Shown piece by piece: positions 1 to 64,000 of a DNA stretch of 64,000 bases. The translations under genes and the position numbers were made by a program. The stretch covers positions 992,001-1,056,000 of the forward strand of contig NZ_RBII01000001.1 of NCBI RefSeq assembly GCF_003634015.1. The letters run 5' to 3'. Each line of letters opens with the position of its first letter. The first letter of the stretch is position 1. The notes under the pieces were generated by a model that searched no databases, was not told the origin of the DNA, and saw only the letters and a program-made list of their open reading frames with translations. This DNA comes from Litorimonas taeanensis. GTDB lineage: Bacteria; Pseudomonadota; Alphaproteobacteria; Caulobacterales; Maricaulaceae.

Positions 1-2
1 TT

Positions 3-1202
3 ACCCCTGACCTAAAAATCGACCCTGTCCAAGTTAAGGAAAACTTCGATTATAAAGTTGAAACAGGTGTTATGGGCTCCCCGGAAACACGGAATATTGT
101 CCTCATCACCGCCATTGATGAAGAGATGGCAAATAAAGCCGTAGACGCCCTTAAAGCGGGTGCCGAGGCCACTCTTGTGGCCAATGAATTTGGTATCGGC
201 ACACCTGAGATCTATGATGCAGTTCGGAAAAATGGCATTATTGACGCCGAGAGCTCCGAGGCTGCATTTGCTCTTGAAGAAGGCGATGCCCGCGCCGTTC
301 TAAGCGGTTTGGGGAGCTGGGTTGCCGTTTATGCTGCTGGCGTCACCCCTGCGGTCGTGCCCAATTTTGAAGACGCAAAAGCTGATATCGAAAATGAGTT
401 GATGGAAGCGCATGCTCTTGAAGCCATTTATGACATTTCTGCCGAAATTGAAGACGCCATGGTGGATGGAATGACGCTAGAAGAAATTTCAGAAAAACTA
501 AGCATCCCCCTCTCCGCTTATGACTTTATCGACCGAAGTGGTTCGACGCCCTACAATGTCAGCATGGACGGATTTTCTCTTATCCCCGGTGTTGCGTCTG
601 ACGATGAAATTCTCCGCACCCTCTTCACATCTGATTTAGGCTATCAAACCGACCTTTTCGAAACTTCAAATGGTGGTTACGCCACAATACGCGTTGATGA
701 CATCATTGACTCCAAAATGCGTGAATTTGATGACATTAAAGACGCAGCGACATTAGCTTACTTGAACGAACGCCGCGCTGACGCCTTACGCGAGCTAGCC
801 CTTTCACTAACAAAGCGGGCGAAGGACGGCGAAAGTCTTGCAGAGATTGCGGCTGAATTCGATATGGGGGCCACAATCTCAGAAGTTGGCTTAGTACGAA
901 CAAACCCTCCACAAAGCCTCGGCCCACAAGTCACGGTTGGATTGTTTGACGCTAAAGAAGCAGAGGTTGTTCGCGGTGCGGGCCCTGCCCCACTGACGGA
1001 ACAAATTGCTATTTTAGACCGCATCATAGCGAGCCAAGATGGATTAGCTGGTACCTACTTAGAAGTAATACAAAGCCAAATGACCGCTGCTATTAGCAAT
1101 GACATTCAATCTGCTTACCAAGCTGCAGTATTAGAAGCCAACCCTGTCGTGCCTTACCCTGAAAAAATACGCACAACATTAGGGTTGAACCAAGCTGAAT
1201 AG
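3..1202 (+). CDS. ppiD: PpiD/SurA-type peptidyl-prolyl isomerase, C-terminal part (5' end outside window)
   Basis: The frame is open from the first complete codon at base 3, so the gene begins before the window. The internal ATG at 72 is not the real start. About 400 residues are visible: helical SurA_N-like and parvulin-like segments, then a C-terminal helical tail rich in Ala, Glu and Gln. Family members are inner-membrane-anchored periplasmic foldases that help outer-membrane proteins leave the translocon. The N-terminal membrane anchor expected for PpiD cannot be seen here. It ends 8 bp before trpE; this PPIase-trpE neighbourhood is common in Alphaproteobacteria. The family call rests on overall pattern and context, because the parvulin domain has few invariant residues to check by eye. 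Confidence 0.75.
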   Translation, partial: TPDLKIDPVQVKENFDYKVETGVMGSPETRNIVLITAIDEEMANKAVDALKAGAEATLVANEFGIGTPEIYDAVRKNGIIDAESSEAAFALEEGDARAVLSGLGSWVAVYAAGVTPAVVPNFEDAKADIENELMEAHALEAIYDISAEIEDAMVDGMTLEEISEKLSIPLSAYDFIDRSGSTPYNVSMDGFSLIPGVASDDEILRTLFTSDLGYQTDLFETSNGGYATIRVDDIIDSKMREFDDIKDAATLAYLNERRADALRELALSLTKRAKDGESLAEIAAEFDMGATISEVGLVRTNPPQSLGPQVTVGLFDAKEAEVVRGAGPAPLTEQIAILDRIIASQDGLAGTYLEVIQSQMTAAISNDIQSAYQAAVLEANPVVPYPEKIRTTLGLNQAE

Positions 1203-1210
1203 CAAAACAA

Positions 1211-2680
1211 ATGGCGCTTGAATTCCATCCCCGTTCTGAGGATTTCCAAGCCTCAGCGATACCGCAACTCGTCTACACGCGGATTATCAATGATATGGAC
1301 ACGCCCGTTTCGGCGTTTCTAAAGGCGGCCCTTGGAAAACCTTATGCTTTCCTCTTTGAATCCGTTCAAGGCGGGGAGCAACGCGGACGTTATAGCTTCT
1401 TTGGCTTTGACCCAGATTTGGTCTGGAGAGGTTTTGGCGAAAAAAGTGAAGTATCTAGGGATGGGGGACAATCTTTTGTAAACCTCAGCGGTAAACCCCT
1501 CGATTCCTTACGAAAACTGCAGGGCGAATCACATTTCAAGCTTCCTGAAGGCATCCCTCCTATGGCAGCGGGTCTATTTGGCTACCTTGGCTATGATATG
1601 ATACGTCAGGTCGAAGATATACCAGCAAGTAATATCGACCCTATCGGGACCCCTGATGCCATCATGGTCCGCCCCAAAATTGTCTGCATATTTGACCAAA
1701 TCGCTCAAGAAATAATTATTGCCTCAACTGTATATCCTGACCATTCACCCAACGCTGCTTATGAATGTATCGAAGCCGTCGTAGAGGATTTGACTCGCCC
1801 CGTTTCAGCAAGAGGATTCGAACCGATTCCAACGCCCGCAATTGAACCCCGTCTGGGAACGACCGCTAAAAAATTTGCAACCCGGGTAAAAGCGGCAAAG
1901 GACTATATTTTAGCAGGCGATATCTTCCAAGTTGTGCTGGGTCAGCGCCTTTCAGCCCCTCTACCCGCCTCACCATTTTCACTATACCGCTCTCTACGGC
2001 GAATGAACCCTTCTCCATTTCTTTATTTTTTAGATTTTGAAGACCACCAAATTATTGGTTCAAGCCCCGAAATCCTTGTACGACTTCGCGATGGCATCGT
2101 GACAGTCCGTCCAATCGCAGGGACCCGCCCCCGCGGGAAGACTGCCGCTCAAGACAAAGCATTGGAAGCAGAGCTTCTTGCAGACCCCAAAGAGCTCGCG
2201 GAACATCTCATGCTCCTTGACTTAGGACGTAATGATGTCGGCCGCGTTGCAAAACCCGGAACAGTTCGCGTGACAGAGCGCTTCACAATTGAACGCTACA
2301 GTCATGTCATGCACATTGTTTCCAATGTCGAAGGAGAAATCCAAGATGACATGGACGCAGTTTCCGCTCTATTCGCTGGGTTTCCCGCTGGCACAGTTTC
2401 AGGTGCGCCAAAAGTTCGTGCCATGGAAATTATTGACGAACTTGAAGAAGAAAAACGCGGAATTTATGCGGGTGCGGTTGGTTATATTAGCTCTAATGGG
2501 GATATGGATACTGCCATCGCCCTTCGCACCGGCATCGTAAAAAACAACACACTTCACGTACGCGCTGGCGCAGGCATCGTAATGGATTCTGTTCCGCAAT
2601 TAGAATTTGAAGAAACACTTCACAAAGCCGCTGCCTTGTTTCGCGCTGCCGAGCAATCTGTGAATTTTGAGAGGAATTAA
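1211..2680 (+). CDS. trpE: Anthranilate synthase component I
   Basis: Converts chorismate to anthranilate with ammonia supplied by TrpG, the first step of tryptophan synthesis in the cytosol. The 489 residues match stand-alone TrpE length. Chorismate-binding motifs are visible: GSSPEILVR and RPIAGTRPRGKT in the middle, LDLGRNDVGRV after them, and FPAGTVSGAPKVRAMEIID and YAGAVGY toward the C terminus. The ATG follows the preceding stop by 8 bp and lacks a clear Shine-Dalgarno sequence, so translation may be coupled to the upstream gene. trpG begins 3 bp after its stop. No Trp-rich leader peptide or attenuator lies directly upstream; any such control must be further upstream or absent. Confidence 0.97.
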   Translation: MALEFHPRSEDFQASAIPQLVYTRIINDMDTPVSAFLKAALGKPYAFLFESVQGGEQRGRYSFFGFDPDLVWRGFGEKSEVSRDGGQSFVNLSGKPLDSLRKLQGESHFKLPEGIPPMAAGLFGYLGYDMIRQVEDIPASNIDPIGTPDAIMVRPKIVCIFDQIAQEIIIASTVYPDHSPNAAYECIEAVVEDLTRPVSARGFEPIPTPAIEPRLGTTAKKFATRVKAAKDYILAGDIFQVVLGQRLSAPLPASPFSLYRSLRRMNPSPFLYFLDFEDHQIIGSSPEILVRLRDGIVTVRPIAGTRPRGKTAAQDKALEAELLADPKELAEHLMLLDLGRNDVGRVAKPGTVRVTERFTIERYSHVMHIVSNVEGEIQDDMDAVSALFAGFPAGTVSGAPKVRAMEIIDELEEEKRGIYAGAVGYISSNGDMDTAIALRTGIVKNNTLHVRAGAGIVMDSVPQLEFEETLHKAAALFRAAEQSVNFERN

Positions 2681-2683
2681 GTT

Positions 2684-3253
2684 ATGCTCCTCGTCATCGA
2701 TAATTACGACAGCTTTACTTATAACCTTGTTCATTACGCACAAGAACTCGGTGCCGAGACCCATGTCATCCGAAACGACGATATGAGTGCGCAAGAAGCC
2801 CTCGAACTCGGGGCTGAAGCTATCCTCCTCTCTCCTGGGCCGAAAACCCCCAACGAAGCCGGAATCTGCCTCGACATTCTTCGTCAAGCCCCTGACACCC
2901 TCCCAATTCTTGGAATTTGCTTGGGTCAACAGAGCATGGGACAGGTCTTTGGCGGGAACGTCATTCGTTCAAAAACCATCATGCACGGGAAAATATCAGA
3001 TGTAGAAAATGATGGATCAGGTCTTTTTGAAGGCTTACCCAAATCCTTCAAAGCAACGCGATATCACAGCCTTGCCGTTGAACGGGAAACGCTTCCAGAT
3101 GTCTTGATTGCAAATGCATGGACGGATGATGGAGAAATAATGGGACTTCGACATGTCAGCCGCCCGATTCATGGCCTGCAATTCCATCCTGAATCTATAG
3201 CTTCAGAATATGGGCATGACCTCATTCAAAACTTTTTAAAGCTTACGAAATGA
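2684..3253 (+). CDS. trpG: Anthranilate synthase component II (glutamine amidotransferase)
   Basis: Hydrolyses glutamine and passes ammonia to TrpE. It is a class I amidotransferase of 189 residues: nucleophile Cys79 in GICLGQQSMG, and the His168/Glu170 pair in LQFHPES near the C terminus. The start is preceded by GAGAGGAA. The last bases overlap the trpD start as ATGA, which implies translational coupling. It is a separate protein, not fused to TrpE or TrpD. Confidence 0.97.
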   Translation: MLLVIDNYDSFTYNLVHYAQELGAETHVIRNDDMSAQEALELGAEAILLSPGPKTPNEAGICLDILRQAPDTLPILGICLGQQSMGQVFGGNVIRSKTIMHGKISDVENDGSGLFEGLPKSFKATRYHSLAVERETLPDVLIANAWTDDGEIMGLRHVSRPIHGLQFHPESIASEYGHDLIQNFLKLTK

Positions 3254-4263
3254 GTTTTAACACAGACATATTTAAATCCTTCGCCGCAGGCGAACGACCT
3301 AATGCTGAAACCTTTGGCATAGCGCTCAACACAATCTTACGCGGCGAAGCCTCAGATATGGAAGTGAGTGCGCTTTTACTGGGTCTAGAGATGGTTGGTT
3401 TATCATCCGACATCATTCGTGTTGGGGTCGAGACTATGCGCGCCCATATGACTCCCGTTCATATAGAGGCCGACATAATTGATATTGTGGGAACGGGAGG
3501 AACTGGTCTGCACACACTCTCTATCTCTACAGCAAGTGCCTTGGTTTGCGCCGGCGCCGGCGCGAAGGTTGCTAAACACGGAAATCGTGCTGCAAGCAGC
3601 CTAACGGGTACAGCAGACACATTATCAGAACTGGGAGTGAACCTAGCTATTAGCCCCGAAAAAGCAGCAGAATGCGTAGATAAGGCGGGGGTCGGATTTC
3701 TTTTCGCACCAAATCATCATCCCGCTATGCGCCATGTCGGACCTGCTAGAAAGGCTCTTGGGATACGTACTTTGTTCAATTTGTTGGGGCCAATGAGCAA
3801 TCCAGCGGGCGCAAAAAGAATGCTCGTTGGGGTCAATAACAATGATTGGCGGCATCTTATGGCTGAGGCATTTGCTGGCCTATCCATGGATCATGTCTGG
3901 ATTGTTCACGGCTCAGATGGCCTCGATGAAATCACAACAACAGGTCCAACCGCGGTTAGTGAAGTGAAAAATGGAACGGTCAAGGAATTGAACCTATCCC
4001 CTCAGAGTTATGGCATTTCACTTTCTACAATTGAAAGTCTACGCGGGGGTCATCCCGCTGAAAATGCTCAAGCCTTATTATCGCTTTTAGACGGGGAACA
4101 TAGCGATTATCGTGATATAGTACTCCTTAATAGCGCTGCCGCTTTAATGATTGCGGGACTCGCCTCTGATATCCCTCAAGGTTTGGATAAAGCTATAAGC
4201 GCTATTGATAGTGGTTTGGCACATCAAGCCCTTCGGAAACTAATTGAAGTTAGTCATGGATAA
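3250..4263 (+). CDS. trpD: Anthranilate phosphoribosyltransferase
   Basis: Joins anthranilate to phosphoribosyl pyrophosphate. The 337 residues fit the family. The PRPP-binding glycine loop IVGTGGTGLHTLSISTASA is near residues 78-97, followed by KHGNRAASSLTGTADTLSELG and the NLLGPMSNPA segment typical of TrpD. It starts inside the trpG stop (ATGA) and its own stop overlaps the trpC start, so the four trp genes read as one transcript. Confidence 0.96.
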   Translation: MSFNTDIFKSFAAGERPNAETFGIALNTILRGEASDMEVSALLLGLEMVGLSSDIIRVGVETMRAHMTPVHIEADIIDIVGTGGTGLHTLSISTASALVCAGAGAKVAKHGNRAASSLTGTADTLSELGVNLAISPEKAAECVDKAGVGFLFAPNHHPAMRHVGPARKALGIRTLFNLLGPMSNPAGAKRMLVGVNNNDWRHLMAEAFAGLSMDHVWIVHGSDGLDEITTTGPTAVSEVKNGTVKELNLSPQSYGISLSTIESLRGGHPAENAQALLSLLDGEHSDYRDIVLLNSAAALMIAGLASDIPQGLDKAISAIDSGLAHQALRKLIEVSHG

Positions 4264-5068
4264 CTCTCCCAAAGCTCTCATGGACGCGCCTGACGTTTTA
4301 TTGAAAATAGCGGCTTACAAGGCCGAAGAAGTCGCAAATCTTTACGAAGACATTTCCATTGAAGATCTGCGAGTCATTGCAAGAGACCAACAGCCTGCTC
4401 TCGGTTTCTCGGCGGCATTACTGTGCGGAACCTCCCCTGCCATTATAGCAGAGGTAAAAAAAGCGAGCCCCTCAAAAGGTCTTATTCGCGCTGATTTCGA
4501 TCCTGTCGCCATTGCGAGAGCCTATGAAGATGGAGGCGCAGCCTGTCTCTCCGTGCTTACCGACGGTCCGGGTTTCCAAGGTAGCCCTGAAATATTTGCG
4601 CAGGTCAGAAAGGTATCCAGTCTCCCCCTACTTCGCAAAGATTTTATGCTTGACCCGATTCAAGTCGTAGAGAGCCGTGCTATGGGCGCGGATTGCATTC
4701 TAATTATCATGGCAATGATTGACGACAAAGCCGCGCAAGCTTTATTTGATGAAGCTAAAGCTCTCGGAATGGATGCACTTATAGAGACTCATGATGAAGC
4801 TGAACTCGAAAGAGCGATAGAGCTGGGAGCAGAGCTAATAGGAATAAATAACCGTGACTTACGGACATTTGATACATCACTGAAGACGTTTGAACGTCTC
4901 GCTCCCAAGGCCCCTAAAGACGCATTATTAGTCGCCGAGAGCGGTATCTTCACATCTGAAGACGTAGCAAGACTACAAAAGCAAGGTGCCCAAGCGTATC
5001 TAATTGGTGAGAGCTTTATGCGGCAAGATGATGTTGCAGCAGCCTTGAAGGCCTTACGAAGGTCTTGA
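4256..5068 (+). CDS. trpC: Indole-3-glycerol phosphate synthase
   Basis: TIM-barrel enzyme that closes the indole ring from carboxyphenylamino-deoxyribulose phosphate. Visible signatures are AEVKKASPSKGLIRADFDP, LRKDFMLDPIQV, IGINNRDLRTF and VAESGIF. A TTG at 4244 is possible, but the ATG at 4256 has GAAG six bases upstream and overlaps the trpD stop by 8 bp, so it is preferred (270 residues). The trpF, trpB and trpA functions are not in this window. In several relatives moaC and moeA lie between trpC and lexA; here lexA follows after 60 bp. Confidence 0.95.
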   Translation: MDNSPKALMDAPDVLLKIAAYKAEEVANLYEDISIEDLRVIARDQQPALGFSAALLCGTSPAIIAEVKKASPSKGLIRADFDPVAIARAYEDGGAACLSVLTDGPGFQGSPEIFAQVRKVSSLPLLRKDFMLDPIQVVESRAMGADCILIIMAMIDDKAAQALFDEAKALGMDALIETHDEAELERAIELGAELIGINNRDLRTFDTSLKTFERLAPKAPKDALLVAESGIFTSEDVARLQKQGAQAYLIGESFMRQDDVAAALKALRRS

Positions 5069-5077
5069 CAACCACGA

Positions 5078-5092
5078 GAACAACACTAGAAC
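5078..5092. promoter_or_regulatory. SOS box (alphaproteobacterial LexA operator) upstream of lexA
   Basis: Perfect GAAC-N7-GAAC: GAAC at 5078-5081, seven bases, GAAC at 5089-5092. This direct repeat is the known LexA operator of Alphaproteobacteria. It begins 9 bp after the trpC stop and ends 36 bp before the lexA ATG, as expected for LexA autoregulation. Confidence 0.9.
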
Positions 5093-5128
5093 ACAAGGTG
5101 AATGTTTCTGATTTGTTCGAGGTGGTAA

Positions 5129-5785
5129 ATGCTAACGCAAAAGCAAAAAGACTTGTTAATATTGATTGATGCACGAGTGAAAGCCGTCGGTGTCCCTCCC
5201 TCATATGACGAAATGAAAGACTCTTTAGGGTTAGCCAGCAAATCAGGTATTCATCGATTGATATCAGCGCTCGAAGAACGTGGGTTCATTCGTCGTCTCC
5301 CTAATAAAGCACGTGCCTTAGAAGTATTAAAGCTGCCCGAAGACATGCAAGACAAAGTCGTGTCCTTTACTAAGGAAAAGTCAGCGCCCCAACCCGCCAA
5401 TGACGGAACAGCAATCCCCTTTGTTGGTAAAATCGCCGCAGGTCTGCCCATTATGGCAATTGAGGATAGTTATAATACTATGGTGGTACCGCCTCATATG
5501 GCCGGCAATGGTGATCATTACGCCCTCGAAATTGAAGGGGAATCGATGAAAGATGCTGGCATTTTAGATGGCGATATTGTTGTCGTGAAAAAAGCCAACA
5601 CAGCCCGAAACAATCAAATTGTTGTCGCTCTCGTCGACCAAGATGAGGCAACCTTAAAGCGGTTATATAAATCCGGGCAAACTGTTGAACTCATTGCAGA
5701 AAACCCTGACTTTGAAACACAAATATATGGCCCCGACCGCGTTGAAATCCAAGGCGTTCTTGTTGGGTTATTACGCCAATATTGA
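5129..5785 (+). CDS. lexA: SOS repressor LexA
   Basis: Transcriptional repressor of the DNA-damage response that self-cleaves when stimulated by RecA filaments. The N-terminal winged helix spans about residues 1-65. The Ala104-Gly105 cleavage site sits in KIAAGLP, the catalytic Ser139 in GESMKD and the general base Lys177 in EATLKRLY, so all parts needed for autocleavage are present. The 218 residues and the long linker fit alphaproteobacterial LexA. The start follows GAGGTGG. A LexA box lies upstream, and a second perfect box lies before the microprotein gene at 30.4 kb. Confidence 0.97.
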   Translation: MLTQKQKDLLILIDARVKAVGVPPSYDEMKDSLGLASKSGIHRLISALEERGFIRRLPNKARALEVLKLPEDMQDKVVSFTKEKSAPQPANDGTAIPFVGKIAAGLPIMAIEDSYNTMVVPPHMAGNGDHYALEIEGESMKDAGILDGDIVVVKKANTARNNQIVVALVDQDEATLKRLYKSGQTVELIAENPDFETQIYGPDRVEIQGVLVGLLRQY

Positions 5786-5802
5786 GGCTTTTTATGTAAT
5801 TA

Positions 5803-7911
5803 TTACTCCCAAAGTCGGCGTTGTGACGTCGGCTTTTTTATACCTACACGTTTAACTGTGCCCTTTGACAAATAAATTTCCTGAGCACCTCCCTCGCGCA
5901 AGACACGGCCATCAATAAGTTCCGCTCGACAATGACGCCTGACCTCAGGGCCAACATCTCGCTGTGTAAGAATAACGATATCAGACTGTTCGCACTCAAG
6001 CCTCGCCTCAGACGGGTGATTTAAGATAGATAAGACTTTGTTTTGTACCACAAAGCGACAGGCTAGCTCATCACACGGGGCTTCTACAGCGTGCATATTG
6101 GCCACATCGAAATCGCTCTGCCCAGCCTTCTCTGCGAATTGTTCCCGCCCATATCTGTCAGCACGTTCACTCGTGACTATAAGCCTCTGATATTCCTCGG
6201 TTTCCCAAAAAGAAACGCGTCCGTCTTCAGAAATTCTGATATCAGGGGGAATTACTGTCCACCACCCTAGGGCACAGATTACAATTAAACACATAGCCAG
6301 AATTCTAGCTCTTAATTTGCCAACCAACATCCAAATAAATGCCAGTCCATAAACCGCAATCATCCAATTCGGCGCCTGACGAATATAAGTCATCGCTCCT
6401 TCTAATGACGCCACCCATTTTGATATTTCAAGAATAGGCAAAAGGGATTGCCCCATCAACCAGAGGGGAAATCTCTCAAGGCTAAATGGAAATGCTATAA
6501 GCGAAATGATCCCAAGCGGCATCACAGCAAAGGTGAAAATCGGCATAGCGAACAAGTTTCCTAGCAATCCGTATCGCGCAATCCGCCCGAAATGGAACAG
6601 AGCAAAGCCTGCAGTCGCTAAACCTGCAACAAAACTTGTAACGCTAAGAGAGATGAAGTTACGGCGGATAATTGCGGCCCATTTACTCTCGAATGGGTAA
6701 TGCCGCCGGTCTTGCCAATGCCTATAGACAACTACCAAGGCAAGCACCGCAGCGAATGACATTTGAAAGCCCACAGAGACCAAGCTCTCTGGATGCAGAA
6801 TCAATGTGATAAAAGCAGCGACAGATACAGATCGGATAGAAATCGCCTGCCTATCAAGTATTACAGCCGTAAAAATTATCACCGCCATAATAAAAGCACG
6901 CTGCGTCGCAACAGAGGCGCCGGACAACACCAAATAACTGGCCGCCGCCACAATCGCGAGAATGGCTGCAAATTTTCTCACGTCATAACGCCGAGATAAG
7001 GGTGCAATACAAGCCAATAAGAAGGTAAATACATAATAAGCCGAACCCGCAAGTAACCCCATATGCAATCCAGAGATGGCTAATATATGCGCAAGGCCAG
7101 CCGCGCGTAATGCATCCGTTTGGTCAGGCGGAATGTAGCGTCTAACACCCGTAAGCAGTGCGGCTTGCAACCCTGCTGTTTCAGACGGCCCAGTCTCTGA
7201 TATTCTTTTTGCTAGTCCGAAGCGTAATTTAGAAATTTTTTGTTTTAGTGACGTTTCATCAGAGCGTTCCACTTTAGGGACTGAGATAGCAAATCCAAAC
7301 CCGCCTATCTTATCATAATAGGCTCTTCTTGATGGGTTATAACCGTTATAAACTGCGGGGCCTGGCGGTTCAGATAAAATCGCACGAATTTCAATGAAAT
7401 CGCTGGCTGTAGCGGCTTCTAAGTGTTTTTGCCCAAGCCTTATTCTGACTTTGTGCGGAGTTTGATTTGGTTCTAATTGCTCTATGTCTTTAACGCGTAA
7501 ATGCCAACTAACACCTGAACCAGAGGCTTGAATGGACTCAACCCAACCCCTTACATCATACGCATGCTCATAAAATGGAAGACGCGGCGTTTTAACCGCA
7601 TGACTATGCCAAACTGCTCGCCCGAACCCCAAAGCTATAGCAAAAATGATAAACATCCATGCCCAGAAAGTAGTGTCTTTATCTCGCCCCCAATAAACTA
7701 GTGCTGATATAACAGCGAGTACAGCGACAACCACACGCCAATCCGGTTCGAATCCTAACCCGAAATACAGGGCAATTCCAACGCCAATGCTAACAACAAA
7801 ATTATCAAAATTTAGTCGTGGAGCGGCGATAAGGGTTTTGAATGCCACTCGGACATCAAAACTCTCTCCAGGGCTATTGAAAGCCTGTATGTTATGAAAT
7901 AGACCGCGCAC
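5803..7911 (-). CDS. comEC: ComEC/Rec2-family DNA-uptake channel
   Basis: Polytopic inner-membrane protein of the family that moves single-stranded DNA into the cytoplasm during transformation. The 702 residues contain two or three N-terminal membrane segments, a soluble DUF4131-like/OB region (about 100-230) and the Competence domain with LLTGVRRYIPPDQTDALRAAGLAHILAISGLHMGLLAG and many further helices to about residue 560. The C-terminal 130 residues lack the HxHxDH metallo-beta-lactamase motif, so the nuclease-like domain is absent or degenerate, which is common in this class. The start is GTG with a weak Shine-Dalgarno. Only 31 bp separate it from the divergent gltX. Natural competence cannot be concluded from this gene alone. 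Confidence 0.9.
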   Translation of the reverse strand: MRGLFHNIQAFNSPGESFDVRVAFKTLIAAPRLNFDNFVVSIGVGIALYFGLGFEPDWRVVVAVLAVISALVYWGRDKDTTFWAWMFIIFAIALGFGRAVWHSHAVKTPRLPFYEHAYDVRGWVESIQASGSGVSWHLRVKDIEQLEPNQTPHKVRIRLGQKHLEAATASDFIEIRAILSEPPGPAVYNGYNPSRRAYYDKIGGFGFAISVPKVERSDETSLKQKISKLRFGLAKRISETGPSETAGLQAALLTGVRRYIPPDQTDALRAAGLAHILAISGLHMGLLAGSAYYVFTFLLACIAPLSRRYDVRKFAAILAIVAAASYLVLSGASVATQRAFIMAVIIFTAVILDRQAISIRSVSVAAFITLILHPESLVSVGFQMSFAAVLALVVVYRHWQDRRHYPFESKWAAIIRRNFISLSVTSFVAGLATAGFALFHFGRIARYGLLGNLFAMPIFTFAVMPLGIISLIAFPFSLERFPLWLMGQSLLPILEISKWVASLEGAMTYIRQAPNWMIAVYGLAFIWMLVGKLRARILAMCLIVICALGWWTVIPPDIRISEDGRVSFWETEEYQRLIVTSERADRYGREQFAEKAGQSDFDVANMHAVEAPCDELACRFVVQNKVLSILNHPSEARLECEQSDIVILTQRDVGPEVRRHCRAELIDGRVLREGGAQEIYLSKGTVKRVGIKKPTSQRRLWE
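5813..5839 (+). terminator. Intrinsic terminator after lexA, inside the comEC 3' end
   Basis: Nine-bp stem (5813-5821 with 5826-5834, two G-U pairs), loop TGTG, then a T run to 5839. It ends lexA transcription about 30-50 bp past its stop and lies within the last codons of the convergent comEC. Confidence 0.75.
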
Positions 7912-7942
7912 AACCCGAATAGTTTACGGGGTGGAATGTATT

Positions 7943-9343
7943 ATGACGACCCAAAAAATAATCACACGATTTGCACCATCTCCAACGGGGTACCTTCATA
8001 TTGGAGGGGCTAGAACAGCGCTTTTCAATTATTACTTTGCAAAACATGTGGGTGGAGAGTTTCACCTTCGCATTGAGGATACTGATAAAGCCCGTTCAAC
8101 TGAGGCTGCAACGCAAGCTATCATTGATGGCCTTGCATGGCTTGGCCTTACTTATGACGGCGAAATCATCTTCCAGAGTCAACGTGCCGATGCCCATATC
8201 GCTGCGGCTAATGCTCTATTGGATGCTGGGCTCGCATATCGCTGTCCCTTAGAAGGTGACGCCTTAGATGCTGAACGAGAGAAATGCCGTGAAGCCGGAC
8301 AAGCCTTCAGATCGTCATATCGCGACCAAAATCATAGCACTGGCGCTATCCGTTTTCGTGTACCTGAGGGGCAGACCTCTCTTACAGACCATGTCCAAGG
8401 TAATATCACATGGGAAAATACCGAGCTGGACGACCTTGTGCTTTTAAGAGCGGATGGGACGCCCACCTATATGCTCGCCGTTGTAGTAGACGACCATGAT
8501 ATGGGCGTTACCCATGTTATTCGTGGAGACGATCATTTAATCAATGCCGCTCGTCAGCAACAAATATATGCCGCATTAGGTTGGAATATTCCTCAGTGGG
8601 CACATGTGCCCCTTATTCACGGCCCAGATGGAAAAAAACTTTCAAAAAGACACGGCGCCCTCGGTGTCGAAGCTTATCGTGATATGGGTTACCTTCCATC
8701 AGGTCTTAGAAACTATCTTGTAAAATTGGGGTGGGCCCACGGAGATGATGAGCTGTTCTTTGACGATCAGGCCATAAGTGACGTTTTTGAATTGGATGGG
8801 ATAAACGCCTCTCCTGCCCGTCTTGATTTTGACAAGATGGATTTCATTAATGGACAACATATCGTGCATACGGATGATAAGGTTATCCTTGGTCGTCTTC
8901 TCGACTATTTATCGCCTAATGAGATAAGCGAACAAAAGTTGAAGCGTTTATCAGCCGCTATGGCAACACTAAAACCTCGTTCAAAAACCCTCAAAGAAAT
9001 GGTTGAACAAGCTGACTACCTTTTGGTTGACCGCCCTTTAACCCTAGAAGGAAAAACAGCCAAACCTTTACGTCGAGACGGCGTAATTGAACTACTAACG
9101 GCTTTGACTTTACAGCTTAAAGCCTTAGAAAGCGGAGCATGGAGCGCGGAGACAATCCAGCGCCTTCTAACAGATTTTGCGGCTGAAAACGACATCGGGT
9201 TTGGCCGGATTGGACAACCTGTTCGCGCAGCGCTGACAGGTGGACGCCCATCCCCTGATTTATCAGAGGTTTTGGCGCTCCTTGGGAAAGACGAATGTCT
9301 GGGCAGACTGACTGACTGCCTTGATGTTCTTTCAGATAACTAA
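7943..9343 (+). CDS. gltX: Glutamyl-tRNA synthetase
   Basis: Class I synthetase charging tRNA-Glu; in bacteria lacking GlnRS it may also charge tRNA-Gln. HIGH motif at residues 19-22 within [21 protein letters not shown] equivalent in GKKLSKRHG; 466 residues. An in-frame GTG at 7931 exists, but the ATG at 7943 has GTGGAA at good spacing and gives the conserved N terminus, so it was chosen. Alphaproteobacteria often carry two GltX paralogues; which one this is cannot be told here. gltA follows after 14 bp. Confidence 0.95.
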
Positions 9344-9357
9344 AAAGCGAGAGAAGC

Positions 9358-10659
9358 ATGGAAAATAAGATTACTCAGAGCGGTACAGCCACAATAACCG
9401 TGGACGGCCAATCCTTTGAACTCCCCGTTATGAAGGGTTCCATGGGCGCACCTGGTATCGACGTGCGCGCACTTCACAAAATGTCAGGACATTTCACGTT
9501 TGACCCTGGCTACACATCCACTTGTTCAACAGAAAGCCAAATTACTTTCATCGATGGTGGTAAAGGGCAGTTACTATATCGCGGATATGATATCGAATCA
9601 CTGGCTGAAAACTCAACGTTCTTGGAGGTCGCTTACCTTCTAATTAACGGTGAATTGCCTAATAAAGCTGAAAACGCGAAATTTACAAACACGATTACTC
9701 AACATACAATGTTGCATGATCAGATTGAGAGCTTCTTCCACGGCTTCCGCCGCGATGCTCACCCTATGGCAATGATGTGTGGTACGGTCGGGGCGCTTTC
9801 TGGTTTTTATCATGATGATTCACACACAACCGTTGACGATGCTCGTAACATGGCGATGCATCGCTTGATCGCGAAAATCCCTACAATTGCAGCCCGTGCT
9901 TATAAATACTCCATCGGCCAACCACACGTTTATCCTGACAACTCTCTAAATTACGCTGAAAACTTCTTAAATATGTGTTTTTCTGTTCCTGCAGAAAAAT
10001 ATAAAATCAGCCCTACCATAGCACGCGCGATGGATAAGATTTTTATCTTACACGCAGATCACGAACAGAATGCGTCAACGTCCACAGTTCGCCTTGCTGG
10101 TTCTTCGGGTGCAAACCCTTATGCCTGTATCGCAGCGGGTATTGCCTGTCTCTGGGGACCCTCACATGGCGGAGCGAACGAAGCGTGCTTAAACATGCTT
10201 CAAGAAATTGGCACTGTGGATCGTATCCCTGAGTTCATTGCTCGCGCAAAAGACAAATCAGATCCATTCCGTCTGATGGGCTTTGGCCATCGAGTTTATA
10301 AAAACTTCGACCCTCGCTCTCGTGTCATGCAAAAGGTTGCTCATGAAGTTCTCGAAGAACTCGACCTTAAGAATCCAATTTTGGACGTTGCTAAAGAACT
10401 CGAAAAAATCGCGCTAGAGGATGAGTATTTTGTTGCGAAGAAACTCTATCCAAATGTCGACTTCTACTCAGGGATCGTTCTATCGGCTCTTGGCTTCCCA
10501 ACTTCAATGTTCACAGTTCTCTTCTCTTTGGCCCGTACAGTAGGTTGGATTTCACAGTGGAATGAAATGCTAGAAGATCCAAGCCAACGCATTGGCCGCC
10601 CAAGACAGCTTTATTCTGGTGCAACTGCCCGTGAATATGTACCTATGAACAAACGATAG
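9358..10659 (+). CDS. gltA: Citrate synthase (type II)
   Basis: Condenses oxaloacetate and acetyl-CoA at the entry to the TCA cycle. The 433-residue hexameric-type enzyme shows [19 protein letters not shown], the first catalytic His in [10 protein letters not shown], the second in [14 protein letters not shown] and the Asp-containing [17 protein letters not shown] precedes the start. A hairpin with a T run lies about 45 bp after its stop. Confidence 0.97.
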
Positions 10660-10689
10660 AATATAAAATCGCCATATAGCGTATTTTAT

Positions 10690-11844
10690 CTAATATAATT
10701 TCAAAGCCGTCAGAATTATTCTGGCGGCTTTTTCACTGGCTTTCTGACCACTCACCGCCCCCATTTTTCTGGTCTGATCAATTAGAGCTTCTGACGCTCT
10801 TTTTTGCGCGTCTTCATCTTGCAAATATTGAATCAAGGCTGTTGAGAGGTTGGAGCCATTCGCCTCGCTTTGTATATATTCAGGCATAAGCGGTTGCCCA
10901 GCGACTATATTCACAATTGAAATATAGTCAGGTTTAAACAGACGTTTGGCCACCCAATGCGTCAAGGCATTTAAGCGATACGCCACGACTGTCGGAACTC
11001 CAACACTGGCAAGCTGAGAAGTGACTGTCCCTGAACATGCCAAGGCCGCAGTAGAAGCTGCCATTGCCCCTAGCTTATCACTTTCACTGACAAAAATAAA
11101 ATCGTGGCTATTGCCAAAGGCCTCTACTCGGCTTTTCACGTCTTGGGCTATAGATTTTGAAAGCGGCGCGACAAAAGCCAATTCTGGATATTCAAAGCGC
11201 AAAGCCGTTACAGTCGCACAAAATATAGAGGTAAGTTGTTCAGCCTCCGATAGGCGGCTACCGAACCAGATAGAAACAATGGGTCGATCATCTAGATTAT
11301 GCTTCGTCCGAAATATCTCAGAACTTCCAACGGAATAATCCATATCAAAAATAGGATTCCCGACATAGTGAGTTTCCAACCCCTCCGCCTCGAAATACGG
11401 CGCATCCATGGGCTGTATGCTGAGGAGTAAATCAACGTGCTTTGCTAATATTTTCGCACGCCCTGCCCGCATCGCCCAAACTTGAGGTGCAACAAATTTA
11501 ATGATTTTGCCTTCATACCCCTGAGCTCTGAGACGTTTTGCAACGCGCACCATAAAGCCCCAACTATCGATCAAAACCACCGCTTCTGCGCCGCTCTTCA
11601 TAATTTCATTGGCGCAGGCTGTCACTCTTTGCATAATCATAGGGTAATGTTTCAACCCTTCAACGAAGCCTAAAATGGAAAGCCCGGATATATCCATCAA
11701 GGATGGAATGCCTTCGCGCTGCATAGCCTGGCCACCAATGCCAAGGATTTTCATTTTCGGGCGTGCCTCAGTCAGTGATCTTACTAGTTTCGCTCCTAGC
11801 TCATCACCAGAGGCTTCTGCGGCAACTATGAAAATAGACACCAT
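10690..11844 (-). CDS. lpxB: Lipid-A-disaccharide synthase
   Basis: Membrane-associated glycosyltransferase joining UDP-2,3-diacylglucosamine and 2,3-diacylglucosamine-1-phosphate. 384 residues with the N-terminal AAEASGDELGA motif, GIGGQAMQREG, FVAPQVWAMRAGRAK and the SGTVTSQLASVGVPTVVAYR segment of the family. It is the last gene of the lipid A block; its start overlaps the lpxI stop by one base (TAATG). Confidence 0.96.
   Translation of the reverse strand: MVSIFIVAAEASGDELGAKLVRSLTEARPKMKILGIGGQAMQREGIPSLMDISGLSILGFVEGLKHYPMIMQRVTACANEIMKSGAEAVVLIDSWGFMVRVAKRLRAQGYEGKIIKFVAPQVWAMRAGRAKILAKHVDLLLSIQPMDAPYFEAEGLETHYVGNPIFDMDYSVGSSEIFRTKHNLDDRPIVSIWFGSRLSEAEQLTSIFCATVTALRFEYPELAFVAPLSKSIAQDVKSRVEAFGNSHDFIFVSESDKLGAMAASTAALACSGTVTSQLASVGVPTVVAYRLNALTHWVAKRLFKPDYISIVNIVAGQPLMPEYIQSEANGSNLSTALIQYLQDEDAQKRASEALIDQTRKMGAVSGQKASEKAARIILTALKLY
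10703..10733 (+). terminator. Intrinsic terminator after gltA, inside lpxB 3' coding end
   Basis: Arms 10703-10714 and 10720-10731 pair with one G-U wobble across a short TTAT-containing loop, followed by Ts to 10733. It lies within the last codons of lpxB on the opposite strand, so the repeat also serves as coding sequence. Confidence 0.75.
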
Positions 11845-12680
11845 TAGCTCTCAAGTTTGGCAGGTAGCCCAAGTATAAAAAGGCCATTTGCATTAGCAAA
11901 ATCAATCGTCGCAGCCTTATCAAGAAAAAAGGCTCCTCCTGCTTCGGCAACAACTCCCGCGAGTCCTGCATTTGCTGCGTGTTGAAGTGTCTTTAAACCG
12001 ATTACAGGTAAATCTATGCGGGTGTCTTGGGTGGGCTTCACCATTTTCGCCAAAACACCAACTCTGTTCGCCGCAGAGCCTCGCAAGGCTTGAGGTAACG
12101 TCGCCACCCTTAGAAGCATTGCATCCGTGCCTTCTTGTGCCTCTACGGCCAATGTCACTCCCCGCGCAACAACGGCCCCTTGCCCAATATCCAGCGCGCC
12201 AATTGATTGCGCTATGTGGCAGGCCGAAAGAGCATCCGCTCTATGAATGTCATTGAGACTTATATCACCAAGTGTGCCCTCAGGCATAAGTAAAGGCGCA
12301 CACACGTCTTGAGGAGAAACATATTGAAAGCCTTCTTTTTCGAAAAGACCTAATAAGTGACGAAGCAAAGCGTCATCGCCTTTGCTCGCGGCTTTGATAG
12401 TACCCGGCAAATAGAACATGGCTTTAAGGTCTGGTTTAATTTTTGAGAAGTCTGGCCGATCGACATTCCCGCAAAAACAAACATGTGTTACCTCCTCCTT
12501 CTTTAAGTATTTCACAATACGTCCAAACTCTCCCACGCGATAGGATTTAGCATTTGGGTAATCCGAGAGGTTAGCAAACCCTTCTAAGGCAATTATTGAT
12601 TTTAACTGCGAATTTTCTCGTGCTGCCGCAACAACATGTTTGGGGAGATCGCCCCGTCCAGCAATAACAGCGAGCTTCAT
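11844..12680 (-). CDS. lpxI: UDP-2,3-diacylglucosamine diphosphatase LpxI
   Basis: Cleaves UDP-2,3-diacylglucosamine to lipid X. Alphaproteobacteria use this DUF1009-family enzyme instead of LpxH. Family signatures: N-terminal LAVIAGRGDLPKHV, FCGNVDRPDFSKIKPDL, SKGDDALLRHLLGLFEKEGF and the C-terminal VVAEAGGAFFLDKA. Three consecutive ATG codons occur at 12686, 12683 and 12680. The Shine-Dalgarno AGGA touches the first and is six bases from the third, so the third is chosen (278 residues). The AGGA overlaps the lpxA stop. Confidence 0.95.
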   Translation of the reverse strand: MKLAVIAGRGDLPKHVVAAARENSQLKSIIALEGFANLSDYPNAKSYRVGEFGRIVKYLKKEEVTHVCFCGNVDRPDFSKIKPDLKAMFYLPGTIKAASKGDDALLRHLLGLFEKEGFQYVSPQDVCAPLLMPEGTLGDISLNDIHRADALSACHIAQSIGALDIGQGAVVARGVTLAVEAQEGTDAMLLRVATLPQALRGSAANRVGVLAKMVKPTQDTRIDLPVIGLKTLQHAANAGLAGVVAEAGGAFFLDKAATIDFANANGLFILGLPAKLES

Positions 12681-12689
12681 CATCATTCC

Positions 12690-13475
12690 TTATTGCGGCA
12701 AACAAATTGCACGATCTTTTTGTGTGCGGATAAATTCAATAATTTCTTGCACCAGAACATGGTCTCTATAAATCGCTTGTGCGTCGTCCAGACGCTCCAC
12801 AAATGTCCCTTCCGCAGCGAACATCAATCGGTACGCGGACCTTAACTGCCGAATTTGCTCTTTTGTAAACCCTCGGCGACGTAATCCAACGACATTTAAT
12901 CCCGCCATATGCGCCACATTACCCATTACAAACCCATAAGGAATAACATCCCGCGTGACTGTCGCCATACCGCCGATAAAAGCATAATTTCCAATTCGTG
13001 TATGTTGATGGATAGCGCACAAACCGCCCAAAACAACATAATCACCAATTGTTACGTTACCGCCAATTTGCGCCCCATTAGATACAACAACATGGTTTCC
13101 CATTTGACCTTCATGCGCGAGGTGAGTGCCAACCATAAAATAACAGTCATTGCCAATTCGGGTTTCTGGCTTACCTGTGTCTGTTCCAGGGTGAATGTTT
13201 ACATTTTCACGGAAAACACACCGCTCACCTATCGTGATCCAAACATCTCCGCCCTTATGTTTGAAATCTTGAGGCGGGTGTCCCATGGATACAAATGGGT
13301 AGAGAATACAATCCTTACCAATCGTCGTTTTACCCGACAAGCTAACGTGACTAACGAGAGTAACATTATCTTTTAGCGTAACCTGTTCACCGACAATACA
13401 AAAAGGACCAATAGAAACATTCTGGCCGAGCTGTGCCTCGGGATGAACAATAGCCGTTTCATGAATTTCAGACAT
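12690..13475 (-). CDS. lpxA: UDP-N-acetylglucosamine acyltransferase
   Basis: First acyl transfer of lipid A synthesis, from 3-hydroxyacyl-ACP to UDP-GlcNAc. 261 residues. The N-terminal two thirds is a left-handed beta helix of hexapeptide repeats; it includes the conserved MGHPPQDFKHKG, ENVNIHPGT and GTHLAHEGQMGNHVVVSN with the catalytic His. A helical C terminus follows. It sits 9 bp after fabZ, the classic lpxD-fabZ-lpxA order. Confidence 0.97.
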   Translation of the reverse strand: MSEIHETAIVHPEAQLGQNVSIGPFCIVGEQVTLKDNVTLVSHVSLSGKTTIGKDCILYPFVSMGHPPQDFKHKGGDVWITIGERCVFRENVNIHPGTDTGKPETRIGNDCYFMVGTHLAHEGQMGNHVVVSNGAQIGGNVTIGDYVVLGGLCAIHQHTRIGNYAFIGGMATVTRDVIPYGFVMGNVAHMAGLNVVGLRRRGFTKEQIRQLRSAYRLMFAAEGTFVERLDDAQAIYRDHVLVQEIIEFIRTQKDRAICLPQ

Positions 13476-13484
13476 TACTCCCCC

Positions 13485-13940
13485 TTAGGCCTCGGCATTA
13501 AAGGTCATTTGAGTTGCAGAAAATTGAAGCTGAGCGGCAAGGGATTCTCCCACAAAAGCCTCCCCTGAGAATTTATAAAACCCTCGGCGGCTACGTTCTA
13601 TTTTAGCTTTAATCAACAGCGTTTCCCCAGGATATACGGGCTTTCTAAATTTGGCCTGCTCCACCCCAGAGAAAGCGATAAAGCTGCCAGCCTCTAATCC
13701 CTTAGACAAAGAGACAATCAACGCACCTGCTTGGGCTACTGTTTCAATTATCATAACGCCTGGCAATATCGGCAGGTCTGGGAAATGCCCCTTAAAATAA
13801 GCCGCCTCGGCTTTGATATCAGATTCCGCAACAATTGAAGTTTCATCAGCATAAATGACACGATCAATAAATAACATTGGGTCACGATGCGGAAGAAAAC
13901 GCTCGATTGTGTATTTATCAAGAGGGTATTTCAACGTCAT
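13485..13940 (-). CDS. fabZ: 3-hydroxyacyl-ACP dehydratase FabZ
   Basis: Hot-dog-fold dehydratase of fatty-acid elongation. 151 residues; catalytic His52 in GHFPDLPILPGV and Glu66 in MIIETVAQAG. It overlaps the lpxD stop by 4 bp. Its position between lpxD and lpxA links membrane fatty-acid and lipid A synthesis, which share hydroxyacyl-ACP. Confidence 0.97.
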   Translation of the reverse strand: MTLKYPLDKYTIERFLPHRDPMLFIDRVIYADETSIVAESDIKAEAAYFKGHFPDLPILPGVMIIETVAQAGALIVSLSKGLEAGSFIAFSGVEQAKFRKPVYPGETLLIKAKIERSRRGFYKFSGEAFVGESLAAQLQFSATQMTFNAEA

Positions 13941-14938
13941 TTACTATTCCGTTCCGGCCGTTTTCCCATTTTTCGAGTAGCGCTTACCATGCGCATATAC
14001 TCTCTCATAGGCAATGCAGGCATACCGCCCCACACTTCGCCTTTGGGAATATCATTCATAACACCAGAACCAGCTGCAATACGAGCCCCATCACCCACCT
14101 TAATGTGGTCAGCTAAACCTACAGACCCGCCCATTTGTACATTATCACCAATGACGCAACTTCCAGATATACCGACTCTCCCAGCCATCATAGTGCCCTT
14201 ACCGATACGTACATTATGAGCAATCTGCACTAAATTGTCGATTTTAACATCATCTCCCAAAATTGTATCGCCGAGTTGCCCGCGGTCTATACAGCTTTGC
14301 GACCCTATGCTTACCCTATCTCCAATGATGACGCGCCCTAAATGTGGTAAATCAACATACCCTTGCTCATCCTTCGCGACACCAAACCCAGCCCCACCAA
14401 TGACGGCATTCGGTTTTATTCGGCAGTTTTGGCCCACAATACAGAATGACAGTGAAACATGGGCGCCAATGACAGTTCCCGCACCGATTTCCACACCATC
14501 ACCAATAACTGTATAGGGCCCTATTTTTGTACCCTTCCCAATCTTAGCTCCTGCTCCGATTATGGCGCTTGGGTGAATTTCAGTCTCTTCAGAGATATCA
14601 GATTGCGCATTAAAAGATGTCTGTAGAACTAAAGTCTCACACAGCCGAGCAAAATGTGCGCGAGGAGTATGACTGATTATTGGGAGTATACCCTGCTGAC
14701 TAACCTTCGGCGCTAAGGATTTAGTAACAATACAAGCTGTGGCTTTTGAACAATCTATTTGCCCTACGAGACGCTTGTTCTCTAAAAACACAATATCACC
14801 CGAAATAGCTTCAGCGAGAGTGTTGGGTCGATTTATAATTACATCGTAAAAATGAGGATCTAAATCAACATTTAGGCCTTGTATAAGAGCCGATAGCGAC
14901 ATCGGCTCGTTAAGTGTATAAAAGCGAGGGTCAATCAT
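13937..14938 (-). CDS. lpxD: UDP-3-O-acylglucosamine N-acyltransferase
   Basis: Adds the N-linked hydroxyacyl chain in lipid A synthesis. 333 residues: an N-terminal uridine-binding domain (about 1-105), then hexapeptide repeats from about 115 to 300 (IHPSAIIGAGAKIGKGTKIGPY and onward) including LVQIAHNVRIGKG with the catalytic His, then a short C-terminal helix. It is preceded by ompH across about 60 bp with no gene. Confidence 0.96.
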   Translation of the reverse strand: MIDPRFYTLNEPMSLSALIQGLNVDLDPHFYDVIINRPNTLAEAISGDIVFLENKRLVGQIDCSKATACIVTKSLAPKVSQQGILPIISHTPRAHFARLCETLVLQTSFNAQSDISEETEIHPSAIIGAGAKIGKGTKIGPYTVIGDGVEIGAGTVIGAHVSLSFCIVGQNCRIKPNAVIGGAGFGVAKDEQGYVDLPHLGRVIIGDRVSIGSQSCIDRGQLGDTILGDDVKIDNLVQIAHNVRIGKGTMMAGRVGISGSCVIGDNVQMGGSVGLADHIKVGDGARIAAGSGVMNDIPKGEVWGGMPALPMREYMRMVSATRKMGKRPERNSK

Positions 14939-14998
14939 AGAATTCTCTAAATCACCCTCTCATATATATAGTTATGCTTTACCAAATAGCGGGCAAAG

Positions 14999-15568
14999 TT
15001 ATTTAGCGGGCAAACGCTCTCTTACAACAGGCGTTGTAGTCATCTGTTGATTTAGACGACTAAGCACGGTTTGCGTTACATCAGAAGCCGCTGAAAGGTC
15101 TAAGACCTGTCCACGATCAAGAATAACAGAAGCGTTACGTTCCGCTCTAACAGCTTTCACAATTTCTGAAAATTTCTTCATTACAGGCACAATAGCTTTT
15201 TGACGTGTAATTTGCATTTCTTGGCTGATTTTAGCGTACTCTTCTTTGAACTTCTGCTCATCCTTAAGCAATTGCTCTAACTGGCTTTTGAAGGCAGCGT
15301 TCTGCATTAATTGTTGCTGTGTTTGTGTACCATACTGTGTCTGTAGGTTTTTACGCTTGTTTTGAACAGAAGTGAGCTTCGTTTGAACTTCAGAAGAAGC
15401 CGTTTTTTCAATCGACGCGATTTGTTGACCAACATACTTGCCAACTTTAGAATCACTGATCACTTTTTGTGAATCAACGACGAGGACTGTTTGCGCCATT
15501 GCGGCACTTGATAGACAGAGTGCAGCAGCAAAACCGAGCGCGATAAGACGCGTTACTTTATTAAACAT
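14999..15568 (-). CDS. OmpH/Skp-family periplasmic chaperone
   Basis: Exported chaperone that holds unfolded outer-membrane proteins. It has a signal peptide (about 1-25, ending SSAAMAQ), a short strand VLVVDSQKVI, then a long helical hairpin rich in Lys, Gln and Glu (about 55-150) forming the tentacle arms. 189 residues. It lies between bamA and lpxD as in most Proteobacteria, and starts 2 bp after bamA. An 11-bp direct repeat (TAGCGGGCAAA on the + strand) straddles its stop codon. Confidence 0.92.
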   Translation of the reverse strand: MFNKVTRLIALGFAAALCLSSAAMAQTVLVVDSQKVISDSKVGKYVGQQIASIEKTASSEVQTKLTSVQNKRKNLQTQYGTQTQQQLMQNAAFKSQLEQLLKDEQKFKEEYAKISQEMQITRQKAIVPVMKKFSEIVKAVRAERNASVILDRGQVLDLSAASDVTQTVLSRLNQQMTTTPVVRERLPAK

Positions 15569-15570
15569 AA

Positions 15571-18144
15571 TTAGAACCTTGTACGGGTTGTGAATTGGAA
15601 GGACTCACGACGGTCATAGTCATACTGTCGGAGTGGTTTCGTGAAATCGAAGCGAATAGGGCCGAATGGACTCTCCCAGAACACACTGGCACCAAGCATG
15701 GCCCGTATGTCCAAGTTATCAATGCTACGCTGACAGATAACAAGGGTATCAGGATTCCCATCATCAACAACATTGCTACAGCTTTCTCCGTTTTCTAAGC
15801 CAGTCACATTTTGAGTTTGTATGAGGTCAACTTTAAAGTCGTCATCCAAAAGCCCAACAGTACCAGCTTCGATAAATAGACTACCTAATAAACTAGGTAC
15901 TCCAAGAGGAAAACTCACCTCAGTTGAAGCAAGACCAAACGCATTACCACCCAAAGCATTAAGGCGAGCGCTTCGATCACCTAGACCCGACGCAATCAAT
16001 TCGGCAGAGGTCGCCACCTCACCTGTTTCACCGTTCACAAATACATTTCGTGGGCCGATACCAGCATTATCATAACCACGGAAATCAAAGTTCCCTTTAA
16101 AATAACGGTCATTAATTGTGACGGGATCACCGCCCCAACCGCGGATATAACCACCAGCCAGTGTTGCACTGGCAATAACATTTTTGAAGAGGCCTTTATA
16201 GACGTTCGCCCTCACATCAGTACGAAGATACTTTACGTCGCCGCCAACACCGGCAACATCCTGTGAAAAACGAAAATCAAAACCGCCTGTCGGTGTGATT
16301 GGGTCATTTCGGCGATCCCATCCAAAGGTGTAACCCACAATTGAAGATAAACGACCGCCAGCCTGCTCACAGAGTGACAAAAGGTTGGTATCATTAGTCG
16401 TAGAACCTTGCGCTAATGACGCCTCCAGAGCCGCACACTGCCCTTGCTCCGGGAACTCAATATCCTCTTGTCGAAGTGAATATCGCGTCGTCAATGATGT
16501 GTACTCGGTCAAAGGGAAGGCCAAAGTGACCTGACCACCTGTTCTTGACTGACGGAAACCCGCTTCATCAAGATAATCAATTGTGACGTCAAAAAGCTCT
16601 ACACCCGCAGCTAAATTTCGCCCTAAGAATCGAGGCTCAGTGAACCGCAAATCGATTTCACGGCGATTTGATGACGCTCGGATTACAAAACGCAATAATT
16701 GCCCGCGCCCACGAAGATTTCGTTGCGTGATAGACAAATCAACAAGGAAGGCATCAGCAGAAGAGAAGCCAGCTGAAAAGCTAAGCTCTCCCGTTGGTTG
16801 CTCTTTAACTTTGACTTCAACAACAGCGCGGTCAGGTGTTGACCCTTGTGTTTCTGTGATTTCAACATCCTCAAAGAAACGAAGTGCTCTCACGCGGTTT
16901 CTTGAACGATCCAACAGGATCCGGTTAAAGGCATCCCCTTCAACAAGCTCTAACTCACGGCGAATGACATAATCAAGCGTTGTCGTATTTCCGACAATAT
17001 CAATGCGTTCAATATAAACACGAGGCCCTTCAACAACATTAAAAACCAAATCGACAGTTTTCGTTTCACGGTTCCTCTTAATATCGGGTTGAATGTCTAC
17101 GAAAGCATAGCCTGTCGTACCCGCCGCAAAGTTCAGAGTGTCAATAGCATCCTCAACTTGGCTCGCATTATAGATTGTTCCCTCTCGTATCCTAAGGATT
17201 CGCTCTAGGAAGCCCGCATCCAGTTCATCAAGCTCTGTTTCAACTGAAACCTCACCCCACTTATACTCCTCGCCTTCGTCCAAGGTGAATGTGATATAAA
17301 AGTCTTCTTGGTCAGGCGTTAGTTCGGCAACCGCAGAGACCACTCTGAAGTCAGCAAAACCGCGGTTCGTGTAAAATGTACGCAATTGCTCACGGTCATA
17401 CTCTAGACGACCTGGGTCATAATTATCATTTGAACTAAAGAATTTGTACCAGACTGATTCTGCCGTAACAATTTCCTTGCGAAGACGACGGTCCGGGTAC
17501 TCAGCATTCCCAATGAAGTTAATTCGCTGAACGCCCGTCACAGGGCCCTCAGTAATTTCAAAAATCAAATCTACACGATTTTGAGGCTGCTGTACGACTT
17601 TTGGAGATACCGTAGCTGCAAAACGTCCTGACTGGCGATATAGCTCAATAATACGCTGAACATCTTCTTGAACACTAGAACGCGTAAAGATTGAACGGGG
17701 TTCGGCCTCAACCTCATCCGTAATTTTATCGGTCTTTAGTGATTTATTACCTTCAAAAATAACGCGGTTAATAATTGGGTTTTCGATAACTTGGATAAGT
17801 ACATTGCCATCACGAGGATCTATAGCAACATCGGCAAATAACCCTGTCGCATAGAGGGTCTTAATCGATGTATCGATACGCGTTTCGCTATATGGATCAC
17901 CAGGAGCGATAAGCAAATAAGAAGCGACCGTATTCGCTTCCACGCGCTGATTACCTTGAACTTGAATAGACCGTATAATGGTGGGCGCTACAGCAGCTGG
18001 AGCCTCCGTACTTTCCTGCGCTAAGGCATGAAAAGAAAATAATATACTAGAAAAAATCAGGGCAATAGCCGCCAATACGGATCGGGTTGTCCAATTTAGT
18101 TCAATACGGGAATGTCTCGCGGAAGCGTGCATGAATACGTCCAT
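15571..18144 (-). CDS. bamA: Outer-membrane protein assembly factor BamA
   Basis: Core of the machine that folds and inserts beta-barrel outer-membrane proteins. 857 residues: signal peptide ending at FHALAQ near residue 43, five POTRA domains (about 55-440), then a 16-strand Omp85 barrel ending in Phe (TTRTRF). The ATG at 18144 directly abuts the rseP stop and has a poor Shine-Dalgarno. A second ATG at 18132 has GGA seven bases upstream and keeps the whole signal peptide, so either may be used. Confidence 0.96.
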   Translation of the reverse strand: MDVFMHASARHSRIELNWTTRSVLAAIALIFSSILFSFHALAQESTEAPAAVAPTIIRSIQVQGNQRVEANTVASYLLIAPGDPYSETRIDTSIKTLYATGLFADVAIDPRDGNVLIQVIENPIINRVIFEGNKSLKTDKITDEVEAEPRSIFTRSSVQEDVQRIIELYRQSGRFAATVSPKVVQQPQNRVDLIFEITEGPVTGVQRINFIGNAEYPDRRLRKEIVTAESVWYKFFSSNDNYDPGRLEYDREQLRTFYTNRGFADFRVVSAVAELTPDQEDFYITFTLDEGEEYKWGEVSVETELDELDAGFLERILRIREGTIYNASQVEDAIDTLNFAAGTTGYAFVDIQPDIKRNRETKTVDLVFNVVEGPRVYIERIDIVGNTTTLDYVIRRELELVEGDAFNRILLDRSRNRVRALRFFEDVEITETQGSTPDRAVVEVKVKEQPTGELSFSAGFSSADAFLVDLSITQRNLRGRGQLLRFVIRASSNRREIDLRFTEPRFLGRNLAAGVELFDVTIDYLDEAGFRQSRTGGQVTLAFPLTEYTSLTTRYSLRQEDIEFPEQGQCAALEASLAQGSTTNDTNLLSLCEQAGGRLSSIVGYTFGWDRRNDPITPTGGFDFRFSQDVAGVGGDVKYLRTDVRANVYKGLFKNVIASATLAGGYIRGWGGDPVTINDRYFKGNFDFRGYDNAGIGPRNVFVNGETGEVATSAELIASGLGDRSARLNALGGNAFGLASTEVSFPLGVPSLLGSLFIEAGTVGLLDDDFKVDLIQTQNVTGLENGESCSNVVDDGNPDTLVICQRSIDNLDIRAMLGASVFWESPFGPIRFDFTKPLRQYDYDRRESFQFTTRTRF

Positions 18145-19338
18145 TTAGGAAAAAATGCTACTAACGTAGCCAATATCATTAATCGTGAGGGCGACAAATA
18201 AAGTTAGCAGTAAAGCAAACCCAATTTTGAACCCAAACTCCTGTTTTTCTTGACTTAGCGGACGACCCGCTACGGCTTCATAAGCGTAGTAGACCAAATG
18301 TCCACCGTCCAAGACGGGAATAGGCATTAAATTTGCGACACCCAAGCCAATAGATATCGCAGCAGCAAGCTGAATAAGACGCAGTGCCATCTCTTGCATC
18401 CGTTTAACAAAGGGAGCATCGGCATTTGCGGCATCCACCGCAGACTTCCCTGTAATCGTAGCTATTTTAACAACACTACCTAATTGTTGGCCGTTTTCTT
18501 TACCCTGAAAGATTCGTCCGACATAAGTACCTGTCATCGCCAGAGTAGACCCAAGACGACCAACCCCGTACCCCAAAGCTTCTATGGGGTTATATTCAAT
18601 ATGGATAAGTTCGCTTTGCGAATCCAATCCAACACCTAGCCGACCGGCTGAAGCTTTACCGCCAACAAAGTCACGTTCTTCAACCCGTTTTGGTGCAACA
18701 ACCAATTCTAAGATTTCGCCATTACGTTCGACTTGAGTTTTGATGTCAGTATCACTTTTCAACACCACATAGCTTTTTAACGCGGTGAAACGCGAGACAT
18801 CATGCCCATCCATTGTCAGAATTTTATCGCCGGGCAATATACCAGCCTCAGCGGCGGCGCTATTTTGCTCCACACTACTAATTACAGATGTGCGGTCATA
18901 AGACCCCATCGCGAATGCTAATCCGGCGAAAATTAATATAGCCAATACGAAATTGGCGACAGGTCCAGCCAAGACCACAAGCGCCCTCTGCCACACAGGA
19001 CGGAAATGAAAGATATTCTCTACCCCCTCACCGCCTTCCTGTTCGACTTTGGCTTTCAGTTCGGCAAGAGCTTGGGCATCAGGATTGCTCGCCCCGGTCG
19101 CGTCTCCTGTAAATTTGACATATCCACCAAGCGGTATTTGGGCAATCATCCATTCAGTGCCACTTTTCGCTTTCCATTTCGCAATTGGCTTACCAAACCC
19201 AATCGAAAACCTATCGACTGAAATCCCGAAAAAACGGCCAACACTATAGTGACCCAATTCGTGAAAAAATACGAGGAAAGACAAAACAAGCAGAAAACTG
19301 CTCGCAAAAATCAAGATATCAATAAGACCTGAAATCAT
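18145..19338 (-). CDS. rseP: RseP-type site-2 membrane zinc protease
   Basis: Intramembrane metalloprotease that trims membrane-bound regulators (anti-sigma factors in E. coli; the Caulobacter homologue is MmpA). 397 residues: zinc motif HELGH at residues 26-30 in the first membrane segment, a PDZ domain around 120-270, and the C-terminal NLMPIPVLDGGHLVYY motif. The physiological substrate cannot be read from the sequence. Confidence 0.95.
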   Translation of the reverse strand: MISGLIDILIFASSFLLVLSFLVFFHELGHYSVGRFFGISVDRFSIGFGKPIAKWKAKSGTEWMIAQIPLGGYVKFTGDATGASNPDAQALAELKAKVEQEGGEGVENIFHFRPVWQRALVVLAGPVANFVLAILIFAGLAFAMGSYDRTSVISSVEQNSAAAEAGILPGDKILTMDGHDVSRFTALKSYVVLKSDTDIKTQVERNGEILELVVAPKRVEERDFVGGKASAGRLGVGLDSQSELIHIEYNPIEALGYGVGRLGSTLAMTGTYVGRIFQGKENGQQLGSVVKIATITGKSAVDAANADAPFVKRMQEMALRLIQLAAAISIGLGVANLMPIPVLDGGHLVYYAYEAVAGRPLSQEKQEFGFKIGFALLLTLFVALTINDIGYVSSIFS

Positions 19339-19374
19339 GGCTTTGCGACTCTATCCCTCTTATTCGAATCTTGC

Positions 19375-19390
19375 CCTGCGTGTGCGCAGG
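19375..19390. other. Small inverted repeat in the dxr-rseP spacer
   Basis: CCTGCG (19375-19380), loop TGTG, CGCAGG (19385-19390), in the 84-bp spacer between dxr and rseP. There is no T run on the minus strand, so it is not a standard terminator. It may be an mRNA-processing or stability hairpin. Nothing else was seen in the spacer. Confidence 0.4.
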
Positions 19391-19422
19391 CTTGTTCTAA
19401 AGGGTTTGCCCGTTTTTTTCCG

Positions 19423-20595
19423 CTATAACAAGTTTACAATATGCTCATGTGCAGTCTGTCTGGCTAATGCATCTGTCGCGAGAATTGCGTCTATTGACAT
19501 ATCCGCCTGAGCAAAGCCTTCGCTTCGACTTAATGTATTGAGCACTTGTTCTACAATTTGCGATATCTGAATAAACTCAACCTTTTCAGAGAGAAAGGCC
19601 TCAACAGCGATTTCATTCGCTGCATTCAATATGTTTGGAGCTCTCCCCCCTGCTTCCAATGCTTCACGAGCTAATCGTAAGGCAGGAAAACAGACCAAGT
19701 CGGGTTCAAAAAATGTCAGCTCGCTTAATTTTGTGAAATTTAAGCGTTCAACAGGCGCTTCAACTCGGGCGGGCCACCCCATAGCATATGCGATAGGCGT
19801 CCGCATATCAGGGGAGCCCAGCTGTGCAAGAACTGACCCATCAATATACTCTACCATAGAATGTATGATAGATTGGGGGTGTACAATCACATCAATATCG
19901 GCAGATGGACGATTGAATAAATAACTCGCCTCAATCAATTCCAGCCCTTTATTCATTAAAGTCGCAGAATCAATGCTGATTTTCTCGCCCATTTCCCATA
20001 TTGGATGAGCCAAAGCGTCCTTCCGTGTCACAGCTTTTAAGCATTCAGCTGTCTTCTCTCTAAAGGGTCCACCGCTTGCTGTTAAAATCAAACGTCGTAT
20101 GCCCTTCGGGTCTTCTTCTAACACCTGAAAAATCGCGTTATGTTCGCTATCAACAGGCAATAAAACAGTTCCGTGCCGCTTCACTTCAGCCATAAAATGA
20201 TCGCCCGCACAGACAAGGCATTCTTTATTGGCGAGGCCTACATGATTGCCTTGCCTAACTGCGGCCAAAGTCGGCTCTAATCCTGCAGCCCCCATTATCG
20301 CCGCCATTGTAAAGTCTGCCTGAACCGATGCGGCGTCGACCAGCGCTTCAGGCCCTATGCCAATATCTATTCTTGTCCCAGCCAAAGCCGCCTTCAATAT
20401 TTGGGATTGGGAACTATCGGCCAAGGCAACATATTCTGCATCAAAAGCAATAGCCTGCTCTGCCAGCTTCTTAGCGCTCGTATTCGCCGTTAATGCGGCA
20501 ACTTTATATGTACCCTCAGGCGCACGAGAAATTATATCGAGTGTATTCTCTCCAATCGACCCCGTTGAGCCCAACACAGAAATTCGTTTTGTCAT
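19423..20595 (-). CDS. dxr: 1-deoxy-D-xylulose 5-phosphate reductoisomerase
   Basis: NADPH-dependent second step of the MEP isoprenoid pathway. 390 residues with nucleotide-binding GSTGSIGENTLDII at the N terminus, LANKECLVCAG, PVDSEHNAIFQ, TASGGPFREK and SATLMNKGLELIEA. It is cotranscribed between cdsA and rseP and, with uppS, supplies the isoprenoid carrier branch encoded in this cluster. Confidence 0.97.
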   Translation of the reverse strand: MTKRISVLGSTGSIGENTLDIISRAPEGTYKVAALTANTSAKKLAEQAIAFDAEYVALADSSQSQILKAALAGTRIDIGIGPEALVDAASVQADFTMAAIMGAAGLEPTLAAVRQGNHVGLANKECLVCAGDHFMAEVKRHGTVLLPVDSEHNAIFQVLEEDPKGIRRLILTASGGPFREKTAECLKAVTRKDALAHPIWEMGEKISIDSATLMNKGLELIEASYLFNRPSADIDVIVHPQSIIHSMVEYIDGSVLAQLGSPDMRTPIAYAMGWPARVEAPVERLNFTKLSELTFFEPDLVCFPALRLAREALEAGGRAPNILNAANEIAVEAFLSEKVEFIQISQIVEQVLNTLSRSEGFAQADMSIDAILATDALARQTAHEHIVNLL

Positions 20596-20605
20596 CGTAG
20601 CGTGC

Positions 20606-21442
20606 TTATAAAGGCCAAGCGGCAGGGAAAAGCCAAATTATCAGCGTAAAGCCAACCGCAGCCATCATTAAACTGTCGAATCTATCAAGCAATCCGCCAT
20701 GACCAGGAATCAAATCCCCCGTATCCTTGACTTGCAACTTGCGTTTCAATCCACTCTCAAGCAAATCGCCGGCAACGCTAAGCAATACAACAGGAATACC
20801 CATAAGCACACCATGCCAGAAAGAAGAAAATTCAAAATTAGTCACTATGCCGCCAATAATAATAGCAAATATTAATCCACTAAAAAAGCCTGACCAGGTT
20901 TTGTTTGGCGACAGTTTTGGAGATAATTTAGGGCCTTGAAAATAGCTTCCCCCGAAATAGGCGCCTACATCAGCCGCAACGACGATAAGAATAATATATA
21001 GAAGAGTTTGAAAACCAGCCGTGTCAAACCCAACAGCGTTGCCCCGAAGCCCAATAATTGTAAGCCCAGGAATTAAAATATACAAAAGCCCTAGCCCGGC
21101 CCAAAGGCCACCACCGCGGCGCATCCGATCTGCCAATCCCAAAATGGCTGCAATGATAACGGTTAATCCCGCATACACCCATAAACCTTGGACGGCGTAA
21201 ATGCCGCCTATCGCCATAGCTAATACAGGGAATAAATAAGCAATACGCGTCGGGTTTTTATCCGACATTCTGACCCACTCATAGCTCATTCGCGCTGAAA
21301 ATAAGACGACGAAAGCGGCCCAAAGCCAGCCGCCGAAATAAAATGGCGCGACGCATATTAAAAACAAAATAAGAGCAGACGCGAATCTTACACCTAAATT
21401 CTTCCAAGGCTTTCGCGGAGCTGGAGTGGTTTCAGCGTCCAT
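20606..21442 (-). CDS. cdsA: Phosphatidate cytidylyltransferase
   Basis: Makes CDP-diacylglycerol, the precursor of all phospholipids. 278 residues with about eight membrane segments. The C-terminal signature, with the conserved Lys-Asp and Asp residues, is in LKRKLQVKDTGDLIPGHGG followed by LLDRFDS. It starts 3 bp after uppS. Confidence 0.95.
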   Translation of the reverse strand: MDAETTPAPRKPWKNLGVRFASALILFLICVAPFYFGGWLWAAFVVLFSARMSYEWVRMSDKNPTRIAYLFPVLAMAIGGIYAVQGLWVYAGLTVIIAAILGLADRMRRGGGLWAGLGLLYILIPGLTIIGLRGNAVGFDTAGFQTLLYIILIVVAADVGAYFGGSYFQGPKLSPKLSPNKTWSGFFSGLIFAIIIGGIVTNFEFSSFWHGVLMGIPVVLLSVAGDLLESGLKRKLQVKDTGDLIPGHGGLLDRFDSLMMAAVGFTLIIWLFPAAWPL

Positions 21443-21445
21443 GAC

Positions 21446-22174
21446 TTAAGCGACTTCTGACGAGGTTAAACGGCCGAACCGACGGTCTCGCTTTTGAAAC
21501 TCCTCAATAGAGCTTTGCAAGTCTTCACGATTAAAATCCGGCCAGAGAACATCAGTGAAGACGAATTCTGAATATGCCGCTTGCCATAGTAAAAAGTTAC
21601 TAATCCGTTTTTCACCGCTTGTGCGAATAACAAGATCTGGTTCAGGGAGACCAGCCGTATCCAAATATTGGTTGATAACCGCTTCAGATAATGAATCTGG
21701 AGAATGCCCAGCTGCGAGGGCTTTTTTTGTTGCTCTTAAAAGCTCATCTCGGCCGCCATAATTAAAGGCAATATTTAAGCTGAATTTTGTATTGGCTCGC
21801 GTCGTTGTTTCAACGCGGTCAATGAGTTCAATCAGATCTGGCTTTAAACCCTCACGAGAGCCTAAAATCCGAATGCACACACCCCGGCCATGTAATGTCT
21901 CCAAATCCTGCTCAACATACTCTCTTAAGAGTGTAAATAACGCAGCGATTTCAGCCTTTGGGCGCGACCAATTTTCGGTTGAAAAACTGTATAGGGTTAA
22001 ACATTTAACGCCCATATTCGACGCATCCTCTACGACACGACGCACAGTTTTCACGCCGGCCCTGTGTCCAAAAACACGGGGCCGGTGTCGTGCCTGCGCC
22101 CAACGCCCATTTCCATCCATGATAATGGCAATATGCGCAGGAAAACGCTCAGAATATGAAGTCGATAATGACAA
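21446..22174 (-). CDS. uppS: Undecaprenyl diphosphate synthase (cis-prenyltransferase)
   Basis: Extends farnesyl diphosphate to the C55 carrier for peptidoglycan and O-antigen. 242 residues; catalytic Asp20 in IIMDGNGRWAQ, HRAGVKTVRR, FSTENW, FNYGGRDEL and the C-terminal PDLVIRTSGEKRISNFLLWQ motif. It lies 3 bp after frr. Its product's recycling enzyme uppP is at 62.5 kb. Confidence 0.97.
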   Translation of the reverse strand: MSLSTSYSERFPAHIAIIMDGNGRWAQARHRPRVFGHRAGVKTVRRVVEDASNMGVKCLTLYSFSTENWSRPKAEIAALFTLLREYVEQDLETLHGRGVCIRILGSREGLKPDLIELIDRVETTTRANTKFSLNIAFNYGGRDELLRATKKALAAGHSPDSLSEAVINQYLDTAGLPEPDLVIRTSGEKRISNFLLWQAAYSEFVFTDVLWPDFNREDLQSSIEEFQKRDRRFGRLTSSEVA

Positions 22175-22177
22175 ACG

Positions 22178-22735
22178 TTAAACCTGCATAATCTCTTCAG
22201 ACTTCAGACCCAAAATACGGTCTATTTCTGCAATCACGCTATCTGTCGCCTTTTGCACATCTGTACTATGGGCCTTTTCTTCGTCTTCTGAAATTTCAGA
22301 CGCCTTTTCTAATTTCTTTAATGTGTCCATAGCATCACGGCGCACATTACGAACGGCAATTTTAGCATTCTCAGCATATTGGCCCGCTACTTTTGCAAGA
22401 TCACGGCGACGTTCCTCAGTTAATGGTGGCATAGGAATGCGCAAAGTTTGACCATCCGTAACAGGGTTTATGCCAAGAGAACTTTGACGCAACGCCTTTT
22501 CAACAGCCGCTACCATTGTCTTGTCCCATACGCTAACTAACAACATACGGGATTCAGGGACGCTGACTGAACCGATTTGATTTAATGGCATCTCAGAACC
22601 ATAGGCATTGACAGTTACATTATCGAGCAATGCCGCATTAGCGCGCCCCGTCCGTAAACCACCAAATTCCGTACGAAGCGCTGTAACGGCCCCGTCCATT
22701 CTTTTGCGAAAGTCCGCAATGTTAAAATCCGCCAT
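22178..22735 (-). CDS. frr: Ribosome recycling factor
   Basis: Splits post-termination ribosomes with EF-G. 185 residues in the L-shaped three-helix and beta-domain pattern: [39 protein letters not shown]-type [21 protein letters not shown], and KAEEISEDE-like [25 protein letters not shown] lies eight bases before the ATG. Confidence 0.97.
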
Positions 22736-22766
22736 ATGGCTACTCCAATTTCTTTACGCTTAAACC

Positions 22767-22795
22767 CAATTCAAGACTAAATTAGGTTTGAATTG
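22767..22795 (-). other. Hairpin across the pyrH stop codon (pyrH-frr junction)
   Basis: CAATTCAA (22767-22774) and TTGAATTG (22788-22795) are perfect 8-bp inverted repeats with a 13-base loop that contains the pyrH stop. There is no T run. It is probably an mRNA end or processing structure inside the operon. Confidence 0.5.
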
Positions 22796-23498
22796 TGGTG
22801 CAAGTCCCTTTTCCTGACATAACTTTGTCAAAACCACCCGTCTCATGCAATGAAAACACTATAATGGGGATGTTATTCTCTCTCATCAAGGTAACAGCCG
22901 CCGCATCCATGACTTTCAAATCATCTGTAAGAACTTTTTGGTAATTTAGAGTGTCATAACGCTTAGCGTTCGGGTTTTTGTTTGGATCGCTATCATAAAC
23001 ACCATCAACCTGAGTGCCTTTCAATAAGGCTCCACATTCCATTTCTGCAGCACGCAGGGCCGCTGTTGTGTCTGTTGTAAAATAGGGGCTCCCCGTGCCA
23101 GCCGCAAAAATCACGACCCGACCTTTTTCCATATGGCGAACAGCCCGGCGACGAATATAAGGTTCACAAACTGTTTGCATGGGAATGGCGGACTGTACGC
23201 GAGTATCAACCCCTTGCTGCTCAAGCGCACTTTGCATAGCCAAGGCGTTCATTACAGTCGCTAACATACCCATATAATCCGCTGTGGCGCGTTCAATACC
23301 CCCAGCTGCGGCACTAAGACCTCGGAAAATATTGCCCGCCCCTATGACAAGAGCAATTTGCAAACCTTTTGCATGCGCTTCGGCGACTTCTTTGGCAATA
23401 CGTGCCGTCATCTTGGTATCGATGCCGTACTCTTGGTCACCCATCAGGGCTTCGCCTGATATTTTTAATAAAACGCGATCATACTTATATTCAGACAT
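22782..23498 (-). CDS. pyrH: UMP kinase
   Basis: Phosphorylates UMP to UDP; a hexameric amino-acid-kinase-fold enzyme unlike eukaryotic UMP/CMP kinase. 238 residues from the ATG at 23498: [50 protein letters not shown] and [17 protein letters not shown] start at 23525 would add nine residues, but it would place a terminator stem in the coding region and has no good Shine-Dalgarno. The ATG start gives the conserved N terminus. Its only Shine-Dalgarno candidate, GGG seven bases upstream, lies within the terminator stem described separately. Confidence 0.95.
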
Positions 23499-23547
23499 AA
23501 AAAAACCCTGCCAGCCCTCAGTCAAAATGACTCGGTCTGACAGGGTT
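23499..23547 (-). terminator. Intrinsic terminator or attenuator abutting the pyrH start codon
   Basis: On the minus strand an 11-bp stem (23537-23547 with 23504-23514, one G-U pair) is topped by a second stem, AGTCA/TGACT (23520-23524 with 23528-23532). The run of seven Ts at 23499-23505 directly touches the ATG at 23498. The GGG that would serve as Shine-Dalgarno is in the descending arm, so the folded stem would both stop transcription and hide the ribosome site. Confidence 0.8.
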
Positions 23548-23559
23548 ATAGCGTCTAAC

Positions 23560-23590
23560 TTTTACGATACCAGAAATTACTATCGTAAAA
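23560..23590 (-). other. Inverted repeat after tsf
   Basis: TTTTACGATA (23560-23569) and TATCGTAAAA (23581-23590) form a perfect 10-bp stem with an 11-base loop, beginning 8 bp after the tsf stop. It is AT-rich and precedes the GC-rich terminator before pyrH. It may mark the 3' end of the rpsB-tsf mRNA. Confidence 0.6.
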
Positions 23591-23598
23591 TGAAGTGC

Positions 23599-24522
23599 TT
23601 AAGAGCCAGCAACTGCGGCTGCGACTTCCGCGGCAAAATCTTCGTCTTTTTTCTCAATGCCATCGCCAACGCCCATACGCACGTAAGATGTCATTTTGAT
23701 ATCTGTACCAAGCGCTTTTGCTTCGTCAGCAATAACTTGCTCGATTGAACGCTCACCATCCATAACAAAGATTTGTGTCATCAAAACAGACTCTTTGAAG
23801 AATTTGACCATGCGTCCTTCAACCATTTTATCAACGATAGCTTCAGGCTTACCAGACTCAAGCGCTTCGGCTTTCAAAGCCGCGCGTTCTTTTGCTACCA
23901 AATCCTGGTCCAAATCATCAACAGTCAAAGAAAGTGGGTTAGTCGCAGCAATATGCATTGCAATCTTTTTACCCAGCTCTTCAAGCTTTGCGACATCGCC
24001 AGTTGATTCAAGCGCAACAAGCACACCGATTTTACCCATGTTTTCAGCCGCTGCATTGTGGATGTATCCAGCAACGACGCCGTTCTCAACGCTTAGGCGC
24101 TGCATACGACGGAAAGTCATGTTCTCGCCAATTTTACCAACGAGTGTTGCGAAATACTCCGTTACAGTTTCGCCTGTAGACGTTTTTGTTTCCGCCAATT
24201 CTTCCGAACTGTTCACAGTAACAGCCAAACCTGCGACTTCTTTCACAGCCGTTTGGAAGCCTTCATTGCGTGCCACAAAGTCTGTTTCAGAGTTAACTTC
24301 GACAACAGCACCTGTTTTAGGCGCAAGCGCAACAGCAACAAGACCTTCAGCCGCAACACGGCCAGCTTTCTTATCAGCTTTAGCAATACCTTTCGTCCGC
24401 AACCAATCGATTGCCGCTTCCATATCACCATTTGTTTCGTTCAATGCTTTTTTGCAATCCATCATCCCCGCGGATGTTTGATCGCGCAGGCTTTTCACCA
24501 TAGCAGCAGTAATTTGAGCCAT
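23599..24522 (-). CDS. tsf: Translation elongation factor Ts
   Basis: Nucleotide exchange factor for EF-Tu. 307 residues: the UBA-like N terminus has VKSLRDQTSAGMMDCKKAL, followed by EVNSETDFVARN of the core domain, HIAATNPL, and the C-terminal module. TAGGAG precedes the start at good spacing. It follows rpsB as in almost all bacteria. Confidence 0.97.
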   Translation of the reverse strand: MAQITAAMVKSLRDQTSAGMMDCKKALNETNGDMEAAIDWLRTKGIAKADKKAGRVAAEGLVAVALAPKTGAVVEVNSETDFVARNEGFQTAVKEVAGLAVTVNSSEELAETKTSTGETVTEYFATLVGKIGENMTFRRMQRLSVENGVVAGYIHNAAAENMGKIGVLVALESTGDVAKLEELGKKIAMHIAATNPLSLTVDDLDQDLVAKERAALKAEALESGKPEAIVDKMVEGRMVKFFKESVLMTQIFVMDGERSIEQVIADEAKALGTDIKMTSYVRMGVGDGIEKKDEDFAAEVAAAVAGS

Positions 24523-24554
24523 CTCGGTCTCCTATTTTCCGTAATTAAGGCCTA

Positions 24555-24586
24555 AGTCTCGCGCCTACATAAGAGGCGCAGAGACT
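24555..24586 (-). other. Hairpin in the rpsB-tsf junction
   Basis: AGTCTCGCGCCT (24555-24566) pairs with AGGCGC-A-GAGACT (24574-24586), giving a 12-bp stem with one bulged A. No T run follows on the minus strand. The position matches the attenuating structure known between rpsB and tsf in other bacteria, but partial termination here is only inferred. Confidence 0.55.
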
Positions 24587-24606
24587 ATTTAAAGGTTAGA
24601 TTGCGA

Positions 24607-25500
24607 TTAAGACGCATCTTTCGCGGCAATCTCTTCAGCTTTTGCTTCTGGAGATGTCGGAACGTCAGCTTCTTGCTCTGGCGTTGCAGGCGCGGCAGAT
24701 GTTGCTTCAGCAGCAGGTGCTTCGACAGCTTCAGGAGCCATCTGAAGTGCGAGTTCTTCTGGATTTTCAGAAGCACCTAGGTCGGCACCAATAGCGGCAG
24801 CCGCTGTAGTCATACCATCAAGAACGGCATCAGCCATTAGCTCACAGTAAAGCTGAATTGCACGTGCGGCATCATCATTACCAGGAATCGGCATATCAGC
24901 AGATGCTGGATCAGAGTTTGAATCAAGAACAGCAATAACAGGGATACCTAAGCGGCGAGCTTCTAAAATTGCGATACCTTCTTTGTTTGTATCGATAACA
25001 AACATTAGGTCAGGCTTGCCGCCCATATCTTTAATTCCGCCGAGCGCTTTTTCTAATTTTTCCATCTCACGAGCGAGCTTTAGGTTTTCTTTCTTTGTCA
25101 AACCTGTTTCAGCATCCGCACCTTCGTCACCTAATAGAGCTTCAAGCTCTTTCAAACGTGCGATAGATTTAGTCACTGTTTGCCAGTTTGTAAGCATGCC
25201 GCCGAGCCAACGGTGATTGACATAATACTGAGCACAACGTTTTGCGGCTTGTGCCACTGGGTCAGAAGCTGCACGTTTTGTACCAACGAATAGAACACGA
25301 CCACCTTTTGCAGCAACGTCGCGCGTCTCTTTAAGCGCTTGGTGAAGCAAAGGCACAGTTTGTGACAGATCTAGAATATGAATGTTTGAACGGGCACCAA
25401 AAATATAAGGTGCCATTTTTGGGTTCCAGCGATGTGTCTGGTGACCAAAGTGAACACCAGCTTCGAGTAGCTGACGCATTGAAAATTCAGGTAGGGCCAT
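24607..25500 (-). CDS. rpsB: 30S ribosomal protein S2
   Basis: S2 binds the head-body junction of the small subunit. From the ATG at 25500 it has 297 residues: [57 protein letters not shown] and [15 protein letters not shown] frame extension to 25566 is rejected because AAGGAG sits right before 25500. The last 50 or so residues are an Ala/Glu/Pro-rich tail beyond the conserved core, as seen in several Alphaproteobacteria. Confidence 0.97.
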
Positions 25501-25513
25501 GGATATCTCCTTG

Positions 25514-25571
25514 TTCCGGTTGACCAAGTATAGGGTGTGAAGTTCTTCGACCATCGAAGCGCTCACCGGAA
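25514..25571 (-). promoter_or_regulatory. Structured 5' leader of rpsB
   Basis: An outer 7-bp perfect stem, TTCCGGT/ACCGGAA (25565-25571 with 25514-25520), encloses a 6-bp perfect hairpin, CTTCGA-CCA-TCGAAG (25545-25559). The structure ends a few bases before the AAGGAG of rpsB. It fits an S2 autoregulatory leader, but the protein-binding role is inferred. Confidence 0.5.
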
Positions 25572-25654
25572 TGGATGGAAGGCTATATGCCAGACACCCG
25601 CCCCTATACGCGAATTAATGCGCGCCGTTTAGCGTGGTTTATAAATTTTGCAAG

Positions 25655-25677
25655 GAAAAAACTGCGTTTCGCCAGTT
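25655..25677 (-). terminator. Intrinsic terminator after the MprF-like gene
   Basis: AACTG-G-CG / CG-CAGTT stem with an AAA loop and one bulge (25660-25677), followed on the minus strand by six Ts (25655-25660). It lies 55 bp past the stop of the upstream gene and separates it from rpsB. The remaining roughly 80 bp before the rpsB leader should hold the rpsB promoter; I could not place it with confidence. Confidence 0.6.
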
Positions 25678-25731
25678 CACTTGATAACATCTTGGATAAA
25701 ACATCAGTCCATAGTCCAAATTCAAGAGAAG

Positions 25732-26748
25732 TTAAGGACGCCGAAAAATCCCCTTTAGGCTTCCCGCAGATAAAAGCGCCAAGTTTTTTAGAGCACGCGG
25801 CATATGAAGTTGGCTTGGAGCCATCAAATATACGGCCTCCCAATCGGGATTATATTTTTTCTTAAATCGCCTTATCCCCTGAAAACTGTAAAGCTTATCC
25901 CCGTGCTTGAAAGCAAAACGGCAAAGCGAAGACATAACGGAGCGGTGGTCTTCTTTATCAAGACCTGCAAGCGGGGCCATACCAAGGCTAAATGTCTTAT
26001 ACCCATTTTCACGGCCCCAGAGCATAGTCTCTACTAAAAGGAAATCGATGACCCCAGCCATAGAGTTTTCTAGGTAGCGCATTAAATCCAAAGACAGCTC
26101 GCTTCCATCCGCCGATGACCAAAGATTGGAAAAGGCTATAATCTCATCGGCCTTCATCGCGATAGCTATAGCTTTGTTTGATAGTACTTTGCGATCAAAC
26201 CGCCCAAGGGAAAAACCTTTTTCGCGGCCTGATTGATGAGCAAGCCAATCCTTTGAAATGCTCTCCAATTTATCCATTTCGGGAGAATCCACTTCAGTTC
26301 TTATTATTTTAAATGAGACACCTTCTCTTACGGCTTTATTGCGAGCGTGGCGATGTTTTGCATTGTCTTTGCCTTCCAAGCTAAAACTCTCAAGCGCGAC
26401 TAAGGCCATTTCGCCAATCTTCTGAGATTTTAATTTAGTCTGAGAAAACCGCTCTAAATGCCGTTCTCTTACAGCATAAAAGGCAGGTGAATATTTTGAC
26501 GCGCGCGCCAAGCTTAGAAATTGCGCTATCAATTCTTCGGATTCGCTTTTTTGCCCTATAGGCGCACCAAGGGCGATCCAATTACGCCCTTTTACGCCGT
26601 ACATTATAAATGAGCGTTTACTTTCAGAAAATAGAAAGCGTTTATCCCCTGTAAGGGCTAATTGGCTTTCCGAAACAGAGCCAACCGATTGCGCGATAAT
26701 GTCTATGACTATGTCATTTATATCTTCGGTAGGAATTGCAGATGTCAT
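25732..26748 (-). CDS. Stand-alone MprF-type aminoacyl-phosphatidylglycerol synthase domain (DUF2156)
   Basis: 338 residues resembling only the C-terminal catalytic half of MprF/LysX-type lipid aminoacylases, a doubled GNAT fold that transfers an amino acid from tRNA to phosphatidylglycerol. Matching segments are KHRHARNKAVREGV in the middle, TFSLGMAPLAGL, and the C-terminal LYSFQGIRRFKKKYNPDWEAVYL. The N-terminal multi-pass flippase half of full MprF is missing, and no membrane segment is evident, so the protein is probably cytosolic or peripheral. It follows dnaE by 51 bp and has its own terminator. Substrate and amino acid are unknown. The family call is fairly secure, the function is not. 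Confidence 0.75.
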   Translation of the reverse strand: MTSAIPTEDINDIVIDIIAQSVGSVSESQLALTGDKRFLFSESKRSFIMYGVKGRNWIALGAPIGQKSESEELIAQFLSLARASKYSPAFYAVRERHLERFSQTKLKSQKIGEMALVALESFSLEGKDNAKHRHARNKAVREGVSFKIIRTEVDSPEMDKLESISKDWLAHQSGREKGFSLGRFDRKVLSNKAIAIAMKADEIIAFSNLWSSADGSELSLDLMRYLENSMAGVIDFLLVETMLWGRENGYKTFSLGMAPLAGLDKEDHRSVMSSLCRFAFKHGDKLYSFQGIRRFKKKYNPDWEAVYLMAPSQLHMPRALKNLALLSAGSLKGIFRRP

Positions 26749-26777
26749 GATGAGAAGGTTACAGTCAATATGTGAAA

Positions 26778-26790
26778 CCCTTATAAAGGG
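26778..26790 (-). terminator. Weak hairpin after dnaE
   Basis: CCCTT-ATA-AAGGG (26778-26790), followed on the minus strand by TTTC. It is short, with only three Ts, so at most a weak terminator between dnaE and the MprF-like gene. Confidence 0.3.
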
Positions 26791-26799
26791 CGTGTCAGT

Positions 26800-29700
26800 T
26801 TAGGCCGCAATCTCTTTAATTATTTCAACAGATTGATTGGCTTTTATGGCCTTCTGAATTTTGGGGTCAACCCCCCATGCGCCGTGTAATTTCCAGCTTG
26901 CTTCTCGTTTATCATCTAATGGTGCAGTTATCTGTATATATCCTGAATTTTGATAAGGCGCGTTTTTGAGTTGGTCCAATAACTTTTCTAGCGCATCAAG
27001 CGTTTCTATACTCGCATTTCGAAGACGGATATCTAATCCCACAATTTTGGTTTCCGGTGGTTTTGCATTAAAAGGTGTTATCCCTTCAGCAAACAAGCGC
27101 ACCTCGCCATCACCGCCCTCAGCTTTTGCTTTTATTTGAATAAGGTTGCCGGGCGTAAGATAATCACGATTAGGCATGAGTACTTTTTCCGTAAACAAAA
27201 CCTCATACTCCCCCGTAGGGTCTGATAAGGCAACGAAAGCAAATTTCTTTCCGCGTTTTGATAGGCGTTCCTGCTTACGCAAAACCACGCCGGCTAAATT
27301 CATTTTACATTCTTTACCGCTGCGCGCGTATTTTTCATCAATATCTATGGCTTGGGTACATTTATCCAAAGCACCTTTCTTTGCGTGCTCATCCAAAGGA
27401 TGACCGCCAAGATAAAAACCTACAGCTGATAGTTCATTGTTTAATTGCTCTATTGACCCCCAACTTGGCGCATAACACAAATCTGGGTCTTCCATTTTTA
27501 CACTATCACCAAATAGGCTCACCTGAGAGCTAGCACGTTCACGCGCCGCCAATGTGCCGATGTCTTGCAAAATACTCGCAGAAGCCATCACAGTGGCTCG
27601 GTTTGGTTCTAGACAATCAAAGGCGCCAGAGCGCGCGAGGTTTTCAATCGCCCGCTTGTTCACAAGCCGCATATCAACCCGGTGTGCAAAATCATAAAGG
27701 TCTTTGAATGGCCCGCCCTGCTCTCTCACACTCACCACATGGCGCATAGCATCCACGCCAACATTTTTCAGAGCGCCTAAAGCATAAAGCACCTTACCGT
27801 CTGCAACGTCAAAATCAGCCATTGATTGATTGACGCAAGGCGAGACGATTTCAATGCCCATGCGATTGCCTTCTTGATAAAATTGCGCGAGTTTTTCAAC
27901 ATTAGCAATATCGAGCGACATAATCGCAGCGATAAATTCAACAGGATACAGCGCCTTCAAATAGGCTGTCTGAAATGAAATCATCGCATAAGCCGCCGCA
28001 TGGGATTTGTTAAATCCATAGCCCGCAAATTCATTGACCAATTCAAATATTTCACCCGCGAGGCGCCCGTCGACATCGCGTTGAACTGCACCATCAATAA
28101 ATTTTGATTTTTGACGGTCCATTTCCGCCTGATCTTTTTTACCCATGGCACGACGAAGTAAATCAGCATCGCCTAGAGTGAACCCAGACAGAACTTTGGC
28201 GATTTCCATCACCTGCTCTTGGTAAATAATAATCCCGTAAGTCTCTTTTAAAATAGGTTCGAGCTTTGGATGAGGGTAGGTAATCTCTTGCCGGCCAAAT
28301 TTTCGGTCAACATAGTCCGGAATATTTTTCATCGGACCTGGTCGATAAAGCGAAATCAAGGCGGTTAACTCTTCGATCGAGCTTGGAGCCATTTTGCGTA
28401 AAACATCACGCATTCCAGAGCTTTCCAGCTGGAACACTCCAGCTGACAAAGCTTCTGATAATGGCGCATAGGCTTCCTTTGTATTCGTACTAACCTTTGA
28501 AAGGTCAAAAGACTTACCTTGCTTCGCCAAATATTTCATACAACGGTCAATGACCGTAAGTGTTTTTAGCCCAAGAAAATCAAACTTTACGAGCCCTGCT
28601 TTCTCAGCCCATTTCATCGTAAATTGGGTTGCGGGTACATCAGAACGAGGGTCGCGATAGAGCGGGACAAGCTGTTGCAAGGGGCGGTCCCCAATCACGA
28701 CACCAGCCGCATGGGTTGAAGCATTTCGGTATAACCCTTCGAGCTGCAAGGCTGTATCAAGCAAATTACGTACAGCTGGCTCGGCTTTACGCGCCTCTTG
28801 GAGCGCGGGTTCCATATTAATGGCCTGCGCCAAAGTAACTGGGTTGGCCGGGTTTGAGGGTACAAGCTTAGCAAGGCGGTCTACCTGCCCCAAAGGCATT
28901 TGCATGACACGCCCAACATCTCTCACCACAGCGCGGGCTTGGAGCGTTCCAAATGTGATAATTTGCGCAACCTGCCCGTCCCCATATTTTCGGCGGACAT
29001 AATCAATCACTTCACCCCGCCTTTCTTGGCAGAAATCGATATCGAAATCGGGCATGGAGACTCGCTCGGGATTCAAAAATCGCTCAAAAAGAAGCCCATA
29101 TCGAAGTGGATCCAAATCCGTGATGGTAAGTGCCCAAGCCACAACAGAACCCGCACCAGACCCACGGCCGGGCCCGACAGGAATTCCCTGCTCTTTTGCC
29201 CATTGAATAAAATCCGCAACAATCAAAAAATAGCCCGGAAAACCCATATTCGCGATAATACCTAATTCGAAGTCTAACCGTTCGAAATACGCCTCTTCCG
29301 TCGCCGCGTTTTCTACTTCTAATAAACGCTGCCGGAGTCCGTCTTTGGCTTTTTGCGCAAGAATATCTGCTTCAGATAAAGAGCCATCGCCAAAATTAGG
29401 CAAGATGGGCTTGCGCTTCTCAGATCGATACGCACAACGCTGGGCAATAATAAGTGTGTTTTCAATCGCCTCAGGTAAATCTGCGAACAACTCTATCATT
29501 TGCTCTGGTGATTTCAGGTAATGATGTCCCGTCACTTTACGACGATTTTTCTCTAAAACGTAAGAACCTTCAGAAATCGCTAATAGCGCGTCATGCGCCT
29601 TATGCATTTCTGGATCAAGATAATAGGGTTCATTCGTGGCGACCAAAGGCAAACCCTTCTCATAGGCAAAATCAATGAGTACAGGTTCCGCCTTTTCCTC

Positions 29701-30258
29701 GGCCTCAGTATGATGGCGTTGGATTTCAACATAGAGACGATTAGGAAAAAGCGCTCTAAGGTTATCTAACCATTTCTCAGCCTCAGCCTTTCGGTCATCC
29801 ACAATGAAACGATTCAAAACACCATCAGGCCCACCAGTCAATGCAATTACACCTTCGGTACGTCCTGCCAGCGCAGAGGCTTTCACATGTGGTACATCCG
29901 TTGGTTCCACGTCTAAAAAAGCCGAGGAAGAAAGCGCCATGAGATTCTCATAACCTTTCTCAGTTTGGGCCAGCAGAACTAATGTACCATCAGGATCGCG
30001 CCTTATTTGCCCGGGCTGTAACGGGAGGCCAATATCCATTGAGAGCGTTACGCCGATAATAGGCTGTAGGCCAAATCCGGCAAACGTGTCTGAAAATTCC
30101 AAAGCACCGCACATATTGTTAGTATCAGTGAGTGCTACTGCTGGAAAACGCCAGTCCGCACAACGTGCAGCAAGGGGCTTCATTTTAAGCGCGCCCTCTA
30201 ACATTGAGTATGGGGAACGCGTTCGAAGAGGAACGTAATCAAGTCGTCGAACTGACAT
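26800..30258 (-). CDS. dnaE: DNA polymerase III subunit alpha
   Basis: Replicative polymerase. From the ATG at 30258 it has 1152 residues, normal for DnaE1. The PHP domain comes first (YVPLRTRSPYSMLEG; the first metal-binding His of the E. coli domain, HSDYS, is Arg here). The polymerase palm follows, with GRGSGAGSVVAW and the catalytic Asp pair of PDFDIDFCQERR near residue 400. Then come the helix-hairpin-helix and the OB fold near 1000. The frame is open to 30453, but AAGGAGAG lies right before 30258 and the conserved N terminus begins there. The 31-codon SOS-linked gene lies 35 bp upstream on the same strand, so dnaE may also be read from that promoter. Confidence 0.97.
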   Translation of the reverse strand: MSVRRLDYVPLRTRSPYSMLEGALKMKPLAARCADWRFPAVALTDTNNMCGALEFSDTFAGFGLQPIIGVTLSMDIGLPLQPGQIRRDPDGTLVLLAQTEKGYENLMALSSSAFLDVEPTDVPHVKASALAGRTEGVIALTGGPDGVLNRFIVDDRKAEAEKWLDNLRALFPNRLYVEIQRHHTEAEEKAEPVLIDFAYEKGLPLVATNEPYYLDPEMHKAHDALLAISEGSYVLEKNRRKVTGHHYLKSPEQMIELFADLPEAIENTLIIAQRCAYRSEKRKPILPNFGDGSLSEADILAQKAKDGLRQRLLEVENAATEEAYFERLDFELGIIANMGFPGYFLIVADFIQWAKEQGIPVGPGRGSGAGSVVAWALTITDLDPLRYGLLFERFLNPERVSMPDFDIDFCQERRGEVIDYVRRKYGDGQVAQIITFGTLQARAVVRDVGRVMQMPLGQVDRLAKLVPSNPANPVTLAQAINMEPALQEARKAEPAVRNLLDTALQLEGLYRNASTHAAGVVIGDRPLQQLVPLYRDPRSDVPATQFTMKWAEKAGLVKFDFLGLKTLTVIDRCMKYLAKQGKSFDLSKVSTNTKEAYAPLSEALSAGVFQLESSGMRDVLRKMAPSSIEELTALISLYRPGPMKNIPDYVDRKFGRQEITYPHPKLEPILKETYGIIIYQEQVMEIAKVLSGFTLGDADLLRRAMGKKDQAEMDRQKSKFIDGAVQRDVDGRLAGEIFELVNEFAGYGFNKSHAAAYAMISFQTAYLKALYPVEFIAAIMSLDIANVEKLAQFYQEGNRMGIEIVSPCVNQSMADFDVADGKVLYALGALKNVGVDAMRHVVSVREQGGPFKDLYDFAHRVDMRLVNKRAIENLARSGAFDCLEPNRATVMASASILQDIGTLAARERASSQVSLFGDSVKMEDPDLCYAPSWGSIEQLNNELSAVGFYLGGHPLDEHAKKGALDKCTQAIDIDEKYARSGKECKMNLAGVVLRKQERLSKRGKKFAFVALSDPTGEYEVLFTEKVLMPNRDYLTPGNLIQIKAKAEGGDGEVRLFAEGITPFNAKPPETKIVGLDIRLRNASIETLDALEKLLDQLKNAPYQNSGYIQITAPLDDKREASWKLHGAWGVDPKIQKAIKANQSVEIIKEIAA

Positions 30259-30293
30259 AGCCTCTCCTTTTGGCTGAATATTTAGACCAAAAC

Positions 30294-30389
30294 TTAGCCG
30301 CCTAGTACCATCATCCACAGCGTCATCACGCCAACGAACCCTGCCAGAACTGCGCCAGAAAGCACATCCATTACGAGCTGTTTTGCCAT
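30294..30389 (-). CDS. SidA-like SOS-induced single-span membrane microprotein
   Basis: A 31-codon frame, ATG at 30387-30389 and TAA at 30294-30296. It begins MAKQLVMDVL, and residues 9-29 are nearly all hydrophobic (Leu, Val, Ala, Gly, Met, Phe, Trp), enough for one membrane helix; the C terminus is Gly-Gly. GGGG lies about six bases upstream of the ATG. The promoter 5' of it carries a perfect LexA box. Caulobacter SidA is a 29-residue inner-membrane protein, made in the SOS response, that blocks division by binding FtsW/FtsN; I recall its gene lying beside dnaE. Size, topology, control and place agree, but I could not compare sequences. Alternative: an unrelated small toxin-like or spurious frame. 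Confidence 0.7.
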   Translation of the reverse strand: MAKQLVMDVLSGAVLAGFVGVMTLWMMVLGG

Positions 30390-30414
30390 GTTTATCCCCA
30401 ATAAAACGGTTGAT

Positions 30415-30453
30415 GTTCTTATTTTGTTCTAATTCATTTCGCGGAAAAGTCAA
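30415..30453 (-). promoter_or_regulatory. SOS promoter: LexA box over the -10 element
   Basis: On the minus strand -35 TTGACT (30448-30453), 16-base spacer, -10 TAGAAC (30426-30431). The LexA box is GTTC-N7-GTTC on the + strand (GTTC at 30415-30418 and 30426-30429), i.e. GAAC-N7-GAAC toward the microgene. It overlaps the -10 element, so bound LexA would block RNA polymerase. The box ends 26 bp before the microgene ATG. Confidence 0.8.
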
Positions 30454-30629
30454 ACCCTTTCTGGGAATGAAGCCATATCAATGTGGATAAGTCGCTGAAT
30501 CCCATTTGCCCTATCGCAATATGATATCCGGCATGGCAGCTTCTTGGCTCAGCAGAAGTCGCAGCTAGTCACCTATATTTTAAGATATCAAATAAGCTAA
30601 TTAGAAACCAAAAGCTTTTCTGCCGTTTG
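30454..30629. other. Non-coding stretch between lolD and the SOS promoter
   Basis: No convincing gene. It contains TGTGGATAA at 30482-30490, a perfect match to the DnaA box on the minus strand, but one such match is expected by chance in about every 100 kb or so. A 5-bp inverted repeat (CTTCT/AGAAG, about 30540-30565) lacks a T run. No terminator for lolD could be recognised. Confidence 0.4.
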
Positions 30630-31334
30630 TTAAACGCGAGGGGGTACCTTTAACGGCACAACGAGACCGTCACGCACTGTGAAAACTCGGTCCATATATT
30701 GTGTTAGATCCATATTATGGGTCGCCACTAACGCCGAAACTCCCTCCATACGAGTTAGGTCAAACAGACTTTTGAAGACTGAGGAAGACGTCGCGGGGTC
30801 AAGGTTTCCAGTCGGTTCATCCGCCAACAAAATTTGAGGTTTATTGGCGAGTGCCCGTGCTATTGCAACCCTTTGCTGCTCGCCGCCTGACATCTCTGAA
30901 GGCTTATGGTGCATACGTGGCTCCAGCCCCATAACAGTCAATAGGCGCTGCGCTTCGATAAGGGATTGTTTTTCGGATTTCCCAGATATCATTTGCGGGA
31001 TGACGACATTTTCTTCTGCCGTAAACTCTTTTTGCAAATGGTGAAATTGATAGACAACACCAATCGTTTCTCGTCGTATTGCCGTACGCTTGTCGTCTGA
31101 TAGTTTCAAACATTCTCGGCCATTTATGTAGACCTCCCCCGCATTGGGCTTTTCTAACAACCCTGCTGCGTGAAGCAGCGTTGACTTACCCGACCCCGAC
31201 GGGCCGATAAGCCCTACCATTTCGCCTGGGAAAATATCAATATCCGCGCCCGCTAATACGGTCAAAGTCTTGGGCCCAGATTGATAAGAACGGTGAAGGT
31301 TTCGTACAGATAGAATAGGTCTTACGCTTTGCAT
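30630..31334 (-). CDS. lolD: Lipoprotein-releasing ABC transporter ATPase LolD
   Basis: ATPase that powers extraction of lipoproteins from the inner membrane. 234 residues: Walker A GPSGSGKS at 44-51, Q loop VYQFHHLQKEFTAEENV (a LolD-typical stretch), signature MSGGEQQRVAIARAL and Walker B ILLADEPTGNLD. It lies 9 bp after the permease gene, its partner. Confidence 0.95.
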   Translation of the reverse strand: MQSVRPILSVRNLHRSYQSGPKTLTVLAGADIDIFPGEMVGLIGPSGSGKSTLLHAAGLLEKPNAGEVYINGRECLKLSDDKRTAIRRETIGVVYQFHHLQKEFTAEENVVIPQMISGKSEKQSLIEAQRLLTVMGLEPRMHHKPSEMSGGEQQRVAIARALANKPQILLADEPTGNLDPATSSSVFKSLFDLTRMEGVSALVATHNMDLTQYMDRVFTVRDGLVVPLKVPPRV

Positions 31335-31343
31335 AACTCGCCT

Positions 31344-32651
31344 CTACTCATACCTAAGTGCATCGACAGGATCGACTTTAGAGGCATTCATCGCTGGGAG
31401 GAATGTGGCTGCCGCTGAGATCAGGAAACCCCAAAAAGCAACACCGAACACTTCGCTCCAGACAATCTTAGCTGGAATACCATTTGAAAGCTGATAGACC
31501 TCCGCAGGGAAAAGTTCACAGTTACACACGAACTCTATAGTAGTTTGAACTGCGCCAATATTTAAACAAAACAAAACACCAAAAATTAAACCTGCGAGCG
31601 TCCCTAAGATACCAATCATTGCCCCAGACATGAGGAATATGCGCAAAACGGCACCACGCGTCGCGCCTATTGTTCGTAAAATCGCAATATCTTTTGATTT
31701 ATTTTTCACGAGCATAATCATAGACGCAAGCACAGGGAAAGCCGCGATTATTACCACAATCATAAAGATAAAACGCATGGCAATTTGCTCTGTCCTAAGG
31801 GCCGTCGCTGTCGCTGCGTTTCGCGGACGGTCTTTCCATGTGTTTATGAAGACAGGTTCCCCAGCGGCATTTCCTACAGGTTGACGCAACTTATCAATCA
31901 AATCGACATTATCGAGACGCAACTGAATTTCGCCTGTAACTTTCCCATCATTGAATAAAAGCCCCGCCTGATCCAAATCCATATAAATATATGTCGAATC
32001 TGGGATTAATAAGCCGACCTCAAAAATCGCACCAACGGTATAGTTTTTTCGAATGGGCTGCGGCGGGCCAAAGGCTGTCGTGCGTGTTCGCGGGGAATAA
32101 ATTGTGACTTTATCGCCTTGAGACAAACCCAATGACATCGCCAAACGACGGCCCATAGCAATATTGTGGTCAGACCCTGCCCCTACTCCAAAATTATCAA
32201 GACTGCCCTCTATAATGGATTGCGAAATCATCTCGAAACTACGAAGGTTTTCTGGACGAATACCTATGACCTGACCAAAACCAAATTGGTTGTTTGCGGA
32301 TAAGCCGGTTTGATTCTCTGAAAATTGAAAGGCCTCATCAACGCCGGGCACGGCGGCCAAACGGTTTTCCATCGCCATCATACTCTCGGCTGTCGGCTGC
32401 GGAGCAGAACTCGCCACATACATATGGCCTTCACTGCCAATTGTGAGCCGGATCATATCATCGCGAAATCCATTCATAATCGACATTATTATAATCATCG
32501 CCGCAATCGCGAGCATGATACAGATGAATGAAATAGCGGCGATAAGGCCTACACCGCCTTGTGTTTTCTTTGCGCGTAGATAACGCATAGCGATACGGCG
32601 TTCTATAGCGCCAAACGCTCGATTTTGTTTAATGTTTAACGCCTCATTCAT
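31344..32651 (-). CDS. lolC: Lipoprotein-releasing ABC transporter permease (LolC/LolE family)
   Basis: Membrane partner of LolD. 435 residues with the MacB/FtsX layout: N-terminal RYLRAKKTQGGVGLIAAISFICIMLAIAAMIIIMSIMNGFRDDM, one membrane span, a large periplasmic domain (about 65-290), three C-terminal spans and the closing DPVDALRYE. Alphaproteobacteria usually have one such permease (LolF type) acting as a homodimer. The lolC symbol follows common annotation; a LolF assignment is equally fitting. Confidence 0.93.
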   Translation of the reverse strand: MNEALNIKQNRAFGAIERRIAMRYLRAKKTQGGVGLIAAISFICIMLAIAAMIIIMSIMNGFRDDMIRLTIGSEGHMYVASSAPQPTAESMMAMENRLAAVPGVDEAFQFSENQTGLSANNQFGFGQVIGIRPENLRSFEMISQSIIEGSLDNFGVGAGSDHNIAMGRRLAMSLGLSQGDKVTIYSPRTRTTAFGPPQPIRKNYTVGAIFEVGLLIPDSTYIYMDLDQAGLLFNDGKVTGEIQLRLDNVDLIDKLRQPVGNAAGEPVFINTWKDRPRNAATATALRTEQIAMRFIFMIVVIIAAFPVLASMIMLVKNKSKDIAILRTIGATRGAVLRIFLMSGAMIGILGTLAGLIFGVLFCLNIGAVQTTIEFVCNCELFPAEVYQLSNGIPAKIVWSEVFGVAFWGFLISAAATFLPAMNASKVDPVDALRYE

Positions 32652-32656
32652 AGGCG

Positions 32657-33985
32657 CTAAACCTCAGCAAATTCTGTTTGTAAGAAAACAATGGCAGCAT
32701 TTGGAGACAACTCTTTCTTCATGCCTGTCGCTCTGATTTTGACTTCAACCACACCATTCTTCAATCCACGAGGTCCAACTGTGACTTGGTAAGGCAGACC
32801 GATAAGATCCATCCGTCCAAACTTCACACCCCCGCGATCTTTAGTGTCATCATAAAGCGGGTCGCACCCAGCTGCCTCTAATGCACTGTACAGAGATTCA
32901 CAGGCAGCATCGGCTTCTTCATCTCCAGATTTTAAATTGATGATACCCACACCGAATGGCGCGACAGATTTCGGCCAAATACAACCATTTTCATCATGGC
33001 TGGCTTCAATAATAGCTCCGACTAAGCGAGACACACCAATGCCATAAGAGCCCCCTTGGACAACATGTTCCTTACCATCAGGCCCCATGACTTTTGCTCC
33101 CATAGGAGCCGTGTACTTATCTCCAAAATAGAAAATATGGCCAACCTCAATACCGCGGGCTGTCATTTGCTTATCCGCAGGAATAGCCTTGAACTCTTCC
33201 TCATCATGCGTTTCATCCGTAGCAGCGTAAAGGGCTCGGCGTTTATCAACATGTTCTGACAGGTCGCCTGAAAAATCGACTTCTCCAGGAGGCGCCATTT
33301 CCAGTAGGTCTTTGTGGCAGAACACTTCGCTCTCACCCGTTTCAGCAAGAATAACGAATTCATGCGTCAAGTCACCACCAATGGGGCCCGGATCGGCTTT
33401 CACTGGAATAGCCTTAATACCTAAGCGCGCGAAAGTGTTCAAATAAGCTACGAACATTTTATAATAGGAAAGACGCGCACTCGCCTCATCAATATCGAAG
33501 CTATAAGTGTCCTTCATTAAAAACTCACGGCCCCGCATGACGCCGAAACGTGGGCGGCGTTCGTCGCGGAACTTCCATTGAATATGATAAAGAAGTTTAG
33601 GTAAGTCTTTGTATGACCGTACATAGCTGCGGAAGATATCCGTAATCATATCTTCGTTCGTTGGGCCAAATAGCATTTCACGATCATGCCGATCCATAAT
33701 TCGGAGCATTTCGGGGCCATAGGCATCATAACGCCCAGTCTCTTTCCAAAGATCAGCGCTTTGTATGGTTGGCATCAACATTTCAACCGCGCCGGCTCTA
33801 TTCTGCTCTTCACGAACTATAGTCTCTATTTTACGGAGAACTTTTAGGCCAAGCGGCAGCCAAGAATAAATACCCGCACTATTTTGCTTAATCATCCCTG
33901 CTCGCAACATCAGTTGATGTGACGCGATTGTGGCGTCAGCAGGTGTCTCCTTCAAAACGGGAAGAAAATATTGAGAAAGGCGCAT
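32657..33985 (-). CDS. proS: Prolyl-tRNA synthetase (short alphaproteobacterial form)
   Basis: Class II synthetase charging tRNA-Pro. Motif 1 region [15 protein letters not shown]; motif 2 [26 protein letters not shown]; motif 3 [23 protein letters not shown]. At 442 residues it lacks the editing insertion found between motifs 2 and 3 in E. coli ProS, the usual state in Alphaproteobacteria, which rely on separate trans-editing proteins. It sits 5 bp before the lolC-type gene. Confidence 0.96.
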
Positions 33986-34079
33986 GAATAAATCCGATAA
34001 AAGTCAATCTCTCGCTTACCCTGAACTGTCGGGCGCAACAAGACTTAGCCGTATTAAGTGACAAAAATAATAGGAAAGA

Positions 34080-34346
34080 TTAGCGGCGCCGGAACCAGTC
34101 CCCAAACATATCCCAGCTTACTAAATCCGACCAAATCAATCCGCAAACGAGAACCCATATAACAGCCGCAATCTTTGTCGTTAATATGAATTTATCTTTT
34201 ATATTACTGTCGACGGGCGCGCCGGGTTCAGTGCCTTTTACAACGTCATTACTCTCGGCTTGCCCTTTAATATTGCGAGGCAGAACCGTGAAAAGAACCG
34301 TCCACCAAATTATCAAAAAAACAACAAATAGAGAAAACGGATTCAT
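34080..34346 (-). CDS. DUF1467-family small membrane protein
   Basis: 88 residues with two predicted membrane helices (about 4-24 and 55-78), separated by a polar loop with the family-typical VKGTEPGAPVDSNIKDKF. Function is unknown; the family is mostly alphaproteobacterial and is often found downstream of the epimerase gene, as here. Its start overlaps the preceding stop by one base. A 94-bp gene-free gap follows before proS. Confidence 0.85.
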   Translation of the reverse strand: MNPFSLFVVFLIIWWTVLFTVLPRNIKGQAESNDVVKGTEPGAPVDSNIKDKFILTTKIAAVIWVLVCGLIWSDLVSWDMFGDWFRRR

Positions 34347-34780
34347 TAGCAGGCCTTATCGCTGTCCTGATGTGTCTTGTGACTTTCCATTAACTCTATC
34401 AAAACACCTCCCGCATCTCCTGGATGTAAGAAAACAACAAGTGTACCATGCGCTCCAATACGCGGCTCTCCTAAAACCCGCATACCACGTGTCTCCATCA
34501 AAGCTTTTGCTGCGTTGATATCTTCAACTTCAAAGCAAATGTGATGCTGACCACCTTTCGGGTTTTTCTCCAAAAACCGAATAATTGGTGATGTCTCCCC
34601 ATAGGGCTCAATCAGCTCTACCTGTCCACTTGGCAAATTGACGAAAGCATATTTCACACCTTGCGGCGCTAACACCTTTGGCTCAGTGCAATCCTTTGCC
34701 CCCAGAACATCCCGATAAAACGCAAGAGCCTGGTTAATATCCGGTACTGCAATACCAACATGGTTTAATGAGCCAATCAT
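34346..34780 (-). CDS. mce: Methylmalonyl-CoA epimerase
   Basis: Interconverts (R)- and (S)-methylmalonyl-CoA in propionate and branched-chain degradation. Vicinal-oxygen-chelate fold of 144 residues. Metal ligands are visible in LNHVGIAVPDI (His near 6), GGQHHICFEVEDI and the C-terminal VLIELMES (Glu). It overlaps the RNase J stop by 4 bp. The mutase genes are not in this window. Confidence 0.9.
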   Translation of the reverse strand: MIGSLNHVGIAVPDINQALAFYRDVLGAKDCTEPKVLAPQGVKYAFVNLPSGQVELIEPYGETSPIIRFLEKNPKGGQHHICFEVEDINAAKALMETRGMRVLGEPRIGAHGTLVVFLHPGDAGGVLIELMESHKTHQDSDKAC

Positions 34781-36474
34781 GCTTTCACCTTATGAACAAT
34801 CACTTCAACAATAGCGCGTTTATCCGTCATTTCACGTACCCGACGTTTAATTCTCGCGGCTAGCCTATCTTCTATCAAGTCTTCTTCTTTCCGCGCCTTA
34901 ATCGAAAGCGTGTCATAGGCTTCAAGGGCCGTATCTTCGACAACATCCAAAAGAATATCCAGTATTTCGCCCTCTTTTCCTTCGGGAAAGCCACTAATTC
35001 GTGGTTCTGGGCCACTAATAATTTTGCCTTTTTGATCCACAACTAGACTGACTGAAATATGCCCTGCATAAGCCATTTTCTTACGAAGTCGCAAACCTTG
35101 ATCAAGAGATGAGACAATTGCATGGCCGTCTTGGTGAAGGCGGCCCGACGGCGTAATATCTACGACCTCTGGCCCCTTAGGCGCTATCCTAATCAATTCA
35201 CCATTTCGGGGAGCATAAGCTTTCTGAATGCCTAGCGACTTTGCTAGCCGAGCATGTTCTAATAAATGCCGTCTTTCTCCATGCACAGGAATAGCGATTT
35301 CAGGTTTCACCCACTCATACATACGCGATAACTCGTCCCGGCAGGGGTGCCCTGAAACATGAATCGGTCGGTCTTTTTCAGTCACTATGTGCACACCATC
35401 ATCAGCAAGCGCATTTTGTAGAGCGAATATATTTTTATCATTCCCCGGAATAATTTTAGAGGAGAAGATAACAGCATCACCCTCATGAAATTTAACATTT
35501 TTATGCTGGCCTGAAGCAATCCGGGATAAAGCGGCTCTCGGCTCACCTTGGCTGCCAGTACACAAATAAAGCACATGGGCCGAAGGCATGGCTCTCGCCT
35601 CTTCTTCGCTGATTAGTTCGCCTGTCTTTTCAAGTAATCCTATAGATTTGGCGGCGCCGACCATTCGCCGCATAGAGCGGCCAACAAGGCACACAGAACG
35701 GTCATTATCTTTCGCAGCCAGCATTACAGATTCAAGTCGAGCGACATTAGATGCAAAAGCCGCAACGGCTACACCACGGCCGTCAAATTCAGCGATGACT
35801 TTTGTAATTTCCTCACGCACGCCCTCTTCAGAGCCCGCCTCACCGGGTGAAAAAACATTGGTAGAATCGCAAATCATAGCTGTAACGCCGTCTTTACCTA
35901 ACGCGCGAAGTGCAGCCTCATCAACGGGTTCACCAATTTGTGGCGCGGGATCAATTTTCCAATCACCAGTATGTAAGACGGTGCCTAATGGCGTTTTGAT
36001 CGCAAGCGCATTAGGTTCAGGAATAGAATGCGTCAGCGTTATCAAATCAAAGTCAAAGGGGCCCAAGCTAAACGACCCTTTAAGCGGTACGTCTCGTAGC
36101 TCAACGCTATCCAAAAGTCCGAACTCACTCAGACGGTCTTTGACCAAATACATCGTGAAAGGCGTCGCGTAGACTGGACAGCGCAGGCGGGGCCAGAGAC
36201 GCGCTAAGGCCCCCATATGGTCTTCATGTGCATGCGTCAGTACTATCCCAAGAATATTTCCGCGTTGTTCCTCTAGAAAAGAAATATCTGGCATGATTAT
36301 TTCAACGCCTGGCGTGTCGGGCCCGCCAAAAGTAACGCCAATATCAACAATCACCCATTGTCGGTTATTTGCGGGACCAAAACCGAAAACATTCAAATTC
36401 ATGCCAATTTCGCCGCTTCCTCCCAAAGGTAGAAAGACAAATTCGTCATCAAATGTTTTTTTGGATTGCGTCAT
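34777..36474 (-). CDS. rnj: Ribonuclease J
   Basis: Metallo-beta-lactamase-fold RNase with endonuclease and 5'-3' exonuclease activity, used in rRNA and mRNA maturation. 565 residues: GGSGEIGMN near the N terminus, zinc motif HAHEDH at 81-86, LTHSIPEPNAL, LHTGDWKIDP, STNVFSPGEAGSE, the beta-CASP segment CTGSQGEPRAALSRIASG and HVSGHPCRDEL. The C-terminal domain is shorter than in Firmicutes. Confidence 0.95.
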   Translation of the reverse strand: MTQSKKTFDDEFVFLPLGGSGEIGMNLNVFGFGPANNRQWVIVDIGVTFGGPDTPGVEIIMPDISFLEEQRGNILGIVLTHAHEDHMGALARLWPRLRCPVYATPFTMYLVKDRLSEFGLLDSVELRDVPLKGSFSLGPFDFDLITLTHSIPEPNALAIKTPLGTVLHTGDWKIDPAPQIGEPVDEAALRALGKDGVTAMICDSTNVFSPGEAGSEEGVREEITKVIAEFDGRGVAVAAFASNVARLESVMLAAKDNDRSVCLVGRSMRRMVGAAKSIGLLEKTGELISEEEARAMPSAHVLYLCTGSQGEPRAALSRIASGQHKNVKFHEGDAVIFSSKIIPGNDKNIFALQNALADDGVHIVTEKDRPIHVSGHPCRDELSRMYEWVKPEIAIPVHGERRHLLEHARLAKSLGIQKAYAPRNGELIRIAPKGPEVVDITPSGRLHQDGHAIVSSLDQGLRLRKKMAYAGHISVSLVVDQKGKIISGPEPRISGFPEGKEGEILDILLDVVEDTALEAYDTLSIKARKEEDLIEDRLAARIKRRVREMTDKRAIVEVIVHKVKA

Positions 36475-36514
36475 ATATTTTCTTTTGCACTGACCTAAAT
36501 AGAGTGAAGGCTAA

Positions 36515-37282
36515 TTATTTATTCAAACGCCAAATCTCATATAGGCCGTCTATAGTCAGTTGCGAGTCATAATGCTGAATTGTCGCAGAAGCACCTTCAA
36601 ATAGCGACGCTACGCCGCCCGTGCCAATCACTGTAAAGTCACGACCGTCCTCTTCTTTGATCTTTTCGACTAAGCCATCAATCAGGCCTATATAACCCCA
36701 AAATATACCAGCCTGCATGGCTTCGACTGTATTTTTACCAACTATACGTTCAGGTTTACGAATTTCGATACGAGGCAGCTGAGCCGCAGCTTCGTGCAAG
36801 GCCTTGACGGATAGATTAATTCCAGGCGCAATAATACCACCTTCGAAACATCGATCAGCAGAGACAACATCAAAAGTCGTCGCCGTACCACTATCAATAA
36901 TTATCAAAGGCCCATCATACCGCGTTACGGCCCCTAATGTGGTAACCAATCTGTCTGCGCCGACTTGTTCAGGATTATCAATACGAACGCCTATTCCAAG
37001 CTTCACATCACTTTCTCCGACAATGATAGGGTCAACCTTTAAATGCCGGCGTACTAAATTACGCATATTGAAAAGTGACTGCGGTACCACTGTGGAAATG
37101 ACGCAATCTGAAATCGAGTCAAAACTAAGGTTTTGCATTTGTAACAACTGATGGAACCAAACCGCATACTCATCTGCTGTTCGCGTTGGGTCTGTAGCAA
37201 TGCGCCATTCAACGGCCCAATTATCACCATCATGAATGGCAAAGAGTGTGTTCGTATTGCCTGTATCGATGACTAATAACAT
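36515..37282 (-). CDS. coaX: Type III pantothenate kinase
   Basis: First step of coenzyme A synthesis. 255 residues of the ASKHA fold: phosphate loop [13 protein letters not shown] at the N terminus, [27 protein letters not shown] and [23 protein letters not shown]. This potassium-dependent, non-feedback-inhibited type is usual in Alphaproteobacteria, where coaX typically sits between birA and rnj at the end of the nuo operon. Confidence 0.96.
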
Positions 37283-37300
37283 ACTCTCTCCATTAATCGT

Positions 37301-38029
37301 TTATAGCAGGACATCGCCGGCCACAATTTCTCTGATCGTGCCATCCGAGAGGCGGAGCCGCAATGCCCCATTGTCCGAAAGCGTCTCAAACGTCCCCGCA
37401 ACAATATCGCCGTCCAAATTCACTTTTATTACCTGACCCAAATTGGCGGCTTTATTCAACCACTCTTTATGAAACGGTCCAAAACCTTCAGTCTGTAATA
37501 CAGATAATTTCGTCCCAATTATTTGCGTGAGCTGCGCCAATATAGGGTCAGCGCCTGCATATAATGGCTCAGCATCATTCAAGTCGTTTTCAGACATATG
37601 CTCTAGAAGGTGAGTCGTGGGATAAGGTAAGTCATCAGGGTTGTGCTCCAAATTCATCCCCACGCCTATAACAAGCCAGCCTTCACCGCCCTCTAGGAGA
37701 ATTCCTGAAATTTTCGCGCCTTCGACCAAAACGTCATTTGGCCATTTTAGTGTAATTTTAGCAGGATCTATATAGGTCGACAAAACCTCGGTAACGGCCA
37801 AAGCGACGACGAAGCTAGCTAATGGTTTTGATATAAGCGGTCCCGACCATGGATAAATACCACTTGCAAAAAGATTGCCGGGCTTTGAAATCCAAGGACG
37901 GCCTCGCCGGCCACGGCCTGAATTTTGCAGTCCAGCCCTCACCCAACGCGGGCCAAATTCACCCTTGGCGGCTAAATCTTTAATATAGTCCTGCGTCGAC
38001 CCCAGTGTTTCAAAATATTCTAATTTCAA
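37301..38029 (-). CDS. birA: Biotin-[acetyl-CoA-carboxylase] ligase
   Basis: Attaches biotin to the carboxylase carrier protein. 242 residues, catalytic BPL domain only: GSTQDYIKDLA, biotinyl-AMP loop SGRGRRGRPWISKPGNL, LKWPNDVLVEGAKISGILLEG and GVGMNLEHNP. There is no N-terminal winged helix, so it cannot act as the biotin operon repressor as E. coli BirA does. The short C-terminal domain is present. Confidence 0.93.
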   Translation of the reverse strand: MKLEYFETLGSTQDYIKDLAAKGEFGPRWVRAGLQNSGRGRRGRPWISKPGNLFASGIYPWSGPLISKPLASFVVALAVTEVLSTYIDPAKITLKWPNDVLVEGAKISGILLEGGEGWLVIGVGMNLEHNPDDLPYPTTHLLEHMSENDLNDAEPLYAGADPILAQLTQIIGTKLSVLQTEGFGPFHKEWLNKAANLGQVIKVNLDGDIVAGTFETLSDNGALRLRLSDGTIREIVAGDVLL

Positions 38030-38051
38030 AACGAGTTATCCCGTCTAGCCT

Positions 38052-39488
38052 CTAAAACAGGCTAGCTGCGGCTTTGGCAATTAAACCTCGAGCATCGGTT
38101 GAGATTAATGGCAACAAAAGAACCGGTAAAATCAACAAGCCACTGACTAAGCTGAGGAAGCGTAAGTTACGCGGGGCTTCTACAAACTCATGACGCGTAT
38201 CTTCAAACCACATCGTTTTCACGACACGGAGATAATAGAAAGCACCAATAACCGAGGCCACTAAGGCAATCACGACTAACGGCATCAAACCTGCGTCAGC
38301 CGCTGGTAAAAAGGCAAACAGTTTACCAAAGAAGCCGAGCATTGGAGGAATTCCCATAAGTGAGAACATGAATAGCGTCATCAAAATCGCCATGCCGCGA
38401 TTAGACTTTGACAAACCGCCAAGGTCAGAAATTTGCTCGACCATTCCATCACGAATACGCATTTGTAATATGAGGGCAAAAACACCAATTGTTGTAATCA
38501 CATAAATACTCATAAAGGTCAGCATGCCTTGAACACCAGCCACAGTACCTGCCGCTAAAGGCACAAGAGCATACCCCATATTGGAAATTGAAGAGTAAGC
38601 CATGAGGCGCTTTATATTCGTCTGCTGCAAAGCCCCAAACACGCCTACAACCATGGATAACACTGAAATCACGACAATGACTTGCTGCCAGCTTGAAACA
38701 ATCCCTTCAAAAGGCCCGACCAAGACGCGGGCAATGAGAACCATCGCCGCAAACTTTGGTGCAGAGGCAAAGAAACCAGTTACAGGCGTCGGTGATCCCT
38801 CGTAAACATCTGGCGTCCACATGTGGAATGGTGCGGCAGAGATTTTAAACGCCAAACCGCAGAGTAAAAAGACCATCCCTGCGATGATACCTGGAGTTGT
38901 TCCAGAGTCGCTGACGACGGCGCCAATGGTGCCAAAATCCAAAGACCCTGTAAAACCATAAACCAAAGACGCACCATATAGAAGCAATCCGGATGATAAC
39001 GCCCCAAGGACAAAATATTTCAACCCTGCTTCTGAAGCGCGGAGGCTATCGCGGTTAAAGGCAGCCATAACGTAAAGTGCCAAAGACTGCATTTCGATAC
39101 CGATATAAAGTGAAAGCAGATTATTAGACGATGCCATTATCGACATGCCCAACACAGAATAAAGCGTGAGAACAGAATATTCATAACGCTCTAGTCGTTC
39201 TGTCTTAAAATATGACTTTGAAAATAAAAGCGCTGCCGCGGCCGCAAATCCAATAATCAGTTTTGCAAATTGGCTAAAACTATCGACGATCAAAGCTTCG
39301 TTGAAAGCGAACCCTTCAGGTTCTCCTAGAACATAGCTCATCAATGCAAAAACAATGAGAATGATAATAGCATAATAACGCGCAAAATCAGACCGGTCTT
39401 TACCGCCCCAATAGCCGAAGCCTAATAAGAGCGAAGCTGAAATTGCCAACCAGAGTTCTGGTGCGAAAAGTGACAGTGTTTGCAACAT
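38052..39488 (-). CDS. nuoN: NADH-quinone oxidoreductase subunit N
   Basis: Antiporter-like membrane subunit of complex I, one of three proton-pumping modules. 478 residues with about 14 membrane segments. Conserved segments: YIGIEMQSLALYVMAAF (Glu in helix 5), FKISAAPFHMWTPDVYEG, TNIKRLMAYSSISNMGYAL, and MGIPPMLGFFGK. Last gene of the nuo operon. Confidence 0.96.
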   Translation of the reverse strand: MLQTLSLFAPELWLAISASLLLGFGYWGGKDRSDFARYYAIIILIVFALMSYVLGEPEGFAFNEALIVDSFSQFAKLIIGFAAAAALLFSKSYFKTERLERYEYSVLTLYSVLGMSIMASSNNLLSLYIGIEMQSLALYVMAAFNRDSLRASEAGLKYFVLGALSSGLLLYGASLVYGFTGSLDFGTIGAVVSDSGTTPGIIAGMVFLLCGLAFKISAAPFHMWTPDVYEGSPTPVTGFFASAPKFAAMVLIARVLVGPFEGIVSSWQQVIVVISVLSMVVGVFGALQQTNIKRLMAYSSISNMGYALVPLAAGTVAGVQGMLTFMSIYVITTIGVFALILQMRIRDGMVEQISDLGGLSKSNRGMAILMTLFMFSLMGIPPMLGFFGKLFAFLPAADAGLMPLVVIALVASVIGAFYYLRVVKTMWFEDTRHEFVEAPRNLRFLSLVSGLLILPVLLLPLISTDARGLIAKAAASLF

Positions 39489-39490
39489 GG

Positions 39491-41026
39491 CTAGTTCACC
39501 TCCACCACGGTTGTGGCAGCATTAAAATTGGTAATCAGGTTCTCAACAGAGGCCGCAGTAATATCCGTTATCAAAGAGGGATATACACCTAAAACCAATG
39601 TCATAATCGCGAGCGGCGTAAGAATTGCCCATTCACGTCGGGTTAAATCCGCAATGCCTTCGAGTTTCTCGTTTACAGTCTCTCCAAACACAACTTCACG
39701 GTAGAGATATAGTGCGTAAACCGCAGACAAAATCATCCCAAAGGCGGCACCGAAAGCAAGCCATGGGTTAACCTGATAAGCCCCGACCATGGTCAGAATT
39801 TCACCGACGAAACCTGATGTGCCCGGTAGGCCCACATTCGCCATAGTGAAGAGTAAGAAGAAAGCGGCATAGACAGGCATCTTGCTAACAAGACCACCGT
39901 AAAAAGCGATCTCCCGAGTATGCATTCTGTCATAAATTACGCCAACCAAGAAGAAGAGCGCGCCAGAAATAACACCATGTGATAGCATCTGGAAGATACC
40001 GCCCTGTATACCTTGTAAGTTAAAAGCAAATATACCGAGAGTTACAAAGCCCATATGCGCCACCGAAGAATAGGCAATCAGCTTTTTCATGTCTGTCTGT
40101 CGGTAAGCAACAAGTGAGGTATAAATAATCGCGATAACACTCATCCAATAAATTATTGGAGCGAGCTCTAAGCTAGCATTCGGGAATAATGTTAAAGAGA
40201 AGCGTAAAAATCCATATCCGCCAAGTTTCAACAAAATACCGGCCAAAATCACAGAGCCTGCCGTTGGCGCTTGAACGTGAGCATCCGGCAACCAAGTGTG
40301 GACGGGCCACATTGGCATCTTCACAGCAAAGGATGCAAAGAAAGCCAACCAGAGCCAAGTCTGTGCCCCAAGGGGAACCTTAAGCTCGTTAATCAAAACC
40401 CGCATATCTGTTGTCGGTTCGCCAAATTGCTGTCCACTAAGATTATAAAGGTAAATAATGGCAGCAAGCATCAAAACTGAACCAAGGAGCGTATATAGAA
40501 AGAATTTATAAGACGCATAGACTCGGTTCTTACCGCCCCAAACCCCAATGATAATGAACATTGGGATAAGCACTGCCTCAAAGAACAGATAGAATAAAAC
40601 CATATCCAAGGCACAGAACACGCCAATGACAAGACTTTCCAGAATAAGAAATGCTGCCATATATTCGAGCAGGCGTTCTTTAATCGAAGTCTGGCTTGCA
40701 AAAATACAGAGCGGTGTCAGGAAGGTCGTCAACAAGACGAAAAGAATAGAAATACCATCAACGCCAAGTCGATATTCAATGCCACCGCCAAGCCAAGGGG
40801 AGTCTTCTTCAAATTGGAAACCCGCATTGGTCGGATCAAAATCTATCACCAAAAGAAGTGAAATAAAGAAAACGACTGAGGAGACGAACAACGCCACCAT
40901 GACAGAGTTTTTCTCTAATTGTTCTTGCGCTTCAGGTTTCGCTATGCGTGACCAAAATAGGAGCAAGACACCGACCACGAGCGGCGTGAATGTAAGAAAG
41001 GATAGAACAGGAACATCATTAAACAT
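39491..41026 (-). CDS. nuoM: NADH-quinone oxidoreductase subunit M
   Basis: Antiporter-like proton-pumping subunit. 511 residues with about 14 membrane segments: [20 protein letters not shown] with the key Glu, [57 protein letters not shown] and [13 protein letters not shown]. It follows nuoL by 1 bp. Confidence 0.97.
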
Positions 41027-41027
41027 A

Positions 41028-43106
41028 TCAGCCCCCTATTCCGCGAAAGGCAACGACAATGAGCACAGCGACCCCAAGCAACATGATAAAGGCATAATGA
41101 TAGAGATAGCCCGATTGAATCTTTGAAAGACGTTTAGATGTATTTGCGGCAAGTTTGGCAAAACCATTAGGGCCATAGCCATCAATGATTTTCTCATCAC
41201 CAATTTTCCAGAACTTATCGCCCAAGAATTTCGTGAACTTCACAATTGTGGCATCATATAATTCGTCAATATACCACTTATTCAAAAGGAAGCGATACAT
41301 AACGCCGCCGCCTGTTTCTTCGATAGTGGCAATCTTATCCTCAACGCTGCCCCGGATATACATGAACCATGCAATAACAAAGCCTGTTACAGACATAACA
41401 AGAGGTAAGAGCAGCACCCAAAACGGATATCCATGAACTTTAGCAAAGAGCCACCCAAACAAACCTCCAGGATGTGGTTCCGCATGATGGCCATCGCTAG
41501 CATGAGTTTCTGCCGCCGCAACCATATATTCTGGAGCTAGCGCAGCATGGTGGTCCCCTGCGGCAATTGGTAAAGCCCCGTGCCAGAAGTCACCCGTATT
41601 TCCCATAAAATATTTATAGAAAATAGCGCCTGCAAACACGGCACCAAGGCTTAAAAGAACGAGAGGCAATCGCATTACCCAAGGGCTTTCATGGGCATGG
41701 TCAAGCGTATGATGATCACCGCGAAAATTACCGTGGAACGTCATAAAGATTAAACGCCAACTATAGAAACTCGTCATAAGTGCCGCGACAAGACCAATCC
41801 AGAAGGCAAAAGCTGCCGCATTACTCTCAGCCGCTCCCGAATAGGCCGCTTCAATAATGGCATCTTTAGAGAAAAACCCTGCAAAACCGATAGACGTACC
41901 CGGAATACCAATACCCGTAATGGCGAGGGTTCCGATAATCATAGCCGCATATGTCCATGGTACTTTTTTACGAATACCACCCATTTGGCGCATATCTTGT
42001 TCATGATGCAGCGCATGAATAACAGAGCCTGCACATAGGAATAATAGCGCCTTAAAGAAAGCGTGCGTGAACAGATGGAACATAGCGGCATTATAGGCCC
42101 CTACCCCTGCAGCGAAGAACATATAGCCAAGCTGTGAACAGGTCGAATAGGCAATGACCCGCTTAATATCATTCTGTACCAAAGCCACTGTCGCCGCGAA
42201 TAACGCCGTAAAGGCTCCCATAGCGGTAATGAAACCAGATGTTATTGGCGCAACTTCATAAATTGGATGCGCACGACAAACGAGGAAAACACCAGCAGTC
42301 ACCATAGTCGCCGCATGGATAAGGGCTGACACAGGTGTTGGGCCTTCCATCGCGTCAGGCAACCACACATGCAGAACAAATTGAGCTGACTTACCCATTG
42401 CTCCAATAAACAGAAGCGCCGCGATCAATTCCATGGCGTTAAATTCCATTCCAAGGAAAGGTAGGCGCCTGTCAGCATTATCTGCGATGGCGCTAAAGAC
42501 CGTATCAAACTCAACAGAACCAAAGACGAGGAAGATAGTCATAACGCCTAACGCCAATCCAACGTCACCCACACGGTTGGTAACAAAGGCTTTTATGGCA
42601 GCCGCATTAGCAGACGGTTTTTTATAGTAATAACCAATCAAAAGATATGACGCGAGACCAACACCTTCCCAACCAAAGAACAACTGAATGAAGTTATCGG
42701 ACGTGACCAACATTAACATGGCAAATGTAAAGAGAGACAAGTAAGCGAAGAATCGTGGCTTATAATTATCATCCTCCATATAGCCCCAGCTATAAAGATG
42801 AACGAGCGCCGAAACAGAGTTCACGACCACCAACATCACGGCTGTTAGTGTATCAATTTTGAAGGCCCAATTCGCCTTCATATCACCAACATCCATCCAT
42901 CTCAGCACATCTACTTGCGCTTCATTGTGCCCAAAGCCGACCTTAAACAAAGCGACCCATGACAAAAGTGCTGATACAAATAAGAGGCCCGTGGTTAGGC
43001 TCATAGAAAATTTTTCATTCAGGAACTGTTTGCCAAAACGTGTGCCTAATAATCCAGCAATAATCGCGCCGAGAAGCGGAGCAAAGACGATAATTTGATA
43101 CAACAT
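41028..43106 (-). CDS. nuoL: NADH-quinone oxidoreductase subunit L
   Basis: The distal antiporter-like subunit, carrying the long lateral helix. 692 residues with about 16 membrane segments: [72 protein letters not shown] and [17 protein letters not shown] His-rich loop ([14 protein letters not shown]) occurs around residues 530-545, before the C-terminal part. It follows nuoK by 4 bp. Confidence 0.97.
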
Positions 43107-43110
43107 GCCC

Positions 43111-43437
43111 TTAGCCCTTCATCAGGTCGATGTTTTCGACCGCGATGTTACCGCGATTTCGGAAATACACCACCAGAATAGCCAAACCAACAGCAGCCTC
43201 AGCGGCAGCGACGGTTAGAATAAACAAGGCAAAGATTTGCCCGGCCATAGGGTCATTCGTACCGACCTCAGCCATATGGGTTGAAAACGCAACGAAGTTA
43301 ATATTCACAGCCAAAAGAATGAGTTCAACGCACATCAAAATAATAATGACGTTTTTACGGTTTACGAAAATGCCGAAAACCCCGATTGTAAATAAGATCG
43401 CCGCAACGACCAGATAATGTGACAGCCCAATAACCAT
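43111..43437 (-). CDS. nuoK: NADH-quinone oxidoreductase subunit K
   Basis: Small three-helix membrane subunit of the proton path. 108 residues: [48 protein letters not shown] contains the conserved Glu of helix 2, and a second conserved Glu is in [14 protein letters not shown]. Confidence 0.97.
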
Positions 43438-43446
43438 GATCTGCTC

Positions 43447-44046
43447 CTATCCGAGGCCTTGGCCAGGTTCGATATCGATAAGCTCAACACCGTCCTCGCG
43501 CGTTCGTGCCATTTGATCCATGGCATTTTGTTTTCTAACCCCTTCGCGCTCACGAAGAGTCAATACGATTGCACCAATCATGGCGACCAACAGCACAATC
43601 CCTGCCGCCTCAAACATACCAGCATATTGAGTATAAAGGACCTCTCCGAAACGTTCGAGGTTGGATTCATCTAATTCACGCACAACAACCGTTTGAGTCT
43701 CGCCGGCTACATAGGCGCCGCCGACCAAAATCATCTCCAAGAGCAATATTGCAGCCACTAACGCGCCCATTGGCAAATATGACAAAAAGCCTTGTTTCAA
43801 CTCAACGAAATCAACGTCGAGCATCATAACGACAAACAAGAATAACACAGCGACAGCCCCAACATACACCATCACTAAAAGCAAAGCTAAAAACTCTGCC
43901 CCCATTAGGATGAACAATCCTGCCGCAGAAAAGAAAGTTAGGATCAAATACATAACAGAATGCACGGGGTTACGCGCAGCAACCACCATAAAGGCAGCCG
44001 CAACGGCAACGGCCGCGAGCAAATAAAATGAGAGAGCAATAATCAC
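43447..44046 (-). CDS. nuoJ: NADH-quinone oxidoreductase subunit J
   Basis: Membrane subunit with five helices; its third helix takes part in the conformational coupling of complex I. 199 residues: VVAARNPVHSVMYLILTFFSAAGLFILMGAEFLALLLVMVYVGAVAVLFLFVVMMLDVD is typical. A 54-bp spacer separates it from nuoI, the widest inside the operon. Confidence 0.96.
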   Translation of the reverse strand: MIIALSFYLLAAVAVAAAFMVVAARNPVHSVMYLILTFFSAAGLFILMGAEFLALLLVMVYVGAVAVLFLFVVMMLDVDFVELKQGFLSYLPMGALVAAILLLEMILVGGAYVAGETQTVVVRELDESNLERFGEVLYTQYAGMFEAAGIVLLVAMIGAIVLTLREREGVRKQNAMDQMARTREDGVELIDIEPGQGLG

Positions 44047-44100
44047 GATTTCAGGTCCTTTTGCTGATTTTGATTCAGCTGATAATCCTTTGTGGCGGCT

Positions 44101-44598
44101 TTAACGATATGGGGCATCTAAGGCCAGATTTTTAGCAATTTCACGCTCCCAGCGATCTCCATTCGCAAGCAGCTTGTCCTTGTCATAATAAAGTTCTTCG
44201 CGGGTTTCAGTCGCAAATTCATAATTAGGTCCCTCAACAATAGCGTCTACGGGGCACGCTTCTTGGCAAAGTCCGCAGTAAATACATTTGACCATATCGA
44301 TATCATAGCGCGTTGTGCGGCGTGATCCATCTGGACGAGGTTCTGCTTCAATCATAATGGCCTGAGCCGGACAGATTGCTTCGCAAAGCTTACAAGCGAT
44401 ACAACGTTCTTCACCACTCGCATAACGTCGAAGCGCATGCTCTCCGCGAAAACGTGGAGAAATCGGGCCTTTCTCAAAAGGGTAATTAATGGTTACCTTT
44501 GGACGGAAGAAATATTTCATCGCCAACACAAAAGCGCCAATAAAATCAAGGAGCAAAGCGCCTCGAGCCGCTTGTTTAATTCGGGCTATATTCATCAC
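44101..44598 (-). CDS. nuoI: NADH-quinone oxidoreductase subunit I (8Fe ferredoxin-like)
   Basis: Carries clusters N6a and N6b, passing electrons to NuoB. 165 residues. Two CxxCxxCxxxCP motifs: Cys66/69/72/76 and Cys105/108/111/115. The N-terminal amphipathic helix lies against the membrane. Two adjacent ATG codons (44598 and 44595) are possible starts. Confidence 0.97.
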
Positions 44599-44604
44599 AG
44601 TCCC

Positions 44605-45726
44605 CTAAATCTTGTCGCTAAGAAAAACAACGAATGTGGAGACGAACACGACCGCCAATAAGGACGTAGGTAAGAATACTTTCCACCCTAAACGCATCAA
44701 TTGGTCATAGCGGTAACGCGGTACAATCGCCTTCACCATAGCAAATAAGAAAAACAAGAAAGAGGTTTTCAAAAAGAACCAAAAGAAAGGCGGGAAAATT
44801 TGGAAACCAAATTCAACAGGCGCGTGCCAGCCCCCCAAGAATAAAATTGTCATCATAGAGCAAAGCAGCATGATGTTCACATATTCGCCAAAGAAGTACA
44901 TCAAGAAAGGTGTTGAAGAATACTCAACCTGATACCCAGCAACCAATTCAGATTCCGCTTCGGGCAAATCAAATGGTGGACGGTTCGATTCCGCCAGTGC
45001 TGAGATAAAGAACAGCACACCCATATAAAACATAACAGGAAATAAAAGTAGGTTCCAAAGACCATATTCGCCGACAGGGTTTAAGCGGAACATATTCCAG
45101 TTAAACAAACCACCTGATTGCTGATTAACAATATCAGTTAGGTTCATAGACCCAGCCAAGAAAATCACCGTCAGAATGATGAAGCCAATCGATACCTCAT
45201 AAGAGACCATTTGCGCAGCAGACCGTAGCGCGCCCATAAAAGGATACTTCGAATTGGATGCCCAGCCCCCGATAATAATGCCATAAACACCAAGCGAGCT
45301 GATCGCGAGAACGTATAAAACACCAATATTAATATCAGAAATGACCCAACCAGGAGCCACAGGAATAACCGCCCAAGCCAAAAATGCCATAACGAGGGTC
45401 AACACAGGCGCTAGGATAAAGAGAAACTTATCGGATCCAGCAGGGACAACAATCTCTTTGAAGAAAAACTTCAAGGCATCTGCAATTGTTTGCAAGAGAC
45501 CAAACGCCCCCACCACATTGGGGCCTCGGCGCATATGAACAGCAGCCCATATTTTCCGGTCAGCAAGGACGAGCGCCGCAACAAGCAGCGCCAAAACCAA
45601 AACAAAACCAAGAACTTGCAAGAACTTCAACCCAAACCAAAGTAGTGGGTCTAATTCCCCCCAGAACGCTCCTGTCGCAGAAATCGGAGCCTGAACAGCA
45701 GTCATTATTGTTAAAAGATCAGCCAT
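44605..45726 (-). CDS. nuoH: NADH-quinone oxidoreductase subunit H
   Basis: Eight-helix membrane subunit forming much of the quinone chamber with NuoB and NuoD. 373 residues: [86 protein letters not shown] and [14 protein letters not shown]-type [17 protein letters not shown]. Its start overlaps the nuoG stop by one base. Confidence 0.97.
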
Positions 45727-47828
45727 TATTCCGCCGCCTCTTTCACATCATCGCCCGATATCACAGCGGAGCACTCGGCCATCACAGTCGAAGCCCGCGC
45801 AATGGGGTTTGTCATATAAAAATCTGTAACTGGATTTAAAAGAGCCGCATCAGACAAGTCGCCTGCAACGCCCATGGCTTTCGGATCAAAGGAGTCTACA
45901 CCTTCAATACCTGCCGCCTTATCAAGGCTCATAAAGCTTGGGTGATCGGCAAAGAGAACTTCCCGCAATGCGTTTAAATTATCATAAGGCAGAGTACGGT
46001 TCATATGACCTGAAAGTGCGCGAATAATCGCCCAATCTTCTTTGGCTTCACCTTTCGGTGCAACGGCGCGAGAGCCGAGCTGTACGCGGCCTTCCATATT
46101 CACATATATCCCGTCTTTTTCCGTGTAAGCTGCACCCGGTAAAATCACGTCAGCAACATGCGCACCATTGTCGCCATGATGCCCCTGATAAACAACAAAA
46201 GCATTCTTAAGCTTTGATGTATCGATTTCATCAGCCGCTAAGAGATAGACGGTCTCAATATCACCTGACACAGCGCCATCTAGAATCTCATCAGTTGACT
46301 TGCCCCCCTCACCCGGAATGAAACCCATGTCTAAACCAGCAACACGAGAGGCCGCTGTGTGAAGCACATTAAAGCCATTCCAATCAGCACGCACAACTTT
46401 GGACGCCACTTGACCAATAGCATTCAATAGCGCTTTGCCAGCTTCACCACGGAGCGCATTTGCTCCTACAATGATGACTGGGTTCTTTGCCGCCTTAAAT
46501 GTTTTTGCAAACCCTTTGCGTGCCTTTGTGAACTTGTCCAAATCTGCCGCAGAGGAGCCAATATGTTCATATTCGTAAGTCAAATCAGCCGCTTCACCAA
46601 TCACGCCGATTTCTGTCCCACCTGAAAGCCAAGCTTTACGAATACGTGTATTCACAAGCGGCGCCTCATGACGCGGGTTCGTGCCAATGAGCAAAATTGC
46701 GTCCGCCTCTTCAACACCCGCAATCGTCGTGTTGAATAAATAAGATTGACGCGCCCCGCCCCCTAAAATGGATCCATCTTGTCGACAGTCTAAATTCTGA
46801 ATCCCCAATCCATTTGATAAGTCTTTGAGCGCTTTCAAACTCTCCGCATCACACATATCCCCTGCGATAACGCCAATTTTTTCAACATCTCCAGACATTT
46901 TAGTCGCGACAACAGCTAAGGCTTCGTCCCAACTGGCTGGACGCAATTTACCATTTTCGCGGATAAACGGGCGGTCAAGGCGTTGACGTGCAAGACCATC
47001 CCAAACGAAACGTGTTTTATCAGAAATCCACTCTTCGTTCACATCATCATTGACGACAGGCAAAATACGTAGAACAGCTCCGCGGCGACTATCAATACGA
47101 ATATTAGACCCCACCGCATCCATTACATCGACGGATTCCATCTTTTCAAGTTCCCAAGGCCGAGCATTAAAGGCGTAAGGCTTGGATGTCAGCGCGCCGA
47201 CTGGACAAAGATCGATAACATTACCAGAAAGCTCAGACGTCAATGATTGCTCAAGATATGTTGTAATCTCAGCATCTTCTCCGCGTGAAGCAAGACCAAT
47301 TTCCTGAACCCCTGCAACCTCAGTTACGAAACGTACACAGCGCGTACACTGAATACAGCGGGTCATAATCGTATTAACGAGTGGCCCCATATTTTTATCA
47401 TCTACGGCGCGTTTATTTTCTTCGAAACGCGAACTGTCGCGGCCATAAGCCATCGCTTGGTCCTGAAGGTCACATTCGCCGCCTTGGTCACAAATTGGGC
47501 AATCCAATGGGTGATTGATAAGCAGGAATTCCATCACGCCTTCACGGGCTTTTTTCACCGTTTCAGAATTCGTACGAATATGCGCAGGCGTACCGTCGCG
47601 GTTCGGGCGAAGGTCATTGACGGTTAGCGCGCATGAAGCTTGCGGCTTTGGTGCACCGACCCACTCAACAAGGCACATACGGCAGTTACCAGCGACAGAC
47701 AGACGTTCGTGGTAACAGAAGCGCGGAATTTCTGCGCCGCCAAATTCTTCGCAGGCTTGCATTAATGTATATTCGCCGGGCACATCGTGCTCGACACCAT
47801 CAATCATGATTTTGCGTAGCTCAGACAT
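45726..47828 (-). CDS. nuoG: NADH-quinone oxidoreductase subunit G
   Basis: Peripheral-arm subunit with several Fe-S clusters. 700 residues: an N-terminal 2Fe-2S ferredoxin domain ([18 protein letters not shown]), the His-ligated 4Fe-4S site ([21 protein letters not shown]), two further Cys groups ([10 protein letters not shown] and [11 protein letters not shown]), then a molybdopterin-oxidoreductase-like domain without cofactor from about 220. The extra N7 cluster motif of E. coli was not seen, as in mitochondria. Confidence 0.96.
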
Positions 47829-47830
47829 AT

Positions 47831-49138
47831 CTACTCCGCCGCCTGCACGAATACGGGTTTATTCGCACGATATAAATCTATGCGTTCTTCAATCTCATGA
47901 CGGAAGTGACGGATTAAGCCCTGAATAGGCCATGCCGCCGCGTCACCAAGTGCGCAAATTGTGTGACCCTCGACTTGCTTAGTCACATCGAGAAGCATAT
48001 CAATTTCAGAGGTTTCAGCATTACCCGCGACCATACGTTCCATAACGCGCCACATCCAACCCGTACCCTCACGGCAAGGTGTACACTGACCACAGCTCTC
48101 ATGCTTGTAGAAATAGCTTAACCGCGCAATCGCTTTAATCACATCCGTGGACTTATCCATGACGATGACAGCGGCTGTGCCCAATCCTGATTGTTGCTCA
48201 CGCAATGCATCAAAATCCATTAACACCGTATCGCAGATTTCCTTTGGCAGTAGCGGAACAGAGGAACCACCTGGAATAACGCACTTCAAATTATCCCATC
48301 CACCACGAACACCGCCTGCATATTCTTCAAGAAGTGTCTTCATAGGAATTGAAAGAGCTTCTTCAATATTACAAGGCTTGCTAACATGACCAGAGATAGA
48401 AAAGACCTTGGTACCTTTATTGTTATCACGGCCAAATTGAGTCCACCAATCGACGCCGCGACGTAAGATTGTTGGCACGACAGCAATAGACTCAACATTA
48501 TTCACAGTAGTCGGACAACCGTAAAGGCCAGCCCCCGCTGGGAATGGTGGCTTTAATCGAGGTTGTCCTTTTTTGCCCTCAAGAGATTCGAGCAGAGCCG
48601 TCTCCTCACCGCAAATATAAGCCCCCGCCCCATGATGCATATAAATGTCAAAATCATAACCTGTGCCACAAGCGTTTTTGCCAACTAGCCCCGCAGCATA
48701 GGCCTCATCAATCGCAGCCTGTAAGCGGTTGCGCTCAAGAATATACTCACCGCGCAAATAGATGTAACAGGCTTTGGCTTGCATGGCGAATGACGCAACT
48801 AGGCAACCCTCAATCAACAAGTGCGGATCATGACGAAGAATATCGCGGTCTTTACAAGACCCGGGCTCAGACTCATCAGCATTAACCACAAGATAATGTG
48901 GACGTTTTCCGACTTCTTTCGGCATGAAAGACCACTTAAGACCTGTCGGGAAACCCGCGCCGCCGCGCCCGCGAAGGCCCGAGGCTTTAACTTGATTAAT
49001 AAGCCAATCTTTGCCCTGCTCAAGCATAGCTGAAGTGCCATACCATGCACCGCGATCACGAGCCGCATCCAACCGCCAATCTTTCAAACCATAAAGGTTT
49101 TGAAAAATCCGGTCCTTATCCTGTAACAATTCAGCCAT
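47831..49138 (-). CDS. nuoF: NADH-quinone oxidoreductase subunit F
   Basis: NADH-oxidising flavoprotein with FMN and cluster N3. 435 residues: [20 protein letters not shown] (nucleotide loop), [48 protein letters not shown], and the cluster ligands in [16 protein letters not shown] plus a later Cys in [13 protein letters not shown]. It overlaps the nuoE stop by one base. Confidence 0.97.
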
Positions 49139-50286
49139 TATGATTTAGCCTTCTTTGTTGATGCCTTTGTAGCCGCTGGTTTGGCCGCCGCTTTCGCCAA
49201 GGTTTTACCCTGCTTCACCCACTCATCGCGCTTAATACGGCCCGGGAAGCGCGCCATAGCATCCTCTTCAATAACCTTAATGTCAGCGACTTTCCACGCA
49301 CCAATTTGGCGGTAATAATAGATACCCTTGGCGTTTAACTCAGCTTCAAATTTTGGCCCTATACCTTTAATTTTTTTGAGGTCATCAGGCGCACCATCTG
49401 TTGGGCCATCTTTATATATAACTTGTGGTTTTTCCGCGACAGGCTTTGACGCTCGCTTTGGACGGCCTGCAAAATGTGATTGTTCAACAAGACCTGCGGA
49501 CAAATCTTTCCCATGATTAGCAGGACGTTTTTTCGGGTCCCGACTTGCCTTGGATGCTGGGTCAACCCACCCACCCTTTGTAGCACGGCGTTCTTTCGGG
49601 TCCCATTCGTAATAATTTATTGCAGCTTTTGTTTCAGCATTTGGCAACTTAACAAGCTTACGACGAGCCTTAGACAAGTTTTCTGTCGTAAGCGCCATGG
49701 CGCCGCCCTCTGGCTCTGACGTATGACGGCCATTTTGCGGTCCTGCCTTCGGCGTCTCCCCCGCCACAAAAGCATCAAGTACAGCTTCAAGCCCCTCTGC
49801 GGTCAAATCCTCATAATAATGATCCCCATCATCATTCGAAATCTGAACCATAGGTGCATTTGCACATGCCCCCAAACACTCAACTTCGAGCCATGAGAGC
49901 TTACCGTCTTTGGACAATGTTTTTTGAGGGCCAATTTTTCGCTCAAGCATCGCCTTCAGCTCATCAGAGCCGCGAAGCCAACAAGGCGTCGTTCCACACA
50001 TTTGCACAAAATGCGTCCCGACAGGCTCTAGATTGAACATAGTATAGAACGTCGCCACTTCGTAAACACGGATATAGGCCATGCCCAGCATATCGCCGAC
50101 AGCCCGAAGTGCCTTTTCAGGTAACCATCCATCGGCATCTTTTTGAACAATCCAAAGCGCAGGAATTAGGGCAGAACGCTGACGTCCCTCCGGATATTTT
50201 TCAATCCACTTTTTAATTTCCTTGGTCGCCTTAGCAGAAATTTTAAATTCCTCAGGCTGACGTATAGCTAGGCGGCGAGCACTCAT
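49138..50286 (-). CDS. nuoE: NADH-quinone oxidoreductase subunit E with C-terminal extension
   Basis: Thioredoxin-like 2Fe-2S subunit (cluster N1a). Ligands are Cys97, Cys102, Cys137 and Cys141 ([10 protein letters not shown] and [11 protein letters not shown]). The core ends near residue 180. The next 200 residues are a Lys/Pro/Ala-rich linker followed by a helix-hairpin-helix-like unit (about 303-365: [20 protein letters not shown] and onward) and a basic tail of Ala, Lys and Thr. The total of 382 residues is far above the roughly 170-240 of simpler NuoE proteins, but long forms are known in some Alphaproteobacteria. The role of the extension is not known to me. Confidence 0.95.
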
Positions 50287-51479
50287 CGGTCAATTTCTCC
50301 GAACACGATGTCAAGCGAGCCCAGAATGGCCGAAACATCAGCGAGCATATGCCCTTTATTCAAATAATCCATAGCGGCCAAATGCGGAAATCCTGGCGCG
50401 CGAATTTTGCAGCGATACGGCTTATTCGTACCGTCCGAAACAAGATACACTCCAAACTCACCTTTTGGCGCTTCAACAAAAGTGTAAACCTCGCCAGCTG
50501 GCACATGAAAACCTTCTGTATAGAGCTTAAAGTGATGAATAAGAGCTTCCATGCTCTGCTTCATCTCTGCACGGCGCGGCGGCGTAAACTTGTTATCCGC
50601 CGTCATAACGGGGCCTTCCGGCATCATCTCTAGACACTGACGCATGATTTTAACAGATTCATACATTTCCTCAACACGGCAGAGGTAACGGTCATAGCAA
50701 TCGCCATTTTTACCGAGAGGGATTTTGAAATCGAGCTCAGAGTAAACTTCATAAGGCTGTGAACGACGGAGATCCCAAGGAATACCCGAACCACGAACAA
50801 GCACACCAGAGAACCCCCAGTCATAACAATCTTGCTTTGAGACCACACCAATATCAACATTGCGCTGCTTGAAAATACGGTTTTCCGTTAAAAGCGTCTC
50901 GATATCTTTGAGCTTTTGCGGGAACTCATCACACCACACGAGCAAGTCATCAATAAGCGCAGGCGGAAGATCCTGATGAACACCGCCGGGGCGGAAGTAA
51001 TTGGCGTGCATACGCGAGCCACATGCGCGTTCGTAAAACACCATCAGTTTTTCACGCTCTTCAAACCCCCAAACAGGCGGCGTCAGAGCACCAACATCCA
51101 TCGCTTGCGTCGTGACATTGAGCATATGCGAGAGAATACGGCCGATTTCCGAATACAAAACCCGGATAAATTGCGCGCGGCGTGGCACACCAATATCGGC
51201 CAGCTTTTCAATCGCCAAACAAAACGCATGCTCTTGGTTCATCGGAGCAACATAATCCAAGCGGTCAAAATACGGGATAGCCTGCAGATATGTCTTATGT
51301 TCGATTAGCTTTTCTGTCCCGCGGTGGAGGAGTCCAATATGCGGGTCAACGCGCTCGACAATTTCGCCCTCGAGTTCAAGGACAAGACGGAGCACACCAT
51401 GCGCCGCAGGATGCTGTGGCCCAAAGTTAATGGTGAAGTTACGATCATCACCTTCGAGAGAGGCTTCTTGAGTCGCCAT
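50283..51479 (-). CDS. nuoD: NADH-quinone oxidoreductase subunit D
   Basis: 49-kDa-type subunit lining the quinone site. 398 residues: [21 protein letters not shown] with the quinone-contacting His, [49 protein letters not shown], and a C-terminal [14 protein letters not shown]. It is separate from nuoC; the ends overlap with nuoE (4 bp) and nuoC (1 bp). Confidence 0.97.
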
Positions 51480-52072
51480 TACGCCTTCTCCACTTTCTCA
51501 TCTCCGGGCAGGATATATTTCGCACCCTCCCATGGTGACATAAAGTCAAAGCTTCGATATTCTTGCGGCAAGTTTACAGGCTCATAAATCACAGCCTTAC
51601 GCTCTTCATCATATCGCACTTCCACAAAACCAGAGAGCGGGAAGTCCTTGCGTAATGGATACCCCTCGAACCCATAATCCGTAAGAATCCGGCGCAAATC
51701 AGGATGCTGGTCAAAGACGATACCATACATGTCAAAAGCTTCGCGCTCATACCAATCCGCATTCGGAAACACCGCTGAAATGGAATGAACAGGATGCTCT
51801 TCATCCGTCGTGACCTTCACGCGAATACGTACATTATGTGCCATAGACAGCATGTGATAAACCACATCAAAGCGACGTTCACGCGCAGGGTAATCAACAC
51901 CGCAAATATCAATCAAAGAGGCAAATTTACAAATTGGGTCATCGCGTAAAAACGTAATAACTTTGACGATTTCGGCACGGCGCGCATTGATGAGCAGCTC
52001 GCCAAATTGAATTTCAGCTGAATTGACCGCATCCCCTAGCAAGTCAACAATATGGTCCTTGAGATCTTCCAT
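51479..52072 (-). CDS. nuoC: NADH-quinone oxidoreductase subunit C
   Basis: 30-kDa-type peripheral subunit. 197 residues with the family signature [41 protein letters not shown], followed by a C-terminal tail that packs on NuoD. It is 2 bp after nuoB. Confidence 0.97.
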
Positions 52073-52074
52073 GA

Positions 52075-52650
52075 CTAACGCTCAATATTCCCTTCACGGC
52101 GAATTTTCTTTTGCAACTGCAAAATTCCGTAAACGAGAGCCTCAGCCGTCGGAGGACAACCCGGCACATAAACGTCAACAGGAACAATACGGTCACAACC
52201 GCGCACAACAGCATATGAATAATGATAATACCCACCACCATTCGCACATGACCCCATAGAAATCACATATCGAGGGTTTGGCATTTGGTCATAAACCTTG
52301 CGAAGCGCAGGTGCCATTTTATTTGTAAGTGTGCCCGCAACAATCATTACATCAGATTGGCGAGGGGACGCACGCGGGGCAAATCCAAAACGCTCGACAT
52401 CATAACGTGGCATTGACGCCTGCATCATCTCTACGGCGCAGCAAGCCAACCCAAAGGTCATCCACATAAGAGAGCCAGTCCGCGCCCAAGTAACAAGATC
52501 ATCTGAAGCCGCTGTAATAAAGCCTTTATCAGCGAGTTGGTCAGACAATCCATCAAAGAACGGGTCATGCTTTTTAGGGTCATAGGCTGGCGTACCCATG
52601 TCGCGAGCCGCCATTCCAAATGAAGGACTATCAGGCGTAATAATTGTCAT
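52075..52650 (-). CDS. nuoB: NADH-quinone oxidoreductase subunit B
   Basis: Carries terminal cluster N2, the direct electron donor to quinone. From the ATG at 52650 it has 191 residues; ligands are Cys70-Cys71 ([11 protein letters not shown]), Cys135 (MGSCANGGG) and Cys165 ([11 protein letters not shown]). An in-frame extension to 52695 would overlap nuoA and is not favoured; GGAG precedes 52650. Confidence 0.97.
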
Positions 52651-52664
52651 CTTAAATCTCCGCC

Positions 52665-53030
52665 CTATTCCCAATCCAACGCGCCGCGCTGCCATGCATA
52701 AGCCAATCCCGCCGCCAATTCAGCCAAGAAAATCATCACGACCGCCCAAGACCAAAAACCAACTTGATCCAACGTCACGGCATATGGAAAGAGGAAGGCA
52801 ACTTCGATATCAAAAATAATAAACAGAATGGCTACGAGGTAAAACCGCACATCGAACTTCATGCGGGAATCATCAAAGGCATTAAACCCACATTCATAAG
52901 TGGACACCTTTTCACTGTCAGGGCTCGCAGGCGCAAATATCTTTGCGGCTATCAAAAACAACAGACTAAGCGCCGTAGCAATACCGAAAAGGATAATAAC
53001 CGGGAGATATTCCAGCAAAAAATCGTTCAT
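52665..53030 (-). CDS. nuoA: NADH-quinone oxidoreductase subunit A
   Basis: First gene of the complex I operon; a three-helix membrane subunit. 121 residues: first helix at 5-30, then [41 protein letters not shown], which contains the conserved loop Cys and the Asp/Glu residues of helix 2. Confidence 0.97.
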
Positions 53031-53554
53031 GAAAACTCTTACGGCTTAGGCAGATGCAGTCGAATCCATAAAAAGACTCACATCTTACTCTCTGTTCATA
53101 ATCGGTCGGAACCTAGAGACAGCCAAACACGATTGCAACCTTCGTTTACGGGGAATTTTGCAAGTTTTCCACCCCGATAACCCCTTGATTAATTGCGAAT
53201 AAGTCGCAGTTTTAATTAGAGCCCACTTGGCGTTAGTTCTACCCCTTAAACAGCCTATTTCGCAGGCCTGAATGGCTCTGTCTTCGACGCTTAACTTAAA
53301 ATTGCTTCATAGTTTGCTGCCAGCAGTGGCGGCCATATATTTGGCACTCTACGAAATATTTAACATGAGAGGCTTTACCTCACCTATAGACGTGTCCTTA
53401 CCGCGCCCTTCCCTTCACCTCATGACGGCAACAAAAAATGAAAATAGATAGCCTTTCCCATATGAGAGCAAGATAGCCACGCCTCATATATTTGATAACG
53501 CGCTTGACGTGCCATTAGTTTATTTTTACGAATCGTCGTTCGAGGGAGCAGGCT
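53031..53554. other. 524-bp intergenic region between nuoA and the TPR gene, with candidate divergent promoters
   Basis: No gene is convincing. A candidate nuo promoter on the minus strand is TTGGCT (53121-53126), 17 bases, GATTAT (53098-53103), about 70 bp before the nuoA ATG. A weaker candidate for the TPR gene is TTGACG (53504-53509), 17 bases, TACGAA (53527-53532). A 28-codon frame at 53365-53451 lacks a ribosome site. No tRNA, strong hairpin or LexA box was seen. It is the longest gene-free stretch in the window. Confidence 0.4.
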
Positions 53555-54523
53555 GTGGCCGAAGATTTAGACGCAAAAATCGTCACAGCTGAAGCTATGT
53601 TAAGAGCAGGAAATTACGCTCGGGCCAAAGAACTTTCCCAAGAAGTTTTAAAAAAACAAGATGACCACTTAGAAGCCTTTGAAGTCCTCTATGAAATCCG
53701 CACTATAGACGCAGAATTTGATAGAGCTCTTGCGCTCGCTTTATGGCGTCTTGAGCGCCTCCCAAATTGCCCTTACGCTAATGTCTCCCACCTTCATGCC
53801 CTCTGCCTTTTGAAAAGAAAGCAAGAAGCAACCAAGACCTTTAAATTGCTACAAACCCGGCTTGGCAATCACCCCTTTGAACTTCAACGCGCAGAACTAC
53901 TATATGCTTATGCCTTTAAACGCCCCAAGGAGACCCGAAAACTAATCGCCATAGCAAGAGAGAGCGGTCGTTTTGATTCGAAATGGCTGGACGCCCTAGA
54001 GAGCGATATGCACGCAGATTCAGGGCATATCTTCACCTCTCGGAAAATGTTGTCACAAGCTTTGAAAGAAAGTCCAATGGATGCAGACTTATTATATGAT
54101 ATGTCTGTGACAAATGTTCTTACTGGGCACCTGCCATCGGCCATTAAGCAAGCGAAACGCGCTAAAGAAATCAACCCTCCAATGGCCCCCGCTTATAATG
54201 AAGTCATCATTGTGGCGACGATGGGTCTTATACCTCTTTTCTGGGGAGCGATGTCTTTTTTGGTGCTTAATGCGAGCTTTGTAACCCGTCTACCCTATCT
54301 GGTTCGTATCCCTTTCAACTATCTATTTATGGCAATAGGAATAATTATCGCAATGGCTATTCCTCTTACGATGGATGCCCTCAATATTAATGTTCCGGCC
54401 CTTAACGCTCTTATTCTCTTTGGAAATATCGGCTTTACACTATATTTGCTATTTGGCTTTCAGCATGTCGGCCTTAGGCGCGCCAAAAAGAAAAATAATA
54501 TTAGCTTGAACAGGGATTACTAA
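53555..54523 (+). CDS. TPR-repeat protein with three C-terminal membrane segments
   Basis: 322 residues starting at GTG, with GAGGGAG seven bases upstream. Residues 1-210 are a stack of helix pairs of TPR character (AEAMLRAGNYARAKELSQEVLK, then repeats at about 40-70, 75-105, 110-140 and 175-210). Three hydrophobic helices follow at about 215-238, 253-274 and 281-304, then a basic tail (LRRAKKKNN). There is no signal peptide, so the TPR part is probably cytoplasmic and tethered by the C terminus. The AAA+ ATPase gene follows after 3 bp, suggesting the TPR domain is its membrane anchor or adaptor. I recognise no named family; the function is unknown. Confidence 0.85.
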   Translation: MAEDLDAKIVTAEAMLRAGNYARAKELSQEVLKKQDDHLEAFEVLYEIRTIDAEFDRALALALWRLERLPNCPYANVSHLHALCLLKRKQEATKTFKLLQTRLGNHPFELQRAELLYAYAFKRPKETRKLIAIARESGRFDSKWLDALESDMHADSGHIFTSRKMLSQALKESPMDADLLYDMSVTNVLTGHLPSAIKQAKRAKEINPPMAPAYNEVIIVATMGLIPLFWGAMSFLVLNASFVTRLPYLVRIPFNYLFMAIGIIIAMAIPLTMDALNINVPALNALILFGNIGFTLYLLFGFQHVGLRRAKKKNNISLNRDY

Positions 54524-54526
54524 TCG

Positions 54527-55732
54527 ATGACGAGCCATATAGACTCCAAAACGGCCATACAACAAATGCGAGCCGTCGTTATCAGCACTCCCGGGCAAGC
54601 GGGGCTACTGTCTGGCTTAGTGGCTCTACTTGATAACGCACCAGACAGCGCCCTTATCATCGAGGGATTAAAGGATGTGAACCCGAAGGATTACTCAGAT
54701 ACGCGTCTACGTGAACGTATCTCAGAATTATTAAAAGAAGCTGGCGATAATGACATGGCCGCCCTTTGGGAAAACACGTCTAATGATGACCTCCCCTCCA
54801 ATGTTATCAGTCTGGCCAGTGCCAGTAATGATATTAGCGCTCCAAAACTCGAAAATACGAGGCCGGGTCAAAATTCATTATGTTTTGACGATATTGGCGG
54901 CCTAGAAAAAGTAAAACAGCAAATGCGCCGCCGCATTATAAACCCCTTTTTAAAGAAAGAGCTTTTCGCAAAGTTTAAAAAGCGATCTGGTGGCGGTGTT
55001 TTGATGTATGGCCCTCCCGGTTGCGGTAAAACCATGCTGGCAAAGGCCTTGGCCCATGAGTGCAATGCCAACTTCATGAATATCAAAGCCGCAGATATCT
55101 TAGATCGCTGGATTGGCAGTTCTGAGAAAAACATTGTCGAAATGTTCGCTCGCGCCCGCAACAATAAACCAGTAGTCATTTTTTTTGATGAAGTAGAGGC
55201 TCTTGCGCAAAAACGCGAGTTTGGCGATAGCCATCACGTGAACACAACTGTTTCAGCGTTATTGACAGAAATGGATGGGTTTGAATCTGACAATGAAGGC
55301 GTACTTATGCTTGGCGCCACGAATGTGCCTTGGTCGCTTGATACGGCCTTTCGCCGGCCCGGGCGTTTTGACAGAACTATCTTTGTTCCACCGCCAGACA
55401 AGTTGGCACGTCGATTTATCTTGCAAAACCAGCTGGAAGACCGCCCTGTTGAGGAAAACTTGGATTTATCTTTTGTTATAGCAAAAAGCTCGGGCTTTTC
55501 AGGGGCCGACCTCATTGGCCTTGTAGATACAGCACTTGATTACGCTATTGAAGAAAGCGACGAGACAGGGTCTATCGCGCCTCTTTCGGCAACTCACTTC
55601 AAAGAAGCACTCCAAGAAGTTCGCCCCAGTACGGGTGAGTGGTTATCTCAAGCTTCGGCTTATGCCCAGCACGCTAATAAAGATGGGCTCTATGACGACC
55701 TTTCAGATTTTCTAAAAAAATATGGGCGCTAG
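54527..55732 (+). CDS. Single-ring AAA+ ATPase of Vps4/katanin/spastin type
   Basis: 401 residues. A helical N-terminal region (1-115, no recognised domain, possibly binding the neighbour) leads into one AAA module. Walker A is GPPGCGKT (162-169), the pore loop RWIGSSE (aromatic Trp195), Walker B VVIFFDEVEAL (216-226), sensor 1 Asn266, and arginine fingers Arg277 and Arg280 in RRPGRFDR. A C-terminal helix VRPSTGEWLSQASAYAQH follows. All catalytic parts are intact, so it should be an active unfoldase or remodeller. No HExxH protease motif is present, so it is not FtsH. The preceding TPR-membrane gene, 3 bp upstream, is its likely partner. Substrate unknown. Confidence 0.88.
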   Translation: MTSHIDSKTAIQQMRAVVISTPGQAGLLSGLVALLDNAPDSALIIEGLKDVNPKDYSDTRLRERISELLKEAGDNDMAALWENTSNDDLPSNVISLASASNDISAPKLENTRPGQNSLCFDDIGGLEKVKQQMRRRIINPFLKKELFAKFKKRSGGGVLMYGPPGCGKTMLAKALAHECNANFMNIKAADILDRWIGSSEKNIVEMFARARNNKPVVIFFDEVEALAQKREFGDSHHVNTTVSALLTEMDGFESDNEGVLMLGATNVPWSLDTAFRRPGRFDRTIFVPPPDKLARRFILQNQLEDRPVEENLDLSFVIAKSSGFSGADLIGLVDTALDYAIEESDETGSIAPLSATHFKEALQEVRPSTGEWLSQASAYAQHANKDGLYDDLSDFLKKYGR

Positions 55733-55740
55733 GCCCATAT
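55713..55740 (-). terminator. Intrinsic terminator for the gltD-gltB operon, inside the AAA gene 3' end
   Basis: A perfect 8-bp stem, ATATGGGC (55720-55727) and GCCCATAT (55733-55740), has a 5-base loop. On the minus strand it is followed by seven Ts (A run at 55714-55720). The last codons and the stop of the AAA gene lie within it. Toward the + strand the T content is poor, so termination there would be weaker. Confidence 0.8.
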
Positions 55741-55771
55741 CTTCTTGATACTTCAATGGTAGGGTGCAGTC

Positions 55772-58700
55772 TTACTCAGCCGCGTCCACCAAAGGCACAG
55801 CCAGACGCGTTAGCATTTCCTTTGGCACAACCTGCCAGAAATGTCCGCGTTCTAACTCCCATTCATCCAAGAGCTTTTTGGAGAATTCTGAACCTGTCAT
55901 CTCGGCGTGTTTACGGATGAGGTCTTTACACTCTTCTTCATAATACTCGGAACTAAACCGCTGGCAGATAACATTATCTGGGTTGATAGCTTTTTCGAAT
56001 TGCGCACCTACATCATAAATATAAGCCATGCCGCCCGTCATACCCGCGCCGAAATTATCGCCGACTGGCCCGAGAATAACAGCAATACCGCCTGTCATAT
56101 ACTCACAACCATTGGAGCCGCAGCCCTCGACCACTGTTACAGCACCAGAGTTACGCACGCAGAAGCGCTCGCCTGCACGGCCAGCGGCCAGAAGCATGCC
56201 TTTGGTCGCCCCATAAAGGCAAGTATTACCGATGATGGCGCTATTATGTGTGTCAATCTTTGTATGGCCTTGAGGCGCAACAATAATTTCTGCCCCAGAC
56301 AAACCTTTACCGACATAGTCATTAGCATCGCCATCCACGCAAATCCTAAGGCCCTTCATACCGAAAGCCCCTAATGACTGTCCCGCAGACCCACGGAGCC
56401 GAACCGTTAATTGGCCATCGGCGGCCCCTTCGATACCGAAAGTGTTATAGATATGCGAGCTTGTGCGTGTTCCTACCGCCCGGTGCGTGTTTTGCACACC
56501 ATATGTCAGATAGGTTTTTTCTCCGCTCTCAAAGAAGGGCTGCGCATCAGCAACAATTTGAACATCCAGCGTGTCGGGCACTTCAATTCTTGTGTTACGC
56601 GTATCTTTGACACGATCATTATCAATTTTCGCCAAGATGGGGTTTAAATCCAGATCATCTAGGTTCTCCGCACCGCGAGAGACTTGAGTCAATAAATCAG
56701 TTCGGCCGATAATTTCATCCAAAGTCTCAACGCCAAGCTCGGCTAGAATTTCACGAACTTCCTCGGCAATGAACGTCATCAAGTTAATGACTTTCTCTGG
56801 CGACCCTGTGAATTTCTCCCGCAGAGCTGGATCTTGAACACAAACCCCAACAGGGCATGTATTTGAGTGGCATTGGCGCACCATTATACAGCCCATAGCC
56901 ACTAATGACAGGGTTCCGATGCCGTATTCCTCTGCGCCTAAAAGCGCAGCAATAACGATATCACGCCCCGTTTTCAGACCACCATCGGTCCGTAATGTGA
57001 CCGCGCCGCGTAGATTATTTAGCGTCAAAACTTGATGTGCTTCTGAAAGCCCTAATTCCCATGGCAGGCCTGCATATTTTAATGACGTATTGGGTGAAGC
57101 CCCAGTCCCGCCATTATGACCCGCAATTAAGATTGTATCCGCTTTTGCCTTGGCGACACCCGCAGCAATCGTACCAACACCTGAAGAGGCGACCAACTTA
57201 ACGGCGACACGGGCTGTTGGGTTAATCTGCTTTAAATCGTAAATCAGCTGCGCCAAGTCTTCGATAGAGTAAATGTCATGATGCGGCGGCGGCGAAATTA
57301 ATGTGACGCCTGGAGTCGCATTCCGGAATTTCGCGATCATTTCCGTGACTTTAAAGCCAGGCAATTGCCCGCCTTCACCTGGTTTAGCCCCTTGGGCGAC
57401 TTTGATTTCGATTTCCCGGCATTTATTCAAATACTCGGCATTCACACCAAAGCGGCCTGAAGCGATTTGTTTCACAGCAGAGTTAGGGTTATCTCCATTG
57501 GGTAAAGGTTTATACCGCGCTCTATCTTCACCGCCCTCGCCTGATACTGACTTCGCCCCAATGCGGTTCATCGCTATATTCAAAGTTCCATGCGCTTCTG
57601 GCGATAATGCACCAAGCGACATGCCAGGGGTACAAAAACGCCTGCGAATTTCATTCACGCTTTGAACGCGATGTAATGGAATAGGCTTTGCCGAAGGTTT
57701 CAAAGCTAACAAGTCTCTGATTTGTATGGGCTTTGCGGTATTTACGACTTTGGCGTAGTTTTTATAAAGCTCATAATCCTCACGACTGACAGCCTCTTGT
57801 AGCATGTGGATCATATCTGCTTGATAGGCGTGACGCTCGCCTTTGGCCCGCACGCGGTATAAACCGCCAATAGGCAATCTGACCACGGCGGGGTCATAAG
57901 CGCGTTCATGCATTTCTAGAATTTTAGCTTCAAGACCCGCAAGACCAATCCCAGAAATACGGCTTGCCATACCAGGGAAATTGGCACCGACCAAGGCACG
58001 AGAAAGACCAATCGCTTCAAAATTATTACCACCCCGATATGAGGAAATAACGGAAATTCCCATTTTAGAGATAATCTTCAACAAGCCGCCTTCAATGGCC
58101 GCCTTATATTGTGCCACAGCTTCGTCAGAGTTCATATCCAGCAAGCCACGATTGACACGTTCAACCAGTGAATCTTGTGCCATATAAGCGTTAACCGCAG
58201 TGGCCCCTGCCCCAATAAGAACAGCAAAATAATGAGTATCCATACATTCGGCAGACCGCACAAGAATTGAACAAGACGCGCGCAGGCCCTCATTCACCAA
58301 GGCTGTTTGGACAGCGCCCGTACACAGAATGATTGGCGCAGCAGCGCGGTCTTCATTTGTGTTTTCATCTGTTAAAACGATGTTCTCAACACCCTTTTTA
58401 ACGGCCGCAACCGCCTCTTCTCTGATGCGGCGCAAGGTATCGCGTAAGGCCCTACCCGATGAGTCTTCTGTGTCTGCAACAGGGAATGTACAATCCAGCA
58501 TCGCAATCTTCTTTGACCCGACCATTTCGGCAAAGCGTTCAAACATGCCATTTGTAAGAACAGGACTGTCAAGAACATACATTTCACGAGTCTGACTACC
58601 TGTTTCCGCCAAGATATTACGCAAATTACGGAATCGTGTTTTCAGCCCCATCACTCGTGTTTCGCGCAATGGGTCAATAGGCGGGTTCGTCACTTGTGAG

Positions 58701-60289
58701 AAATTCTGGCGAAAATAATGCGATAATGGCCGATAAATATCTGACAACACAGCCAGTGGTGTATCATCTCCCATAGAGCCAATAGACTCTTTCCCTGTCT
58801 CGCCCATAGGTGAAAGGATCAGCTCTTGGTCTTCTAATGTCTGACCACAGGACATTTGACGACGGACAAGCCCTTCACCTGATAGGCTTGGCGCAGGCTC
58901 GGGACCTGCCAATGTGTCATCCAAATTAACAACTTTCTTTAACCATTTTTTATAAGGCCGCTTCTCTGCCAGCTCATTCATAATCTCAGTAGAGGTGTAA
59001 AATTTACCTTCCTCTAAATCGACAGCAATCATACGGCCCGGGCGAAGCGCCCCTTTCTTAATGATGTCACGCTCATCTAAAGGACACATCCCCGCTTCTG
59101 AACCCACAGCCAGAATGCCGCTCGACGTGATTGAATATCGCAATGGGCGCAAACCATTTCGGTCAAGCCCAGCCATCACCCAACGTCCATCATATGCCGC
59201 CAATGCCGCTGGCCCATCCCAGGGTTCCATCACAGCATTGCAATATTCGTAGAGCGCACGCCAGCTCTCAGGCATTAAATCGCCACGCTTAGAATAGGCT
59301 TCAGGAACAAGTAGTGTTTTAGCCATCGGAGCTGATCGCCCTGCACGCACAAGCAGCTCGAAAACAGCGTCAAGAGCGGCCGAGTCAGAACTGCCTTTTT
59401 GGATGATAGGTTTCACATCCGCGGCGCGTTCCGCAAAGACGCTATTGGCCATTTTTATTTCATGGCTTTTCATTAAATTTCGGTTGGCTTTTAACGTATT
59501 AATTTCGCCATTATGCGCCAACATTCGAAAAGGCTGGGCTAGCCACCATTGTGGGAAAGTATTTGTTGAATAACGCTGATGATAAATAGCCGCGCGAGAA
59601 ATAAAGCGCTCGTCTTTTAAATCCGTATAAAAATTATCAATGTCCTGAGCCAGGAACATGCCCTTATAGATCAAGGTTTGAACCGAAAGAGAGCATACAT
59701 AAAAACTTGGAATGGCTTCATCTATGACGCGCTTTTCAATTCGGCGACGAACGATATAAAGCTCACGCTCCAATGCATTGCCTTTGCGTCCCTTGGGGTC
59801 TCGGAACAACACCTGCTCAATCGCAGGACGAGTCGCCTTTGCCTTTTCTCCAATTATGTCAATATTTATAGGAACTTGCCGCCATCCGTAAATGTAAAAA
59901 CCTTCTTTCAAAAGTTCAGATTCAACAATAGTACGGGCGGCCTCTTGCGCATTAAAATCCGTACGGGGCAAGAAAATCATACCAACAGCGATTTTGGCAG
60001 AACTAGCCTTATGCCCTGTTTCTTCAACTTGAGCGCGGAAAAATTCTTGCGGGATATCAAGGCGAATACCTGCCCCATCACCAGTTTTTCCATCGGCATC
60101 AACAGCACCGCGATGCCAGACATTCTTCAGAGCCTGTATCGACTTTTCAACAACATCTCGCCGCGGCGTTCCGTCAATTGACGCCACCAGACCAACGCCA
60201 CAATTGGCACGTTCATGTTCAGGGTCATAGGCATTTGCTGCAATTAACGCGTCGCGTTTTGTTTCGTAATCTGTAAGCCAATCAGTCAT
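55772..60289 (-). CDS. gltB: Glutamate synthase (NADPH) large subunit
   Basis: Converts 2-oxoglutarate and glutamine to two glutamates, with electrons from GltD. 1505 residues. A 29-residue propeptide precedes the catalytic Cys30 ([10 protein letters not shown]) of the Ntn amidotransferase domain (to about 430). The central domain follows, then the FMN-binding synthase domain ([44 protein letters not shown]), then the 3Fe-4S Cys group in [17 protein letters not shown], and the GXGXG beta-helix domain (about 1230-1440). It starts 2 bp after the GFA gene. Confidence 0.97.
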   Translation of the reverse strand: [1505 protein letters not shown]

Positions 60290-60291
60290 CT

Positions 60292-60720
60292 TTATACATC
60301 CTGCAAAGAGGCGAAAAATTCTTCACCAGTTAAGCGAGTGTGTTGTCCCGCCAAGGCATAATAATCAGGTTTGCTATCAATGAAGATTTCTCGAGAAATC
60401 TTCTGGCCGCGCGGCAAATTCAAAGAGCCAGCTGTGATAGCCCAAAAACCAGGGTTTTCATTCAATCGATAGAACAAGCTGGTTCCGCAGGTTTTACAAA
60501 ACCCGCGCTTCGCCCATTCTGAGCTCGCATACCATGCCAATCCATCTTCTTTGGTGATGGTGACACCACCTTCTAAAAAATCGACGCCTATAAAAGGGCC
60601 GCCCACCCACGTTTGACAGGTCTCGCAATGACACACATCGATTTGCTGAGGCGTAGGAGTTGTAAACTCAACCTGCCCACACAGGCACTTCCCTTTCAAG
60701 GCTGTTATAGCTTCCGTCAC
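60292..60720 (-). CDS. GFA/CENP-V-domain zinc protein
   Basis: 142 residues from a GTG start at 60720 (GGAG upstream); the longer open frame to 60882 would overlap gltD deeply and is rejected. Zinc ligands of the glutathione-dependent formaldehyde-activating fold are visible: Cys12 and Cys14 (KCLCGQVEF), Cys30/32/35 (CHCETC), Cys75 and Cys78 (FCKTCGTSLFY). The family includes S-(hydroxymethyl)glutathione synthase-like proteins, but most members have no proven activity. It sits between gltD (4 bp) and gltB (2 bp), so it is surely cotranscribed with them. Its role there is unknown. Confidence 0.88.
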   Translation of the reverse strand: MTEAITALKGKCLCGQVEFTTPTPQQIDVCHCETCQTWVGGPFIGVDFLEGGVTITKEDGLAWYASSEWAKRGFCKTCGTSLFYRLNENPGFWAITAGSLNLPRGQKISREIFIDSKPDYYALAGQHTRLTGEEFFASLQDV

Positions 60721-60724
60721 AGCT

Positions 60725-62158
60725 CTACTCCGCGGCAACTTTTGCCTCAGCCTTTTCAAGCGTCCGCAAATAACTGTGCATATGCGCGGCCGCATCGCGG
60801 CCTTCTCTGATTGCCCAAACGACGAGAGACGCGCCGCGTACAATATCACCTGCCGCATAAACACCCGGCAGATTAGTTTCAAATGTAACAGGGTTCACGC
60901 GTAGAGTTCCCCATCGCGTAACAGTCAACTCTTCGCTAAGGACATTCATATCTTCGGGTGAAAAGCCAAGAGCCTTAATGACTAGATCGGCCTTCACGTC
61001 AAATTCAGCCCCTTCCAGAACAACAGGGCTTTGACGACCAGACGCATCCTTTGGGCCCAGACGCATACGGTCAGCCTTTACAGTCGTTACTTTACCGCTA
61101 TCGCCTTCTAATGTTCTTGGGGCGGCTAGCCATTCAAACGTGACACCCTCTTCTTGTGCATTGGCTGTTTCACGCCGAGAACCCGGCATATTCGCATGGT
61201 CTCGCCGATAGAGGCAGGTAACAGATTCTGCGCCCTGACGTATGGCTGTTCGTACACAATCCATTGCCGTATCACCGCCGCCGACAACGACCACATTTTT
61301 ACCTTCAGCCGTTTCTGCAGAGAGAGTATCCCCAAGACCGCGTTTATTGGATTCAATCAAAAATGGGAGCGCTGGCCTTACCCCATCTGAATCGCTGCCG
61401 TCACAATCTAAATCGCGCGCTTTGTAAACGCCCGCCGCGATTAACACCGCTTGATGCTTTTCACGCAATTTATCGAATGTTATGTCCACACCGACATCGC
61501 AATTCAGCACAAATTCTATACCGCTATCTTCAAGGCGCTTTGTACGGCGTTGAACGATAGACTTTTCAAGCTTGAAGTTCGGGATACCATAAATCAACAA
61601 ACCTCCCGCGCGGTCATGACGGTCATAAACTGTGACTTGCCACCCCTGTTCACGAAGCTGCTCTGCTGCTGCAAGACCTGCAGGACCCGCCCCAATGATA
61701 CCGACACTTCCGGCACGTTCACGGCGCGGTTTAATCGGTTCAATCCAGTTTTCTTCCCATGCTGTATCAGTCAAGTAACGCTCTACTGATCCAATCGTCA
61801 CCGTACCGTGCCCCGATTGCTCAATCACGCAAGAACCTTCACAAAGACGGTCTTGGGGACATATACGGCCACAAATCTCAGGCATATTATTGGTTGCGCT
61901 TGAGACCTCCCACGCTTCCTTAACACGCCCTTCCGCCGTAAGTTTCAACCAATCTGGGATATTATTGTCGAGAGGACAGTGATTTTGACAAAACGGCACG
62001 CCGCATTGCGAACACCGCGAAGCCTGCTCTTCAGCTTTGGCTTCAACATAATCCCCGTAAATTTCTAAAAAATCCTCACGCCGCGCCTCAGCCTCACGCT
62101 TTGCAGGCATTTCGCGCTCTTTTTGGACGAATTGTAACATTTTATTTTTGTTAGCCAT
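60725..62158 (-). CDS. gltD: Glutamate synthase (NADPH) small subunit
   Basis: FAD protein that takes electrons from NADPH to GltB through 4Fe-4S clusters. From the ATG at 62158 (GAGAGAG upstream) it has 477 residues. N-terminal cluster Cys49/52/57/61 (CSQCGVPFCQNHC) and a second group in CGRICPQDRLCEGSC; FAD loop GIIGAGPAGLAAAEQLREQG; NADPH loop VVVVGGGDTAMDCVRTA; C-terminal GVYAAGDIVRGASLVVWAIREGRDAA. An in-frame extension to 62230 lacks support. Confidence 0.96.
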   Translation of the reverse strand: MANKNKMLQFVQKEREMPAKREAEARREDFLEIYGDYVEAKAEEQASRCSQCGVPFCQNHCPLDNNIPDWLKLTAEGRVKEAWEVSSATNNMPEICGRICPQDRLCEGSCVIEQSGHGTVTIGSVERYLTDTAWEENWIEPIKPRRERAGSVGIIGAGPAGLAAAEQLREQGWQVTVYDRHDRAGGLLIYGIPNFKLEKSIVQRRTKRLEDSGIEFVLNCDVGVDITFDKLREKHQAVLIAAGVYKARDLDCDGSDSDGVRPALPFLIESNKRGLGDTLSAETAEGKNVVVVGGGDTAMDCVRTAIRQGAESVTCLYRRDHANMPGSRRETANAQEEGVTFEWLAAPRTLEGDSGKVTTVKADRMRLGPKDASGRQSPVVLEGAEFDVKADLVIKALGFSPEDMNVLSEELTVTRWGTLRVNPVTFETNLPGVYAAGDIVRGASLVVWAIREGRDAAAHMHSYLRTLEKAEAKVAAE

Positions 62159-62542
62159 GGGTCGCTCTCTCGATAGTCTCGCCCACTTAGAACAAAAATA
62201 TGTCACTTGCAAGATGCGACAATTTGTCAATTTCTGATATAAAACAAAACTTTCAATGTTGGTAAGTTACTGTTTTAACAGCACAATTGTTACTCGTCTT
62301 TTAAACATCCATTTGGGGATGAAATAATAAATTTAGATCACAAACAATAAATCCACCTAGAAACCTGTCATTCTTACCGCCCATTCCAATTGGGGAGAGA
62401 CTCACATAAACAGTCCAAAACATCACAACCATATCGGCCAACTTATGGCGGCCGACCCATTTTCATTGCGGTTTTGACTACGCTGCTTTATCGCCATGAT
62501 AACGCCTCACAAGAAGCAACGACCAAAGGGTAAATTACGATT
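62159..62542. promoter_or_regulatory. Divergent gltD/uppP intergenic region with candidate uppP promoter
   Basis: 384 bp without a gene. A candidate uppP promoter is TTGACT (62474-62479), 18 bases, GATAAC (62498-62503), 39 bp before the uppP ATG. On the minus strand TTGACA followed by an AT-rich stretch occurs near 62200-62230 and may serve gltD, but the -10 is unclear. CTGTT-TT-AACAG is a short inverted repeat near 62270. No NtrC or CRP site could be defended. Confidence 0.35.
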
Positions 62543-63358
62543 ATGTCTTGGCTCCACCTCACCCTTTTAGCGCTCATTCAAGGACTCACTGAATTTCTAC
62601 CTGTTTCTAGTTCTGCGCATTTAATCCTGCCCGCCAAAATTTTCGGATGGCAAGATCAAGGCCCTCTTATCGACGTTATGGCGCATTTTGGTTCACTCTT
62701 TGCAGTCATTGCTTATTTCCGCAAAGATGTCGGGGCAATTTTCATTGGTTTATTGGATTTGATAAAAGGCAAGCTGAACGTAAACTCTACCCTTGCGCTC
62801 AACTTAATCATCGCGACGCCGCCCGCCTTGTTACTAGGGGCTGCTTTGCGCTTTAGCGGATGGGATGAGCTCATTCGATCTCCCTTTATCATCGCCTGTA
62901 CAACGATTGTGTTTGGTATTCTGCTATGGCTCTCTGACATTTGGGGCAAACAAACTCGCACAACTGAAGACCTGACATGGAGAGGCGCGTTTGGCCTTGG
63001 CCTTGCTCAAGCTATTGCCCTTATCCCCGGCACATCGCGTTCTGGAATCACCATGACGGCTGCACGCTCAATGGGATTCACACGAACCGAGGCCGCAAGG
63101 TTCTCGATGTTGATGAGCCTACCTATCATTGGCGTAGGCGGCCTATTTGCCCTTTATAGCCTGAGCAGCGCAGAACCTGCAGAACTAGCGGGCGCAAGTC
63201 TTGCAGATGGATTGTGGGTGGCCTTTCTTTCTTTTATTGCTGCTTTTGCTTGCATCTCAGTCTTTATGAAGTGGATTAGCCGCATCGGCATGTTACCTTT
63301 TATGCTTTACAGACTTGCCCTAGGGGGCGCTTTATTGGCATGGATTATGCTTACCTAA
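62543..63358 (+). CDS. uppP: Undecaprenyl-diphosphatase
   Basis: Integral-membrane phosphatase that recycles undecaprenyl diphosphate for peptidoglycan synthesis; also called BacA because excess gives bacitracin resistance. 271 residues with about eight membrane segments. The two active-site signatures are intact: QGLTEFLPVSSSAHLILP at about 14-31 and PGTSRSGITMTAARSMGFTRTEAARFSMLMSLP at about 161-193. It complements UppS from 21.4 kb in the same carrier pathway. Confidence 0.96.
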   Translation: MSWLHLTLLALIQGLTEFLPVSSSAHLILPAKIFGWQDQGPLIDVMAHFGSLFAVIAYFRKDVGAIFIGLLDLIKGKLNVNSTLALNLIIATPPALLLGAALRFSGWDELIRSPFIIACTTIVFGILLWLSDIWGKQTRTTEDLTWRGAFGLGLAQAIALIPGTSRSGITMTAARSMGFTRTEAARFSMLMSLPIIGVGGLFALYSLSSAEPAELAGASLADGLWVAFLSFIAAFACISVFMKWISRIGMLPFMLYRLALGGALLAWIMLT

Positions 63359-63433
63359 CCAAAATAAGAGTAAGCGGGGCAGCATGAGACTAAGTTCATC
63401 AAGAGTATCAGTTATAATTGGCGTTAAAACGCT

Positions 63434-64000
63434 TTGAAACATACTCGACACTTCCTCTTAGGGGCAATTCTGTACTTTTCTGTGCCAAGCTTGTCTTTGG
63501 CTCCTGTTGCTGCGGCACAAAATACCAAGACTAGTGAACAGACTGCTTCGCCTAGAGTTGATAAAATTCAAATTGATAAGCGCGCTAAAGACCTTATGCG
63601 CAGCCTTAAAATGACGGGACTTGCAATCTCTATTGTCGAAGACGGAAAAATATCTTTCGCCCAAGGCTATGGTGAAACTGTCAAAGGCTCCGGACAAAAA
63701 GTAACAGAAGACACAGTTTTCCGCTGGGCCTCTGTATCAAAAGGTATGGCCGCACACATATTAGTCTCTATGGCTGCCGACGATAAAATTTCACTCGACG
63801 CGCCAGTTGAAGATTTTGCGGCCTCTTTAACCTTGCCCCCCGATGACGTCGAAGTGTCGGTTTCACACCTGCTCGCCCATCAGGTAGGCATCGTCAGAAA
63901 TGCGTATGACGGACATATAGAAGACGGGCGAAGCGCAAAAGAAACACGGAAAAAACTTGGCGATTTAAAATATAGCTGCGCCCCAGCAACCTGTCATACT
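63434..64000 (+). CDS. Exported beta-lactamase-fold serine hydrolase (3' end outside window)
   Basis: The frame runs off the window in phase; 189 residues are visible. Starting at TTG 63434 gives a signal peptide, hydrophobic at about 8-25 and ending LAPVAAAQ. A poor Shine-Dalgarno leaves the start uncertain; a GTG at 63482 would lose the signal. The catalytic SxxK is SVSK (Ser100, Lys103) within FRWASVSKGMAAHI, after AISIVEDGKISFAQGYGE, and is followed by VSHLLAHQVGI. This fits the class C beta-lactamase/esterase/D-aminopeptidase family (PF00144), which has varied substrates. The Tyr and C-terminal KTG-like motifs would be beyond the window. Confidence 0.82.
   Translation, partial: MKHTRHFLLGAILYFSVPSLSLAPVAAAQNTKTSEQTASPRVDKIQIDKRAKDLMRSLKMTGLAISIVEDGKISFAQGYGETVKGSGQKVTEDTVFRWASVSKGMAAHILVSMAADDKISLDAPVEDFAASLTLPPDDVEVSVSHLLAHQVGIVRNAYDGHIEDGRSAKETRKKLGDLKYSCAPATCHT

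Follow-up and report, generated by a model that had tools for sequence, protein, structure and literature searches.

A LexA-boxed microprotein gene upstream of dnaE in Litorimonas taeanensis is very probably a distant relative of Caulobacter sidA

The 64,000-nucleotide stretch of Litorimonas taeanensis DNA analysed here (the window) contains, just upstream of dnaE, a 31-codon gene which very probably is a distant relative of Caulobacter sidA. This kinship is suggested by a shared locus, a shared LexA box and intermediate sequences. The shared place upstream of dnaE, which the preliminary description of this DNA had not raised, is the strongest argument for it. We consider it likely that the gene represents a divergent branch of the SidA family and encodes a microprotein that is induced in the SOS response, spans the inner membrane once and delays septation; induction, topology, the FtsW/FtsN target and the division block are inferred by analogy.

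A 31-codon gene precedes dnaE

The features of the locus, and of the lexA region in the same window, are:

30448..30453, minus strand, -35 element TTGACT
30426..30431, minus strand, -10 element TAGAAC, overlapped by the LexA box (44 selected upstream regions viewed side by side)
30415..30429, minus strand, LexA box GAACAAAATAAGAAC
30394..30399, minus strand, Shine-Dalgarno-like GGGGAT
30294..30389, minus strand, sidA-like gene of 31 codons
26800..30258, minus strand, dnaE (DNA polymerase III alpha, DnaE1)
5078..5092, plus strand, LexA box GAACAACACTAGAAC before lexA, from a pattern scan
5129..5785, plus strand, lexA-like gene (named by reading the sequence), presumed repressor of the sidA-like promoter

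The sidA-like ORF encodes the peptide MAKQLVMDVLSGAVLAGFVGVMTLWMMVLGG. Its residues V9-L29 form a hydrophobic stretch of 21 residues with zero charges, taken as a single transmembrane helix on hydrophobicity only. In most relatives the aligned start corresponds to the ATG; an alternative TTG start lies four codons 5' of it. The ATG of dnaE, at 30258 on the same strand, is preceded by AGGAGAGG and lies 35 nt past the microprotein stop; a scan of the interval between the two genes found no terminator-like site. The 31-codon frame with its 21-residue hydrophobic core and the distance to dnaE are as the preliminary description had reported them. It had also cautioned that an over-extended dnaE call would swallow this region, and the dnaE frame does stay open across the microprotein gene. 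Since, in addition, the window protein had no match in NCBIfam or Pfam at a limit of E=10, NF033228 included, absence of the gene from annotations is plausible. The ORF at 30294-30389 is a real gene, as it is kept with an exact box before dnaE in 33 of 33 relatives and evolves under purifying selection.

The promoter carries a conserved LexA box

The TTGACT and TAGAAC elements are separated by 16 nt, with the GAAC-N7-GAAC box over the -10, exactly where they had been placed before. The ATG follows just downstream of the box as claimed, at a gap of 25 nt and not the 26 originally given. The Shine-Dalgarno-like GGGGAT has similar counterparts (GGGGATAA/GAGGATAA) in several relatives. A consensus promoter scan of 30200-30700 gave no hit; its rule requires a terminal T in the -10, and TAGAAC lacks this T.

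One GAAC-N7-GAAC box alone is weak evidence. The window holds five exact boxes where 1.57 are expected, a count attained by 2 of 100 shuffles, and the genome 64 against 106 for the reversed pattern. The box before the sidA-like gene is non-random because it is conserved among relatives: it is exact in all 40 distinct upstream regions from the window's family, which stem from 19 loci picked by peptide hits (L032-L050), from the window itself and from loci picked by DnaE. A TTGAC hexamer lies at a near-constant distance from the box in 29 of these 40 regions, ending 18-22 nt 5' of it (about 3% expected). LexA control of the microprotein gene, as initially proposed, is supported at the sequence level by this conserved box over the -10. 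A second exact GAAC-N7-GAAC, at 30336-30350 on the plus strand within the microprotein gene, is missing in the close relative L032 and therefore probably arose by chance.

The window also contains, 25 kb away from the sidA-like gene, the lexA-like gene with a LexA box in front of it. We inspected 42 stretches out of the genome's 64 exact boxes, reading gene names from the sequence by eye. Exact boxes precede recA (two boxes), ssb with divergent uvrA, lexA and rmuC, and are also found divergent from comM and from a DinB/ImuB-like polymerase. Many other boxes adjoin genes that have no obvious connection with DNA damage; the number of boxes is therefore no proof in itself. Boxes at L429, L421, L428 and L009 of this genome lie near genes for a DinB-like polymerase, a DNA cytosine methyltransferase, a GIY-YIG-like protein and a DnaB-like helicase, and some of these may be due to chance.

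The microprotein is conserved and under purifying selection

NCBI taxonomy places Litorimonas and Robiginitomaculum in Robiginitomaculaceae, Maricaulales. At E<=1, tblastn with the peptide gave matches in 41 of 100 relatives, and the 30 places found at E<0.01 (own included) all belong to the window's family (f1), none with an internal stop. Independently, 80 named loci were fetched by DnaE similarity. The ORF and the exact box precede dnaE in all 33 DnaE-fetched loci L051-L083, from Hellea, Litorimonas, Algimonas, Robiginitomaculum and relatives. Both are also present in L097 and L103 of this clade; L084 and L085, from the same clade, are missing the dnaE start. Wider sampling of the order placed the ORF before dnaE in 15/15 further f1 genomes (box exact in 10, near-match in 5), in 23/23 of the SidA-model family f3 (exact in 19, near-match in 4) and in 16/16 of family f5 (exact in 15). 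The f3 count leaves out G093, which was omitted by the script and whose place agrees in the NF033228 search.

The microprotein evolves under purifying selection. Over 33 ORFs, diversity at the three codon positions was 0.32/0.15/0.58 and pooled pN was 0.25 against a pS of 0.74, and the mean dN/dS was 0.18 over the 73 pairs whose pS was below 0.6. This selection analysis started from 34 loci and dropped L049, which the ORF motif did not catch. The preliminary description had named a conserved frame with synonymous-biased substitutions as a check on the gene, and both features are seen here.

Family f2 of the same order seems to be without the microprotein gene. The ORF was found in 0 of 5 f2 dnaE upstream regions read, and across 61 f2 genomes the best profile match was no better than E=0.0056. 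The five upstream regions (L181-L185) have neither an exact LexA box nor the microprotein. Alignment A1 gave f2 matches at E<=0.1 in 13 of the 61 genomes; 13 of the 14 places were rejected, lying inside frames of 237-469 codons, and the 14th is a 25-codon frame in G628. In family f4, the ORF was not seen in 5 of 8 genomes read.

Intermediate sequences link the microprotein to SidA

The window protein does not reach the 35-bit cut-off of NF033228, and its own genome has no match to this model at E<=0.1. Within the order, NF033228 passed its cut-off in 14 of 120 genomes, each of them from f3 and each with the match just upstream of dnaE; it also did so in 1 of 14 named control genomes, presumably Caulobacter vibrioides. 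We used G197 as a stand-in for this species on the basis of MipZ identity and FtsW numbering: 277 of 278 MipZ residues are identical to PDB 2xj4, whose source organism we take to be C. crescentus, and FtsW has A31, F145 and A246 at the published numbers. The 29-residue ORF before dnaE in G197 scores 72.3 bits against the cut-off of 35 and has an exact box in front. In the Caulobacter group, too, SidA sits right before dnaE. G073, which has a dnaE-linked SidA copy, also contains a second SidA-like stretch (G073:C3:315099-315185) of 28.5 bits to NF033228, below the cut-off, in a 132-codon frame.

Direct comparison of the window peptide with f3 SidA gave no significant kinship, and this link was rejected. 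The f3 SidA profile placed 0 of 19 window-type peptides above their own shuffles, and 168 of 200 shuffles of the window peptide scored equally or better; the reciprocal window-type profile placed 2 of 14 f3 SidA peptides above shuffles, and profile comparison of the window group (A2) with the SidA group (A3) gave 36%. The f1b group, consisting of genera of the window's family found by position and hydrophobicity, provides an intermediate. Profile comparison gave 97.5% for A2 against f1b (A4) and 93.6% for A4 against A3, with gapless links. The f1b profile beat shuffles for 19/19 window-type and 11/14 SidA peptides, and the f3 SidA profile did so for 5/10 f1b peptides. In alignment A1, 12 of 34 rows match NF033228 at E<=1, and 60 of 61 genomes of the genus of G157 match A1 at the same limit.

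A profile of 14 alphaproteobacterial ORFs, selected by box, position and hydrophobicity only, recognised 11/14 SidA, 13/19 window-type, 8/10 f1b and 8/11 f5 peptides, against at most 4/14, 2/19, 2/10 and 1/11, respectively, for six null sets of membrane ORFs. One of 200 shuffles of the window peptide was as good against this profile. The test is cleaner than the earlier shuffle test, whose distant set was partly chosen by profile matches. A second-order profile of 24 peptides, picked by matches to the A5 profile, recognised 8/14 SidA, 13/19 window-type, 8/10 f1b and 3/11 f5 peptides, and 1 of 500 shuffles matched the window peptide score. Family f5, hardly recognised by profiles built from the order's other families, is joined to them mainly by locus. 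In alignment A6 the peptides share a common register, with column 8 acidic and column 18 Phe.

The preliminary description had proposed a counterpart of SidA or a convergent division inhibitor, with alignment to SidA as the check. The alignment stays at shuffle level when made directly, and the link appears through f1b and the box-selected profiles; what stands of the proposed counterpart is the shared dnaE locus, the box and the intermediates. Homology is favoured over convergence, through intermediates only.

Alternative explanations

That the short membrane ORFs found at this boxed promoter are of separate origin, with only hydrophobicity in common, would fit the shuffle-level score of the SidA profile against the window peptide and the poor recognition of f5 by other families' profiles. 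The gapless links through f1b, a group from the window's own family, argue against such convergence, as does the box-selected profile, which recognises both SidA and the window group where the six null membrane-ORF sets do not, and we regard it as quite improbable. Many ORFs as short as 31 codons exist, and a chance frame between a LexA-controlled dnaE promoter and dnaE might therefore be considered; conservation in 33 of 33 loci and the dN/dS of 0.18, which we read as refuting chance, make its probability negligible.

Alternatively, the gene may be real and act differently. Its position 35 nt before dnaE, on the same strand and with no terminator-like site between, would suit a leader peptide or translational coupler for dnaE, in which the act of translation and not the peptide matters. 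Selection on the amino acids speaks against this, the spacing between the gene and dnaE is far from constant (35 nt here, about 325 in L173), and the Caulobacter-group gene at the same place matches a curated division inhibitor; we hold a leader or coupler to be very doubtful. TisB of E. coli is a very short hydrophobic SOS peptide. DinQ, from the same species, is another such peptide (PMC3567139), and an SOS membrane peptide of other action, for example a depolarising toxin like these two, could have been recruited to the locus. Set against this are the sequence links to SidA via intermediates and the common register of the acidic column 8 and Phe column 18, and we judge a toxin-type peptide unlikely.

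Proposed function as an SOS division inhibitor

Under the preferred reading, a SidA-type division inhibitor, LexA would occupy the box over the -10 in the undamaged cell and block the promoter. Upon damage, RecA-driven self-cleavage of LexA would free the promoter and the 31-residue peptide would be made. It is predicted to insert in the inner membrane with its short N-terminus (MAKQ) in the cytoplasm and, by analogy with Caulobacter SidA, to bind FtsW and/or FtsN. The FtsW-FtsI-FtsN septal synthase would thereby be kept inactive until repair ends and then be released. A gap of just 35 nt, in which no terminator-like site was found, suggests co-transcription of the microprotein gene with dnaE, which is probably transcribed through from the sidA-like promoter; this would couple a division brake to the supply of replicative polymerase.

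SidA (29 residues) and the window protein (31) both have one hydrophobic stretch, an acidic residue before the helix and a mid-helix Phe, and both genes lie just upstream of dnaE under GAAC-N7-GAAC control. They differ in that the window protein has 17% identity to the G197 SidA row in A6, the SidA Trp (FVWMM) is at column 20 and not at 25, and the Gly-Gly C-terminus is not common to both. Substitution at FtsW A31 suppresses SidA, as do FtsW F145L or A246T. FtsW of the window genome keeps F145 and A246, and its position 31 is Leu where G197 has Ala. In Caulobacter, lexA deletion causes filamentation because of sidA (PMC12700426), which is CCNA_02004 (PMC10769358). DidA of Caulobacter resembles the SidA type in being a small damage-induced membrane division inhibitor that acts on the FtsW-FtsI-FtsN complex, and differs in its 71 residues, SOS-independent induction and binding to FtsN; it is set apart here by description (PMC4211646).

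The family alignment (acidic residue 8, Phe18, Trp25) suggests residues to mutate for FtsW/FtsN contact. For lineages distant from Caulobacter, the gene is a concrete and testable candidate for an SOS checkpoint on division. Its locus is predictable and may be skipped by gene callers, and the question arises why a division brake is tied to dnaE. YneA of Bacillus and SosA of Staphylococcus come from a different phylum and are larger proteins. Both are SOS-induced division inhibitors, compared here by description, and YneA is reported to interact with FtsW (PMC13396833, PMC6851548).

Distribution across Alphaproteobacteria

We lean, with some reservation, towards the reading that SidA is one branch of an ancient class-wide family, in which a LexA-controlled membrane microprotein heads a sidA-dnaE1 unit in many Alphaproteobacteria, including a second order with genomes of 7-9 Mb. 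This reading is bold and well supported. If true, SidA is no Caulobacter speciality, one promoter sets division brake and replicative polymerase together, and many alphaproteobacteria without a known SOS division inhibitor would have one. Literature searches for SidA in bacteria other than Caulobacter, or for sidA together with dnaE, found nothing relevant and no map of the sidA locus in the available parts of the sources, among which SidA's original 2011 description was not covered. The box before dnaE may have been noted in earlier studies of LexA regulons in alphaproteobacteria.

From a class sample of 143 genomes, 123 dnaE upstream regions were read; in the other 20 the dnaE match was absent or partial, or the region was already in hand or omitted. 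An exact forward box occurs in 15 of the 123 regions, and 14 of these 15 hold a hydrophobic ORF of 20-50 codons whose start lies 15-125 nt from the box's first base; in regions lacking a box, the same holds for 4.7% of 1687 control positions. When the first Caulobacterales profile was run against 3244 frames, the best 11 matches were all upstream of dnaE and on its strand.

Searching 385 class genomes, A1 matched 34 at E<=0.1, with dnaE alongside in 7 of the 26 loci examined (L235-L260; L242 is from the window's order). In the same genomes A6 matched 24 at E<=0.01; dnaE follows directly at 19 of 25 places, and the box is exact at 18 of the 19; five of the 25 are from the window's order and five others are the source or equal of A6 rows. 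In the second order, that of G573, A5 found matches in 47 of 150 genomes at E<=0.05. Among the best 30 places, 26 lie directly before dnaE and 24 of these carry an exact box; another two have a box with no dnaE in reach. This recruitment is partly self-fulfilling, since A5 contains three rows of that kind; position and box played no part in the search.

Carriers outside the window's order include MAGs labelled Rhodoplanes, Xanthobacteraceae, Hyphomicrobiales and Alphaproteobacteria (L109, L111-L114, L124). No exact box was found in the DnaE-fetched loci of Halocynthiibacter, Rhodobacteraceae, Sphingomonadales, Thalassospira, Roseomonas, Siccirubricoccus and Commensalibacter. One A1 row has a weak Pfam DAGK match, and the unlinked matches L241 and L250 resemble what we take to be the C-terminal helix of diacylglycerol kinase. 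L479, L483 and L505 contain a SidA-like ORF with an exact box and no dnaE within the fetched stretch, and are possible relocated copies.
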